Of a stretch of 64,000 bases of DNA, positions 1 through 64,000 are shown piece after piece. Origin of the DNA: Cliona cf. orientalis. Lineage: Eukaryota; Porifera; Demospongiae; Clionaida; Clionaidae. Location of the stretch: contig OZ005689.1 in NCBI GenBank assembly GCA_963930775.1, forward strand, positions 22,442,058 to 22,506,057, in the 5' to 3' direction. Made by a program: the position numbers and the translations under genes. The notes beneath the pieces were generated by a model. The model saw only the letters and a program-made list of their open reading frames with translations. It was not told where the DNA came from and did no database searches. The first letter of the stretch is position 1. Every line of letters begins with the position of its first letter.

Positions 1-2372
1 ACACACATTTACACACTCAGTCCTCTGTGTAGCCTCCTCGTCACTTGCTGCACTGTAATTCGCATTAGGGGCTGGGTTGCGTGACAATGCGTCTGCATTT
101 GAGTTCTGCCGGCCTGAGCGGTGCCTTATAGCGAGATCAAGCTCCTGGATTGCGAGTGCCCACTGTGCCAGCTTCCCTGAGGGGCGTGCCCTCTGCAGCA
201 GAGATAAACAGGCAGAATGATCGGTATATACTGTAGTATGGTGCCCAAGTATGTATGGACGGAAATGACGGGCAGCCCACACCAGCCCAAGTGTCTCCAA
301 CTCCGAGATCCCGTAGTTCTTTTCACTAGTATCCAATGACCGCGAAGCATATGCCACTGGATGCAGTTGGCCATCATCCTGCAATTGAGATAGCACCGCG
401 CCCAGCCCCACCCCACTTGCATCAGTTTCAAGTACAAATTCAACCCCAGGACCGAACTTAGGGTATGCTAAGATGGGTGCGGTAATGAGGGCTTCCTTCA
501 GCCGCTGGAATGCTATTGCACAAGCTTCACTCCACTTAAACTCCACATTCTTCCGGGTCAACGCATGCAGTGGGGCTGCAATACGGGCGAAGTCTGGGAC
601 GAACCTCCTATAATAAGAGGCCAATCCAATAAACTGGCGCACACTGGTGACATCATGTGGGACAGGAAAATGTCGTACCTTCTCGGTCTTACTGGGATCA
701 GGTCGAACACCACGGGCCGAGATTACATGACCCAAATACGGAACTTCATCACGCAGGATTAAACACTTTTTCGGCTTCAAACGGAGTCCGGCTGACCGGA
801 GCCTGTTGAAGACTTCACGGAGATGTCCAATGTGTTACTCTAACGTCCTGGACACCACCAAGATGTCATCCAAGTACACAAAGCAGTGGCGCCACTCCAG
901 GCCCGCCAAGATAAGTTGCATAACCCTCTGAAAGGTTGCGGGGGCATTACATAGCCCAAAGGGCATACGGGTGAACTCAAAAAGCCCCTGATAGGTGGCA
1001 AAAGCTGATTTGGCACGAGCATCCTTATCGAGCTCCACCTGCCAGTAACCGGATGCAAGGTCCAGTGATGTAAAGAACTTGGCTCCTCCTAATGTGTCAA
1101 AGATGTCATCGATTCGTGGTAAGGGGTACACGTCTTTCTTGGTGATGGCGTTAGGCGTCTGTAATCGATACAAAATCGCAAGCTTCCATCCTTTTTTGGT
1201 ACAAGGACCACAGGGCTGCCCCACAGACTGGTAGACGGTCGTATTATGCCTCTCCCTTGCATCTCATCCACGAGCTGCTCTATCTTGTCACGGTATACCA
1301 TTGGGGTCCGGTGGGGAGGTTGCCGCAGAGGGGAATGGTCACCAGTGTCAATGACATGACGCACCAGGTCCGTACACCCCAACTCCGAGTCATCCAAGGC
1401 AAACACATCTGCTGACTCGCGCAAAAGCTCTTTAAGCTGCTTCATCTCGTCATTGTCAAGCTCCTCTGGGAGCTCCAAGGCTTCTAGCTGACGCTGATAG
1501 CGCTCCGGCGTATTGGGGAGAGCCTTCACGTGGGCACACAATCCACCACCCAGGCTATCAGGCAGGCTCGGTCCCTCCCCAGGCTGTGCTAAATCTTGGC
1601 AAAGAGGCTTGCATGGCTGTACCATCCCCAAAGGGGTCCCCTTGTCTAATTTAACCAAGACTCCTTGGAAATTTTGCAGTGGTATCAACGCTATCCCCTC
1701 AGAAACCGTCACTAGCGACTCATGAGCGCATAGCCCCAAGGGCTCTAAGGCTTCGTGTCTAGGCTCAAACAAAAATTGCTCGTTTGGGGAATACCCATCG
1801 CCAACACAGGCTCTCACTATACATCCTTTCATGCTAGGGATGGTAGCAGCTTGCACTAGGTGGACATGCGCTTGCGTCCCACCACTGCTTTTAAGCGGCT
1901 CGCCGCTAGCACGGGACACGGACACACCAAGAGCAAAAATGGCATTGGTCCCCAGCAAACACGCCTGCTCACTGTCAGGCTGTATGAACACGGGTACTGT
2001 AATTTTTCTACCATCTGCAGCCAATGTGAGCTCCACCTGTGCTGTTATGTCCAGCTCTCGCTCGTTGGGGCCTCCCTTTCCATAGAGCGGCATGGAAGGT
2101 AGTTTCAATTTGGGCAGGCTTTTCCCTTGACTTTTTAACCAGCTATTAATCTCATGCAACAACGAACGGGAGATAATTGTGGCTTGGGAGCCAGTGTCTA
2201 CCATGGCTGCTACTGTCACCCCCTCTATGCTAATATCAAACAGGAGGTTGGGCCCAATAGCCCCACTAACTACTTTTACAGTGCTATGAGGCTCCGTAAG
2301 CATCTGCTGCTCCTTATCCAGCAGGCGCTGGGCCAACTCCTCCTTGAGCTGTTGGTCTGATAGGTCTGCCAT
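1..2372 (-). pseudogene. Pol: protease, reverse transcriptase, RNase H (3' end off window)
   Basis: The frame opens at 2372, about 30 bp after the gag stop and in another frame. Protease is marked by MVDTGSQATI near residue 58. Reverse transcriptase follows, with the PKKDGSLRFCIDYR and MPFGLCNAPATF boxes and the YLDD active site near 865-876. Thumb/connection and RNase H (ETDASGVGLG, then HRSGRQNSNADALSR) continue in the sequence down to about position 70. A frame change lies where the 2372 and 1224 frames overlap (1089-1224), and an in-frame TAA follows the YLDD block near 838. The product is therefore broken. Integrase is expected beyond the left edge. Confidence 0.88.
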
Positions 2373-2405
2373 GGCAACAAAAACCTTGGAACGTACATTG
2401 CTCCC

Positions 2406-4264
2406 TCAGGATCTTCCTGCAGCTTCTGCCCCTTGCCTGGGCTTTGGGCAGTGCCTGGCTATGTGCCCAGCCTCTCTACAGTTGTAGCACACTAAGCTAA
2501 GGCTACCACCTTTCTCTGTACCGCCTCCTGCAACCTCATTACGCGATGCGCGAGTCTCTCTCTTCCTATTATCTGCCTTACCAACACCACTACTGCTACT
2601 GCCACTACTACTCTTCTTCGCGCGATCACTAGGTTTATACTGGGGGTCACCTCTTCCTGCCGCCGACTCACTGTACTGCTTGTCATGCCGTTCAGCTGTG
2701 CGCGCACGGCCATAAAGCTCCTCAAATGTCTCTTCAGGTTTCGGGTGGCCCAACTTCCTTTGCCATTTTGGGAGCAAAATTTGAAAGAAGCGCCCCTTCA
2801 GTAACCTATCCAATTCTTTCCCTACCACATTAGGGAAGGCTTCTCTTGCTAGCACTTGCAGCTTAATTCCAATCTCCTCGACCGATTCTGTCTCTTGGGT
2901 TATCTGGTGGAATTCCATGCCCCTCAGTTCGTCTATGTCCACTGGCCAAAACCGCTTCCTTAGGCAACATCATCCGACAGGCCTGGAAAGCAGTCTTGTC
3001 TAAATGCATTTTGAGTTGGTACTTTTTTTGCTCCTCAGACCACCCAGCTACTACAGACCTCTCTTCAAACTGCTCATGCCAGCGGTCAAAGCTCTCTTCC
3101 CCTACCAAGCTACCCTCACCAGTGAAATGGGCCAATGGGGGCAAGCTCTGGGCTGTCATAGCCCATAGCCTTTGTTTGGGCTGCCATCAAATCTGTCTGG
3201 GTTTTTATCAGCCTGGACACAGATTGAATTAGTCCATCTGTACCATCAACCACATGTGTACCTGATGGTTTCTCTACCACAGGAACCTCACTCTCCCCAG
3301 GCACACCACAACCAGCCCCCTTCTCACCCTCCAAATTAGGTGATGAATGCTGCTTCCCATGACCCTTCCCTTTATCTATAGGCTCACTAAAGGTAACACT
3401 CTTCTTCTTAGAATGGCTGCTCTCCCCAGCCCCTGGCTCTTTGGAGGGCTCACCAGAAGGGCTGTCCTTCCCAGCCCCAGAGTCTTTTGAAGGCTCCCCC
3501 CTCTTGTCAGAACGGCTCCCCTCCCCAACCCCTGACTCTTTCGAGGGCTCACCTCTAGTTCCAGGCTTTACACTAAGTGACTCACCATTTACACTAGGGT
3601 CAGTCGGGCTGTCGCCATCCTCACCAGTCTCAACCAGCTTCTCACTGTCGACTCGGGGAGGCTCCCCCTTTTTGGGTTCTAATGCAAGTTTCAGCTCAGC
3701 AATCACGGCAGCGTCTTTCTCCCTCTCCAGGCGATGTTGCTCCCGTTCGAGGTCGAACTTGCGGCGTAACGCCTCCACTTCGCGGAGTTTCTCCAGCTCC
3801 ATTTTCATACCTTGTCCTTCCAATTCACGTGCAGCGCGTTCTGAACAGGTGCTGATATTTTTCTCCAATTCCTCCACCCGTCCAATCAGTTCGCTTCGCT
3901 CATCCACGAACTTGTCAGTAGCTTGGTCAAGGGCCTCACTAGCTTCAGCTAGCTTGGTAGTAGCCACATCCCTCGCCTGTTCTAGCTCCTCGGCCTTCTT
4001 TTCCACCTCCCCCAGCTTGTTCTCCATCTCCCTCAGCTCCCGGTCCTTCTCGTTCACCGCCTGCTCCGCGAGTGCTAGTTTCTGCTGAAGTTCGATTATC
4101 TGGGCTGCCTCCAGTGTGGCAGCCTCATCGTCGTCCATTGCTTCGGGCTCAGGCTGCTGTGAAGGAGGCCGTCTCAATACTGTGCCGCTTCGTAGCTTTC
4201 TACCAGTACAGGTCTCACCACTCTCGGTAACAGCGTCCAAAGATTTTAGCTCTCTTTTTGACAT
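2406..4264 (-). pseudogene. Gag polyprotein, frameshifted
   Basis: Starts at the ATG at 4264, just inside the LTR and primer site. The first 250 or so residues are acidic with a long predicted coiled coil rich in Glu, Leu and Lys, followed by a Ser/Gly/Glu/Lys linker of imperfect repeats. A capsid-like region follows in other frames (3159-2863 and 2942-2406), ending in one CCHC knuckle, CYNCREAGHIARHC. The frame changes near 3150 and 2940 are not at a typical slippery site and look like decay. The protein would package element RNA. The long coiled coil before the capsid region is unusual. Confidence 0.8.
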
Positions 4265-4283
4265 TCAGGTCCTCCCTTGGTTC

Positions 4284-4301
4284 ATCCTGGCAGGGTCGCC
4301 A
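4284..4301 (-). other. Predicted tRNA primer-binding site
   Basis: Minus-strand TGGCGACCCTGCCAGGAT directly follows the LTR after a 2-nt gap. TGGCGACC is a usual start of Gypsy primer-binding sites. I have not matched it to a specific tRNA 3' end. Confidence 0.6.
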
Positions 4302-4303
4302 TT

Positions 4304-4469
4304 TGTAGCGCTAGCATTGCGCTCCAACTTCAATATCAATTTTTTTATTATCTGGGCAACTGCCAACACAACCAATGCACACAGCTTTTGTACAAAATAA
4401 TACTTCCGGTACAACTTAATAATGTGGTATGACATGATACACGTAATCATAATACTTCTGGGCATTACA
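4304..4469 (-). repeat. 5' LTR of the Gypsy element (166 bp)
   Basis: On the minus strand the segment begins TGTAATGCCC and ends GCGCTACA, giving TG...CA termini with TGTA/TACA inverted ends. An AATAAA-like signal lies near the 3' end. It stops two bases before the primer-binding site and about 40 bp upstream of the gag start. It is short for a Gypsy LTR but within range. The partner LTR is off the left edge, so identity between LTRs cannot be tested. Confidence 0.75.
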
Positions 4470-4535
4470 TATATGCTGGTAGTTGCCTAGCAACCAAAGT
4501 TCTCATAGGCAATTTGCCAGCTATGGGAAGGGTGT

Positions 4536-4640
4536 GGGTCATGAACAGGGGTGAACTACCAACAAAATAGTTATCTGACAGTAATTGGGGTGCATTTGAC
4601 CATGCATCTCATGCACCCCAGTTACTGTCCGAGACACGTA
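4536..4640. repeat. Palindromic repeat; half-copy at 11765-11850
   Basis: The two arms read inward as AATAGTTATCTGACAGTAAT plus GGGGTGCAT and its approximate complement ATGCACCCC...GTTACTGTC...GTAACTATT, so this copy folds on itself. One arm plus its flank (ACTACCAACAAAATAGTTATCTG) recurs in inverted orientation at about 11770-11845. A TGTATG/TGTGCATG low-complexity tract follows at about 4655-4735. Confidence 0.6.
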
Positions 4641-5584
4641 ACTATTATGTGTATCTTCGGTATGTGTATGGTATGTGTATGTGCATGTGTATGTGTATGC
4701 ATTGTGTACTGTATGTGCATGTGTATTATTACCTTGGATATACAGAACCAATAGTTGTTGAGCCATGTTTGTACTGTTTCAGAGATAGAAATGAGCTTCT
4801 GTTTGTTCTCCATTGGAACTGAAACGGGAGGAGCCCAGACACAACTACAGAGCAAATTCAGTAGCTCATCTCCTTCATCTGATGTAAGTCCGTGTTTGTG
4901 GTCCTTCATCCATCTGCCCCTACTTCATTCTCTGTGAAAGTCACAAATGTAGACTGTGAAAGTAGAAAATACTGACTCTAGTGCCCCAATTTCAGCTTCT
5001 GAGTCGTCGTACATGAAAAATGATGGTTTCCATGCTGGATTCCATTCCTTGACAATGCCCAAAGCTTCCTTAATGTCTTCACTTGTTTCTGACTGAACAA
5101 TAAACTTGGCTGCAACGATATACCCAACATTTGTCCGCACTGTTACAAAAAATAAGGGTACATCATGGAGAGTGGTCTTATAAGTGGCATCTATCGGTGT
5201 CATTGTGTTGCCGTATTTGACCAGCATTTCTGCTTGCCACTTTGTCTGATGTACCCACAGTAGGTTTCCCTGGAGCTCTGGAAGTTCCATGTCATCTTTC
5301 TCGCTTTTATCTGTTATAGCATAAGGCCTAAAGTAAAGTGAAGAGTTCTGATCAGCTTTCCATTCTTCAATTTTCAACTTCAGGTTGTGTTGGTCTAATT
5401 TTGATAATTGAATTTGGCTTTGTAGATGTGATTTTGAAGATCACGAGGTGTGGGATAGTAAGCCCTATCATCTGGATCCAGAGGGTTATCAGCACATAAC
5501 ACTGTGTTGACATAATGCTTGAGAGCCCTCTTGATTCCTTGGGGATCAATCATGCCTTCTGCGACCAATTCTGATATCTTTTGA

Positions 5585-7489
5585 GTGACCCGCTATGGAA
5601 AAACCGACCATTCGCGCTAAAATATGATTTTGCAGTAGGGGGTTCGATACTCGACTCAACATTATTTTTTCGAATATTTTTTCTTTGGATATTCTGAAAG
5701 TATAGTCCTTTGCCCATCCATTTATAGAATTTCAGCGTGATCCGAGCTTGTTCAGTGTGTGTACCGCTCGAAAGAAACAATGGCGTTCAGTTTTAGCTAG
5801 CTACGTGAACGGACCTACAGTGTTATCGATCTATTATAATCTACAAGTCGCGGTCGATCACCATGACGATACCCGCGCTTAGCGAGCTAGCATAGCACAG
5901 TAAGTCAGTAGTGGCGGACTCGAGGCCCTTGTCTTGCTTTCGATCCTACACAGAGCAGCCGCTCACCCTCGTCTCCACGATCGACTGCACCAGAAGTCAA
6001 TCAAGAAGACAGTCCCACCCATCCACCCCACCCCCTAATCATACAATACACTGTCATAATACTGAATTGAATTGTTTACTAAAATCAATATCAATGCCTA
6101 ACTATCTATGTTGACCAGCAGAGCTGAACAGCAGCAGCCCAGTCCTGCCTGAGGGAGCCCACAGCCTTGAGCACAACAGTGCCTTGAGCTGTCTGAAGAC
6201 TCAGAGAATCTAAGAGGGAGGGGGGGGGGGGGAGGGGGAGAAGAGAGAAAGAGATAGATGGAACGGGGGGGGGGGGGGAGAGAGAGAGGAGGTACATGTA
6301 AATACCACGGTAAATTACGTGGACATACACATACATTCACGGATAATTCGACATGCATGTTACTTGTACAGTCATGAACGAGGATGAAGGAACTAGTACC
6401 TGTGCAGCAAACTTCATAAACAGCTACTGAGAAGACCTTATCAATGTATCAGTCCCAGAATCACTGTTGAGTCAACAGCCACTATCCTCGTTGACATCCA
6501 CACAACTCCCAGCTCAAATGTGCCAGCTCGGATACATACCTTTCCCACCATATACGATCTCATGCAAGACTAGTCGACTCTCCTTCCTCATGTTTGTCGC
6601 TGGCTTTAAGCCCTTCTCTCCTTCCAGCTCCCCCCAATTTCTACAAGTACATCATACATGTACATGCACGGACACATGCACACACACACACACACTCTTC
6701 AACATGCACACAAACTCTCCCTGTTTGCTATACATGTACCTTAGCTTTCCAAATCTTAAACAATGAGCAGACTCATCCTCACAGTGAGAGCATCACATCC
6801 AGTCAGTTGGTAGACTCACAGCGCAGTACAGAGCCTTCATTTTCTACAACAAACGTATAAAAGCTTTTCACAACCTGCACAGCGCAGTACAGAGCCTTCA
6901 AAATCACATTTTCTACAACAAAGGTAAACTGAGCTTTTCACAACCGTAGCTCATACCAAACAGCGCACACAGCTAGCTAGTAAATTCACAGCTACGAATG
7001 GCTATCTCATTTGTCAGACTCCTTCGTACTTTGCCAGAAGTACTTCATGTTGAATCACACCCAGGGGTGTTTATTACATGCATCCTTAGCTATAAGAACA
7101 ATCATAGACAACTTACGAAGTGTAGAGTCCATTGCTTCTCTCGATACCTTCTCCCTAAGACCAGGACTGCTGTACTGGCGCTCTCTCTGTGGCCATCTTT
7201 CCCAGCAAATTCATTATGGCGCTAACCGCGTGGTGTAATACGGAGCGTATACGGAAACATACATTGAACGTTGAGCTATATACGTACAAAACGCTCCGTT
7301 TCTTGAAAAATTGTGAACTGAGGCACGGGTGACCCGTGCACAATTTTTTGGCCATAACTCGGCTTAGGAAGCTTTTTAGAGCCTGGCTCTTTGACCGTTG
7401 AACTCTACAGTAAATTCTGCGTCGACCTATACCCAAAACGCGATTTTCATGAAAAATCGTGAGTGGTCGGTTTTTCCATAGCGGGTCAC
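5585..7489. mobile_element. Internally deleted relative of the DUF7869 element (1905 bp)
   Basis: Ends are GTGACCCGCTATGGAAAAAC and its inverted complement. The first 250 bp or so and the last 290 bp or so are closely similar to both ends of the 53915-57624 element, including the ATGACGATACCCGCGCTT segment and the right-end CCGTGCACAATTTTTTGGCC segment. The interior lacks its transposase-like gene and instead has unrelated sequence, with poly-G tracts (6222-6280), a CA run (6677-6695) and a roughly 75-bp imperfect duplication (6818-6950). It sits in the CaRF-like gene. The flanks do not show the ATAT duplication seen at the complete copy. Confidence 0.85.
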
Positions 7490-7981
7490 ATATGGGTTCA
7501 CTCTTCGCCCCATCACGTGTGCTCTGCAAGTGGAGTGTGTGTTGTGATGAGCTTCCTCTGTCGGTAGTGAAACATAGTACTTACTCTCTGATCGTACCTT
7601 TTCTGCCCTCAATTTTTTCAGCTGCTCTTATTTGGCAAGCCTTTCTTGGCGTTTGCTACCGTATGAGTTAGCAACATTATAATCTGGGTAGAGAATGTAT
7701 TCCATCAGAATAATATGGGCCTTGCAACCAATTTTCCTCGTACCCTGTAGACGATTGCGCTTGCCTAATCCTGTCTTGGGTTTATAGTATTGCACACCGT
7801 GCTGACAGTCCAAAATTCTTTCACCAACAGAAAATAGAACATCTTTAAAGTCAACAGTGGTGCCAACAGCTGTATACCTCCAGTAGAGCCCACATGATGG
7901 TTTGGTGGTGGCGTTTTGATTATCCTATGTAGCATAGTAATTAACTTTTATCATTGATATTGAACATGGCTATAATAATAT

Positions 7982-8638
7982 GTGACTGGATTTGGGAAAA
8001 CCCTCTGGGATTTTTTCAGAAAATTGAGTTTGATGCATAGTTGATAAGCTCTAGCATAGAGCTAACCCGCGTTCATCAAGTCTTAGGCTGATCCTGCGCT
8101 TCGTTGTTGAGGTATTTGTTTGCGATCGCGCCACACCCCCAATAATTGAGAAATTACGGTCTAAAGGCATTGCTATGCACGCGTATGGCGTTTCTGCATA
8201 CTTACGTGTGACCCGGAAATCAATTAAATGGCCCTCGGCGGAGCCGTTCAAAATGAACATAAAGATCGAGCAAGAGTTGAATTTCGTTGTAGACAACGAC
8301 AGCCAATTGTTCTTAGATGCCCAAGCAGCTAAAAAGGTGAGCGAATGTATAGTAGTTCGATGAATCTAGCTGTATCTAGGTAGAGAATTCTAATTAGCAC
8401 CCATAGCAACGGGCTCCGTGTACGGTGGCTGTGCCGACTAGGTGGGTCAAAATGAAGGCTTATTTCGCCTTCGTATAGCACGACTAGCCTCCGTATAAGA
8501 CGGCAACAGTTAGAAGGGTTGTTTGATATGTATATGACAAAATCTGGACTTCGACAAATTTCGACCTGAGCTACTAAATACACACATTGCACGAATCGCG
8601 CCCAGACCCCATATGGAGGGTTTCCCAAATCCGGTAAC
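7982..8638 (+). mobile_element. GTGACCGG-family MITE, copy A (657 bp)
   Basis: Termini are GTGACTGGATTTGGGAAAAC and the near-complement ending GGATTTGGGAAACC...GTAAC, with 4-bp duplications ATAT on both sides (7978-7981, 8639-8642). Other copies lie at 14794-15326, 24842-25490, 39147-39813 and 59729-60394. It lies between blocks 1 and 2 of the CaRF-like pseudogene. Confidence 0.88.
8253..8336 (+). CDS. Conserved 28-codon first-exon-like ORF in MITE copy A
   Basis: An ATG opens MNIKIEQELNFVVDNDS, continues through LFLDAQAAKK and ends exactly at AAG|GTGAGC, a good splice donor in phase 0. The same peptide with conservative changes is encoded in copies at 39147-39813 ([17 protein letters not shown]) and 59729-60394 (NVKIEQVLNFVVDKDR), and less well in the others. 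I do not recognise the protein. It could be a retained 5' exon of the autonomous parent element or a captured exon. Confidence 0.5.
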
Positions 8639-9059
8639 ATATTATTACTTACATTTTCATCCGAATGGGAGGATTTAATACTGGAATGTGAACTTTTGGG
8701 AGCAGATGCAGTTGTTGCTGTACCAGATACGTTGCTGGATTTCTGCACGAGTGCCGAATGTACTTGTTGTGATTCTCCAGATCATTCAGCTCCTTTGCAA
8801 GGATGAATCCATCATAATATAAGCCACAGGGCTTCAACTTGTCTTGCCACCTTAGTGTCGTGACACTTGCATGCAGGTACCAATCAAAGCATACACGTGG
8901 ATACCGCGAAGATTCCCGCGGGTTTTCGAAGGACAAGGCTGACCTTTGACCTCAACTTAATTACGTCACCAACATGGATTTGGGTGAACATACATAGTCA
9001 TTTGCTTGCGCCTTAAGGCGTCTCGCGCTTAATGACATGCATGCGCACGCATGCACCAA

Positions 9060-9716
9060 CTGATTATATGCCATTGACGCCAATTCTGCCGTTGACGCCA
9101 ATTGGCGTCAGTACAGCTATATTAGCGCTATGGCACCGCCTACATTCCAAAGAACGAGAAGCCATAGCTTTGGCTTCCTGTCTATGACTACTAGGGGGCC
9201 TCGTTTGCATACCTGTGGCGTGAGGTCACAGGTTGGCCCAACCCACCACTCGCTACTAAAATGTTTTTGTGAAGATCGACGATAATGGCGATCGATCTGG
9301 GTACAAGAGCGGTACGTTTTCTACCACAGGGCAGGAGTTACAGCTCTCTCGCTAAGTATATAGCTAGACTAGGTCTATACCTACACAGATATGACGAGCT
9401 TTTCAACAGAGCCAAGCGCTTACCTGGGAGCAACTCGAAGACGGCGGCCATTATGGAGGTAAGTAAGCTTATAGGCTTTTGTGTATGTTTGTAGCTTATA
9501 GTATGTATAGTATCGCCCTAGCGGCGTACTAGAATGTAGCAGCTACCTGTCTTACACATCATGAAGGCCTGTACTGTCTGTGTGGCTGTGCTACTATGCT
9601 GTATAAGACACTTTATTTGTGTCACTATACTCTCTTGAATACAATTCGGCGTTGGCAATACGTATGACGTCATGACCTCTTGGCCTATAATCGTAGGTGT
9701 ACTCGCGTATAATCGG
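9060..9716 (+). mobile_element. piggyBac-type MITE, copy 1 (degenerate TTAA)
   Basis: Ends CTGATTATATGCC and its complement ...GCGTATAATCGG match the ends of the autonomous piggyBac at 38408-43020. The flanks are CCAA and TTAT in place of TTAA, so this copy is old. Its interior is the reverse complement of the 22789-23426 copy and related to 47443-48090. It contains the repeated motif GACGCCAATTGGCGTC near its left end. Confidence 0.75.
9285..9458 (+). CDS. Exon-like ORF carried by the TTAA MITE
   Basis: 58 codons from ATG (MAIDLGTRAVRFLPQG...) to AAIME, ending at GAG|GTAAGT, a strong splice donor. The related copy at 22789-23426 has the same start (MAIDPGTRAVRFLPQG) but a frame change after about 22 codons. 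It resembles a first exon rather than a complete gene. No family recognised. It does not resemble the piggyBac transposase. Confidence 0.35.
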
Positions 9717-9925
9717 TTATTATACATGCATGCATGTAGCAATCCCCCATGTTTTCATTAGATCTCTATTATAATATTGCCTGCTTTGTCGGATTTTACG
9801 TAAAATGCCAGTTTCTAAAGTTGAGCAAAGATCATTGCATGCATGTAGCTAAAACAGAAATGTAGAGAATACTTTGATTGTTGAATATTATTTATTTCTA
9901 CAATTTACAATATCCCTATCTTCAG

Positions 9926-10203
9926 AAGCAACAAGGACAACAAGAAAAACTCGATAATCTTGTTTAGGATTTGAAATCTACTTGCTGTACTAAAAATTTT
10001 CCTGAATCTGCTATAAGGCAACAGATTATCACTACATTAAGTGAGAGGAGACGACAAATCAAACGAGGTTATGATTATGAAAGTGCACAGGCATGGCATG
10101 TATTCATGACATTGTAATTAATTTTTGTGTTATTGTGTATTCTTTATTATAGTCCTCTAAATCCAAAGGGCTAAAAACGGACAACAGTAGTGATGTTAAG
10201 CAG
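9926..10203 (+). other. Two orphan exon-like segments
   Basis: Segment one begins after TTCAG at 9926 and reads KQQGQQEKLDNLV, one in-frame TAG, then DLKSTCCTKNFPES and ERRRQIKRGYDYE. Segment two (10153-10203) reads SSKSKGLKTDNSSDVKQ between a TATTATAG acceptor and a GTGAGTG donor. A third coding-like stretch (SSDDAKLSSTELTDSG) begins at the AACAG acceptor near 10258 and is split by the hAT-like MITE at 10266-10640. Probably a decayed multi-exon gene of unknown identity. Confidence 0.35.
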
Positions 10204-10265
10204 GTGAGTGATAATGAATCACAAAATCAGTATCATGTTTATCTCCTTATATCAACAGAATCCAG

Positions 10266-10640
10266 CAGTGGCGTATCCAGGATTTAATAAAGGAGGGTGC
10301 TTGACGATCTGCGCGCAAAGCGCACGCGAAAATTTGGAAGCCACGCCCAGTTTTGTTGACCACACCCACCATTTTCGCCCGTTATTGGGTGTGCATTATT
10401 AAGAATCGCCCATGCTTTTCATTCTTCACCGCTCAAAAACCATGAAAACCGTTCAGGTGAGCAGCTACTAATGAACTAGCTAGCGATTTTGAAGCTTTAA
10501 TAGAGAGTTTTATCTAGCAAAATGCTAGTAACATTATTTATTGATGTAAACTAAGGCATGTTAGCACTAATTAATTGTATGCCTCTGAGCCTAAGGGGGG
10601 TGCTCGAGCACCCTGAGCACCCCCCCTGGATACGCTAGTG
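10266..10640. mobile_element. hAT-like MITE, 5-bp TSD (copy 1)
   Basis: Ends CAGTGGCGTATCCAGGATTT and a near-complement CTGGATACGCTAGTG. Flanked by TCCAG on both sides (10261-10265, 10641-10645). Related copies: 20221-20561, 27254-27607, 43523-43834, and a fragment at 29144. Confidence 0.85.
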
Positions 10641-10782
10641 TCCAGTGATGATGCCAAATTGTCCTCTACTGAGTTGACAGATTCCGGTGATGGTGGCAAG
10701 TTGTCCTAACCCTCTTACAAGCGACTCTAGTGCTAAGCCTGATGATAGAGTCCTCAGCGCAGTTAAGGCCTGGGTCAGATAA

Positions 10783-10926
10783 TGGCGGTGTTGCCAGGTC
10801 TACGGATTTATCCAGAATCTACGGATTTTTGATCACCAGATGAGGTATAGTTTACTATGGGAGATAAGAAATGCACACTTTTTCTGTGATTTCTGGATAT
10901 TTGGAGGAACCAACCTGGCAACACTG
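10783..10926. mobile_element. 144-bp MITE with TAA duplication and an empty site nearby
   Basis: Ends TGGCGGTGTTGCCAGGT and complement of CAACCTGGCAACACTG, flanked by TAA. The surrounding sequence (GGCCTGGGTCA...AACGGGCGAGGGTCATCAGG) recurs at about 11266-11340 without the insert, so the boundaries are confirmed by an unoccupied paralogue. A 3-bp TWA-type duplication fits PIF/Harbinger. Confidence 0.75.
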
Positions 10927-11452
10927 TAACGGGCGAGGGTCATCAGGGTTAATCGAATTCATGAATGTTTCTATGGTAGCAAGTATGTTTGATGTCACAA
11001 TCATGACTGAACACTACTAACAGCATGCTATGTACAATCGAGTAGTTAGTACAGTGCACATGCGCAGATGAAAGCAGCACCGAAATTTGCTATTACGGTG
11101 TAGACCACATCCCTCACTGAGCAGCTACTCAAACTCACCGTGTAATGGCGATGTTCTCACTCCACTCGAATGTCGAATCTATCACCAGACCATGATGAAG
11201 AGCAGACATCACCTCTCGCTTCGCTCGAGGCCCGGTGGCCTGCTGAGCAGGCCTCTCAGCGCGATTAAGGCCTGGGTCAAATAACGGGCGAGGGTCATCA
11301 GGGTTAATCAAATTCATGAATATTTCTATGGTAACGATGGTCATATGACTGACCATGCCTAGTAAACAATAACAAGCGGCCATATTACCGCTCATCTTGG
11401 CATATTAGCTCATATTTATCTTAATACATACATACATATATGTATACTATAG

Positions 11453-11647
11453 GCTTTGTATGGGTATGCATATGCCCATGGAAACGTGGATGCTCCATTA
11501 GGCTTGAGCGCAATGTACCCACGAAGAGAGATCCTTCTCCTAGGTGGAACGCTCAGGGATGTTGGACTCTATTCCGATAGTGTACTAAGAGTTGAGCCTG
11601 ACTCAGTTGAGTTTGACCCCTTCACTATTTTCAAAGAAGCATGCCAG
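11453..11647 (+). other. Exon encoding a UBX-like segment, no partner exons found
   Basis: A 65-codon phase-0 exon between acceptor ACTATAG and donor CAG|GTTAGG. It encodes MYPRREILLLGGTLRDVGLY then SDSVLRVEP, which resembles the C-terminal half of UBX domains (the FPRR...TL.EAGL...L.VE pattern). UBX domains bind the ATPase p97. This is a pattern resemblance only. Neighbours are repeats, so it may be a relic or part of a gene outside the visible exons. Confidence 0.4.
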
Positions 11648-11880
11648 GTTAGGTTAGTTACACATGTACCTTTGATTGCTGTACATCGCCACATAGTTTG
11701 GAATTCTACCCTCGTGTCCAAGATTCCCTTATTTGTTGTGTTGTAGGGTGAAAGGGACTTGGCACATAAATAATACACATGCATCTCATGCACCCCAATT
11801 ACTATCAGATAACTATTTTGTTGGTAGTTGACCTCTGTTCGTCATTGCCCTACTTTATGATGACCCAACCATAGATTATA

Positions 11881-12236
11881 CAAGTGTAAAAACAATTGAA
11901 TAAAATTGAAGAATGAAGTAAGGATGGCAGGATCAAAAAGTACACAAACAAGAGATATCGCAACTACTATACATCCCTACGCTTGCTTTTCTCGACTATT
12001 ATGCACCTATTAATGTCAACGTGTCTGTTGAGTGTGGTAGCTATATGGGAGACATTGTTCTCTAGTTGTCACGATGGTTTGGGTTTATCAGTTTTGATTC
12101 AATCGCATTATTACTGGTTATTTTTGCGTCCCTCAAAAAGCAAGCGTAGGGATGTATAGTAGTTGCGATATCTCTTGTTTGTGTACTTTTTGATCCTGCC
12201 ATCCCTACTCAATTTTATTCAATTATTTTTATACTT
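11881..12236. repeat. Long foldback element
   Basis: Two inverted arms of about 115 bp flank a loop of about 120 bp. The inner 65 bp or so of the arms are nearly identical (GGCAGGATCAAAAAGTACAC ... ACGCTTGCTTTT). A partial copy with an internal tandem duplication lies at about 50455-50660. Confidence 0.8.
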
Positions 12237-12904
12237 GTTTCTGTTCTTTTTTAATGCACTTAGTGTAATTTATCAATGCCATCTTACATGGTTTGCAATT
12301 GCTCACAATTTTTGTCCAGTGTAATTAAGTGGAAGATGGGAGGTACCGAAGTTTGCAAAATTCGTAGCCACGCCCCTCATTAACTAGCATTCACATGGCT
12401 TGTATTAATATGATGACAAAGAAGGCTGCTTTAGGCGGCCCAAGTAGTGATGAGACTCTTCCGCTTAGGGAGAAAATAAAGTTCTAAATTTTATTGTTGG
12501 CAGCAGCTAGCTACCTGGCATAATTTTATGATCTGCAATTTACCGCTCCTCGAGACTTTGCGATCATGTGGTATGTCATGATATCTATGATCGATCCAGC
12601 GGAGTACTAGCGCTGCTCGCACTAGTGAGTAGCTCGCCTATGCCTAGCGCCTTACCGCTCCTCGGGCCTTGAACCTTCATATTCATATCCATGATCGATC
12701 CAGCATACCGCTGCACGCACTAGCACTAGAGCTAGACTAAACCTTGTACCTCCTCGCCTAGGGCCAGGCGCAGTCACATGACTTCACCATGGCAACCCAT
12801 TCCGAGCATGCGCATTATATTTTTAAAAATGGCGTATCAGACACACCCAATCATTAATGCGCCGTACACCCACTATTACGTGACTGTCGAGATAATGCCA
12901 AACT

Positions 12905-13225
12905 AGCGTGCCACTGCACTGTGCGCTACAAAATAGAGTGGATTTATATGAAAACTAAGGTGAGAGGTCCAGACAGTCTTGAGTTAGCCCTGGAAATGAG
13001 AAAGAAAGAAAGAAGAAAAAGAAATAGCCATTTTTTTAACATCTGGTTCTGGCATATACAATTGATTTGATGAATGATCTTGGTCTTGTTAGATAATTTG
13101 CTGGAGATTCTGATTTTCACACTTAGAAATTTCATAAAATTACCTATTTTGAGATATTTGGATACTTGTAATGTATTATATATGTCATATCCGGGCCATC
13201 CCTACTTATAGAGTCTACCGACTAT
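12905..13225. repeat. Dispersed repeat, intact copy of the 48845-50318 repeat
   Basis: Reads CACTGCACTGTGCGCTACAA ... ATAGAGTGGATTTATA ... to GGCCATCCCTACTTATAGAG. The reverse complement occurs at about 48845-50318, where it is split by a TA-flanked element, so this copy shows the empty site. 12237-12904 holds no gene I can support. Confidence 0.6.
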
Positions 13226-13493
13226 GATATTCCCCTCCCCGGGATTGGAAACGGGGCTCGTTAGAACCGTTTCACGCGGGCAGTCCACGTAAGATAAAGT
13301 CCAGGATAATTGATGGGCGGAGCGTTAAAGTAAGCCTGAAGCGCAGTGTGCTTTTATCAGATACCTTGATAGCAGTGAAGATGACGAGGAAGCTATGTCT
13401 ATTGGAGGCGAAGTAAGACTGTAAGATGATCATCTGCCAATGGGTGAAACAAGGAGCTTTTCACATGCCAGTACTTGGCTGAAAAGTACAAAA

Positions 13494-13822
13494 CATAGTT
13501 GCCAACTGTCCCGAAACTGGCGGGACAGTCCCGAAAATATTGGATATGTCCCGCTCTTGTCCCGAATTCCCCCTCTGCTGACATCATAGCATGTCACTAC
13601 GCATCATATACAAAAGGGGTGTGGCACAAGCCTAACCTTAGTATACTACCCTGTTTTTGTCCGTATATCTCAATGGGCGTGGTAGGTTGTTTTTGTGCGT
13701 GGTCGCGGACGTTGCCGAAATAGTGGGTGTGGCAATGCAAAAAAAATGGGCGTGGCTCCAAAATTTTCGCGCGCGTTCGCTCATCTGTCCCGCATCCGTT
13801 TCTTACAAGGTTGGCAACTATG
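13494..13822. mobile_element. 329-bp MITE with CATAGTTGCCAAC ends
   Basis: Left end CATAGTTGCCAAC and right end GTTGGCAACTATG are perfect complements, flanked by ACAAAA on both sides (13488-13493, 13823-13828). The interior is GGGAC/CCCGAA-rich. 13829-14793 contains no gene or repeat I can define, apart from an ATAGATTATA...CCCCTCCCC fragment near 13900 shared with 26500. Confidence 0.7.
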
Positions 13823-14793
13823 ACAAAAACAGACCACACAGAAGTCTGAGTCTGCAATTCAAGCATCTGAGTTCGATTCAACTCGAAACTTGACCATAGA
13901 TTATAATATATTCCCCTCCCCTTGACTTAACTAAGAGAATTGGACTTCTATTACAAACAATAATTATTAAGACTCAAGTAGCCTCTGTTTTAGATGTTAC
14001 GTTGGTTGTTGTAAGTTAACATAATATAAATATCATTTTATACTGATAATACATTGGGTCAAAAAGCAAAAAACCTACTGTACAGTTGAAATGTGTAGCT
14101 ATCATTCACTAAATATAGTCCTAAGTAGCTTGATGTACTGCTTTTGCACTCAGTAGTGATTAGGCATTCACTACTGGATCATCACTGTAGCTACCACAAC
14201 AGAACAGTTTCCTTGAGCAGTTCTGGTGTATTGTTCGTGAACTTCTGACACGGATGAATTATTGTACACCTCAAGGCAGCTGACGATTGTTAGAAGGGGT
14301 TGATATCTGCAATAATGCTATGATTATAACAAACTTAATTTACTGTATCTTTACTTTAATGTAGCCTGAGAAGCAGAGACAGAGACCTTGTCCCGTGATT
14401 CTGGTCATGCTGCTGAACAGTAGGTACAATTTCTGGATAGCGAACACCTTGATTTTTCATCTGACAGCTCGAGCTGGCAGGCCCAGTATCACTGGTGGTT
14501 GAACCATTGGTAGAGAGGTAGATCATGTATAAGCCTGTATACACATTAATAACACATGATGGTACTTACATGTAGATACAGCAACTGGGGTATGTACAGC
14601 ATGATTTACCTAAAGAACCACATTTTGTGATCTGATCTATGTTCAGAGGATAGATTCAGCCATACAGTACGTTCTGAGGGTCATTCGGCAACAAACCATC
14701 TCCAAATGGACTAAAAGACACACAGAATGTCCGTGAGTGTTACTGGTAAGGTACAACTACCCCACAAAGCTCACCTAAATTCAGCTCACTATT

Positions 14794-15326
14794 TGTGATG
14801 TCTACGGAAAAACCTGGCATATGGGATCCGCGTGCTATTTGCGCAATGCGCGTTTTTAGTAGCTCAGGTCAAAATTTGTCAAAGTCCAGATTTTGTCATA
14901 TACGTGTCGAACCACCCTTCTAACTGTTGCTGTCGTCTACGGAGGCCTATCGATGTATACAAAGGTGAAATAAGCCTTCATTTTGACCCACGTAGTCGGC
15001 CCAGCTGCCGTACCCAGAGCCCGTTGCTATGGGCGCCAATTAGAATTCTCTACCTAGATACAGCTAGATTCATCAAACTACTATACGTTCGCTCACCTTT
15101 TTAGCTTCTTAGGCATCTAAGAACAATCATCTGTCGTTGTCAACAATGAAATTCAACTCTTGTTCGATCTTTACGTTCATTTCGAACGGCTCCGCCCAGA
15201 TCCATTTAATTGATTTCTTGTATGCGGAAACGCCATACGCGTGTATAGCAACGCGTTTGGACCATAATTTCTCAATTATTTAGGGTGTGGCGCGATCGCA
15301 AACAAAGCGCTGTATCTCCACAACAA
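14794..15326 (-). mobile_element. GTGACCGG-family MITE, copy B, eroded
   Basis: Shares the family interior (CAGGTCAAAATTTGTC, AGCCTTCATTTTGACCCACG, TAGAATTCTCTACCTAGATA, minus-strand first exon) but the left end is diverged (GTGATGTCTACGGAAAAACC) and the right end is truncated after the CTGTATCTCCACAAC motif. Confidence 0.7.
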
Positions 15327-15726
15327 ATATCTTGAATATGGCAGTTTTATTTCAACAATGTAAATTTTGATAGAGACTGTAGGTAAGCTAAAATCCACGC
15401 TGCAAAGCAAATGAATTACATGTACTCCATCGCGGGGGCTGATCTACTCGATTTCGCGCATGCCCAAAGATGGTCATGTAACCAAAAACTTCAATAACCG
15501 ATTAACGCGCATTCCATGTAGGTGACGGCTTGTTGAAGGCTTGCTAACGCGATTTCTAAGGTGAGTTCCTCGCATGTACTAATAAGGGTGCATACCTACC
15601 CCCTTGAATGACAGTGTTACTCCATTACTCTGATTAGGCCACAGTAATAAAATTCATTGTTTCACAGGCAATCCCGCTTGAAATATTGTCTCCGCATTCA
15701 ATGTTTTTATTATTAATTTTTGGCAT

Positions 15727-15752
15727 CACGTGATACTATTTGATATCACGTG
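15727..15752 (+). promoter_or_regulatory. Two CACGTG E-box motifs upstream of the TDGGPDH gene
   Basis: CACGTG occurs at 15727-15732 and 15747-15752, 20 bp apart and 45-70 bp before the ATG at 15796. E-boxes bind bHLH factors. A promoter role is inferred from position only. Confidence 0.3.
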
Positions 15753-15795
15753 CGCGTCACGAGCGTCCTTTTCCAAGTCCTGATGCTACAAAAAA

Positions 15796-18700
15796 ATGGT
15801 GGTGTTGTCGATTCAAGTTTGTATCGGACTGAAAGTAGTAAAAGACTGGGGTTTGCATCCTATTATCGAGCATTCTACTCTTGAGGACATCTTCAAACGT
15901 CTGCAGAGCGGTGAACTCGAGGGCGCGTCTCGTGTTTTGTTGGAAATCCCTGACGATGCTGACTTCAAGTGCTTGATAGCTCCATCTGCGAAAGGACCCT
16001 TTCAGACTGTATTCAACTCTGCCAAGGTCGGTGATATTGTTGAATTCGGTAAATATCTCAAGTATCTAATTCAGCCTCCTACTGAGAGGGCCGATCATGC
16101 TACTCAATCAGAGTCGGGGCCGCGCAATGCCTTCCAGGTGTTGCTTGATTCTAGCCGCTTGACCGTTCTAGTGCCTAATAAAATGACTAGTCCACGTACT
16201 GCCAGGGACGAGCTAAGAAATAGCGTGATCGACTTTTTGAAAGACAGTAATCTTGGGTGGTCTGCTGCGTACGTTAAAGTTTGTGGTGATCGATTTGTTG
16301 AGAATCTAATGGAAACATTATGGTACCTTGATGGTCACCAGAGCACGTTAGATGCTCGTTGCCTTTCTCTTCCCAGTCTTTTTTTCTAGATTTTCAGGTT
16401 TTAACAAACCAGAAAGTCATGGTCATAAGCGAAAACCAATGGAGGCAGCAAAGCTACGAACCATTAGCAAATCCTTGTTTAGCCTTAGTGAAGAGCCGTG
16501 GCTTGATCAGTCTCAGATCAAAGCTGCCATAGTTGACTTGGCCAAAAATGTGTCGTCTTACGTTGATTAATTAGATCAACAGCGTACTAGGGTCAACACT
16601 AATCACTCTCTAATGACTCCTGTACGATCTTTATCTGAAGCTGAGTCATTCATTGTGATCAGGCCACAAGCTACGGAGCCTTCAGAGCATTATCAGGAAC
16701 TAAACAATCTGCTGAAGGCTGCCAATGACTTTGAACCAATCTTTGTAAATGATGTGTGCCCTATTTCTGCCAGACAACGATGATACTACATGGACTGCCT
16801 TCCACAGTCAGTGCAGGTGCATGCTATAAATTTTAGTCATTCCTATGGCAATAACTTGGGCACTATGCATTTTATGTGGTGTATACCTGAAAGCATCACT
16901 GAGAGTGAATTACTTTGTCAAAACATGATAGTTGCTCAATCTGTTCGGGAGAAAATACAAACTTATCATACCCATGCGATGAGAAAGGAGGCTATGAATA
17001 CATTTGGCCGTATTTGTGGTGTGAAGCCCAAGTTTTTGCGTGAGATTTACAAACGCCTAACTGGGGACATGTCAGCTAGTCGTACTACAAATGAGGCAGA
17101 AGTCGACACTCGCGTACGACTTGCCTTGGATGGAGAAGATGCAAATATAATAGTTGACCTCAGGGAGTTAAACGAGGGTAGGCAAGAAAAATTTTCGGTT
17201 TTCTGGAGTGAATGTAAATCTTACCTAGAAAATGTCACTGAAGTTGCTGTCCAAGAAAGAAGGCATGGTGAAATCACTTACCTTGCATCTGCACTATCAT
17301 CACGTGATATGCTTGAGGAAGTTGCAAAACGTTGCCCTGAAGGTACTCCCATACCGTCTGAGGCTTGGCTACGATATCAGTTTTGGCCCACCGATCCATC
17401 TAAACGATCTGCCTCACAGTACACTGGGAGGCTGAAAGTTAAGTACAAGGTACAAGCTAGGCAATTCCGTAAATTCCATCCTGACAGCCATTATGCATCT
17501 GCACTGTATCGCTATCTCAGGTGTTTTGCGATCAAGTATGCCAGTTTTGCTAGCTTTTTTAGCCTTGACGATAAGCACCACTGTAAAGTTGGGGAGCCCG
17601 GACACCCTGTAGCGGCTGTTGAACGAGGAAAGCGAGTGATAGTTGCCCTTGACAAAAAGTTCAGTGTCTCAGATCATGACTTCACTAGATTTAGCCTTAT
17701 TCCAACAGTTGCACTGCAGGTTGATATCCCCGCAAGTATTGATGATACATTTCATCGTGGTCAAGTGCACGTTGGACTGGCTCTTGAGCCATCTTCAGCA
17801 TTGAGACATTCAACAGAGCTGTCAAAGGTATGTGCTGGTGTGAATTAAAAGTGTACATGCATGTACTGACATGTGTATATGATTATTCAAGTACTCTCAT
17901 TTTCTCTCTCTCTCATACACACACACACACACACACATGCATACACATTCACTCAGATAATGTCGGCAAACAACTGCGATGATAACCCCATCCTTTGCTT
18001 GTATACAGATGGAGGTCCGGATCACAACAATACATTCCTTGCTACGAAATTAGCATTGATGTCAATATTTCTTGAAAAGGATCTCGATATGCTAGTTGCT
18101 GTCCGAACACCTCCATACCATTCATGGAAAAACCCAGTTGAGCGAGTAATGTCTATTGTGAATATAGCATTACAAGGAATCGGCCTTATGAGATCCCCTA
18201 TGTCTGAAAAGCGAAATTTCCAGTTGTAACAGTGTAAAATCGATAAGAGAAGTATGTGAATCCAATGGTGAGCTACAAGCAGAGTTGGCTGATAGTATAC
18301 AGTCAACAAAATGCTTGCTTGAAACACTGCTCTCAAGGCTGAAATTGAAAGACATTCCTTTCCAAGTATTTCGTGCATCATCAGCTGTTGACATGGACAC
18401 TCAGTGCAATCACTTGCTCAAAATCGAGCCACTCTTGACAAGAGGAGATACCAATGCATCTGTAATCCCCCTACGACCTGGTTTGAAACAGTTCCTAAAC
18501 CACTGCTGCGTGGATCGACGATATTTCTTTAGCATTAAGAAATGTGGTTCTGACACATGTTCTATTTGTTGCCCACCACGGTTGCCTGCAGATGTTTTCA
18601 CTACACTTTATCACTTACCTGACCCAGTTCCAGACTTAACTGGAGAGCACTACAAGGACTTTGCCGATATTTATGGGAGTGACACAAATGAAAAGCATCG

Positions 18701-19208
18701 TCCATCTTTGGCAGACAGTTCTCGAAAACCACATGGTATACCCTTCCAACCTAGTGCTTAGTATGCTAAGAATGTTAATGAGACCATCAAGTGCACTGAA
18801 TGTTTGAAACCCCGAGTTTTATATTCTAAGAACAAGCTAAAGGTTACAGATCAGATCACTCTGCAAAATCTACTCGCTAACGTCAACTATAGCTGTGGAT
18901 CTGTGCTCTCAGATGTTCAAGACAAGTCTATGTCTAAAAGCCAGCAAGAACTAGTGGAAAGAGTATTTGTCCGTGCCAATTTGCAGTGCGAGGACAAAAT
19001 TGAAACTCCTTACTATTCTTCGAATTCTTTTTTTGATGTGTGCATTCATTGTGGTGATCCGGATAACATTGTTCAAGGGGAGCAAGACGTTCTCCCAACG
19101 TGCAAATTTTGTATAGATAGCAAACCAAAAGTCTTCAGGCGTAAGAGGAGTCAAATGCAACCTGCTGCAAGCAAGCAAAGGAAGCTTGCAGAGTGCTGTG
19201 ACACCTGA
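15796..19208 (+). pseudogene. TDGGPDH-type DDE-like protein, decayed
   Basis: A protein of about 1,100 residues starts at ATG 15796 and ends in a Cys-rich tail (CSICCPP near 18565; CIHCGD near 19045). Central landmarks: RYLRCFAIKYASFASFFSLD, KHHCKVGEPGHPVAAVERGK and, after a TC/CA-rich intron (about 17827-17956), LCLYTDGGPDHNNTFLATKL and PPYHSWKNPVERVMS. The D of TDGG and the E of NPVER look like DDE-nuclease positions (inference). Lesions: frame change near 16385, TAA near 16568, TGA near 16781, frame change near 18225, TAG near 18759. Several stops look like single C-to-T changes in CAA, CGA or CAG codons. I recognise homologues in sponges and cnidarians but no accepted gene name. Confidence 0.82.
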
Positions 19209-20220
19209 GAAACGTTTATAATTTGCTTTTTGTGTCATTTCCTGGACTTCTAGGGCTTGTGAACATTCATTTCCTGTATTTCTATATGTTGGTACAAAGG
19301 TCATTAATTAACAAAATAATTAATAAATAGCGCACGCGCGCATGACCATGAGGCAGGAAATTGCCTGTGAAACAATATTACTGTGGCCTTATAGATGTTA
19401 TAATACAATAGCTACTAAAATGCATGCTGGAGTGCAATCTAAAAGTCGTAGATTACGAGTCCATCAGGCGGGTACCGGGTATCCATAGAAATTGGCTGGC
19501 TAATATAAACCAGCTGATGTCCATTTCTTTGCATGCAGTTTGGCTAATATGAAAGGAAATGGCGTCCAAATCAAGTACAAGTTCCTTCAGCAAATGGGGA
19601 TTGCTCGAAGCTGCTGGAATTACCGAAGACTTACTCTTAACTATCTTGGCAAACAGCACCAAGCTTCAGACTATGCTACGAACTCACAACTGGCCCTACT
19701 CGTGGAATCTTAATTGAACTATATCATTTTGCCTCTATCACTGCTAGTACCCTACAACGAAGACCAAATTGAGTCCTAAAATTACTAGTAGAAACACTGT
19801 TTCCAGTGTAGTGTCCCAGGCTGATCGACTGGAAAGGAGGATTAAATGTTTTGATCAGCAATTAGATTCAATAGCATCCGAAGAACTGGATGATTATTTA
19901 CACAAAGAATGGACTCCTCAAGCAACAGGTATGCTTGTACATGTGCATGTATACAGGTAGCACCATAATAATATTATTATTATAAGTGACATTACTGTGT
20001 TTGGCTATAGTCAATTGTCCAGTTAAAAGGGTACTAAACAGGCAGTAGCTACCTCTCAAGTGCATGTCTAACTCAATTAAGGTACATGATTGCAGTTTAG
20101 ACAGTGACATAGCCAGGTGCCTTCCTACTCCTTATAGACTACATGTATAAGTGAGTCTAGATCTGTAAACACAGTACATATACTACAATAATTATGTACT
20201 ATAATAATTTGGTAGCAGTT

Positions 20221-20561
20221 CAGTGGCGTATCTAGCATGGAGCTCAGGGTGCTGGAGCACCCCCCTCAGCTCTGGCACAACAGCCAACTCAGTACCTCAG
20301 CACAAATATTGTCAATGATAATCGATAACTGGCAGCTCCTACCAACAATAAACTTACTGGCCTCTAAAATTCGCTCCTTAAACAGCGTTTTCTCATCGTC
20401 ACTAGGCCTAAAACCGCCTTCTTTGTCAGCCAGCTATCTTCAAGAACGCGTAAATGAGGGGCGTGGTCAACATTTTGGGGGCGTGGCTAAAAATTTTGCG
20501 CGCGCGCTTTGCGCGCGATCGACCTAGCACCTCCCTCCTTCAAATCCTGGATACGCCACTG
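20221..20561. mobile_element. hAT-like MITE, 5-bp TSD (copy 2)
   Basis: Ends CAGTGGCGTATCTAGCATGG and complement of ...ATCCTGGATACGCCACTG, flanked by CAGTT (20216-20220, 20562-20566). It lies in an intron of the 19559-24478 gene. A small AT-rich palindrome (AGATGTTGGTTT...AAACCAACATCT) follows at about 20664-20718. Confidence 0.85.
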
Positions 20562-22788
20562 CAGTTACCATAGCAACATATTTTTCAACCCCAAATTGTG
20601 GGATAGTTAGAGGTGCTAGAGGGTTATTAGTATTTTAATGGGTCAGTAGTGACTGCTACCAAAATAGATGTTGGTTTTAAAATTCTACGCTTCGTAGAAT
20701 ATGCAAACCAACATCTATCATAATATTATAGTATTGGTGTGTTTACACTCATCAGCTGCAGTGACTATAATATATCCATATTATAATATTATACCACCAA
20801 TATTACAGGAAAACACACCGACAAGTGTGCATGTGTTACTCATGAGATGGCTAGTCACGGTTTGCTCCTAGAAGACTTGGAAAATATTGTAGCCAATCCT
20901 AGTCAGACAGAATGGAGGCTAAACTCTACCCCTTCTATTCAGTTCTATCATGACCTCCATAACTTCCTCAGGAAAAGGATTCCCATTGAAGAGATGGGAA
21001 TGATTTATCGATCAATTGATCCCACCCTATGCCAAGAAACTACTACCAATAAGCAAGCTAATTCCCAGATATTATATCTGATATCAGGACATGAAAATCC
21101 AAGTGTATCTGGATCTGATGATGATGGCAAGGAGATTCAGCTTCTAAGGAGAAACCAAAGGAGGCACTGTGCAATGTCCGTACTCTGATTTGTAGAGAAA
21201 GACGTGCCAAAGCAAGAATTAAAACATAACAGAAATCATTGAGACTCTCCAAGAGGGAAAACAAGATACAAGAAGAAAAGATAGAGCACCTCTCAACAGC
21301 ACTTAAAGAGACCAGAACACTGCTTTATGAAAAAAATACTCATGATCATATTACACATTTACAGAAAACAATACAACTTGAACAAACTATTGAGATCTTG
21401 AACATTGAGCTCACTGATGTAAGCAAACAAATTGAACAAGATCTAGAGAAATATGAAGAGGAAATCACTGAATTAGAAGCTCAAATTTGCCATCTGCAGG
21501 AAAAGTGCCAGACTGAGGTAATATCTACGACAGCATCAAGTCAAAAACACGAATTCACTGCCAACGTAAGAGCACTGTATTATTCACTGCTATCTATACG
21601 TGTACCTCCTAGACAGATTAAGTCAGTGGTGAAGAATGTTATCAGTAACTTAGTACCATCTGTAAATGTGGATGAACTTTGTTTACGGGGAAATCTTGTG
21701 CTGCTTATATGCGTAGTCATGAAATGCCTACAATCAGTGATGTTCATAAAGCTATTATGTTGATGCACGCACAGCAGTGGCATTTAAACAGTGATGGTAC
21801 AACCTTGCAACAGCAAAAGAAAGTGGCCTTCTTGATTAATGGGCTGGTATGTGATGTTAAAAATGTACATGATGGCTCGGCTCAGGTAGCACTGGATGCA
21901 CTTAAGTCCGAGCTTGCAAAGATTAGTGATACAGCTTCAAAAAATGTACCTAAAGAAAATTTGAAACTTGACATGTCTCGAATTGTTTCCTCTACTTCCG
22001 ATGGTGCGTCTACTCAAAGAAAATTCACTTACCTGTTGGAGGATGATATTGGAAAGGAAGTGATTGAAAATAAATGCAGCATGCACTTGGGAGTAAACCT
22101 ACGTAAGGCTCAAGTTAAAGCAGTTTCGCAACTTGCTCATACTAAGCAAGCAGAAAATGAGATATTTCTGAATCGGATGATAATATAGCCTCAGAGAATG
22201 TAACCTTTGGTGATGATGTTTCTGGAGATGAAAATTCGGATGATGAAGGGAAGCTGGATAAGAATTCTAGTGGAATCTACCATGATATTGACTTGTTTGT
22301 ATGTGAAATTGCTAAGCTCTTTGGACACTTGGGTAGTCCTAAAAATGCAGGTGGAGCATCATTTCATCTATTTCTAGCTCAAAGAGCTACAGAGTGTGTT
22401 GGAGTTGAGGAGTACTATTTGAATACCGAGAAGGTTTTCTTGGAACGACAAGTTGGGAATCGTTATTATGTTACACTATGCAATGCTGGACGCATATATA
22501 TTCTCAGAAAAGCAATGGTGGCCTTTTTAATGGAACAGAAGATTATTAAATCGTTAAATTATTTGGAATTAACATGTCTAAAGAAGCTACAAGATCCTTT
22601 GCTTTTGTCCAATTTGCAACTTGAAGGTCTACTCTTTGATAAAGTATATGCTGATCTGATGATGTGGGTGAAATCAACTGATCTATGCAAGTCAGCTTTG
22701 GATATGAATGTGCACTACTTTTGGAATTCTTTCAGAACCTGACTGTCAAGCCAACAGTTCTACTTGATCCTGAAATCTGGGTGTTTAA

Positions 22789-23426
22789 CCGATTATAGGC
22801 CAAGAGGTCATGACGTCATACGTATTGCCAACGCCGAATTGTATTCAATAAAGTATAGTGACACAAATAAAGTGTCTTGTACAGCATAGCAGCACAGCCA
22901 CACAGGCAGTACAGGCCTTCATGATATGTAAGACAGGTAGCTGCTACTTTCTAGTATGCCGCTAGGGCGCTATTATACATACTATAAGCTACAAACACAC
23001 AAAAGCTTATAAGCTTACGTACCTCCATAATGGCCGCCGTCTTCGAGTCGCTCCAAGGTAAGCGCTTGGCTCTGTTGAAAAGCTCATATTTGTGTAGGTA
23101 TAGACCTAGTCTAGCTATATACTTAGGCGACAGAGCTGTAACTCCTGCCCTGTGGTAGAAAACGTACCGCTCTCGTACCCGGATCGATCGCCATTATCGT
23201 CGATCTTCACAAAAACATTTTTAGTAGCGAGTGGTAGGCTGGGCCAACCATGACCTCACGCCACAGGTATGCAAGGGAGGCCCCCTAGTAGTCATAGACA
23301 GGAAGCCAAAGCTATGGCTTCTCGTTCTTTGGAATGTAGGCGGTGCCAAAGCGCTAATATAGCTGTACTGACGCCAATAGGCGTCAACAGGGGTTCGCAC
23401 GCATGACGCCAATGGCGTATAATCGG
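22789..23426 (-). mobile_element. piggyBac-type MITE, copy 2 (638 bp)
   Basis: Perfect TTAA on both sides (22785-22788, 23427-23430) and ends CCGATTATAGGCC / complement of GGCGTATAATCGG. It interrupts coding sequence: the upstream reading NLTVKPTVLLDPEIWVF resumes after the element as SELQIYSDCLKLNHRL. The interior is the reverse of copy 1. Confidence 0.9.
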
Positions 23427-24564
23427 TTAAGAGTGAGCTACAGATATACTCTGATTGTCTGAAGCTGAATCACCGGTTAGCAAGCAGTTACCTCCCAGTG
23501 AGCATGGAATTGCATCAGAATGAGAACCCATCTTTGCTGCTATCAATGGTGGTTGAAGCTAGTAAAGCAATGAGTTTAAAGCTGCAAACATACAAGGAAG
23601 AGTTTATCAGGAGGTCAATATTTTGAACCTAATCCTGAAGTTAATCTATTCTATCTGAGCTTCAACCACATAATGATAAAACTGAAAGTGTATTTGGTGC
23701 CAATGATTGGTTAAATACCATACTTCCCAACATGTCTCAGTCAACTCGTTCATGTATGTTGGAGTTTGCCTACAATAAAACCATGGAATAGCTAAAGACT
23801 CAAAGTAGAGAGCAGACACAAAGTGTAATTGCACTGGCTCAGGAGAGAAAGACGATAGTTCAGCAGCGAACAAAAATAGAGCAACAAGACCTATTCAAAA
23901 AGAAATTAGAAGAACGAAAGAAAGCTTTGGAAAAAGCCAGGAAGAGAGAACTCCTCCAAGACAAGATTGAAGACTTAAAATCGGAAGTAGTCATAACATC
24001 AGAGGAAGAACTAAATCTTCGGGTTGAAAATATCACTTCACTTTCCATTCCCCAGGCACTCAAAGGGGCTGAAGTGAAGAAAATGGTTCAGAGACAGGTA
24101 CAGCTCCGCACTATAGTGTTCAAACAAAGGATTAAGAATTAATATGACTGAGAGAGGAAAACAACGGCCACTTTCTATGATATTAAGAGAGCTAAAGCAG
24201 ATTGTGAATAAACCAGTACGAGTTCGACGGTTACAAGCAGAAAGTCATCAGCAACTGTATCTATTTCAATAAGCCTTCTTTACTAAATGGGGAAACATTT
24301 AAGCACAGATTTGAAGAAGATGGATCACTGAAGTGGTACGAAGGACATGTATCATCATATAGAGGACGGCTAAATTTATATTACCACGAAACAGATGAAA
24401 CCTGCCAGTTTTTGGTTGAGGAATTAAGAGGATTTTTATTTGGGAGATTTTTACATTATGTAATATTCAAAATTCAGTAACAACTAAACATTGTACTGCA
24501 TAATAATGTTGTAAAAATTTATCTCAGTGCATTATTATTGTTATGGTGAGTACTATAGTTATAG

Positions 24565-24836
24565 TTATTTGCATTCAGGCTTTCCAGTATCAGTTGGGGT
24601 AGCTGCCGACTTCACATGCTCATATACTCCCTCAAGAAGTACCACGGCCATCTCAAGAAATGGCTGCAGATCGGGATATGTACTGATAATGAAGTCCACT
24701 CTAGACACAGTCAGTGCACATGGTTGAGTCAGAGCCATCCTTTTTTTCATCTGCTGTACATTTGGAAGTGATGATTCAGCCATCCTTAAGTTACGACTCA
24801 AAATGAGCCCTGGACGTCTTAGAAAATTAATGTGCC
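24565..24836 (-). other. C-terminal exon of an unidentified minus-strand gene
   Basis: Open frame reading FLRRPGLILSRNLRMAESSL, then MKKRMALTQPCALTVSRVDF and ISTYPDLQPFLEMAVVLLEG, ending GKPECK and a TAA at 24565. Composition looks coding. It is cut off upstream by MITE copy C at 24842. I recall similar C-terminal segments in transposon-like proteins but cannot assign a family. Confidence 0.35.
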
Positions 24837-24841
24837 TAAAT

Positions 24842-25490
24842 GTGACCGGATTTGGGAAAACCCTCCGTATGGGATTTTTTCAGAAAATTGAGTTTGATGC
24901 ATGGTTGATAGCTCTATCATAGAGGTAACCCGCGTTCAAGTCTTAGGCTGATTGCGCGCTTCGTTGTGGAGATACAGTGCTTTGTTTGCGATCGCGCCAC
25001 ACCCCCCATAATCGAGAAATTACAGTCTAAAGGCGTTGCTATGCACACGTATGGCATTTCCGCATACTACGTGTGACCCGGAAATCAATAAAATGGACCT
25101 GGGCGGAGCCGTTCGAAATGAACATAAAGATAGAGCAAGAGTTGAATTTCGTTGTTGACAACGACAGACGATTGTTCTTAGGTGTCCAAGAGCTAAAAAG
25201 GTGAGCAAACGTACAGTAGTTCGATGAATCTAGCTGTATCTAGGTAGAGAATTCTAATTACCGCCCATAGCAACAGGCTCCGCGTACGGTGGCTGTGCCG
25301 ACTAGGTGGGTCAAAATGAAGGCTTATTTCGCCTTCGTATAGCCTGACTAGCCTCCGTAGAAGACGGCAACAGTTAGAAGAGTTGTTCGACATGTATGAC
25401 AAAATCTGGACATTGACAAATTTCAACCTGAGCTACTAAAAACGCGCATTGCGCGAATCCCTTACGGAGGGTTTTCCCAAATCTGTTAGC
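24842..25490 (+). mobile_element. GTGACCGG-family MITE, copy C
   Basis: Left end GTGACCGGATTTGGGAAAAC is intact; the right end (CCCAAATCTGTTAGC) is diverged. It contains the family first-exon segment at about 25118-25201, with a short deletion in the last codons. 25491-26856 holds no gene I can support; it includes a 60-bp fragment of the same family end (26036-26097) and a CCAATCCCGGGGAGGGGAAT fragment near 26508 shared with 13240. Confidence 0.75.
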
Positions 25491-26856
25491 AGATACCGTG
25501 GTGCTCTCAGCTTAGCTACGTCTGGCAGAGAAAATTTTAAAGCCTCAGATTAAGCCATGGCAAGACAATCATGCAGGGCATAGGCTTAGGAACCATTTAC
25601 CAACCATCTTCCTACGCCTCAGTCTGCAGGACATCGTTCAATGCATGAACTGTTTCTGATTAAAGCCCACTGCAGTTGATACCCATGCAAGTTTGTTCCA
25701 CAGGACCAGTTCCCAATCTTGACTCTGATATACCGTGTTATACAGCTATTTAAATAACCTCGTGAGGACATACATACTGCACAAAGTGTTTGCCTCCCTA
25801 GCCCCTGGGTAGCCACATTTGCTCCAACTTGCAACATGGACATGGACCAGTTTTGGTCACGTGACCACTATATGCGCGTTTAATTGTGCTGTGCATGCGC
25901 GCAATACGAAAATTATTGGATCATTCAGGTTTTGGACCTAGCTTCGATCTTACCTTTGTAGCGCCTAACTGATGACACAGCAGCGATACCAATGTTGGCA
26001 TTTTAAAGTTTTCGAGTGGACACCCTATCATAGATGCATCAAACTCAACTTTCACAAAAAATCCCATATGGCGGGTTTTCCTATAGACGGTCACATTTTG
26101 ATACCTCCATCAAGATTACAACAAAAAAATTAATATACACTAAAAAGGAGCATACCATGCAACAGATCTCAACAAAGGCACTACATCTACACCCTTTTAG
26201 TTTATCTGCATTGCCTACAGGCAGAGATTTTACCCCACAAAGATTTTATCTGATGCCCTATGATGCCAAGACCTGACTTTAGGTATGAAAGCTGTGTACC
26301 CGCAGCTTAACTGTGGAACATAGGCTTAGAGAGTCACTTACAGATACAAATAAACCAAAATTATGTTGTATCTTACCTTGAGAGAGCTTCCAACGACCTC
26401 AAGAGCTCATCTGCCTCACCAGCTTCTCTAGTTCCACGTGTGAAAAACAATAACGCGGACTGCACGCGCGAAGAAGTATTGTACATATGGCGCTCACGTG
26501 ACCGTTTCCAATCCCGGGGAGGGGAATATATAATCTATGACACAACCCCTTCCCATAGCCGGCAAATTGCCTATAAAAATTTTGGTTACTAAGCAACTAC
26601 TAACAAATAAAAATATTGTTGCACGCACGCACACAACGTGCATTCATAATGAACCTCCTGCATGCATGTGTATGCTATATGTGAGCGAATTTGAGAAAAG
26701 GGGTAACTTCACGCATTTTCCGAATTTTGGTTTTAAAACGTTTATATCTCTGGAACCACAGTAGCTATGAACTTCAAACCTGGCATGAATATTCTTTTAT
26801 CGTCCTACTACACTCGCTGCAATTCATGAGCCTCGCCCACTACCGGTATGGGCAGG

Positions 26857-27200
26857 GTGAGCGCGCGCATCGATCGCGTTCAAAAAACGCCGTTTTATGC
26901 CCCTCTTTGGCGGCTCACCGCTCGGGACAGGCTTGCTCGGACTTCTAACGTTGGATCTGTGAAGTAGAAGGCCCACACTGCTAATAAACCAAGTCTGAAG
27001 CCTAGGGCTCTTACTGGCTTGAAATGGTGGTGAGCGCGCGCATCGATTGCGTTCAAAAAACGCCGTTTTATGCCCCTCTTTGGCGGCTCACCGCTCGGGA
27101 CAGGCTTGCTCGGACTTCTAACGTTGGATCTGTGAAGTAGAAGGCCCAAACTGCTAATAAACCAGCCTAGGGCTCTTACTGGCTTGAAATGGTGGTAGGC
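26857..27200. repeat. Tandem duplication, about 173-bp unit
   Basis: GTGAGCGCGCGCATCGAT begins at 26857 and again at 27030. The two units are almost identical through CTCTTACTGGCTTGAAATGG; the second lacks about 9 bp (AAGTCTGAAG region). A recent local duplication. Confidence 0.85.
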
Positions 27201-27253
27201 TGAAAAGTGAATCACGTTTTGCGGATGGATGCCCGGATGCGAGGCTACCATGT

Positions 27254-27607
27254 CAGGGGCGGATCCAGGATTTATCAAAGGGGGATTGTTAGTTTAACAG
27301 TATGCGCATGAAGCGCTTGCAAATTTTTTAAGCCACGCCCACTTCGCTAGTTGACCACACCCATCTCTCGCTAGATTGCGTGTTCGAGGTCTTGTGATAG
27401 CACTCCAAGACTTCAAACTGACCAAATATTTACTAAGAAATGTCCAAATAGGTGAGCCAAAGACAGACACTTTAGTCACATACTGTAGCTAGCTAAAGGC
27501 ATGGGGGGTTCTATGAAGCTTAGATTTTACTTTACTATACAGGCTAACAGCTGGTCAGAAAGGGGGGTTCGTCCGAGCCCATCGAACCCCCTCTGGATCC
27601 GCCCCTG
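27254..27607. mobile_element. hAT-like MITE, 5-bp TSD (copy 3)
   Basis: Ends CAGGGGCGGATCCAGGATTT and complement of CTGGATCCGCCCCTG, flanked by CATGT (27249-27253, 27608-27612). Confidence 0.87.
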
Positions 27608-27838
27608 CATGTAGTACTGTACACCCTTCCCAGTGGAAACTATTATTGCCTGTTCGTCATGTAGGGTGATATCTCTCAGGCAGAAGCTGCTGAGGATGAT
27701 ATTTATTATCATGTAGCACATACATGTACTGACAGACCTTATGATTATTTTTTTGTATGGCCAGTCAAAATGTCTGATAAAAACGAAACTTGACCAGACA
27801 TTTACACCAAAGCCCAGACACAAATGTACATTAATTTT

Positions 27839-28420
27839 ATATTAATCCAGGATGCAAATAAGGCTGAAAGGTGTGTGTGGGCTCAGCAGCATGCTGGTGA
27901 CACCTTTGACAATATCATCTGGAGTGACAAGGCTTCCATAGATCTAAAAACTCACCAAAAGCGAAAGCAGGGTGAGCATCCTAAGCCAAAAAATCTTGCC
28001 CTAAGCACCCCGTCTGGGCAGGTATCAGTATGGAAGGAGCCATTGACATCTGCATCTTCACAGGTATAATGAATGCTACATTCTACACTCACATTCTGCG
28101 AGATTTCTTGCTACCATTTTTGCACAGTAAGGTTTCATCCAGAGATCATAGATTCATGCAGGATGATCCAAAACATGTCTCGCAAAGCTAAAGAATTTTT
28201 GAACGAAATCAAGTAAATTTTTGGCGTACTCCCCCAGAATCTGCAACTTTAAATCCTATACTGGTATGATCTCAAGGAGTACTTGCGAGCCTGAATTAAA
28301 CAGTGCACTTTGGATGAGCTGATTAAGGCATTTTGGACAATAGCAAAAGTGCAAGAAATATATACAGCAGCTGTGCAAAATTATTCCAGAAGTTATTGAA
28401 GATCAAGATGATACAACAGG
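27839..28420 (+). pseudogene. Tc1/mariner transposase relic
   Basis: Fragments in order: DANKAERCVWAQQHAGDTFD, NIIWSDKASIDLKTHQ (first catalytic D), then in another frame ICIFTGIMNATFYTHILRDF and HRFMQDDPKHVS (second D, one residue short of the usual MQDNDPKH), followed by WRTPPESATLNPI where the third acidic residue region is lost. Frame changes and stops make it inactive. It would be a cut-and-paste transposase inserting at TA. Confidence 0.85.
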
Positions 28421-28559
28421 TCCTGACATTGACATCTTATTTTATTGTACATGTACGAATTTACAAAATTATCTTTTTATTTGTTATCAGGATATTGATA
28501 GTGTTGTGAAAAGGAATCACTTTCTCCGAAGGAGCAGCAGAATACGACCTGTTATTATA

Positions 28560-28853
28560 CAGCAAAGCACACTAAAATTCACTCTAATTCTACAACCGAT
28601 AATGCATGCATCTTATATAGAAAACACAGAAACATCCAGAATATTCCTAACGTGACTAAGCAAAAGCACATAGAACTAATCCCACAAAAGCAACATCACA
28701 CGTTAACACAAATGAACACATTCTGACAATAACACCATAGGTTGGGGAATTGCACAACTCAAGTAACATTCTAGAACAATCCATAAAATTAATTACCACA
28801 AAATATTAATAAAACAATTATATAGTCTATCATACTCCTCTCCCCTTTTCCTC
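28560..28853 (-). repeat. Possible 3' LTR and polypurine tract of a Gypsy fragment
   Basis: On the minus strand a purine run GAGGAAAAGGGGAGAGGAG (28835-28853) follows the RNase H fragment and precedes AT-rich sequence beginning near TGATAGACTA with AATAAA-like motifs. The far LTR edge is not defined. The order (RNase H, purine tract, LTR-like) leaves no room for an integrase. Confidence 0.35.
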
Positions 28854-28879
28854 ATCCAAGCACTTGGTGGACAAGAGTC

Positions 28880-29143
28880 ACAAAGCTCTAGGATAGTCCA
28901 TCGGCATTATTGTTAGCTTTGTCTTTCCGATATACAACCTTGAACAAGTAAAGTTGGAGATACAGACTCCATCTGGTCAGCCTGGCATTATTCTCTTCAA
29001 GACGATCTAGCCACTCTAGACAACGATGATCAGTTTCTACTCTACTGTAAAAGGGCGATCAAGGAGATAGACACGAAAGTATTGAATGCCGAGTTTGATG
29101 GCCAAACATTCTTTTTCGACTGTGGAGTACTTTTCCTCTCTAC
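28880..29143 (-). pseudogene. Gypsy RNase H fragment
   Basis: Minus-strand reading EEKYSTVEKECLAIKLGIQY, then FTVETDHRCLEWLDRLEENN and RLTRWSLYLQLYLFKVVYRK, ending NNNADGLS. This is a typical Ty3/Gypsy RNase H C-terminal half. It is cut at 29144 by a hAT-like MITE fragment (CAGCGGCGTAATAACCATGG). An element whose RNase H lies next to the 3' LTR would fit the Gmr1-like gene order (integrase upstream of reverse transcriptase), but an internal deletion is equally possible. Confidence 0.75.
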
Positions 29144-29639
29144 AGCGGCGTAATAACCATGGGTGTGCTGGGTGCTGGCGCACCCCTATAAAAAGCCCCC
29201 ATAAAAGCCTATACTGAGCTACAATACACACTATATTTCAGTTTAATACTGCTTTCCTGTGAAATTTCCATCAACATAATATAGCTACCTCCTTGGTAAA
29301 TTTATGGCTGAAATCATCTATGCACTCTCTTACCTCTATTAGCTGAGCTAAGGCTCATGTAGGCTATAGCTACCTTGGGCTAGCTTCATTGTCAGATCAT
29401 TGAAGGTCAAAGGTCAAACATTCATCTCGTGCATCAGCACGTGGTCCAATCACACATACGCATGCACGCACGCACACACGCACACACGCATGCAATATTT
29501 AATATCAGGGCATGCAGTATAGTATCTAGTCAAGTTGTTTGCTAGCTATCTCTGGCCCCGGATGGCTGAAATGATGATAAAATGACACACAGAATGCCAA
29601 GATTGCTATTGATCGGACAGGTGACAGCAGCCATTCTGA

Positions 29640-30420
29640 GGAGGCAGACCTACTTATAGAAGGTCTGAAGGCCCTAGGCCTTCTTCTAGTCCAGGTACAG
29701 GCAGTGATCAAACTGTCCCAATTTCAAATTCTGAAACTTGTACGTACCAGTGCTGTTCTAAGCCTCACAGCAAGGAAAGGAAAGGGGGCCAATTAAAAGC
29801 TACATTAGAAAGATACAACCGAGTTGGTATAGCAAGCATCCTTGGATTTCTGTTTGCACATCAAGATATAAATTTTTTGTTTGACTTGCCGTGGTGCTAA
29901 ACAGCTGGATGTTTTGAAACTGTTCAAGTACCAAAAATCAGTTTTCACTGAAGGCTTTGGCAATTGGAACAAAGCTCATCAGGTTTCAACATCACGAGAG
30001 AAGTGATATGCACAAGAAAGCTACAGCAAAATTGGCAGCAAAATCAAGTGGTGTAAATGTACTAGCACAGTTAAGTGCTAATCATGAAGCTGACAACTGA
30101 TTTCATTGGAGAATGTTATTGAAATTACTTTCAATGCATTCAGTATTTGGCTAGACAAGGGCTTCCACTTCATGACCACCATGAGGACAGTGAGAATTTT
30201 GAAGGAACATTTGAACTAGTTACTTTTGCTGCAAGCACAAAATGATCCTCAGATGAAGACTTGGCTTCTGAGGAGGGAGTATATCTCACCAGAGATTGTG
30301 AACGAACTCATTATGATTAGGGGTCAAAACAGTACTGCGACAGGATTTGACGGAAATCAAGAGCACTCTATGGTAATCTATAATTGCGGATGAAGCTAGT
30401 GATATTTCTCATAATGAACA
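29640..30420 (+). pseudogene. hAT/ZMYM-type transposase relic (TTF zinc finger, DUF4371-like)
   Basis: Frames switch but the order is that of ZMYM1/hAT-like proteins: a TTF-type zinc-finger region (KYPWISVCTSRYKIFCLTCR, then FKYQKSVFTEGFGNWNKAHQ and FQHHERSDMHKKATAKLAA), then QGLPLHDHHEDSENFEGTFE, LRREYISPEIVNELIMI and DEASDISHNEH. The C-terminal catalytic part and dimerisation region are missing after 30420. At least five frame changes or stops. Inactive. Confidence 0.75.
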
Positions 30421-31369
30421 TATGAACCTTCAATGAAGTGGGCGTGGCCACCCAATCACATGACAAATGTGCTGCAGTCAGCTAGTTAGCAGTGGTGCAG
30501 CTAGGCAGAATAGAAAGAGGCGACTGCTGATCAAGTTGACAGGCTAGATAGAAATATGCTGTTGGACACAAGAATGTACCACTTCGCCATTTCTCTGAAA
30601 GTAAGCAATATCTAGCTAATCTATTCTGTGAGATATTGTACACTAAAACGTGACCGTGTCTAGAGAGGTCTTTGCAGCAATTTTCGGGAGTGCCAATTAT
30701 AAAGAATTCTCAAAATGCTTGCTATTGGTATGCACTGTTATGTAACTTTTCTACCACTAACCTTTAGCCAACAAACACTTGATAGTGCTTGAAGAGGTTG
30801 CAGCTGTACTGAGTTCCAATCAGTTACAGTTCTTAAAAAGCTGATAATCTCTGGTGGTAGTCCCTCATTAGATTGACAAGGAGATGTATTCATATATCCC
30901 ACCTGCCATACCTTTACTATAGAGCCAGCTGGGGCTATACTATCCCTCCCTGAGGGGTACAAGGAAATTATGGTTCATAAATTTCTCCCCTTAGGACATA
31001 TTTCAATACAAATGGCATGTAAATATGTACATCTGCGTAAGTGTTTGAAGTGGCCTTGCAGTATGAATGTAAGCAAGTTTATTAGTGGTATATAGTGCTA
31101 TCATAATTATTATTATTGTACATATAGCTGGCTATGCTGCTACACATCTATGTTGTATCTTCATCTTCTATTTCAATGGGGGTTCAATTGCTGGTTGAGG
31201 AGTTGGTTGGGGTTGTGGAATTGGATAAAGTTAATCGTGCATCCATATAGAGATCATGAAGATTTACAAATGCCATGTACGGGGACATTGATGCTGATGG
31301 CATATTCAAACTATAGTCTGTCGTACTAGTCATTAAAATTTAATGCTGACTGTAGGTCACGTGCATGTT
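30421..31369. other. No supported gene
   Basis: Mostly AT-rich sequence. A 74-codon minus-strand open frame (30738-30962) has plausible composition but no recognisable motif. A minus-strand stretch at 31230-31330 may be a tail of the recombinase relic. Confidence 0.4.
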
Positions 31370-32399
31370 GTCCCAGGAGCATTTGAGAGCATAGTTGAAA
31401 CAGCCTTGTGCTGCACTTCATCCAACCTTTCATAGTTATGTAAGGCTTTTATCGAACGATGCCCTGTTTGCTCTTGAATAAATTTTCAGGAGCACTGCGC
31501 CTGAACATCTCGGTAGCTGCTGTTGCATGTAAAGTATCGTCTCTTGTGACCACTTATTCCAGCTTCAGAGCACATACTTTTCATTTTCGCATGTAGACTG
31601 TGTTTTGCGATAGGAACCTAACTGTATCATGGCTTACTCAAACTAGAGAGTTTCTCCAGTGGCCATACATAAAAGAGATCTTTTTTTCTCTTTGGCTTCT
31701 TTGGATAGCTTACCTGTATTTATCCAAAATAAATACAGGACATCATTGATCTACTTCTGGGCATGGATGCAGAGGAACAACCTTATTCTTGACACGCAAC
31801 AGCTTAAATGTACCATTTCTGTTCTTCGACGTGTTTTCGTAGTAGACATACTAGTTGAAGCGTTTCAACTGTGATAGGCATAATCCTCTGTGCTCTTGAC
31901 CTCCACGGAGACAAAACATCTTACCCACTACAAAAAAGGTAGCATTCTGTAGACCAGTTGGAGTCTTGGTGTCCATTACTCCTTCACTCCATAATTTGTC
32001 CTCTTTGCTGCATGATATTGTTCCATGAAGGTCTCTAAACCTACTATTGTTCTTGTCAAAAAAATTTGGGCAAGTGGGATTTTTGCTTCTCATGTGCCTC
32101 AGTATGCTACATAAGAGTTGGTGCAAAGTAGCCGGAGGATACAGCTCTCCATTTGATTTCCTGGTTTCTATGACAAACCTAGAAAGGTATTTGCTCAAGG
32201 TTAGAGTATCTGTACATTGAAAGATATCACTTGGTATCGGGTCATTTGGGTGAGAGATATTCCTGTTGGTGATCCAGAGCTGAAGGTTCTTGAGAGCCCA
32301 ATTCGTTATTTTGGCTGTATTTGCTGGTACTACTCCTTCAGCGAGTTTGGCTAGTTCCTCGTCGGTTGCAAATGCAAAGCATTCAGGTGTGTTGCAGCC
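31370..32399 (-). pseudogene. Crypton-type / DUF3504 tyrosine recombinase-like relic
   Basis: Reading from 32399: ECFAFATDEELAKLAEGVVP, NTAKITNWALKNLQLWITNR, LSKYLSRFVIETRKSNGELY, PPATLHQLLCSILRHMRSKN, then DKLWSEGVMDTKTPTGLQNA and FCLRGGQEHRGLCLSQLKRF. Other frames give KNRNGTFKLLRV and, near 31440, FIQEQTGHRSIKALHNYER. This matches the KCTD1/QRICH1/ZMYM-type DUF3504 family derived from Crypton tyrosine recombinases. The LRGGQEHR (usually LRSGHEHR) and TGHRS...Y motifs are the catalytic Arg, His and Tyr regions. Stops near 31757 and elsewhere and several frame changes make it inactive. Confidence 0.78.
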
Positions 32400-32424
32400 C
32401 TAGCCCCCACAGAATAATATTTTA

Positions 32425-32615
32425 TTTTATTTTTTTTTTCAAGGAGACTAGAACACTAAGCAGAAAAAAAAAAATTGTCCAAAATCCACCAAATAATTGA
32501 GCTGGATGCATAGTGGAACCATACAATGCAAATTATGTTCCCAAGTGCTCCCAGTTCCCCCCTGAATTAATTAATTAAAATTCTTTTTTTTTCTACTTAG
32601 TGTTTAATATTTGTC
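32425..32615. repeat. MITE family with TTTTTTTTCAAG/CTAAGCAGAAAAAA ends, short copy
   Basis: Shares the poly-T...CAAG, CACTAAGCAGAAAAAAA and CCCAAGTGCTCCCA...CCCCTGAATTAA blocks with 33410-33805 and, inverted, with 52450-52860. Confidence 0.6.
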
Positions 32616-32735
32616 TATAATAATTCATGTCAGAAAATGACATTGGTCAACATGAGTAGCCAGGAGGCTAGCTAATACGAGCATGAGACCTCACTACATA
32701 CCTAACTACAGTCACAATCAAGTATCTCTAAAGTG

Positions 32736-33420
32736 TTTCATCCGGGAACTAGTCCTAGAAGCAACTGGGGTTGGTTTGGGATGAGGCATTTCAACAGCAA
32801 CACTCTCTGTTCATGGTCTGTGCCTTCACTGTCGGTGCTAGATGTACTGCTACTCGGTGTCTTGAGGCTGTCGCGAAGATGGACTGGTACTTTAGGTTTC
32901 CAACAGGGCGGCAAGCCACGAGATCTTCTCTTTATTGTCACTTTTGTCCATTGGGCGTCATCTTCCTTTCTTAGGGAAGAAGCAGACTGATGTTCATCAT
33001 GCTGGTGAGGTACACTTTTCTCATTTGAAGGTGGCCTTTGAGGAGTCTGAGGATCTGGACTTAGCTTCTTACTGACACTAGTTTGAGAAGACCAAGGATC
33101 TGGTTCTTATTGGCACTAGTTACAATACTTTTGTAGGGAGCACACAGCTTAGGAGGATTAGGTGTGGTTGCCCGGACTACTTGGGGTCTGGCCTTGCCTC
33201 TCTTCCGTCTCTTCCTCCTCTTTATATCCATGTTCACTTTTTCAGGGGCAGCCCAGAAGAAACTGACTGAAAGCCTGTATCAGTTGATCCTGATGTCCAA
33301 TGTGCTTCACTCAACTTCAGACAGCTCTGTTGGAGCTGGATGCTTAGTGAGAGGGAAACCCAGAGCACAGAGGGAGGCAAAATTGCCCTCAAGCACAACT
33401 TTGATAGCTCTGTCAGCCAT
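32736..33420 (-). other. Coding-like Lys/Arg-rich stretch, unidentified
   Basis: Minus-strand frames give MADRAIKVVLEGNFASLCAL near 33420, MDIKRRKRRKRGKARPQVVR near 33230 and TIKRRSRGLPPCWKPKVPVH near 32935, with stops between. It may be an ORF1-like remnant of a transposon, but I see no diagnostic motif. Confidence 0.25.
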
Positions 33421-33805
33421 TTTTTTTCAAGCTAGCGTGCACACTAAGCAGAAAAAATATTTGCTCAGAAAACCACACAATACACCTAAGATGCACAGTA
33501 GAGCCATACAAAGCAAGCAAACAACCTATACTCCGATTTTGAGAAATTTTCTAAATAACACACACCACAGGTATTCCCCGTTTTTCACGTAGCGCGTGGA
33601 CGGAAAACATTGCAAATGCATGGCTCCCCTATACAAACATATGGGAAAACTTTAAAGGGCCGTAACTTTAATTCTAAGACGTGAATCAAAAATCCCCAGG
33701 ATCAAATCTCTAATTTCGACCCATTCTACATGCCCATGTAAAAATTATCCCCAAAGTGCTCCCAAACCCCCCATGAATTAGGTTATTTATTTAATTATTT
33801 AACCC
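33410..33805. repeat. MITE family copy with CTAAGCAGAAAAAA ends, longer
   Basis: TTTTTTTTCAAGCTAGCGTG...CACTAAGCAGAAAAAATA at the left and CCCAAAGTGCTCCCAAACCC at the right. Homologous blocks (CCGTAACTTTAATTCTAAG, GTAGAGCCATACAA) recur at 52450-52860 in inverted orientation. Confidence 0.65.
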
Positions 33806-33836
33806 TTTAGAGCCTACATACGAATAATAATACAGG

Positions 33837-34033
33837 ATGGGCGGGGCCGAAATTATTTCACGGGTTACGGTCAGAGTACACGAGGTGAACAGAGAAGTAG
33901 TTAGGACGTTTTGGCTACGTAAGCAGCGACCTAAAGTGGTTATTTGCGGCGAGGAACGATCATACGATATATACAAGGAGCTCCTGGGTTCGTCGATAAT
34001 GGTAGGAGCAACAGAGTGAGCGAAAGAAAGATC
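33837..34033 (+). other. Probable 5' untranslated exon of the PHD-finger gene
   Basis: GC-rich stretch ending at GATCG|GTAAGT (34033). The next acceptor is GAAATAG just before the ATG at 34655. An open frame of 60 codons (MGGAEIISRVTVRV...) stops before the donor, so I treat it as untranslated. 34034-34640 is intron-like with no other feature. Confidence 0.35.
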
Positions 34034-36656
34034 GGTAAGTCGAAGTACTGATACAGATAGGAGCGAGCATGTATGTATGGTAGATATTTATGAGCTTCCC
34101 AAGCGTATTACTTGCAGCTAGACTTTCTCATATTCCTCTAGCACTATTGCTAGTGCCCTGAGAATGGCTAGCTGCGAGCGATACGCCTGGGAAGACGACA
34201 CTAAACCTACAAGATACATTGCATGTAGGAAGGGGCGTTACCCGTATTAGTATTCAGTGTGTGTGAGCTTGCCAGTGTGCTCTCCTTTAGAGAGCAGCTT
34301 TGTAATGATACAAAGAGCCAACAAATGCATGTACAGTAGCTTGCATAAAGACATGATTATTGTTCGTGCCATAGGCGAAAGCAGTCACTTCCATAATTGA
34401 CATCATGTGTATTTCAACATTGCGTGGTGTGCGTTATTTAGAAACACGTTTATATGCGCATGCACAGCAAACCGTGATTATTGCAATTGCGCAAGCCAAC
34501 TGCAAGCCGTCCTCGTGGAAAAGGATCCCAAGAAATCGGGAGATATCTAAGATAAAACTGGTCTCACGCGTGTCAACAAGGTAGGTATATCATCTTTTGA
34601 AGAGGAGATCGTTTTTCAATCATAGTTCTGATGTTTATGAAATAGGTAGCTGACATGGCTACAGTTGGAAAGACTGTCCTAGTTGGACTCGAGTATGGGA
34701 AGAAAGCCATACGATTCAGGAGTGTAAACTTCAATGGGGGCATGCTTGATCTGAAGCTGGCTATACTTGATAGATTCCAAGACGTGGCTGGGGTAGAGAA
34801 GATGGGGCCAGACAACCTGATCATCCATGTGAAAAGAGAGGAATTTGGAGGTGAATTTGAGGAGGTTGAGCTAGAATCAGACATACCAGACAAATCTGTA
34901 CTGAAGGCAGTAGTTGAGGTATGTTCGGTTGAATATGATTTTGTGAAAAAAGTATATGATAGATATCTTCATACAGGAATGCAGTGCGGCTCCTCAACCC
35001 AGCATGAGCAGACAAGGTCCCCCCACGACCTCTGAACCAACTACCACTGAGCCAATTTCAGCCACGAGCCGAACTTCCGTGAACATGTCGGCAAGAACAT
35101 CAGGTGATGGTTTATCTCAGATGCGTCTCACGTTTTCGCAAGATTCTTTGACTGTACGAAGACCAACTACAGAAAGGACGTAGTACATAATTCTAATTAT
35201 TATATGTACAATATGTATTGGAATCTACATGTATCTTGATTATTTTTGTAACTGATGTAATAATGATGGTTTCATTTTGTATACAACAGGAGAGCATGCC
35301 TTGTGTAGGTGTGTCAACTAGTAACATGGAGGAAATCCGGGAAAAGTCACACATTTTTGGCAAGAAGAATGATAGCCTTATCCCATATCAACGCAGCATA
35401 AATAAAGCTTGTGAGGAACTGTGTCTCCAGACTCCACAGCTGCTTTTGGACAAGGGAGAGAGACTTAAACAAGCTCGGATGAAAGTCCACAATGATGGAT
35501 ATGCACACAAAAAGGGGCATTCACGTTCACAGCAGTACAGTGATGCTGGTCCTAATCAAGCCAAGCGTACGAAAATATGCTAAGATGAAAGAGATCAACG
35601 AATTTTGGATATTTCTGAGCAAATGAGTGATTTGGACCGACTCAAAGAGAGGAGGATCGAAGAAGCAACAACCACTCGAAGCTTTGCTGCAGCAGATCAA
35701 CTGGCAAAAGAAGTACGCACTTATAAACAAGAAAGAGTACAGTTGAGAACAGAGCTTGCTACACTTCAGAAGGAGAAGAGGCATAAATCATATACTCAAG
35801 AAGAAACAGCCAGCTGACAGTGTGGAATGTGATTGTCCAGCAGATGAATCTATTGTCGATTTAATGGATCAATATTCAGATATAGCTAAGGGTCACCTGA
35901 CTACTGAGGCTGACGAGAGTGAACCTACTGAACAGATTTTTCAGTGACGCCTTTCAGCGCTGGCGCTGGAAGGTCTCTGAACTCGCTAACTAAAATTTAT
36001 GTGGAACAAACACACAGATCTCTATCGGAGTATTTAAAGGTATCAGACAATGTATATATATCCATTTTCCAAGGACTATCACTATCGGAGTACATTACTG
36101 CACGTACACACTACTGCCAGATCACTCACTCTCTACCCTGTAATGAATGCACATCTATGTTATCAGTTGCCCAAAAAATTGAACAAAATGGCTGGGTGAA
36201 GCTAGGTGAAGCCTTTAAAAATGCATTTCCAAATGTATCGTACACCCCTCATCATGCTCATAGAAGGTTGTTGCAGATGCCGCTAGTTTATGTTCGTGTG
36301 GACTACAAACCAGGAGTATATGAGTGCTTTCTACTAGAAAGTATACCAGGAGTCAACTATCAACACTTCATTCACTTGTTTCAAGCATTCACTCAGCATA
36401 CTCCACAACAAACTACTGCTCTGAGCAAGCAAGAATTAAAATCACTTCTCAGTGTATGCAAATCGGATAGAGAAAGGGCATGCATGCGATATGCCGTGTT
36501 CAAAGCTTCAGGTCTCTCAGCTACTCACGCAAAAAAGCAATTTGGATTTCAGGATATTTCAAGGCAAGTAAAGGATGTGGAAGAAGCTTTTAAGCAATGT
36601 CAGTCAATCAGGGATTCAATTGACAAACTGGCAGACATTCAGGAAAGATCGCTTCT

Positions 36657-36702
36657 CATTAACCCTCGGCGCATGCGCGAGGGTTACGGTAGTTGGTTTG
36701 TG

Positions 36703-36737
<35 letters not shown>

Positions 36738-37538
36738 TATCACGCTAGCTGCTACATACCTCGTTTGCGAGTCCAATTTGCGGTGTTGTAAGGTTTCTTA
36801 TGGCGTTCCAAAGCCATGATTTGTGTGGATTTCTCCGAAAACGCTTTGTTCGCCAGTTTTGGCGTCATTTGTGGATTCTAAGCTTCTTGACTTTTCCCGA
36901 GCTAGCGATAGCATGACTTAACGTATAAATAGGTTGCGCGCTATATACGGTATGTACGTCTATTAACCCTCAGCGCATGCGCGGTTGCATCAATCCCGCC
37001 GCTCAGTCCACTGGTGAGCTTTTGACAAGCGGGATGACAGTGGCTTCTTTTCAACTCTAAAGCTTAGCTGCTAAGCCTTAGAGTTGAAAAGAAGCCACTG
37101 TCATCCCACGCTAAGCTGTCTGTATGGTACCCTTTGACTCTCTGGCTTGTATGCACGCATGACATTTAATGCAGTGCTTGAACCCAAGTGAGTTGCGATA
37201 ATATTGGACATGCAATATTGCACAGTGTACTTCAGTCTTGTGCCAAGGCTTTGCATCATAGTCCTTCAAGTTAAGATTTAGCTAGCTAAGCCCCCAAGAA
37301 TTAGCAGTTAGGCTACAGTGAGGGAAGTTGAGTTGATCTCGACACCACAGTGTGGAGTTCGATACAACACACTAGGGTTGTTGCTACTATGAGCTGTTGC
37401 ACCTTGAATAACACTGCTGTGCAAGTATAACATTATCCTCATCCCTGTCTCGTCCCAGCCCCAGTCCTTTAGCTACCTCCTTTTCTGCATGCAATTGTTG
37501 AAGCATTTAGCTAATGCCATGCAGCGCGCCGAGGGTTT
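36657..37538. mobile_element. TIR element with AACCCTCGGCGC ends
   Basis: The left end AACCCTCGGCGCATGCGCGA itself forms a small palindrome with GCGAGGGTT. The right end GCGCGCCGAGGGTT is its complement. Contains a (TGTC)n tract (about 36705-36738), a second copy of the left motif (36965: AACCCTCAGCGCATGCGC) and a perfect hairpin at 37031-37107. It falls between ...IQERSLL and ...LERALVSLGIPVP of the PHD-finger gene. A clean target duplication is not visible. Confidence 0.55.
37031..37107. repeat. Perfect 30-bp-arm hairpin
   Basis: Arms 37031-37060 (GGGATGACAGTGGCTTCTTT...) and 37078-37107 are perfect complements around a 17-nt loop that is itself nearly palindromic (GCTTAGCTGCTAAGC). It would form a very stable cruciform. 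Confidence 0.9.
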
Positions 37539-38744
37539 TGTGCTCGAGAGAGCTCTAGTTTCATTAGGAATTCCTGTTCCATCTGACAGTGAGGAATCTG
37601 ATGACGAACTGAGTGACAGTGATGACTGTGTTCCAGATTCAGATGTGTCTCACGATGGTGGTGATCAAGCACTACCCTCTTTATTAGAGATTGTCAAAAA
37701 AAAGCAATTTCAATTGGTTCCAAATAATGGAAGTTGTGACAGTCCAGTATCAAGAAGAAACTGTAGCTGAACTACTGTACAAAAAAATGGAGTTGCTGGA
37801 TCTATCAAACCAGGAAAGCCAGCTCTTGAATGTTTCCTATGAGGCCTTTACTGCCAGTGAGCAATGTGAACAAGATCGAAATCGGCTTGCTGATTCCCTA
37901 AATGGATATATTGTAAGTGAAAGCGAAGATGAAGCCTCTAACCCTGACATTCCAAAGGCTGTAAGCCCTATTGATCCACGTCTACACAAGTTTATCCTGA
38001 GCCGGAGTTTTGCCATCAACAGAAGAGCCAGACGAAATAAGGTGAAGAAAATCGCAGAAGCAAACCTTTTAGGACGTAAAAAAAGTGGAAAATTGTGAGG
38101 AGTTCTCGCCAAATTCCCTGACATTGGGAATAAAATTGAAGAATATGTGCGTAACAGGAATGTAGGAGCAGATAAATGGCGCAGGACAGGACTGCTTACA
38201 TTTGATGGTAATGTAAAGGTAGATCAGAAAGTGACATACGAGAGGATTCGGCAACATCTGCAAGAAGAGTATGGGTGTTCCTTTGGCTATGGCACAATTG
38301 TTCAACTTTGTGTTGCGTGAAACAAGACGGCGATCAGCAATGCGGTACAAAGGTGCTGCACAAGTAACGACTAGACGAGCAAGGAGGGGCTTTGCACTGA
38401 TATTTAACCGATTATACGCCATAGACGCAATAACGCGTCACGCATGCGCGCTGCCATAGACGCATTTTCGCGGCAGCTGCAATCACTCCAGCTATACTCG
38501 CGATAACTCACCGGAGGAGGGGCCGTTCTTTTCAGCACTTGTGAGGATTCTCGGACTACTACCAAGGTAACTTATAATAATTCTTTTTGTATTGTTGGTG
38601 TTATATAGTATCATATATCATAAACCAAGCATAAAATATCAATGATAAACTGTGCATGACATAGTATACAATTGAAATAGTGTAGGCTAAGGCTATAAAC
38701 CTAGATAATAACTAGCTTATCTACATTACTAGAGAGACTGCACA

Positions 38745-40043
38745 ATGACTAAGAGGCCTAGGTGGACTGCTGAGGAGGTAGCACAGAACTTGAGCGATGA
38801 TGAGGATGAGCTGGATGATCCAGAGGAGCCACTAATGGAGGGCAGTGATGATGAATTCTCTGACCTAGAGTTAGATAGTGATGATGATGATGATATGGTG
38901 GACCTGGGCGGTCAACAACCATCACTCAGCCCTCTCAACAACATTGATGACCCAGGCAATGACTCGGACATGGAAAGCACCCCACCAACACCACCTCCCT
39001 CGACTTCTCAAGCTGCTAATGGTCAGTTCAGTGCAATATTGTAGATGTAAAATAACCTAGTGCAAATTTGTAAAAGTCGAGGGCTAAATGAGACCCACTA
39101 TACGCACATAGTTCAATTATTCACTCACATCAGATATATAGTATATGTGACCGGATCTGAGAAAACCCGGCATATTGTCAAAACGCGCATATGGCGCAAT
39201 GCGCGTTTTTAGTATCAACAGTCAAAAAATATCAATGTCCAGTTTTTGTCATATTTATGTCAAAGAACCTTTCTACTAACTGTTGCCACCGCCTACGGAG
39301 GGTAAATGTAAGTTACCAAGGCGAAATAAGCCTTCATTTTGACCTACCTAGTTAGTACGGCTGCCGTACACGGAGCCCGTTGCTATGGGCGGTAATTAGA
39401 ATTCTCTACCTAGATACAGCTAGATTCATCGAACTACTGTATGTTCGCTCACCTTTTTAGCTTCTTGGGCATCTAAGAACAATCGGCTGTCGTCGTCAAC
39501 AACGAAATTCAAGTCTTGCTCGATCTTTACGTTCATTTCGAACGGCTCCGCCCAGGTCCATTTAATTGATTTCCGGGTCACGCGTAGTATGCGGAAACGC
39601 CATACGCGTGCATAGCAACGCCTTTGGACCGTAATTTCTCGATTATTGAGGGTGTGGCGCGATCGCAAACGAAGCGCTCTAGCTCCACAGCCAAGCGCGC
39701 GATGGGTCTCAGACTTGGAGGCAGGTTAGCCCTATGATACAGCAATCCAAATATATAGCTAACTAAAATTTCAAGGATTGATGAATATGGCGGGTTTTCT
39801 CAGATCCGGTCACATATATTAGTATAATGCACACACACTCGTGCGCACATACATATACACTCGTGCTCACTCGCGCACACACACTCGTGCACACATACTC
39901 ATACACACACACATACTCATGCACACTTGCGCACACACTTCTACACTCATGCACACTCGCGCACACACACGTACACACTCGTGCACTCGCACACACACAC
40001 ATACACACTCGCGCACACACACATACACACTTGCACACACATG

Positions 40044-40076
<33 letters not shown>

Positions 40077-41961
40077 TCGTGCACACAAACTTGTGTGCAT
40101 ACACACTCACACACACACACACACGAACATACACACTTGTACACACACATACACACTCGCACACACAAACTTGTGCATACATACATACTCGCGCACACAC
40201 ACACATACACACTCACACACACGAACATACACACTCGCACACACACACTTGTGCACGTGCACTCACACATGGTAGACATAATATTATTATGTGTACTTGC
40301 ATTTTTATATCATAGGAACATCACCAAGTTCGTGGACTGACCAACTGCAGTCTGTCACCATCAAGGACTTTACATCCACAGTAGGTCCCACGACAGACAT
40401 CCCTGAGTCGCCGATCGATGTCTTCGAGCTCTTCTTCTCTGAAGATCTGCAGGAAGAGATTGTCAGAGAAAGTAACCGATACGCTAAGCAAGTTATGGGC
40501 GACCAGCAGTATCAGTCGTGGACACCCATCACTGTGGAGGAGCTCAAAGCTTTCTTTGGCTTCTCCATCTTGATGGGTGTGAACCATCTGCCATCGCTCG
40601 ATGACTACTGGAGCCATGACCAACGACTACGGTATGCTCCGATCGCCGATAGAATTCCTCGATGGCGTTTCAGGGAAATCTCCCGGTACCTACACTTTGT
40701 GGACAACGACCATCTTCCTCCACGTGGTGATCCAGCGCATGATCGGCTTGGCAAGGTTCGACCCTTGATCACTCATCTCAGCAACAAGTTTGCAACACTC
40801 TATGAACCATCTAAGGAGGTTGCTGTAGATGAGGCCATGATCAAGTTTCAAGGTCGTTCCAGCCTGAAACAGTACATGCCGAAGAAGCCAACGAAGCGTG
40901 GAATCAAAGTGTGGGTACTGGGAGATAGTACCAACGGCTACTTTGGTCGGTTCGATGTTTATACTGGCAAAGGAGAAGGGCAAGTAGAAGGACTTGGAGC
41001 ACACGTGGTGAAGAAGTTGACCGAAGACCTGAAGCACAAAAATCACCACGTGTTCTTCGACAACTACTTCACCTCCTACCAGCTGCTGGAAGATCTCGAG
41101 AAGGATGGAATTTATGGATGCGGGACAGCGAGGAAGGATAGGAAGGAGTTTCCAGGGGCACTCAAGAATTCTGATCTGAAACAATGGTAGGTGTGTGAAA
41201 AAAGGGTGGGTACAAAGGTCAATAAACATATTCATATACATCCCCCTATCTTTGTTGCCACTATACATTGCACAGTTTACTAATGACCATGATACTTACA
41301 AATTTTACTCTATAGGGGCGAATCGAAGACACTCCGGAGAGGCAAGGTTACTGCGAGTGTGTGGATGGACAACAAGCCTGTCACCGTCATGTCCACAAAC
41401 ACCCAGCCATCAGCAACTGGTTCTGTACTCCGCAGACAGAAAGATGGAACACGGATTGCCATTCCTTGTCCTGAAGCTGTGATCGCTTACAATGCGAACA
41501 TGGGTGGTGTAGATCGAGGTGATCAGTTGCGTGGCTATTACAACTGCCGCACAAAGAGCCGAAAATTCTACAAGTACATCTATCACTTCCTTTTCGATGT
41601 CAGCATCACGAATGCTTTTATCTTGTGGAAGCATTTCGGCTCTGCAACTGGGATGACCCTCAAAGAGTTCCGACTACGACTCGCAGAACAGCTGATCGGG
41701 GATTACTGTAGTCGTCGGCGAGCTGGTCGTGGTGGTGGTGCTATTCGCCCTCTCCCCCTGATGCACTTCCCTCTAAAAGTCCCAGATGACACCACTGGAG
41801 CTAACAAGAGAGGACGTTGTTCACGCTGCCTCCAAGTACGACACAAGCGTACCGACTCTTCCTGGTTCTGCCGCGAGTGTAATGTGTGGCTGTGTCATTC
41901 TGGGGTGCCTGAAACAGACTGCTTCCTCCTGTGGCACAAAAGCAGAAGACAGGAAGAGTAA
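38745..41961 (+). CDS. piggyBac transposase, three exons, apparently intact
   Basis: Exons 38745-39021, 40316-41186 and 41316-41961 join in frame across good GT-AG introns. The acidic N-terminus (Asp/Glu/Ser-rich) precedes the DDE_Tnp_1_7 domain. Catalytic Asp codons: 40828 ([12 protein letters not shown]), 41059 ([13 protein letters not shown]) and 41512 ([14 protein letters not shown]). The C-terminus has the expected cysteine-rich domain, [20 protein letters not shown] then [15 protein letters not shown]. No stop or frameshift found, total near 598 residues, normal for the family. It is the only transposase in this window with an unbroken frame, so it may be functional or recent. The nested MITE and CA tract lie in intron 2 and should be spliced out. 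Confidence 0.93.
39147..39813 (-). mobile_element. GTGACCGG-family MITE, copy D, inside the piggyBac intron
   Basis: Ends GTGACCGGATCTGAGAAAAC and complement of GTTTTCTCAGATCCGGTCAC, duplications ATAT on both sides (39143-39146, 39814-39817). Both ends carry the same GATCTGAGAAAACCCGCCATAT-type variant. The family first exon is on the minus strand (about 39453-39536). It was inserted after piggyBac acquired this intron. Confidence 0.9.
39825..40270. repeat. 445-bp CA-rich mosaic microsatellite
   Basis: Almost pure alternation of ACACAC with interspersed CTCGTG/CTCGCG/CTTGTG units, in piggyBac intron 2 and just downstream of MITE copy D. It produces long spurious Thr/His and Cys/Val reading frames. 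Alternating purine-pyrimidine sequence of this length is prone to Z-DNA and length change. Confidence 0.95.
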
Positions 41962-43522
41962 CTAAACATAATATTATTCATTTATTGTTTTGATGTATCA
42001 TCCTCACCCCCACCCGTATCTCACTCTCCCACTCTCTCTCTCTCTTACTCTCCTCTCTCTAACTCTGTCTTTATCTTCCTCTCATCTCTGGCTCGGGATT
42101 GTGCACACAGCACAACAACAACAAAAAAGGCTGTGTGCAAGTACAAACACACACCCTACTTATGTAGGTTGTGCACGAGGGAGGGGATCTACTTGTATGT
42201 GTGCAAGTGGTATGTAATCGTACTTGCATGGACGCCGTATGATTTCTCAACAGGTCCAAGTTACAACATACACATTGACGTACATGTGCATGTACATAAT
42301 ATACCATTCCTCCATGCCTGACGAAGCAGGGGGGGTTGGGTGTCGGGGGTCGTGCCAGTTCATCCACATGCACATAGTCAAGTGAACAATTTTCATGATC
42401 TACGATACCCCTTGCATGCCTGCCATGCACATGCAGTATGTCAAAAGAATGAATTAATGTTTCTATATACAAATAATACATGAACTTTTACCTTAGTGAA
42501 GTCTCTGGCCTCCTCTAATGGCTTGCCAGGCTTAGAAGGTCTCGCTATTCCAGTAGGCTACCTACATGTACAAACATGCACGTACATGTAAAGCGCGACA
42601 ATAATTAGTTTATTTCTCTGCCCCTCAAAAAGTTTTCTACGGAATCATCCATCGCCAAGTAGCTGGAAACGAAGTAATTAGCCATTGAACTATTATTTTC
42701 AACCCAAATTTAGTTCCATTTATGAACGCCCCCCCCCCCTTCGTTCATCGACTAAAGCTAGCCATGTATCATAAAATTATTTATCGATCGCCAAAAGTCT
42801 CCGTACCTCCAAAGTCGATGGATCGATCTTCCTCTTTCTTTCACTGTTGGATAGCGCATCCATCGCTCTTCGCCCTGGCAACAACTTGCCTATAGCCAAC
42901 TTCAACCCTTGAGCAGTTCTGACCTGTTTTAGTCACGCGGTTCTGACAGGGGGCGGTCTCTTTCAATTAATTTGGCTGCCGTACGTCACGCGCGGAAATT
43001 ACATCACGGCGCATAATCGGTTAATCCAGATAAGCATTGGAGCTCAGCTCTCTACCGAGGTCTCAATTACCTACAATATGCTGATGGTGAGGACATCCTC
43101 AATATCAACAGAGATGATGCTGCGGGATTCCGGCTGGATACCATGACCACCAATAAACACGCCACTCCAGCTGTAATTGGTGAGGATGTGCACACGACAT
43201 ACACGGACTATATGAACAAGTATCCTAGTCAGCTGCAAGTCACTTCATACAACTTTTCCAGAACAAAAACAACGCCAGAACTGTATGCAGGAATAGTTAA
43301 GGCGTCATTTATCTACCCAAAAAATCCTGCATAGCACTCTGCAGACTTGGATATGCTAGAACTGAAGCGAGCATTTGTGAACCCATCCTCTGACCAGCTG
43401 AAGAGTATCGAGTGTATTCGAGTAGACGGAGCAGGGGATGAAAATCCATCGCATGATGAGGTTCAGTTTTGGTGGAATTAGCTACTGAAGTTTACATAAA
43501 TTATGTAAACAAATGTCCATGT

Positions 43523-43834
43523 CAGGGGCGGAGCACCCGGTCAGGCTGGTCAGGCTATGGCCTGACCACTTTTTGGCCTTGCTAATAAACAACTATTATT
43601 CATAGTGGAAATAGGAGTGTGTCTTGCACTAACTTGAACGCTAGACATCACCATAGACAATCTCTACTGCCTTCTTTAAGATCGTTGGAGTGATTGATGG
43701 TTCGATTCTAAGCATTGAACTTTGAACTACGGCATTAACAATGACGTCATTGTCATGAATATAATTAAATTCATAATTTTCGCGGAGCGCAATTATTCCG
43801 CCTGACCACCTATAGATTGCTTCCTCCGCCCCTG
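43523..43834. mobile_element. hAT-like MITE, 5-bp TSD (copy 4)
   Basis: Ends CAGGGGCGGAGCACCCGGTC and complement of CTCCGCCCCTG, flanked by CATGT (43518-43522, 43835-43839). Excising it with one CATGT closes the PHD-finger gene frame: ...VNKCPC joins GDTVIHLFKG. Confidence 0.93.
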
Positions 43835-44655
43835 CATGTGGTGATACTGTCATCCATCTTTTTAAAGGTGCAGACTCATCGAAAAATCAACACATTCTTG
43901 ACCAGCTCAAGATCTTCCTTAAAGGTTCAAAGGTTAAGAGCAACTCAAACTTGCTGAACCTGAACTTCACAGTCTCTTCAATGAGGTTTGGAGTGTTCGA
44001 CAGCGTCACATGATTGATGGATTGCCTGGTCAGTATATGTTCTTCCTGGTATGCTGCTTTGATAGTAATTGCATCCACCCACGTTGTAAGGAATCTGGCG
44101 GTATGTGTCGAGAGATGCTTACATGGTTCCCTGGAGGACCACCTTTGACCTATATTCCCCTCCCAGTTCCAGATAGAGCTAGGCCTTGGGGAAACAAGGA
44201 ATGTGCTGAATGTTCTGGGTTTTGCGCTGGACACTTCCTCACACCCGAGAAGCTCATCTCAAATTTAGAATTGCAATCAGTACTGCCACCCTCAACTCAG
44301 ATTCAGGAAGCATTTCATGCAAATTCAGACTTGACTGATATCACTGTGCAAGCTCTTGCTGAAAGAGTGCTACTTTCAGTCGATATAAACATGGATATCT
44401 CATTTGAAGAAAGTGCAGAGGAATAGAAAGGAAGGTGCTGCAAAAGCAGCCAAAACCCGCCGTAAGTCAAGACAGGTAGTTCAAGAGCAATACAAGTGTG
44501 GAGTATGCCAAGCAATTTTTGAAGAGGAGACTGCAGAAAGTGAAATGTGGATTAGGTGTGAAGAATGTGACCGCTGGTTTCACTGGACATGTGTAGGCAT
44601 CACAGTTGAGCCAGACACATATACATGTACTACATGCTCAGCAAAATTATTGTGA

Positions 44656-45326
44656 AATATTTCACCACATGTTATGATGACAATTTTTATATACATTATT
44701 ATTATTATTAGAATGTACAATGTAATGCAGTCATCTTGAATTCTCTTGCTTCATCTTATCGAGTCAACAGACCTGGGGGTATAGGTGGGGGATTGGCAAG
44801 GTATTAGTAAGTCATTTGACCATGGAGGTGGGGCTATGTAAAGAGTATGGTGTCAAATCCCCACCCTATTCCCACCTCAGCCCGTACTATGGTAGGTGGG
44901 GCAATACAGTGATAGGTGCATAAGTTCTATAAAACTAGAGCAAAGCCAATGTACCACCAAGGTCTCTAGTATTAAAGGTAGCGCATGTTTACTTGTATGA
45001 ATTATTTGTAAGGTATAGCGGACTTGTTTTAGTGCTCTTTTATTGATCTGTAGGTATTTTATTGAAAAGAGTGATACTGTAGAGTTATTTTGGACCATTT
45101 GTTTTGATGCGCTTTAATTAGAAATATTCCCATGTGCTCTAATATCATGCCAAGAGGCATAATAGTACAGGGTTTATTATGTTATCAGTAGTTATTCTAT
45201 GGTCTGTAGTTCCATTTTTATGTTTTTTGCCCATTTCTTTTTGGTAGGTGGGCTTTTATTAGAGGTTGACATGGAGTAGCAGTGAAATGCATGCATGGGT
45301 ATTAAAAAGGTTAATAATGAATTAAG
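44656..45326. other. No supported gene
   Basis: AT-rich spacer between the 3' ends of the convergent PHD-finger and DUF7869-type genes. A short ATT-repeat (44688-44710) is the only feature seen. Confidence 0.5.
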
Positions 45327-46940
45327 CTACTTCTTTTGCAGCGGACAGCCGGCTTTGGTGGTGTGACCTGCAGCCCATCTGGCAGGATTCTTGTGTCCAG
45401 TACCATCACACCCCTCCGTAGAGCATTTGCTCTGCTTTCTCTTTCGAGACGGGCTCGAAACACCAGCTGACGACTGAAGATAAAGTAGGAGCACAGGAGG
45501 AATGAATAGCAGTACTCTGGGATGGCAAGTAGTCTGGCCTGCAATCAGGAGGTATGAAGCGATCATACATAGTGACCATATTTGCCATCTTTTCTGTAGT
45601 GAGAGTCTTTGTCTGTGTGTCCTTGTAGGTCTCTGTCGGTACTCTAGGTAGTGACGAATCGCGTATGCGCAGGGGAGAGTCTTTCCAGCTCCCACTAAAA
45701 CAGTTTTCACGGACCTTCATAACAACTAACCCATCATGAGCCTTCACCACAAGGAAGTCATGGTACCTCCGTACACCTGGAAGGTCAGAGTACTTCTCGC
45801 CAAGTGTATTCCGCCGCGTAAGTATTTGCTCTCCCGTCTCTATGTGGCATGTTGCACTCCTGTCGCAGATAGACTTCAGATCACCTATAGTGAACACATC
45901 CTCTGTCTTATAGGCACATCCAATGGTTGAGAACAGCCGATTTGGAGCAAACTTTGTGTGATCTGCGATCATAAAGCTGATGTGAATGTGGTCAAGCTCT
46001 CCACTACTCACCATCTCCATAGCCCAAGAAAAAAGATACTTATTCTTATTGGTGCTAGTGGCGTTGTCCAGAAAGATGGCAAGACAGTTTATCCAGGGGT
46101 GCTGCTGTGAGACTGTGTGCCAAAAGTGAGTGAGGAAGGATACAGTGTGGTCGGTATTCTTAGGACCAATACGCTCATCGAAGAGGTACACTGTTGACTC
46201 GTCACTGGAGTGGTCGACTATTCCTAAAATGTCGTGGGAGACCTTCTGGAGGTAGTAGGTCGATCCAGGCTGCTCACTCCTTCCCCATGATGGTACTAAC
46301 TTGGACTGCTGATAGTCGGCACTGATGGTCAGGGTGAAACAGTGTTGTGCACTCCGCAGCTCCTCTCTCTCACTCTGAGATGGTCTGGTGACATCGGTAA
46401 GTCACTTGATGACAGACCACTGTGACTTGCATCTCTCTGTTGTAGCCTTATAATACTCTCTCGCTTTGGTAGCTGTATCGTTGTGTTGTGCCAATTCTTC
46501 CTCCAGGTTCCTTTTGGCTGACTCCAAGGCGCGCAGCTCAGCCCCTGAAGTACTCCCTGACTGCTGCTGGCGGTTGCGGATGGCCTGGTGGCGAGAGAGT
46601 TGCTCCTTCAGGTACTTGCAAGTATCACAGTAGTCTGTCATCGAAGGATGAAGCGCTACCTTAGGTCGATGCTTTTTCAACCACTCGACTGCAGCAGTGG
46701 AGCCACAGGTTGGTCGCTCGTTCTCTCTCTGCACTCTGTTGAACTCCGCTACCACTGAAGACTTCTCAGTGCAGTTAAGGACTGTCTCATCTGTGTTCAT
46801 CAATGAAATATGCACATTTTCAGGAGCTAATACTAGTGTCTTGTGTGACAATTGAGTACTGATCATGATGTTGAAATTGAAGCCCAACTCTAGTACTTTC
46901 ATAATATGAAACAATAAACCACAAATATCTAATCAATTAA

Positions 46941-47368
46941 GCGGTATAACCGCGATTAGCCACGCCCTCTGAAACACTATTTGTAGTTTTCCAACATTGT
47001 TCCTGTCAGATTTTTCTTACCTTAAGTAGACAAAGTTAAATCTAAGCTGCTTTTCTTGATTTTCACCGAGGGAGATTCGGAAATAACATCGTGTTAAGAA
47101 AATAATTGCAAAAAACGCCTTTTCAGCTACCCTGACGGTACGATCTTTCGCACACGCCCACAAAGCCGAGCGAGCAGTCAACTGCTCCCTCGGCAGATCC
47201 TTGATAAATATCAGGAAGTTTAGCTTTCCATCATTCAAACTGCGAAACAACCCCTGGAACAATGTTGGAACTCGCAGAACGAAAAAATTTGCTCGATTAT
47301 TGCAGCTATGCGGCTACACAGCCGTGGCTTGTACTACGCCACTATCGGGTGACATCACGTCTAACCGC
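46941..47368. mobile_element. Short TTAA-flanked MITE with GCGGT ends
   Basis: TTAA at 46937-46940 and 47369-47372; ends GCGGTATAACC and GCGGTTAGACG (complement). The inverted repeat is only about 6-7 bp, so assignment to a piggyBac/Kolobok-type family is tentative. Confidence 0.45.
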
Positions 47369-47442
47369 TTAATTGGCCACAAACATGCACGCTAAGTGGC
47401 CGTTAGTACGGCGCGCGCGATAAGACTGGAGACAGTCCTTAA

Positions 47443-48090
47443 CCGATTATGGGCGGGGTTGTACGGGTCAATTGAACTTTGAACTCCGAAATATTTAACA
47501 TGAAAATAAAGCGTCCTATAGACAAGCTTATTGTAGCTAAGTAACAGGCCTTAGCTACCTCTAAAGGCTTTGCTGACAACTACATAAGTTGCCAGAAGCC
47601 TCACGTTCTTCTGTCCCGCCGTACACTATCGCACTAAACGCTGTAGTAGCGTCCAAAAGCTTAGAAGCCTTCTTACCTCGATCATGGCCGCCGTCTTCAA
47701 GTCTGCCGCTCGCGTTCAAGGTTGGCTTCACAAAGCGGCTACTCGTAGGTAGTCGCTATCCACTCGTCTAGCTATGGACCAAGCGCCATGGCTGTAGCTC
47801 TGTTGGTTCAACGATAATAGCCTCGAACTTTCGCCCGGGTCGATCATAATGGCGATCGAGCGGCTTGGTTAACGGTATCGGTCACACCCACTTAATTGCT
47901 ACCGGCGCGACCTGAAGCCATAACTTAGTAGCGGCGATCAGCGGCTAACCACAAACCGGACGTAGAGCGTAGTAGCCTAGCGCTATGCACGAAAAACGCG
48001 AAGAAAACGGCTTTGACGCCATTTGGCGTCAATCGCCTATAACGTACATTACGTATATGACGCCAATTGGCGTCTATCGCCCATAATCGG
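47443..48090. mobile_element. piggyBac-type MITE, copy 3 (648 bp)
   Basis: TTAA at 47439-47442 and 48091-48094; ends CCGATTATGGGCG and complement of CGCCCATAATCGG. The interior has the family motif ATGGCCGCCGTCTTCAAGTC and GACGCCAATTGGCGTC. It is inserted within the terminal repeat of the 46767-48102 element. Confidence 0.9.
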
Positions 48091-48897
48091 TTAAAGGCAC
48101 TGAGTTGCTCTTCTCTGCATAATTCTTTTCTCCTTCCCTAGGTGTGGCTGTGCGGGTGAACTTAGGGAGGAAGAAGAACTGAGCACTGTAGCTCCCTGCC
48201 TGACGTCCATTTGGTTGCGAGTTTGCATCGACAAAGGCGAGAAACTCAGACATTACTTCCTGCTTGGAGTGATTCGACACCTTTCCAGCTAGGCCATGCC
48301 GGTCGTGTGGGTACTGGACTTCTACAATGTCATCCTCGTCAACATTCTTCCACCAAGTAGCAAAGGTCTCACCATTGTCATCATCTCGTAACACACAGTC
48401 CACGAGTTTTTTCTCCTCTACCTCCTTTTTCAACAACTCTACTATTGGCTGCTCCTTCTGACGCCGCTTGATCTCCCGCTGACGTTGAATTCTAGAGCTG
48501 TGAAGCCCAAAGCAGGTGGCGAGGCAATCTCGGCAAAAGAGATTTCCATGGACGTCCACAGTGTTTTCCCTGAGCCACTGGTTTTGTGCTAGAATTGGTG
48601 TTGCAAAGTAGTGTGTGTGTAGTTGGGAGGGGCGATATCGATAGCTCAAGTTCTGGGTGTGGCTCCAAATTCGCCACATCAGCATTTCCTGGGCAGTCAA
48701 CCTACGTGCACATGCCTACACAGAAGAGATCAATCGGACAAGCCTGAGCGAATGTTTCTTCTTGAGTAGCCATCGTTCTTTGGACTTGTTGCTACGGTCG
48801 GCGTATCCAAGTAAAAACATGTGACATGGCAGCCAATCAGGTGGGTTATCAGAGTCGGTAGACTCTATAAGTAGGGATGGCCCAGATATGCCATATA

Positions 48898-50042
48898 CCG
48901 TATTTATTCGAATAGAAGCCGCACCCCGAATAGTAGCCGCCCTCGAATAGTAGCCGCACGCATGCGTGAACACAAATAAGTGGGTGTGGCCACTTTCGCA
49001 CGCCATGAACGATCGTCAGTTTGAGCGTAGATCATATAGACTACGTAACCGGGATTGGAAACTGCTCATTTGAGCAATAGAGTCCATTGGTGCAATCTGT
49101 GTCGCACAAAAAACCACAAAAATGCACAAAAATTGCAAAAAAAAACAAAAAAATGGCCAAAAATCACACATTTTCCCAATAATTTTGACAATAGCTACTA
49201 AACAGAAACATTTACAAACTTATAATTTAGCTATCCTTGTGGACAAGGCCTTCTAACTATTTCTAGTGACGAGAAGTTCTTTAGTTCAGTATCTGAGGTG
49301 TTCTAGTCCCAACAACGAGGTGACTTCAAGATGGCGTCGGTTTTTTGTGCTTCTGGCGGTTTCTGGCTCAGCCGCAGCAGTATATCCTCCAAATAGTGGC
49401 TATCCTAGTGCAGAGGCACCATATTTTGACTTTGAGCTTCGGTTTTTGGTAGCTGCTGCCACGCGAATCGAGATACAGTCCCGAAAGTGGTTTGTACAGC
49501 ATCCTATGGGGCAAGTATGGACGAAGACTACTGAAATCGCAGTGAACAACTTTGTACCCCGAAAAGACTGCCGTAGATAGTTGCGCTCTTCAAAAACTTT
49601 TGTTAGTAGTATTCTTCCAGCATTGAGCTTTACTTTCGTTACCTCCACTTAGCTACATCACCAACACAGGCTGCAGTAGAGCCATGTTCAGATTCCTCGA
49701 TCTAGGGATATGGAGTGCCCGCCATGGCTTGCATTAACTCTATTGCTCACGTGAGCAGTTTCCAATCCCGGTTACGTAGTCTATATGATCTATGGTTCGA
49801 GGCAAAAGCATGACAGAAGACGTCCCTGGCTTGGTTCTGCTAATGTTTTTCGATCATAATACCTCAACTATTCAAAAAGTAGTCCTGAAAAGCTAGTTTA
49901 TCACAACAAGATACCACCGGATCGGCGCAAGCATGGCGCAAGGTATCCTTCCAAAATAAACAAAAGCCGCCCTCGATTAGTAGCCGCACTCCAGCAAGGC
50001 CGAAATTAATAGTAGCCGCGGCTACTATTCGAATAAATACGG
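48898..50042. mobile_element. TA-flanked element with CCGTATTTATTCGAATA ends (1145 bp)
   Basis: Ends CCGTATTTATTCGAATAGAA and complement of CTATTCGAATAAATACGG, flanked by TA (48896-48897, 50043-50044). Sub-terminal CGAATAGTAGCCGC units repeat three times. A TA duplication suggests a Tc1/mariner-mobilised MITE. Compared with the empty copy at 12905-13225 the insertion is exact. Confidence 0.8.
49029..49791. mobile_element. Element with about 55-bp inverted repeats, nested inside 48898-50042
   Basis: Left AGATCATATAGACTACGTAA + CCGGGATTGGAAACTGCTCA + TTTGAGCAATAGAGT, right its near-complement ending CTATATGATCT. A CCGGGATTGGAAAC core also occurs at 13240 and, inverted, at 26505. No coding capacity recognised. 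Confidence 0.75.
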
Positions 50043-50454
50043 TATGTAATACATTACAAATACCCAAATATCTCAAAATAGGTAACTTTGTGAAATTTTT
50101 AAGTGTGAAAATCATCTGCAGCGAATTATCTATCTAACAAGACCAAGAACATTCATCAAATCAATCGTATATGCCGGAACCAGATGTTCAAAAAATGGCC
50201 ATTTCTCATTCTTCCTTTCTTTCTCATTTCCAGGGCTAACTCAAGACTGTCTGGACCGCTCGCCTTAGTTCTTGTATAAATCCACTCTATTTCGTAGTGC
50301 GCAGTGCAGTGACAGACATAATCAGTAATAATATGACCGAATCAAAACTAACCATCCCGAATCATCATGACAGCTACGGAACAACCTGAATGTCTCCCAC
50401 ACACCACCACTCGACAAACCGCTGATCGACATTAATTAATAGGTATACAACAAT

Positions 50455-50660
50455 CAAGAAAAGCAAGCGTAGGGATGTATAGTAGATGTGATTATCCCCT
50501 ACAACCTTGAAATCATCATGTTTGTGTAATCAAGAAAAGCAAGCGTAGGGATGTATAGTAGATGTGATTATCCCCTACAAGCTTGAAATCATCATGTTTG
50601 TGTACTTTTTGACCCTGCCATTCCTACTTCATCCTTCAATTTTATTCAATTGTTTTTATA
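50455..50660. repeat. Partial foldback copy with a tandem duplication
   Basis: One arm of the 11881-12236 foldback (AAGCAAGCGTAGGGATGTAT...CATTCCTAC) occurs with an internal about 77-bp duplication (AATCAAGAAAAGCAAGCGTA starts at 50452 and 50529). Confidence 0.7.
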
Positions 50661-50671
50661 CTTTATAATAA

Positions 50672-50782
50672 TTAAAGCACGCTTATCAGGGATTCATGGC
50701 AACGTAAACCGCCCTTGTCCTCGGGCTACGCCCTCGGACTCAGGTCAGTTTACTGCCATAAATCCCTGGCCCCGTGCTTTAT
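50672..50782. repeat. CpG-rich foldback hairpin 1
   Basis: TAAAGCACGCTTATCAGGGA... pairs with ...TCCCTGGCCCCGTGCTTTA. The apex CCTCGGGCTACGCCCTCGG is shared in form with the hairpin at 53761-53902. Confidence 0.8.
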
Positions 50783-51200
50783 CCATAACATATCATGTAT
50801 ATAGCTATGCATGATAATGACAGTACATGCTATATAATGTATCCCATGCATGGTGACATGTTGTACAAATAGTTGTGCTTTAAATAGAATATTGTTTGTG
50901 CACACAGGCAAAAGGCACAATCATTATGATCAATTATAAGCCATGTGGTGCTCACGTGATCTATGTTCCGCATACTATATGTGCATGTACGTATACTAGT
51001 CCTTGTGCTTCTAATTAAGCGAAAGTGACATTTCGAATTTATTAGGTCTAGGAGGGGAATTGGAAAGACTTTGAATTAGAAAAAATTCGTGGTATGCGGA
51101 TTCGAATTAGGTGGACTACACTGTAGTAACTAAATTAGCTGTATTTTCACATCCTGATACTAAAAATCTACCACAGCTTGTGTATGCCAAACTCGAAATA

Positions 51201-51843
51201 CCGTATCTTCTCGTCATTAGGTGCATCTCGCTTATAAGTGCATATTTGTTATTAAGCGCATGCCATTTTCCTGACCTAAGTACTCGTTAGGCGCATTTGT
51301 GTATAAGAGCATATGTGACCCTTGACCTCGATATCTGCATGCTTTCTTGCTACCCCAAGGTTCAAGCTGTTTCATATTACTCGAAATCACAATGGCTACT
51401 ATCGATTCTCAGGTTCTTCGAGCTATGACATAGAAATCGACTAAACAGTGTCTAACACTAACAAGTTTAGATCATAGTAGTAAAACACTTTAATAGCCCG
51501 AGGATACAAAGTTGTAGGGGTTCTATCAAAATCTTGTAGGGGTTCTATCAGACTTGTAGGGGTACTATCACATATAGATACCTGCTAATGACCAATCAGA
51601 TTGTAGTATTTGTTACAACTTAGTATGAGCGCCATTTGGAGCTGGGAGGAAAGCAGCAACACAAATGATTATGCTATCGATTGATAGGCCACGCCCCTAA
51701 ATGATACCGCGAACGCACATGCGTTCTTGGATGCAGCTATTCTTTGTTAGGCACATCTAGCTATTAGGCGCACTTCACTATTAAGCGCAGGTTTTCTTCC
51801 TGTGGAGTTATAAGCACATGCGCTTAATAGCAGGAAAATACGG
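51201..51843. mobile_element. TA-flanked MITE with CCGTATYTTC ends
   Basis: Ends CCGTATCTTCTCGTCATTAG and complement of CTTAATAGCAGGAAAATACGG, flanked by TA. Many copies of a TTAGGCGCA/TTAAGCGCA motif lie near both ends. Three tandem CTTGTAGGGGTTCTATCA units lie at about 51510-51570. 50783-51200 and 51844-52204 show no gene. Confidence 0.7.
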
Positions 51844-52204
51844 TAGATCCTTTATGGGCTGGGAGTGTACTTTTGACGGCCAATAACTATCCAAGACACT
51901 TCCTCAACATATTAGACACTGTTTAGGAGGTTTCTATGTGATTTAGAAGACAGAAGGGCTCTATGTAGGTAGGTAGAATCCTGAGTGCAGCGAGGGTTCT
52001 ACGGAGCTCGGAGGTCTTCTAAATCACTTATTACCATAGGCCACATTGTAGCCAACTTCGAATTCTGTTGACCTGCAGTGTGTAAGGACTATCGTAATCG
52101 TAGTATACATGCCCCCAAAACAGAATGTAGAGGGGGATCTAGATCTCAATAATTATGATTAACTGTGATTGGGCTGGACCATTAAATGGATATTGCTTCC
52201 TTAA

Positions 52205-53594
52205 GGTACCATTAAATTGCGTGGGCATGAGCGTGAGGATTGGCTAATTCAAATAGTGAATCGTGAAGGGGTGTGGCCGAAGAGGCCATACGAGTGGTTT
52301 TGGTCGAAGGTGGGTGTGTCCAGAATCGGCCAGGGATGATTATGCGCGTGTAATTAGCGACCGGAAGTGGCCCCTGAAGAAAACACCGGTAATTGCCCAC
52401 ATCAAAGCAAGATCAAAGCATTCTTTCTTAACTATTAACCGCAATGACTTAAAAAAAATTACCCACTAAGTAGAAAAAAAAAAGATTTCCATTATTGGGA
52501 CTCCGGGGAGCGGTTGGGACCGTAAGTTTTATATGGGCACGCAGAATGGCTCAAATTACGAACTTTGATCGAGAGACTTTTTGATTCACGCCCTAGAATT
52601 AAAATTATGGCTCTTTGAAGTTTGTATAGGAAGCCATTCACTTGCAGTGTTTGCCAAAAAATGTTTACAGGTACGCGAATAAATTTTACCGGCGCGCGAG
52701 GTACGTTGACGACCCTTTACCAAACATTGTGCATACTGCTGTTTGGGTGTCTGCTTGCATTGTATGGCTCTACTATGCATCCAGCTCGACTGTATGGTGG
52801 TTTTCGGACCATTTTTTTCTGCTTAGTGTGTGGTCCCCTTGAAAAAAAAAAAAGCTAATTAGGCCTAATTAAGCATGTGGGCATGTTCCTGGCACTGTGT
52901 GGAGTGTGTGTGTGCGTTAATGCAGGTTTTATTGCTTCCGATTGGGCGTGGCTTCACGAGCCAGTGCTTGGATATCGGCGCCTGGGACTTGGCCTCGACG
53001 ATAGGTGGGCGTGTCCCGGAAGCGGTGGTGACCTTTGAACCCCGCGAGGAGGCTTTGGGGCCATGGCAGGAGGTCAAAGGTGAGGCCATGTCAGTTAATG
53101 AGGCACACTACGCCGGTGCGATCGAGGGGACCATACGGCTGGACGGAAGCTGACGATGGTTTGAAGCAGATGTGGTTGCGATGACGTGTTGTTACCCCGC
53201 CCACACAGGAAATGAGGTGAGCTCTTGTGTGGGCGGTGTGGCAGAACGGCCTTGAAGTGTTCGTGTGTGTTTTGGCCTTGAGGAAGCTGTGTGTTTTAAT
53301 TGGGATTGATTGTGGGCTTCCGGTGGACATCCGGTGGCCAGTCGGCACTTGATTGAGAATGGTGTTCCTTGAGGCACAGGGTGGTGCTGTTTTGGGCGTG
53401 GCCTGGACCCTCCCTTCCGGCTTGGCTTCCGGTCCATGGAGGATATTAAATGAACACTTCCGGCTCTAGCAGCCACACCCCTGAGACCTGTGCAATTAAA
53501 AGGGCGTGGTTACACAACATGCACCTCACTAATGACTTCGATGTGGTTTAGGTGTCATATTCCCCACCTCACGCCCACGTAATTTAATGGTACC
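52205..53594. mobile_element. TTAA-flanked element with GGTACCATTAAATT ends (1390 bp)
   Basis: TTAA at 52201-52204 and 53595-53598; ends GGTACCATTAAATTGCGTGG and complement of CACGTAATTTAATGGTACC. Its ends differ from the piggyBac family above. It holds a nested MITE at 52450-52860 and no recognisable gene. TTAA duplication fits piggyBac or Kolobok families. Confidence 0.75.
52450..52860. repeat. Nested MITE with CACTAAGTAGAAAAAAAAAA ends
   Basis: CCACTAAGTAGAAAAAAAAA at left and TTTTTTCTGCTTAGTGTGTG...CTTGAAAAAAAAAAAAG at right. Same family as 33410-33805, inverted. Confidence 0.7.
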
Positions 53595-53760
53595 TTAACC
53601 CTGCATGATGTTTAAATAAAGTTTAATTTTGAGCGTACTTGACTCTTCCGTCTGAACGACTGTACAGAGATGGTGAGTTGATGAAAGATGGACTACACTG
53701 TATATTTGTCAATTAAAGTACTAGTGGTCAACTGAGAACTCCATGCATGTAGCTAATATA

Positions 53761-53902
53761 GGTTATTGCCCTAAGCCGAGGCTCTACGGCGTTTTAGAAA
53801 CCCGAAGGATGTTGCATAATCGCCGAGGGCGGAGCCCGAGGCGATTATGCAACATCTCGAGTGGTTTCTAATAGCCGTAGAGCCGAGGCGTGGGCGATAA
53901 CC
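53761..53902. repeat. CpG-rich foldback hairpin 2
   Basis: GGTTATTGCCC...CGAGGCTCTACGG pairs with CCGTAGAGCCGAGGCG...GGGCGATAACC, and inner arms ATGTTGCATAATCGCC / GGCGATTATGCAACAT are perfect. Apex GAGGGCGGAGCCCGAGG. Confidence 0.88.
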
Positions 53903-53914
53903 GGCTTAGAATAT

Positions 53915-55154
53915 GTGACCTGCTATGGAAAAACCGACCACTCGCGCTCGAATATTATTTTACAGTAGGGGGTTCGATACTCGACATAACTTTTTTTCTA
54001 ATTTTTTTTCTTGTCATTTTATGAAAATATGATCTTTTGTCTGTCTATATATGAATTTTCATTGCAATACAATGTTGTTTGACTACTGTAATGATCGGGA
54101 GAAAGAAGGGACTCTGTTTTAGCTGGCTACGTGCACGGACTTACAGCGATTATCAATCAATAAAAATCTACAAGTAGCGGGCAGTCTCCATGACGATACC
54201 CGCGCTTCGATAGCTCATACGCACAGTGTATGCTGCAGCTATGGTAGACAAAGTAGCGAGAGCCCTCAACCTTCTTGGTGCTGATCGTGATCTCCTCGAC
54301 TCTGCAGACACCAACGTCCTCCTCGATCTCATCGACGAGTACCTCGACGACTCGGAAGGTATAGCCCCACCCGTAACCCAACCTTTTAACACAGCATGGT
54401 CATAACAACACAATACACTATACATATCTATAATACTATTGCTACATAGATCTAGACTCTAGCTCAATAGCACCACCCAGCTCTGATCCACCTGCGGAGG
54501 AGGAGCACCCGAGTCTGGATCCACCCGATGATGATCCACCAGCAGAGGATGACAATGAGGAGGAGGAGGAGCCGGAGGCGCAGCCTACAGCAGCAGAGAT
54601 CGTGCAGGATGGAGTTGCTCGGGGCCAGCTGGATACAGAGTCAGTCCCCATAGATCCGCATGAACTGGATGAAACTGAAGAGCGGCTCATTCAGCAGGTC
54701 GTCAACGATGGCTGCAAGTGTGACCTTGGGCCCAATCGAAGTCCGTGCTGCACCACCATCACCGCCGAGCACTTTCGCTCTGTGCGCTGCCAGATGGCTG
54801 AGCTGACCCATGATGAGTTAGATTTGGTTGTCATGGGTCAGGTGATGGCTGGCTGCTTCTCTGGGGAGACATCCTCACACCGTGGAATGGAGAGGGGCAA
54901 ATCGTACACCGTATTTCATCACAACGGTGTACGGATCTGTCAAAAGACGTTCCTTTTACTCCACACCATCGGCTACTGGCGGTACAAAGCGGTCAAGGCC
55001 AGCTACGTGTCGAGTGGAGTGGTAGCCAGGGTCCACGGCAACACCGGCAAAAGGAAGAAACTGGGACTTCTTTTAAGGAGATCGAAGACGTGGTGCAGTT
55101 CATCCTGAACTATGCTGGTGCGTGTGTGTAGAGAGAAGGGAGAGGGGGGTGGGA

Positions 55155-55192
<38 letters not shown>

Positions 55193-57624
55193 ATCAACAG
55201 GAAAGATACATACAAACAACTGCCATCCTCACTACTTACATGTACATGTACCAGATTCCAACGCCATGTTGTTGCCTGGACGAGAGTACCCGGGTACAAG
55301 AGCTCCGACGTCAAGCTCCTCCCTTCCAGCACCACCATGCACGCCATCTGGGAGCTGAATCTCCACGCAGCAGCAACCAGTGTGATGAGGGCAGTGGCTT
55401 ACTCCACCTTCACCCAGCTCTGGTGTCAGCTTCTCCCTCATGTAGTGGTGATGAAGCCTATGAGCGACTTGTGCTGGGTCTGTCAGCAGAACAGCACTGC
55501 TATCATGCGTGCTGCTAACCGTCCTGATGAGGAGAAGTCGATCGTAAGTGAATGTGTCTATATACATGGTGTGCATGTAAAAGAAATATGTACACAAGGT
55601 GTGCATTAATTAGTTACACCATAATACATGCACATGTACATGTATGCAGACTCTCAGACAAGCCGAGAATCACCTGGTTGATGTCACCACGGAGAGGTCG
55701 GTGTGGTGTACAGGGAAGCTCTGGAGAAGGCCAAGTCATCCGTCCTTGCACACTTTTCTGCAGAAGGTACCTTCTCTCCACCACCACCTGCAGCAAACAG
55801 ACCGTTCAACAACACTCCCATCCATGCCCACTACAGTTTCGACATGGCCCAGCAGGTGTTCTACCCCAACGACCCTCTCCAGCCCGGCCCAATGTACTTC
55901 CTGACTCCCCGGAAGTGTGCCATCTTCGGTGTGTGTTGTGAGTCCCTCCCCCGACAGGTGAACTACTTGATCGACGAGGCTGTCGACATGGGGAAGGGCT
56001 CCAATGCCATCGTAAGCATGCTCCACCATTTCTTTGTGCACCATGGGCTGGGCGAGGAGACAGTACACCTGCACGCCGACAACTGTGGTGGGCAGAACAA
56101 GAACGCCATCATGGTCCAGTACCTGTTGTGGAGAGTCATGACCAAGCTGCACTCAGAGATCACACTATCCTTCATGATCCCGGGGCACACAAAGTTTAGT
56201 CCAGATTGGTGCTTTGGACTTCTGAAGAAGAAGTACCGACGGAAGAAGGTGGGAGGCCTCAGTGATCTCTGTAGTGTGGTCAATGACTCGGCAGGTGTTA
56301 ACATTGCTCAGCCAACAGGACTGGAGGATGGGAGTGTTGTCGCCACCTACAACTGGCAGGAGTACTTCTCCCAGTTCTGCACTAAGGTGAAAGGCATCAA
56401 GAAGCTTCACCATCTGCGCTTCTCATCTTTTTCGCCTGGCTTCATCTTCGTGAAGGAGAGGGCTGGAGATACGGAAGTGAAGAGGAGTATCCTCAAGGAT
56501 GCAAACTGGAAGCCCCAGGTAGACCAGCTACCCCCTGTCCTCCCACCCTCAGCACTCCCTCCTCTACAGCGGCAGTGGTATCTGTACGAGAAGATCAGGG
56601 AATTTTGCCCTGATCACTTGAAGGATACCACGTGCCCACGGCCTGGCGGACCGTCTGTAGACCCTTCTCCCTCCCGTTCACCAACGCCACCTACTCCACC
56701 TCCTACCTGTATCACCACCACCACCACCACCACTACTTTTACTACTACCGCTGATAGTGATGAGCCACCGGCTTCTAGGCGGCCAAGACTTTGTGGACAC
56801 TGTTGGCAACCAGGGCATAATGCTCGCACTTGCCCACAAAAATAATTTTTGTACTATGCACATACAGTAGTTTACTTTTACACTCACACATGCACCTACT
56901 CACCATGTTTGTTGCTGTCTTTTTGTGTTTCTACCTCAATAAAGACTTATCGAGGCCCCTCAACCAAGGGGTACCCTAGCAATCCTGAAGGAGTAAAGTC
57001 ATCATAGGCTACGGCTTTAAATATAGCGTGCGCTAGCGCATAACGTTTTAAACCACTTCTATAGTACACTCAATAAACTGTCAGCGTGGTTCAGCTTCTC
57101 AAAATACAACAGAACTGAATTTCAACAATAAGCTACAGGTACCAGTAAACTGTTTGGTGTAAAACATCGCCTGTCCTGCCAAGGACCTATGAAGAACCAC
57201 ACCCAGGTAAGCTACACAATAGATCCTATGAAGAACCACACCCAGGTAAGCTACACAAAAGATCTAGATAGCGTACCTTTTGGCGTTCTTTTCACTCCTC
57301 TCCACGGCCAGACCCGGCGTATCCCTCATTCATCTCTTTCCCGGCAAATCCATTAGTCAGCTAACCACGCGGTATGATACGGAGCGTATACGGAAACATT
57401 GAACGTTGAGCTATGTACGTACAAAACGCTCCGTTTCTCGAAAAATTGTGAACTGAGGCACGGGTGACCCGTGTACAATTTTTTGGCCATAACTCGGCTT
57501 AGGAAACTTTTTAAAGCCTGGCTCTTGGACCGTTGAACTCTACACTAAATTCTGCGTCGATCCATACCCAAAACGCGAATTTCATAAAAAATCGCGAGTG
57601 GTCGGTTTTTCCATAGCGGGTCAC
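53915..57624 (+). mobile_element. Complete DUF7869-carrying DNA transposon (3710 bp)
   Basis: Ends GTGACCTGCTATGGAAAAAC and complement of GTTTTTCCATAGCGGGTCAC, with ATAT duplications at 53911-53914 and 57625-57628. The terminal repeats extend at least 26 bp (through CGACCACTCGCG). It encloses one multi-exon gene (54241-56845). The right subterminal part has a 39-bp tandem repeat (57186-57263) and the conserved CCGTGTACAATTTTTTGGCC region. The 4-bp duplication and long ends would fit Sola- or Chapaev-type elements, but this is inference. Confidence 0.9.
54241..56845 (+). pseudogene. DUF7869-type putative transposase no. 1
   Basis: Exons 54241-54358, 54450-55117, 55255-55543 and 55650-56845 with good splice sites. 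Exon 1 starts MVDKVARALNLLGADRDLLD; exon 2 is acidic, then has CKCDLGPNRSPC. Exon 3: KLLPSSTTMHAIWELN, MKPMSDLCWVCQQNSTAIM. Exon 4: HYSFDMAQQVFYPNDPLQPG, FLTPRKCAIFGVC, VNYLIDEAVDMGKGSN, then VHLHADNCGGQNKN and SFMIPGHTKFSPDWCFGLLK, which I take as the nuclease-like core, and a C-terminal CCHC knuckle CGHCWQPGHNARTC. One-base frame changes near 55065, 55285 and 55705 break the frame. They may be true decay or assembly errors. A GA-repeat fills intron 2 and an ACC-repeat lies near 56715. Confidence 0.85.
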
Positions 57625-58051
57625 ATATGAGGCGCGCAGCACTGTGCATTTGTGGTCTGCTATAGTGCATCCTATTGCTAGGTTACCAATCAGCTGTGTG
57701 AGCGTGGTTTTGTGGGTAGTTGCTTAGTAACCTTGCTGCATTGATAAGTGACCAATCAGATTCATGTTGCAGAGCAGGAAGTATGCAGCAATGATGTCAC
57801 ACTTCCTTCAAGTGTATAACATGGGTGTTTCATTTCAGCTTGTACGCGGATATTTAGTTGTACACGAGAAAATTTTTCCTGGGCATAGCAACGCGTGATC
57901 AATGCGCATAGCAACTAATCCCAAAACTATTCACGTGGTAAGTGTGAATATCATTAAACGCACATGGCAGTTTTGCTGACTGAGCGAAACAGCAACCATC
58001 GTGGAAGACTGGAGCAAGTCCTGTCTTCATACGGCGATCACACGCCAAGTT

Positions 58052-58123
58052 ATGGCCGACGGCGCGAGGCTGTTTTTTAATGATGGGTGTCTTCTAAGAG
58101 CTGAAGTTTCTTCTGTGAGTAAA
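58052..58123 (+). other. Possible first exon of an unidentified plus-strand gene
   Basis: ATG reads MADGARLFFNDGCLLRAEVS then SVSK up to AAAG|GTGAGG, a fair donor. The region upstream (57625-58051) is non-repetitive. No further exons recognised. If real, the RAG1-like gene lies in its first intron on the opposite strand. Confidence 0.3.
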
Positions 58124-59728
58124 GGTGAGGCAGTAAATACTTAGGAAATAAGACTGAACTATTGTTTAGAGCTCTACTTGATGTCCCACTTATTTTTTAT
58201 GCTTACTTTTTTGTTGTCTGAAATTCTCCATAATTTGTGATTATCGGAGGATAAATAAAGCTGTGTACGGCGTAGTGTAGGGGATAAAGTTATTGCCTAG
58301 CTAGACTTAGTCTTCTTCCTTCTCTTTACAGCAGGAACTAGGCTTTGTAGCTCAGGATCAGTGCGGAGGTGGTGTTCCTGGACTACTCTAAACAGCCTGT
58401 CAACCTTGTTAGGCATGTTTAAGTATGACCGCTCAATGTTATTGAAGGAGGCGTGGATGGACTCCGCTCCTTGTTCTCCCATGAACCCCAGGCCAACTTT
58501 CCACTTCTCCAGCCAGTTGGGAAGATGTGCCTCTAGGAAGTGCATCTTAGGGAGAACTGGCTCCAGGAAAATGCTGTCGATAGTATGCCATGAAACCCTG
58601 GATATTGGCTCCTACCACAATAGAAATTAAAAGTCAACCTCACCACAGATTTCACAAGGTAACTTACGAAGAGTGGCTAGTGATTGACTGTCTACTCTGG
58701 AACTGTCATAGATGTAGTGACAAGATGCAAACAGCTCAAATGCAGTCTGGAACCTATCTGCTATCTCCTCTGCCCTTGCAACAGAAAAGGACATCTCAGC
58801 TGAGCAACTTGTACAGGTGACGTGCAAAGAGTTTTGATGTTGGCACTCTGTCAAGGTATTAATTTTGATATTAATTTTAGGACTGTCAAATGTTGCCTAG
58901 TACCTGGAGTGTTCTGTGAACGTAGTTGCCCACAAACGTGCCTCCATAGTAGGCTTGTCTTTGCACATTGAACGAAGACAAAGCTTCGTCGAGAGCACGG
59001 ACAAATGGCCCCTCTTCTGGAGTGAACCCCTTTCTAACTTTTTCTCTCTCTTCCTTAACATCACATTCCTATATGCATTATTTATTTAATTTAATATAAA
59101 CTGGTTTTGAAATTGGTAACATACAAGTTGCGCTAATTTCCGTCTTAGCTTGGCTGCTGCGTCTCGACAGTACTCGACTTGCTGCTGAGGGTACCCTTTC
59201 AGGGCCAGGTATGTACTCAGTTGCTCTGCTGCCTCTGCCTCCTCTGTTTCGTTTCTAATCTCCGCCTCCAGCTCTGCTACCTTCTGCAGTGCCGCTGAGT
59301 ACAATCGAAATGAATGGAGTGTCAGGTTGACTGGAGTGTTGTGCCAATGCCAAGTCCAGCTTTTTCCAGCATGCTTCCAACAGTTCAAAGAGACGGAAGA
59401 AGATGCCAAGTGAGATGCGCAAACCTGGCATGGAAACCTAATACATAAAAATTTAATGTGAGATCAGTTGCCATGAATATCTAGCTGTAGTGTACCTGAT
59501 CAAGTGGTAAGTCAAAGAAAGGCTCATATTGCATTGTGGAACTCTTTAACTTTTTTGTGGTCTCCTCCGCTAGCCATGAAGTCCTTATGGTCACTATGAA
59601 TGGTGTCAAGGGTTCGCAGGTTGCTGTCGGCTAACAAGGCTTGTGTTAGCTTGCTTTTCAGCTGATCCTGGTGAATGTGACACCAAAGGCAACAATGGCG
59701 ACCTGTCAATATTTAGTCATCACAATTT

Positions 59729-60394
59729 GTGACCGGATTTGGGAAAACCCTCCGTATGGGATCCGCGCGCGATTCGCGCAATGCGCGTTTTTAGTAGCTC
59801 AGGTCGAAATTTGTCAAAATCCAGATTTTGTCATATACATGTCGAATAACCCTTCTTCCAATTGTTGCCGTCTTCTACGGAGGCTAGTCGTGCTATACGA
59901 AGGCGAAATAAGCCTTCATTTTGACCCACCTAGTCGGCACAGCCACCGTACACGGAGCCCGTTGCTATGGGCGGTAATTAGAATTCTCTACCTAGATACA
60001 GCTAGATTCATCGATCTACTGTACATTCGCTTACCTTTTTAGCTTCTTGGGCATCTAAGAACAATCGCCTGTCCTTGTCAACAACGAAATTCAACACTTG
60101 CTCGATCTTTACGTTGATTTCGAACGGCTCCGCCCAGGTCCATTTAATTGATTCTGGGTCACGCGTAGTATGCGGAAACGCCATATGCGTGCATAGCAAC
60201 GCCTTTAGACTGTAATTTCTCGATTATTGGGGGTGTGGCGCGATCACAAACAAAGCGCTGTATCTCCACAACGAAGCGCGCGATCGGCCTAAGACTTGAA
60301 CGCGGGTTAGCTCTATGGTAGAGCTTATCAACCATGCATCAAACTCAATTTTCTGAAAAAATCCCATACGGAGGGTTTTCCCAAATCCGTTCAC
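59729..60394 (-). mobile_element. GTGACCGG-family MITE, copy E, in a RAG1-like intron
   Basis: Ends GTGACCGGATTTGGGAAAAC and complement of TTTTCCCAAATCCGTTCAC, duplications ATTT (59725-59728, 60395-60398). It lies inside the intron between the GDYEFL exon (ends 60433, donor GTAGAC) and the CLWC exon (starts 59702), so it need not disrupt the protein. Confidence 0.9.
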
Positions 60395-60847
60395 ATTTAT
60401 CGGGTACACACACACAGTGCTACGGAGTCTACCGGTTGCTCCAGTAATGCCGAAGAGCCGACACAGGAACTCATAGTCACCAGTGATAAAAATCCTGATG
60501 GATGGTCTTTCCACTACCGGTATTGTTATAATAAATATTATGTTGTCTAGTTACATGTAGTTCTAACCTCCACTGTGTTTTCTGTAGGTCTGTTATCTGG
60601 TGTCTGTAGTGATTCAGGGCAACATGGAGATTCGTAACTGAGTCACTGGCCGCAAAAACACAGGTATTGTGAACGCTGTTGGGGTGAGGGACGTTGCCAA
60701 TCTGGAACTTCAACTTGACAGTGCCTCCTCCCTTGTCTCCACCCAGCTTCACCCAGACTTCACTCTCAGGAATAGTACCATCATGCCAAGTCAATTGCCC
60801 GAGGCTGATTGTAGTCCAAGTTGTAAGAGCAAAGAAAGAAGGTAAGG

Positions 60848-60870
60848 TGTGTGTGTGTGTGTGTGTGTGT
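60848..60870. repeat. (GT)n microsatellite in a RAG1-like intron
   Basis: About eleven GT units between exons 60804 and 60887. Confidence 0.95.
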
Positions 60871-62699
60871 ATAAATGATTATTTACTTTTGACGTTTATC
60901 CAAGAGTTGAAAGAGCTTTTCTTTCAAGTTTGGGATGAACACCAGTGGTGCTCCTCTGATTTCCTCTCCGCCTGACTTGAATGAGAAGGTAAGTGGTGCT
61001 ACTTCTGACCTCAGATTGTCTGAAGTGACTGCTTTTGACCGCTTCCGAAGTGAGCGCTCACTCGAAATTTGGACATTCCAGGTGGTAAGCCATCTATTAT
61101 CATACACATGTGTATTGTTGGTGATTTTATGATTGTGTATTATTGTGTACCTCCTAATTATTCACAGCGTATTCCATGGGATGGCAAGATCAGCTTTCAT
61201 GGCCAAGCCCTGGTCTGGTGGAATGTCAATGGTGATCCCGGAGATCTTGCCTTTCCTCTGCAGAAAGCGCCCTCACTTCAGCTTGCAGCTGGGCCTTCGT
61301 GTCATTCTTACTCAAGGAACTGCGGATATCCATGAGTTCACTACTTCTCCCACAGTGTTTTGCTGCAAGCCTCGGAGGAAGACACTCGAGCCGTTGGTAC
61401 GTGAACAAGAGTGAGAGGCTATACACGAGAGGTGTGTACTAGTTCAGTAGTTACTGTGGTGAACTGGACTATTATTATTATGCTATTGTTATGATTTCTG
61501 ATGCAACTACACTACTATTATCGCTATTGCTATTGTATCACTCTATCACTCATTTTGTACGCGTCACATGAATTTCACGTGACGTCGTGTGCCATGCCAT
61601 GCAGTTCTTTTGAGTTGAAATTACAGTGAGCAGTGAGAGTTATGAATCTGTTTTGATCGGGGCTTTCGTGACTGACTAGAGCGCGGAGAGAAAGAGAGTG
61701 AAGACTAGACTGAATACTTTACAGTTACAGTTATTGATTTTTTACTTACTTGTCCGCCAGTTGGAATGTGGACGGTACTGGTTGTGCCTACCTTAGCTGC
61801 TACCTGCTTCTCTGTGGCTGTTGGTTCAGTGGCCAGAGGCTGGGAGAGGATGTCCTGAAGTGTGAGGTCTGCTGTGTCTGTATACTGCACTCAAAGTCGT
61901 AGTGTGCCTTAAAGTCGCTGTATCTGACTGACCGCTTACAGGAAGGACAAGTGACCATAGCTCGTCCAAGCACACCAAGGAGAACGTTGGTTGGTTTCAT
62001 CACACGTACTGGATGAGAACAGTGACAATATGGACAGCTGTCACTCTGGCATGTTTCTGTCCATCTAAGGTGTTTGCACCGAAGGTATGGACTCTTAGAA
62101 TTAAATAATTATGTGAATTATGTTTTACCTGTACACACATTCTGTACATAGTACTGCACCACATGATACTTGGACTGGTCTGTCGAGGAGGGTCATGCAT
62201 ACTGGACATTCGAGGTCGGACTGCTGTACACCAAGGGATGACGGAACGAAGTACACTAGTGTACTCCACTCTACTTGACCTGGTAAGTAGCTCTCTTGCT
62301 TGTTTGTCTGTAGCTGTTCCAGTAGTGCGTGCACTGACTGCTGTTGGTCTGCCTCGATTTTTCTTAGGCCGTCCCCCCTTCTTGGACACTACCACCTAGT
62401 CACACACCTGACAGTCCAACTGTTTGTGCCCTGACCATGCAAAGACTGTTACTGAATGCAGGTAGATCTTCTCGTTATTTGCTGCAGCAACTGCCTTCAC
62501 TACAACTGCCTTACAGCGTTCACAAAAGTATGGTGGATGGATATACCTTCCGTATCACTGGAGTGGTCAATACTGAACACTTTCAACAAGTCATCATTGT
62601 GATCCTCACACCTGTACACAACTCTATGCTGCAGATAGCAGCCACAGACTCTACAGAGCTTTTCAAGGCATTCACTATGGAATGTCTGATCCATCTATA

Positions 62700-64000
62700 G
62701 AAATTTTGTGATTCATAATATTTTGTTGCTAATTTTAGTTGCTTTAAAAAATAAGTGTAAGCAATTCTGGGGTATGTTGTTACTGACTCTTGTGGTGTAG
62801 TCTGGTGTGGTGAATACTCTCTAGAAAACATCTCAAGGTGCAGGATGTGGCCAACTTCTTAGAGTACTCACCCGTGGCTATGTAAACTGCATGCAAACAG
62901 CTGCATGCGCAGTAGCGTATAAGTGTGTGCAGGTGCGTGTGCAATCACTCCTGGTTGTCAGGGAGACCTACTCTGGCCCACTGGAATGTTTATATACGCT
63001 ACAGTTCCTCAAGTGGCTGGAAATACCCATAGTACCACTACTACAGGTAATGAAGATGCATTGCTATGCGTGCTGTTTCACGTAAGTGCATACCGTAATG
63101 TTCTAATTATCCAACTAAATGTCCACGCGAAACACCCGTGATAAGCTAACAAGCCAGCCACGTGCGTTATTCAGTAGTGCTAGTGCTGGTGGCCCTGTAG
63201 ATCTACTGACCGCCACGTTTGGTCTCGTATTTGCTACTAAAGCTGTTTGTGACACCCAAGGCTTGGCTATAAAACCAGAGGAAAATGTTTCTAGGACCTT
63301 TCAACCGTGAGATCTGGACTGCGTTGGGAATGAAGGAGATTCTATGCTTCAAGCAGCCGAGGAGCAACTGTCTCAGCCAGGTCTCATGCGACACCCCCTT
63401 CTACGCGTGCGTGACTCGTTTTTAGTGGTAGGAGAGACTACATGGCGCTCAAAAGAGCCACCAGTACTAGCACTTGTGCCGCGTGTCAGTGGGCTCAGCT
63501 CAGTCCCCATTTGAATTTTGCCAGAAAGCAAGGTTTTTGCTAATTTAAACCTTGATAGAGCTACAACTTACCATCAATCTGATCATGCAGACAATAATTA
63601 AAACTCAATTTCTGCCTATTTCTTCCTTTTGATGCATTTTGTTTAATACAATTCAAATTCATGACAGGTCTTCTAACGAAATTTAACTACTCCATTCTGA
63701 GTATCTACACCATTTTAAAAACCTCATTAAATTCAAAAGATCAAAGCATATTATGCATACCGTAGTCTAACTAGCTATGTTACAACATGTTAAGTATCTA
63801 TTAGCATTATACCTTCAAGGTCTTGTTTACTCCAGTTGCGAATAGGTCGTCATTCTTGCTGCCACTCAAAATTACTGTTTGCTCCTTTTTTGTTTCAGCA
63901 CCAAAGAAGCACGCCAACTCAGACATCATGTGGTACATGTACATGTATGTATGTATGTATCACATGATCACTATACCTGATCATGAGATGGACCTACTAC
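62700..64000. other. No supported gene upstream of the RAG1-like gene
   Basis: Holds the presumed promoter and 5' untranslated region (a TTTCTATAG acceptor directly precedes the ATG at 62694). Open frames at 62891-63310 have no recognisable motif. A (TATG)n tract lies at 63942-63960. No inverted repeat matching the 57.6-58.3 kb flank was found. Confidence 0.4.

What the first reader, a model, noticed from the sequence alone, without database searches (positions are those of the whole stretch)
58297..62694. RAG1-like gene with both the RAG1 N-terminal region and a RAG1-spaced DDE core
The minus-strand gene reads, in order, LCRVCG...DLLKVFSID...YFCERC...W-x2-H-x4-C-x2-C (the pattern of RAG1's N-terminal zinc-binding region), a RING-like and CCHC/C2H2 module, and a core with D, D, CxxC, HxxxxH and E. 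The distances D-18-C-2-C and H-4-H-20-E match mouse RAG1 (D708, C727, C730; H937, H942, E962: 18, 2, 4 and 19 residues between). Transib transposons have the core but not the N-terminal region. Known N-RAG-TP elements (Aplysia and others) have the N-terminal region with a transposase whose relation to the RAG1 core is debated. A copy with both in a probable sponge bears on when the two parts were joined. The RING-like His is Ala, and no RAG2-like kelch gene is adjacent.
Basis: partly seen in the sequence, partly recalled or inferred. Interest (0 to 1): 0.95.

Follow-up and report, generated by a model that had tools for sequence, protein, structure and literature searches.

The report
Decayed transposon related to RAG1
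This is a worn-out copy of a jumping gene (a Chapaev-type transposon) whose enzyme shares its layout with RAG1, the protein that cuts antibody genes in vertebrates; that combination was described in 2015, but the two ends of these elements have an uneven spacing, like RAG1's own target sites, that I did not find reported for this family.

The parts
57820..63140 (-). whole element (5321 bp incl. nested insertion), Chapaev-type DNA transposon, decayed copy
   Evidence: terminal repeats plus 4-bp TSD; relatives with like boundaries elsewhere
63114..63140 (-). 5' end: head CACGGGTGTTTC + inner box GTGGACATTTAGT, short spacing
57820..57858 (-). 3' end: head CATGGGTGTTTC (CAT where relatives have CAC) + spacer + inner box GCGGATATTTAGT, 12 bp deeper than at the 5' end
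63141..63144 (.). target-site duplication TTAT (5' side, minus-strand reading)
57816..57819 (.). target-site duplication TTAT (3' side, minus-strand reading)
62548..62694 (-). N-terminal zinc region, first part (LCRVCG ... DLLKVFSID)
62399..62539 (-). N-terminal zinc region, second part (IHPPYFCERC ... W-x2-H-x4-C-x2-C), other frame; TAG stop follows at 62398-62396
62125..62240 (-). RING-like module, first half (CPVC ... CTEC; His position is Ala)
61894..62078 (-). RING second half and C2H2-like finger (CPYCH ... CPSC...H)
61160..61390 (-). region placed like RAG1 NBD/DDBD (ELMDIRSS ... GLAMKADLAIPWN), frame-broken
   Evidence: by position against RAG1 from residue 391 on; no sequence significance of its own
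60560..60795 (-). exon with first catalytic Asp (KLGGDKGGG)
   Evidence: (DUF1280)
60440..60515 (-). exon with second catalytic Asp (ITGDYEFLCRLFGITGATG)
59729..60394 (.). 666-bp MITE-like insertion with inverted ends and AAAT duplication, between the D708-like and C727-like exons
   Evidence: sequence, by eye; copies of the same repeat in L022, L023, L025
59525..59705 (-). exon with C-x2-C (GRHCCLWC)
59255..59437 (-). exon with the 'LH' motif of Chapaev, here LR (MPGLRISLG)
58901..59068 (-). exon GPFVRALDEAL ... FVGNYVHRTLQ
58297..58611 (-). last exon: H-x4-H and catalytic Glu (HFLEAH ... GEQGAES)

Best explanation
A decayed copy of an autonomous Chapaev (CMC/Transib-superfamily) cut-and-paste DNA transposon. 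Relatives in the same assembly encode one transposase of about 970-985 aa in 10-11 exons. Shown: terminal repeats, 4-bp duplications, one coding unit, conserved DDE + C2C + LH + H4H residues, RAG1-like N-terminal and RING/zinc-finger modules, a RAG1-type predicted core fold, and uneven bipartite ends. Inferred: a transposase dimer pairs one short-spaced and one long-spaced end, cuts at the outer CAC (by the nick-hairpin route of RAG and HzTransib), and inserts with a 4-bp stagger. The core reads the CAC head and the region in the position of RAG1's NBD reads the inner box, so that ends with different spacing (about one helical turn, sometimes two) are paired. The zinc/RING part probably has a regulatory or assembly role; its missing RING His makes classical E3 ligase activity doubtful.
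Against: The core alone is not significant against vertebrate RAG1 by profile comparison (core E 0.08, C-terminal part 0.06, NBD-like part 0.09), so its kinship rests on predicted folds and motif spacing. The folds are of homologous proteins (39% and 32% identical to the genomic copy L016), not of the window's own. Gene models rest on GT-AG scoring and open frames, not on RNA. No Repbase Chapaev was available for a tree. The window's 3' end begins CAT, not CAC, and its LH motif reads LR.
Confidence: 0.93

Rival explanations
1. A RAGL/ProtoRAG-type transposon or a domesticated RAG1 homologue, i.e. on RAG1's own branch.
For: Domain order is collinear with RAG1 residues 99-739; Z to RAG1 is slightly above Z to Transib.
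Against: 4-bp, not 5-bp, duplications; no second gene in the four copies checked; RAG1 core family PF12940 not reported at E up to 1; repeated, recently copied and decayed copies rather than one conserved gene.
Confidence: 0.03
2. A chimera: a RAG1-like N-terminal region on an unrelated DDE transposase (the N-RAG-TP reading in which the core is not kin to RAG1).
For: Core not significant against RAG1 by sequence profile; its Pfam match is DUF1280, not RAG1.
Confidence: 0.04
3. The uneven ends are only inherited subterminal repeats without a pairing rule; the fixed spacing reflects common descent.
For: All elements are related; spacers are more alike across families than shuffles (0.37 against 0.28, sd of the mean about 0.02), so some common descent shows; shifts of 19 (L012) and 20 (L038) occur, and the L038-type short end is at 11 places in the assembly, so 11-12 bp is not obligatory.
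Against: Spacer sequence has diverged far (0.37) while heads (0.90) and boxes (0.61-0.64) are kept, and the two boxes of one family match better than boxes of different families (0.88 against 0.63, permutation p 1e-4); same direction in 16 of 16.
Confidence: 0.45

Closest known systems
Chapaev transposons with Chapa domain and RING (Kapitonov and Jurka 2007, not seen; Kapitonov and Koonin 2015, PMC4411706, passages and abstract seen)
   Same: Chapa/RAG1-like N-terminal region, RING-type module, DDE core with C2C/LH/H4H, CAC termini, 4-bp TSD
   Different: groups with Ephydatia proteins by tree; RING His absent in 22 of 22 loci covered; bipartite uneven ends, which I did not find described for Chapaev
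RAG1 / V(D)J recombinase and RSS
   Same: collinear domains, core fold, two-part signal with short and long spacing
   Different: 4-bp TSD, no partner gene in the elements checked, core about 14% identical in the fold alignment, box sequence unlike the RSS nonamer
RAGL transposons, e.g. AanRAGL (TIR elements of 13 and 10 bp with 4/13-bp spacers, PMC9435367, passages) and ProtoRAG (27/31, PMC8289069, passages)
   Same: two conserved end elements with unequal spacers
   Different: 5-bp TSD and a RAG2L gene there; spacing difference 9 and 4 bp there, 11-12 (or 19-20) here
Transib (HzTransib; some with 12/23-like ends, PMC8355894, passages)
   Different: Transib lacks the N-terminal/RING region; 5-bp TSD
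N-RAG-TP (Aplysia)
   Same: RAG1-like N-terminal region in a transposon (PMC8355894, passages)
   Different: not comparable here: no sequence held

Membership tests
Chapaev | 3-4 bp target-site duplication | tested here: met
   13 of 16 elements perfect 4-bp, 3 of 16 with three of four bases, none 5-bp
Chapaev | termini 5'-CAC ... GTG-3' | tested here: met
   both ends in 15 of 16 elements; the window's 3' end is CAT
Chapaev | DDE with C(2)C, LH, H(4)H | tested here: met
   over loci covered: first D 19 of 22, C 18 of 21 and 18 of 21, H 20 of 21 and 19 of 21, E 18 of 20, LH 19 of 21; second D 13 of 21 (the residue lies near an exon border, which spoils some alignments); window LH is LR
Chapaev | Chapa (RAG1 N-terminal-like) domain | tested here: met
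   Pfam RAG1_imp_bd 8.6e-13 window, 8.1e-8 L016, 1.4e-4 L010 (22.0 bits, under the cut-off of 23.3); hhalign 6e-16
Chapaev | RING finger (two subgroups) | tested here: inconclusive
Chapaev | tree position among Repbase Chapaev transposases | not testable with these tools
   Repbase not held
RAGL / ProtoRAG | 5-bp TSD | tested here: not met
   0 of 16
RAGL / ProtoRAG | RAG2L gene in the element | tested here: not met
   no second gene in four copies; genome-wide RAG2 family search gave nothing but rang in none of 14 control genomes, so it decides nothing
RAGL / ProtoRAG | RAG1-type core fold | tested here: met
Transib | no N-terminal zinc/RING region, 5-bp TSD | tested here: not met
12/23-type signal pair | head and inner box with short spacing at one end and about one turn more at the other | tested here: met
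   14 of 16 shift 11-12; 2 of 16 shift 19-20; 22 genome matches of one bipartite pattern: lengths 27 (12), 28 (4), 39 (6) only
12/23-type signal pair | recombination needs unequal ends | not testable with these tools
   needs an assay
N-RAG-TP | sequence kinship with the Aplysia element | not testable with these tools
   no sequence held

The most novel reading that the evidence does not exclude
Chapaev transposases with a full RAG1-like layout use two-part ends that differ by about one helical turn, i.e. a 12/23-like pairing rule without RAG2. If so, bipartite, unequal signals and the domain order zinc region-RING-NBD-core are older than the split between Chapaev and the RAG/Transib lineage, and V(D)J recombination inherited rather than invented its spacing rule.
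Probability: 0.3. Interest if true: 0.8.

Novelty: new member of a known kind. Interest (0 to 1): 0.5.

Why it matters
The origin of the 12/23 rule is open: a 2021 paper says that the only known 12/23-like transposition outside RAG is in some Transibs (PMC8355894, passages seen), and a 2022 paper treats unequal ends as an ancestral trait of RAG and Transib (PMC9435367, passages seen). Chapaev transposases are only distantly related to these (PMC4411706, passages seen). Unequal bipartite ends there would push the trait back further. Open, recently copied elements exist in this assembly, so the question can be tested at the bench and by comparing other genomes.

Tried and rejected
Pfam RAG1 core PF12940 and RAG2 PF03089 in the own genome: nothing, but none of the 14 control genomes rang either, so no conclusion. 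Other loci: alignment A1 in genome contigs (30 pattern matches, 0 confirmed) and viral contigs (72, 0 confirmed) gave no relatives. The weaker matches (22-33% identity, long open frames) were dropped as another transposase family; I looked at one of them (L029, 659-aa ORF) and fetched a second (L030) without reading it. Ends taken from blastn borders were wrong or cut short for families C (L014, L018, L027) and D (L011, L012, L019); for C only a 5' end was found. Loci inspected for ends: 29 (L009-L028, L031-L038, window); both ends in 16. L019 has two candidate ends but a changed head and no matching duplication and is left out of the counts (by eye its shift is 13). A strict 12-bp rule was dropped after L012 (19) and L038 (20). 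A first count of 12 was superseded. Profile kinship of the core alone was sought and not found. Naming the host was not achieved. 'Not reported for Chapaev' rests on searches of an open-licence library; four of the lists were capped (36: 25 of 107 papers; 66: 15 of 389; 94: 15 of 144; 115: 12 of 126); Repbase Reports and most subscription papers are not in it, and Kapitonov and Jurka 2005 was not held. PDB matches of long helices were ignored. Structure jobs and matches are of P0001 and P0009, not of the window.

Full report
What is there. Joined for searching only, the N-terminal pieces match Pfam RAG1_imp_bd (8.6e-13) and weakly a RING family (1.5e-4, under its cut-off); the core pieces match DUF1280 (7.2e-13). 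The copy is broken: the N-terminal motifs lie in different frames, an in-frame TAG stands at 62398-62396, further frame changes follow, by eye roughly 250 bp without homology lie near 61640-61385, and a 666-bp repeat with inverted ends and an AAAT duplication sits between the second-Asp exon and the C-x2-C exon, where L016 and L010 have an intron (copies of that repeat in L022, L023 and L025).

It is a transposon. The window lies in a 216.8-Mb assembly of 149 contigs; at E up to 0.001 the last exon has 24 matches there, the N-terminal piece 21 and the core exon 59, the weaker of which belong to other transposases; several matches can lie in one copy. blastn among 20 fetched loci and the window shows pairs and trios 92-98% identical over 4.3-4.6 kb that stop abruptly. 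At clean stops lie terminal repeats CACGGGTGTTTC or variants. The window's copy runs from 63140 to 57820 and is flanked by TTAT on both sides. Both ends could be found in 16 of 29 loci inspected. Of these 16, 13 have a perfect 4-bp duplication, 3 have three of four bases matching, none has a 5-bp one.

Open copies. Splicing L016 and L010 at GT-AG sites chosen by a simple score gives open proteins of 968 and 985 aa; 15 of 19 introns are 50-60 bp. There is no RNA evidence. Coding changes between copies show an excess of silent ones: dN/dS 0.18 (L010/L013), 0.10 (L016/L015), 0.21 (L016/L025); L013 and L025 each carry one internal stop, L015 a 1-base gap and L025 twelve gaps. The N-terminal zinc region is included (0.15 and 0.13 in two pairs; in the third there were three replacement and no silent changes there). 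So the whole protein, not only the core, has been kept while these elements moved, though numbers in the N-terminal region are small. The four copies checked have no second gene. Key residues over the loci covered: first Asp 19 of 22, zinc Cys 57 and 60 in 22 of 22 and 21 of 21, Glu 18 of 20; the RING His position is never His in 22.

What it is. Chapaev hallmarks are a 3-4 bp duplication, CAC..GTG ends and C(2)C, LH, H(4)H motifs (PMC4079192, passages). Kapitonov and Koonin (PMC4411706, passages and abstract) describe Chapaevs with a Chapa domain equal to part of the RAG1 N-terminus, two subgroups also with RING, cores distantly related to Transib, and infer that all were joined in an ancient common ancestor. 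The element meets these features. A tree of 27 proteins (window core pieces, L016, L010, 21 of the 39 relatives, 3 RAG1s) groups the window copy, L016 and L010 with Ephydatia (100/99), apart from the scpid/metagenome and echinoderm groups; the three copies do not form one clade among themselves, and Hydra is a long branch of unsure place. This is in line with long residence in sponges; the host itself was not identified.

The ends. At the 5' end the head CACGGGTGTTTC is followed within a few bases by a box such as GCGGACATTTAGT; at the 3' end the same box lies deeper. An automatic search for the best 13-base match between the two ends gives a shift of 11 (5 elements), 12 (9), 19 (1) and 20 (1), always in the same direction, 16 of 16. 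Match scores are 9-13 of 13, against a mean of 8.2 and a maximum of 11 for shuffled ends, so the single 9 (L028) is weak and the 11s (L012, L026, L031) are borderline taken alone. Across 8 end families the heads are 0.90 identical, the boxes 0.61-0.64, the 3' spacers 0.37 (shuffled 0.28); boxes of one family agree better than boxes of different families (0.88 against 0.63, permutation p 1e-4) (families and strings chosen by hand, one element each). Over the whole assembly the pattern head-N(1-30)-TTTAGT has 22 matches, none in the backwards control, of total length 27 (12), 28 (4) or 39 (6) and no other; some of these are ends of the 16 elements. Ends whose box reads CTTAGT, such as the 3' end of the 20-bp case L038, are outside that pattern, and the matching search for them did not complete.

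How it may work. If TTTAGT with the three bases before it is taken as the nine-base element, the spacers behind a 7-bp heptamer are about 11-12 and 23 in the 14 elements; where that count starts is my choice, the difference is not. RAG reads its nonamer with the NBD and pairs 12 with 23 (PMC8289069, passages). AanRAGL has 4/13 and ProtoRAG 27/31 (PMC9435367, PMC8289069, passages). Unequal ends also occur in P element and piggyBac (recalled), so inequality alone does not prove kinship of the rule. The shifts of 19-20 show that 11-12 is not obligatory. I give a functional pairing rule in these elements about an even chance, and its descent from a common ancestor with RAG less (0.3).

Verdict. 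Real, important in kind, but of a known kind; the added observation on the ends is what deserves follow-up.

Noticed in passing
window 1089-2405, 4925-5440, 31851-32399, 40282-41190, 45406-46401, 55682-56845: Six of ten long ORFs scanned match mobile-element-type families: retroelement-type aspartyl protease (near its cut-off), MULE, DUF3504/QRICH1, DDE_Tnp_1_7 and two DUF7869 genes.
   Followed up: partly
window 59729-60394; L022, L023, L025: A MITE-like repeat (inverted ends with GGATTTGGGAAAACCCTCCGTATGGGAT, apparent 4-bp duplication AAAT) is repeated in several of the fetched loci.
   Followed up: partly
L038 69-1471: A 1403-bp element with the same kind of ends and TSD ACGT; its short-end sequence occurs at 11 places (one with a base change) in the assembly. 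Its two boxes differ in spacing by 20 bp. I did not check it for coding sequence.
   Followed up: partly
3' ends of L022, L028, L031; 5' ends of 10 of 16 elements: Some families share GCCCAYGCATAATTTTTTCC inside the 3' box (L038 as far as printed), and 10 of 16 5' ends share TAATTAGA about 28 bases in, so subterminal signals reach further than the box (by eye).
   Followed up: no
L029 951-2930: A single-exon transposase ORF (659 aa) matched weakly by the Chapaev core, with a GGDWKF...C-x2-C stretch: another transposase family.
   Followed up: no
all loci covered, RING module: The RING His ligand is replaced in 22 of 22 loci covered while the neighbouring Cys stays; Hydra and Oculina proteins (P0032, P0037) keep a His there.
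   Followed up: partly
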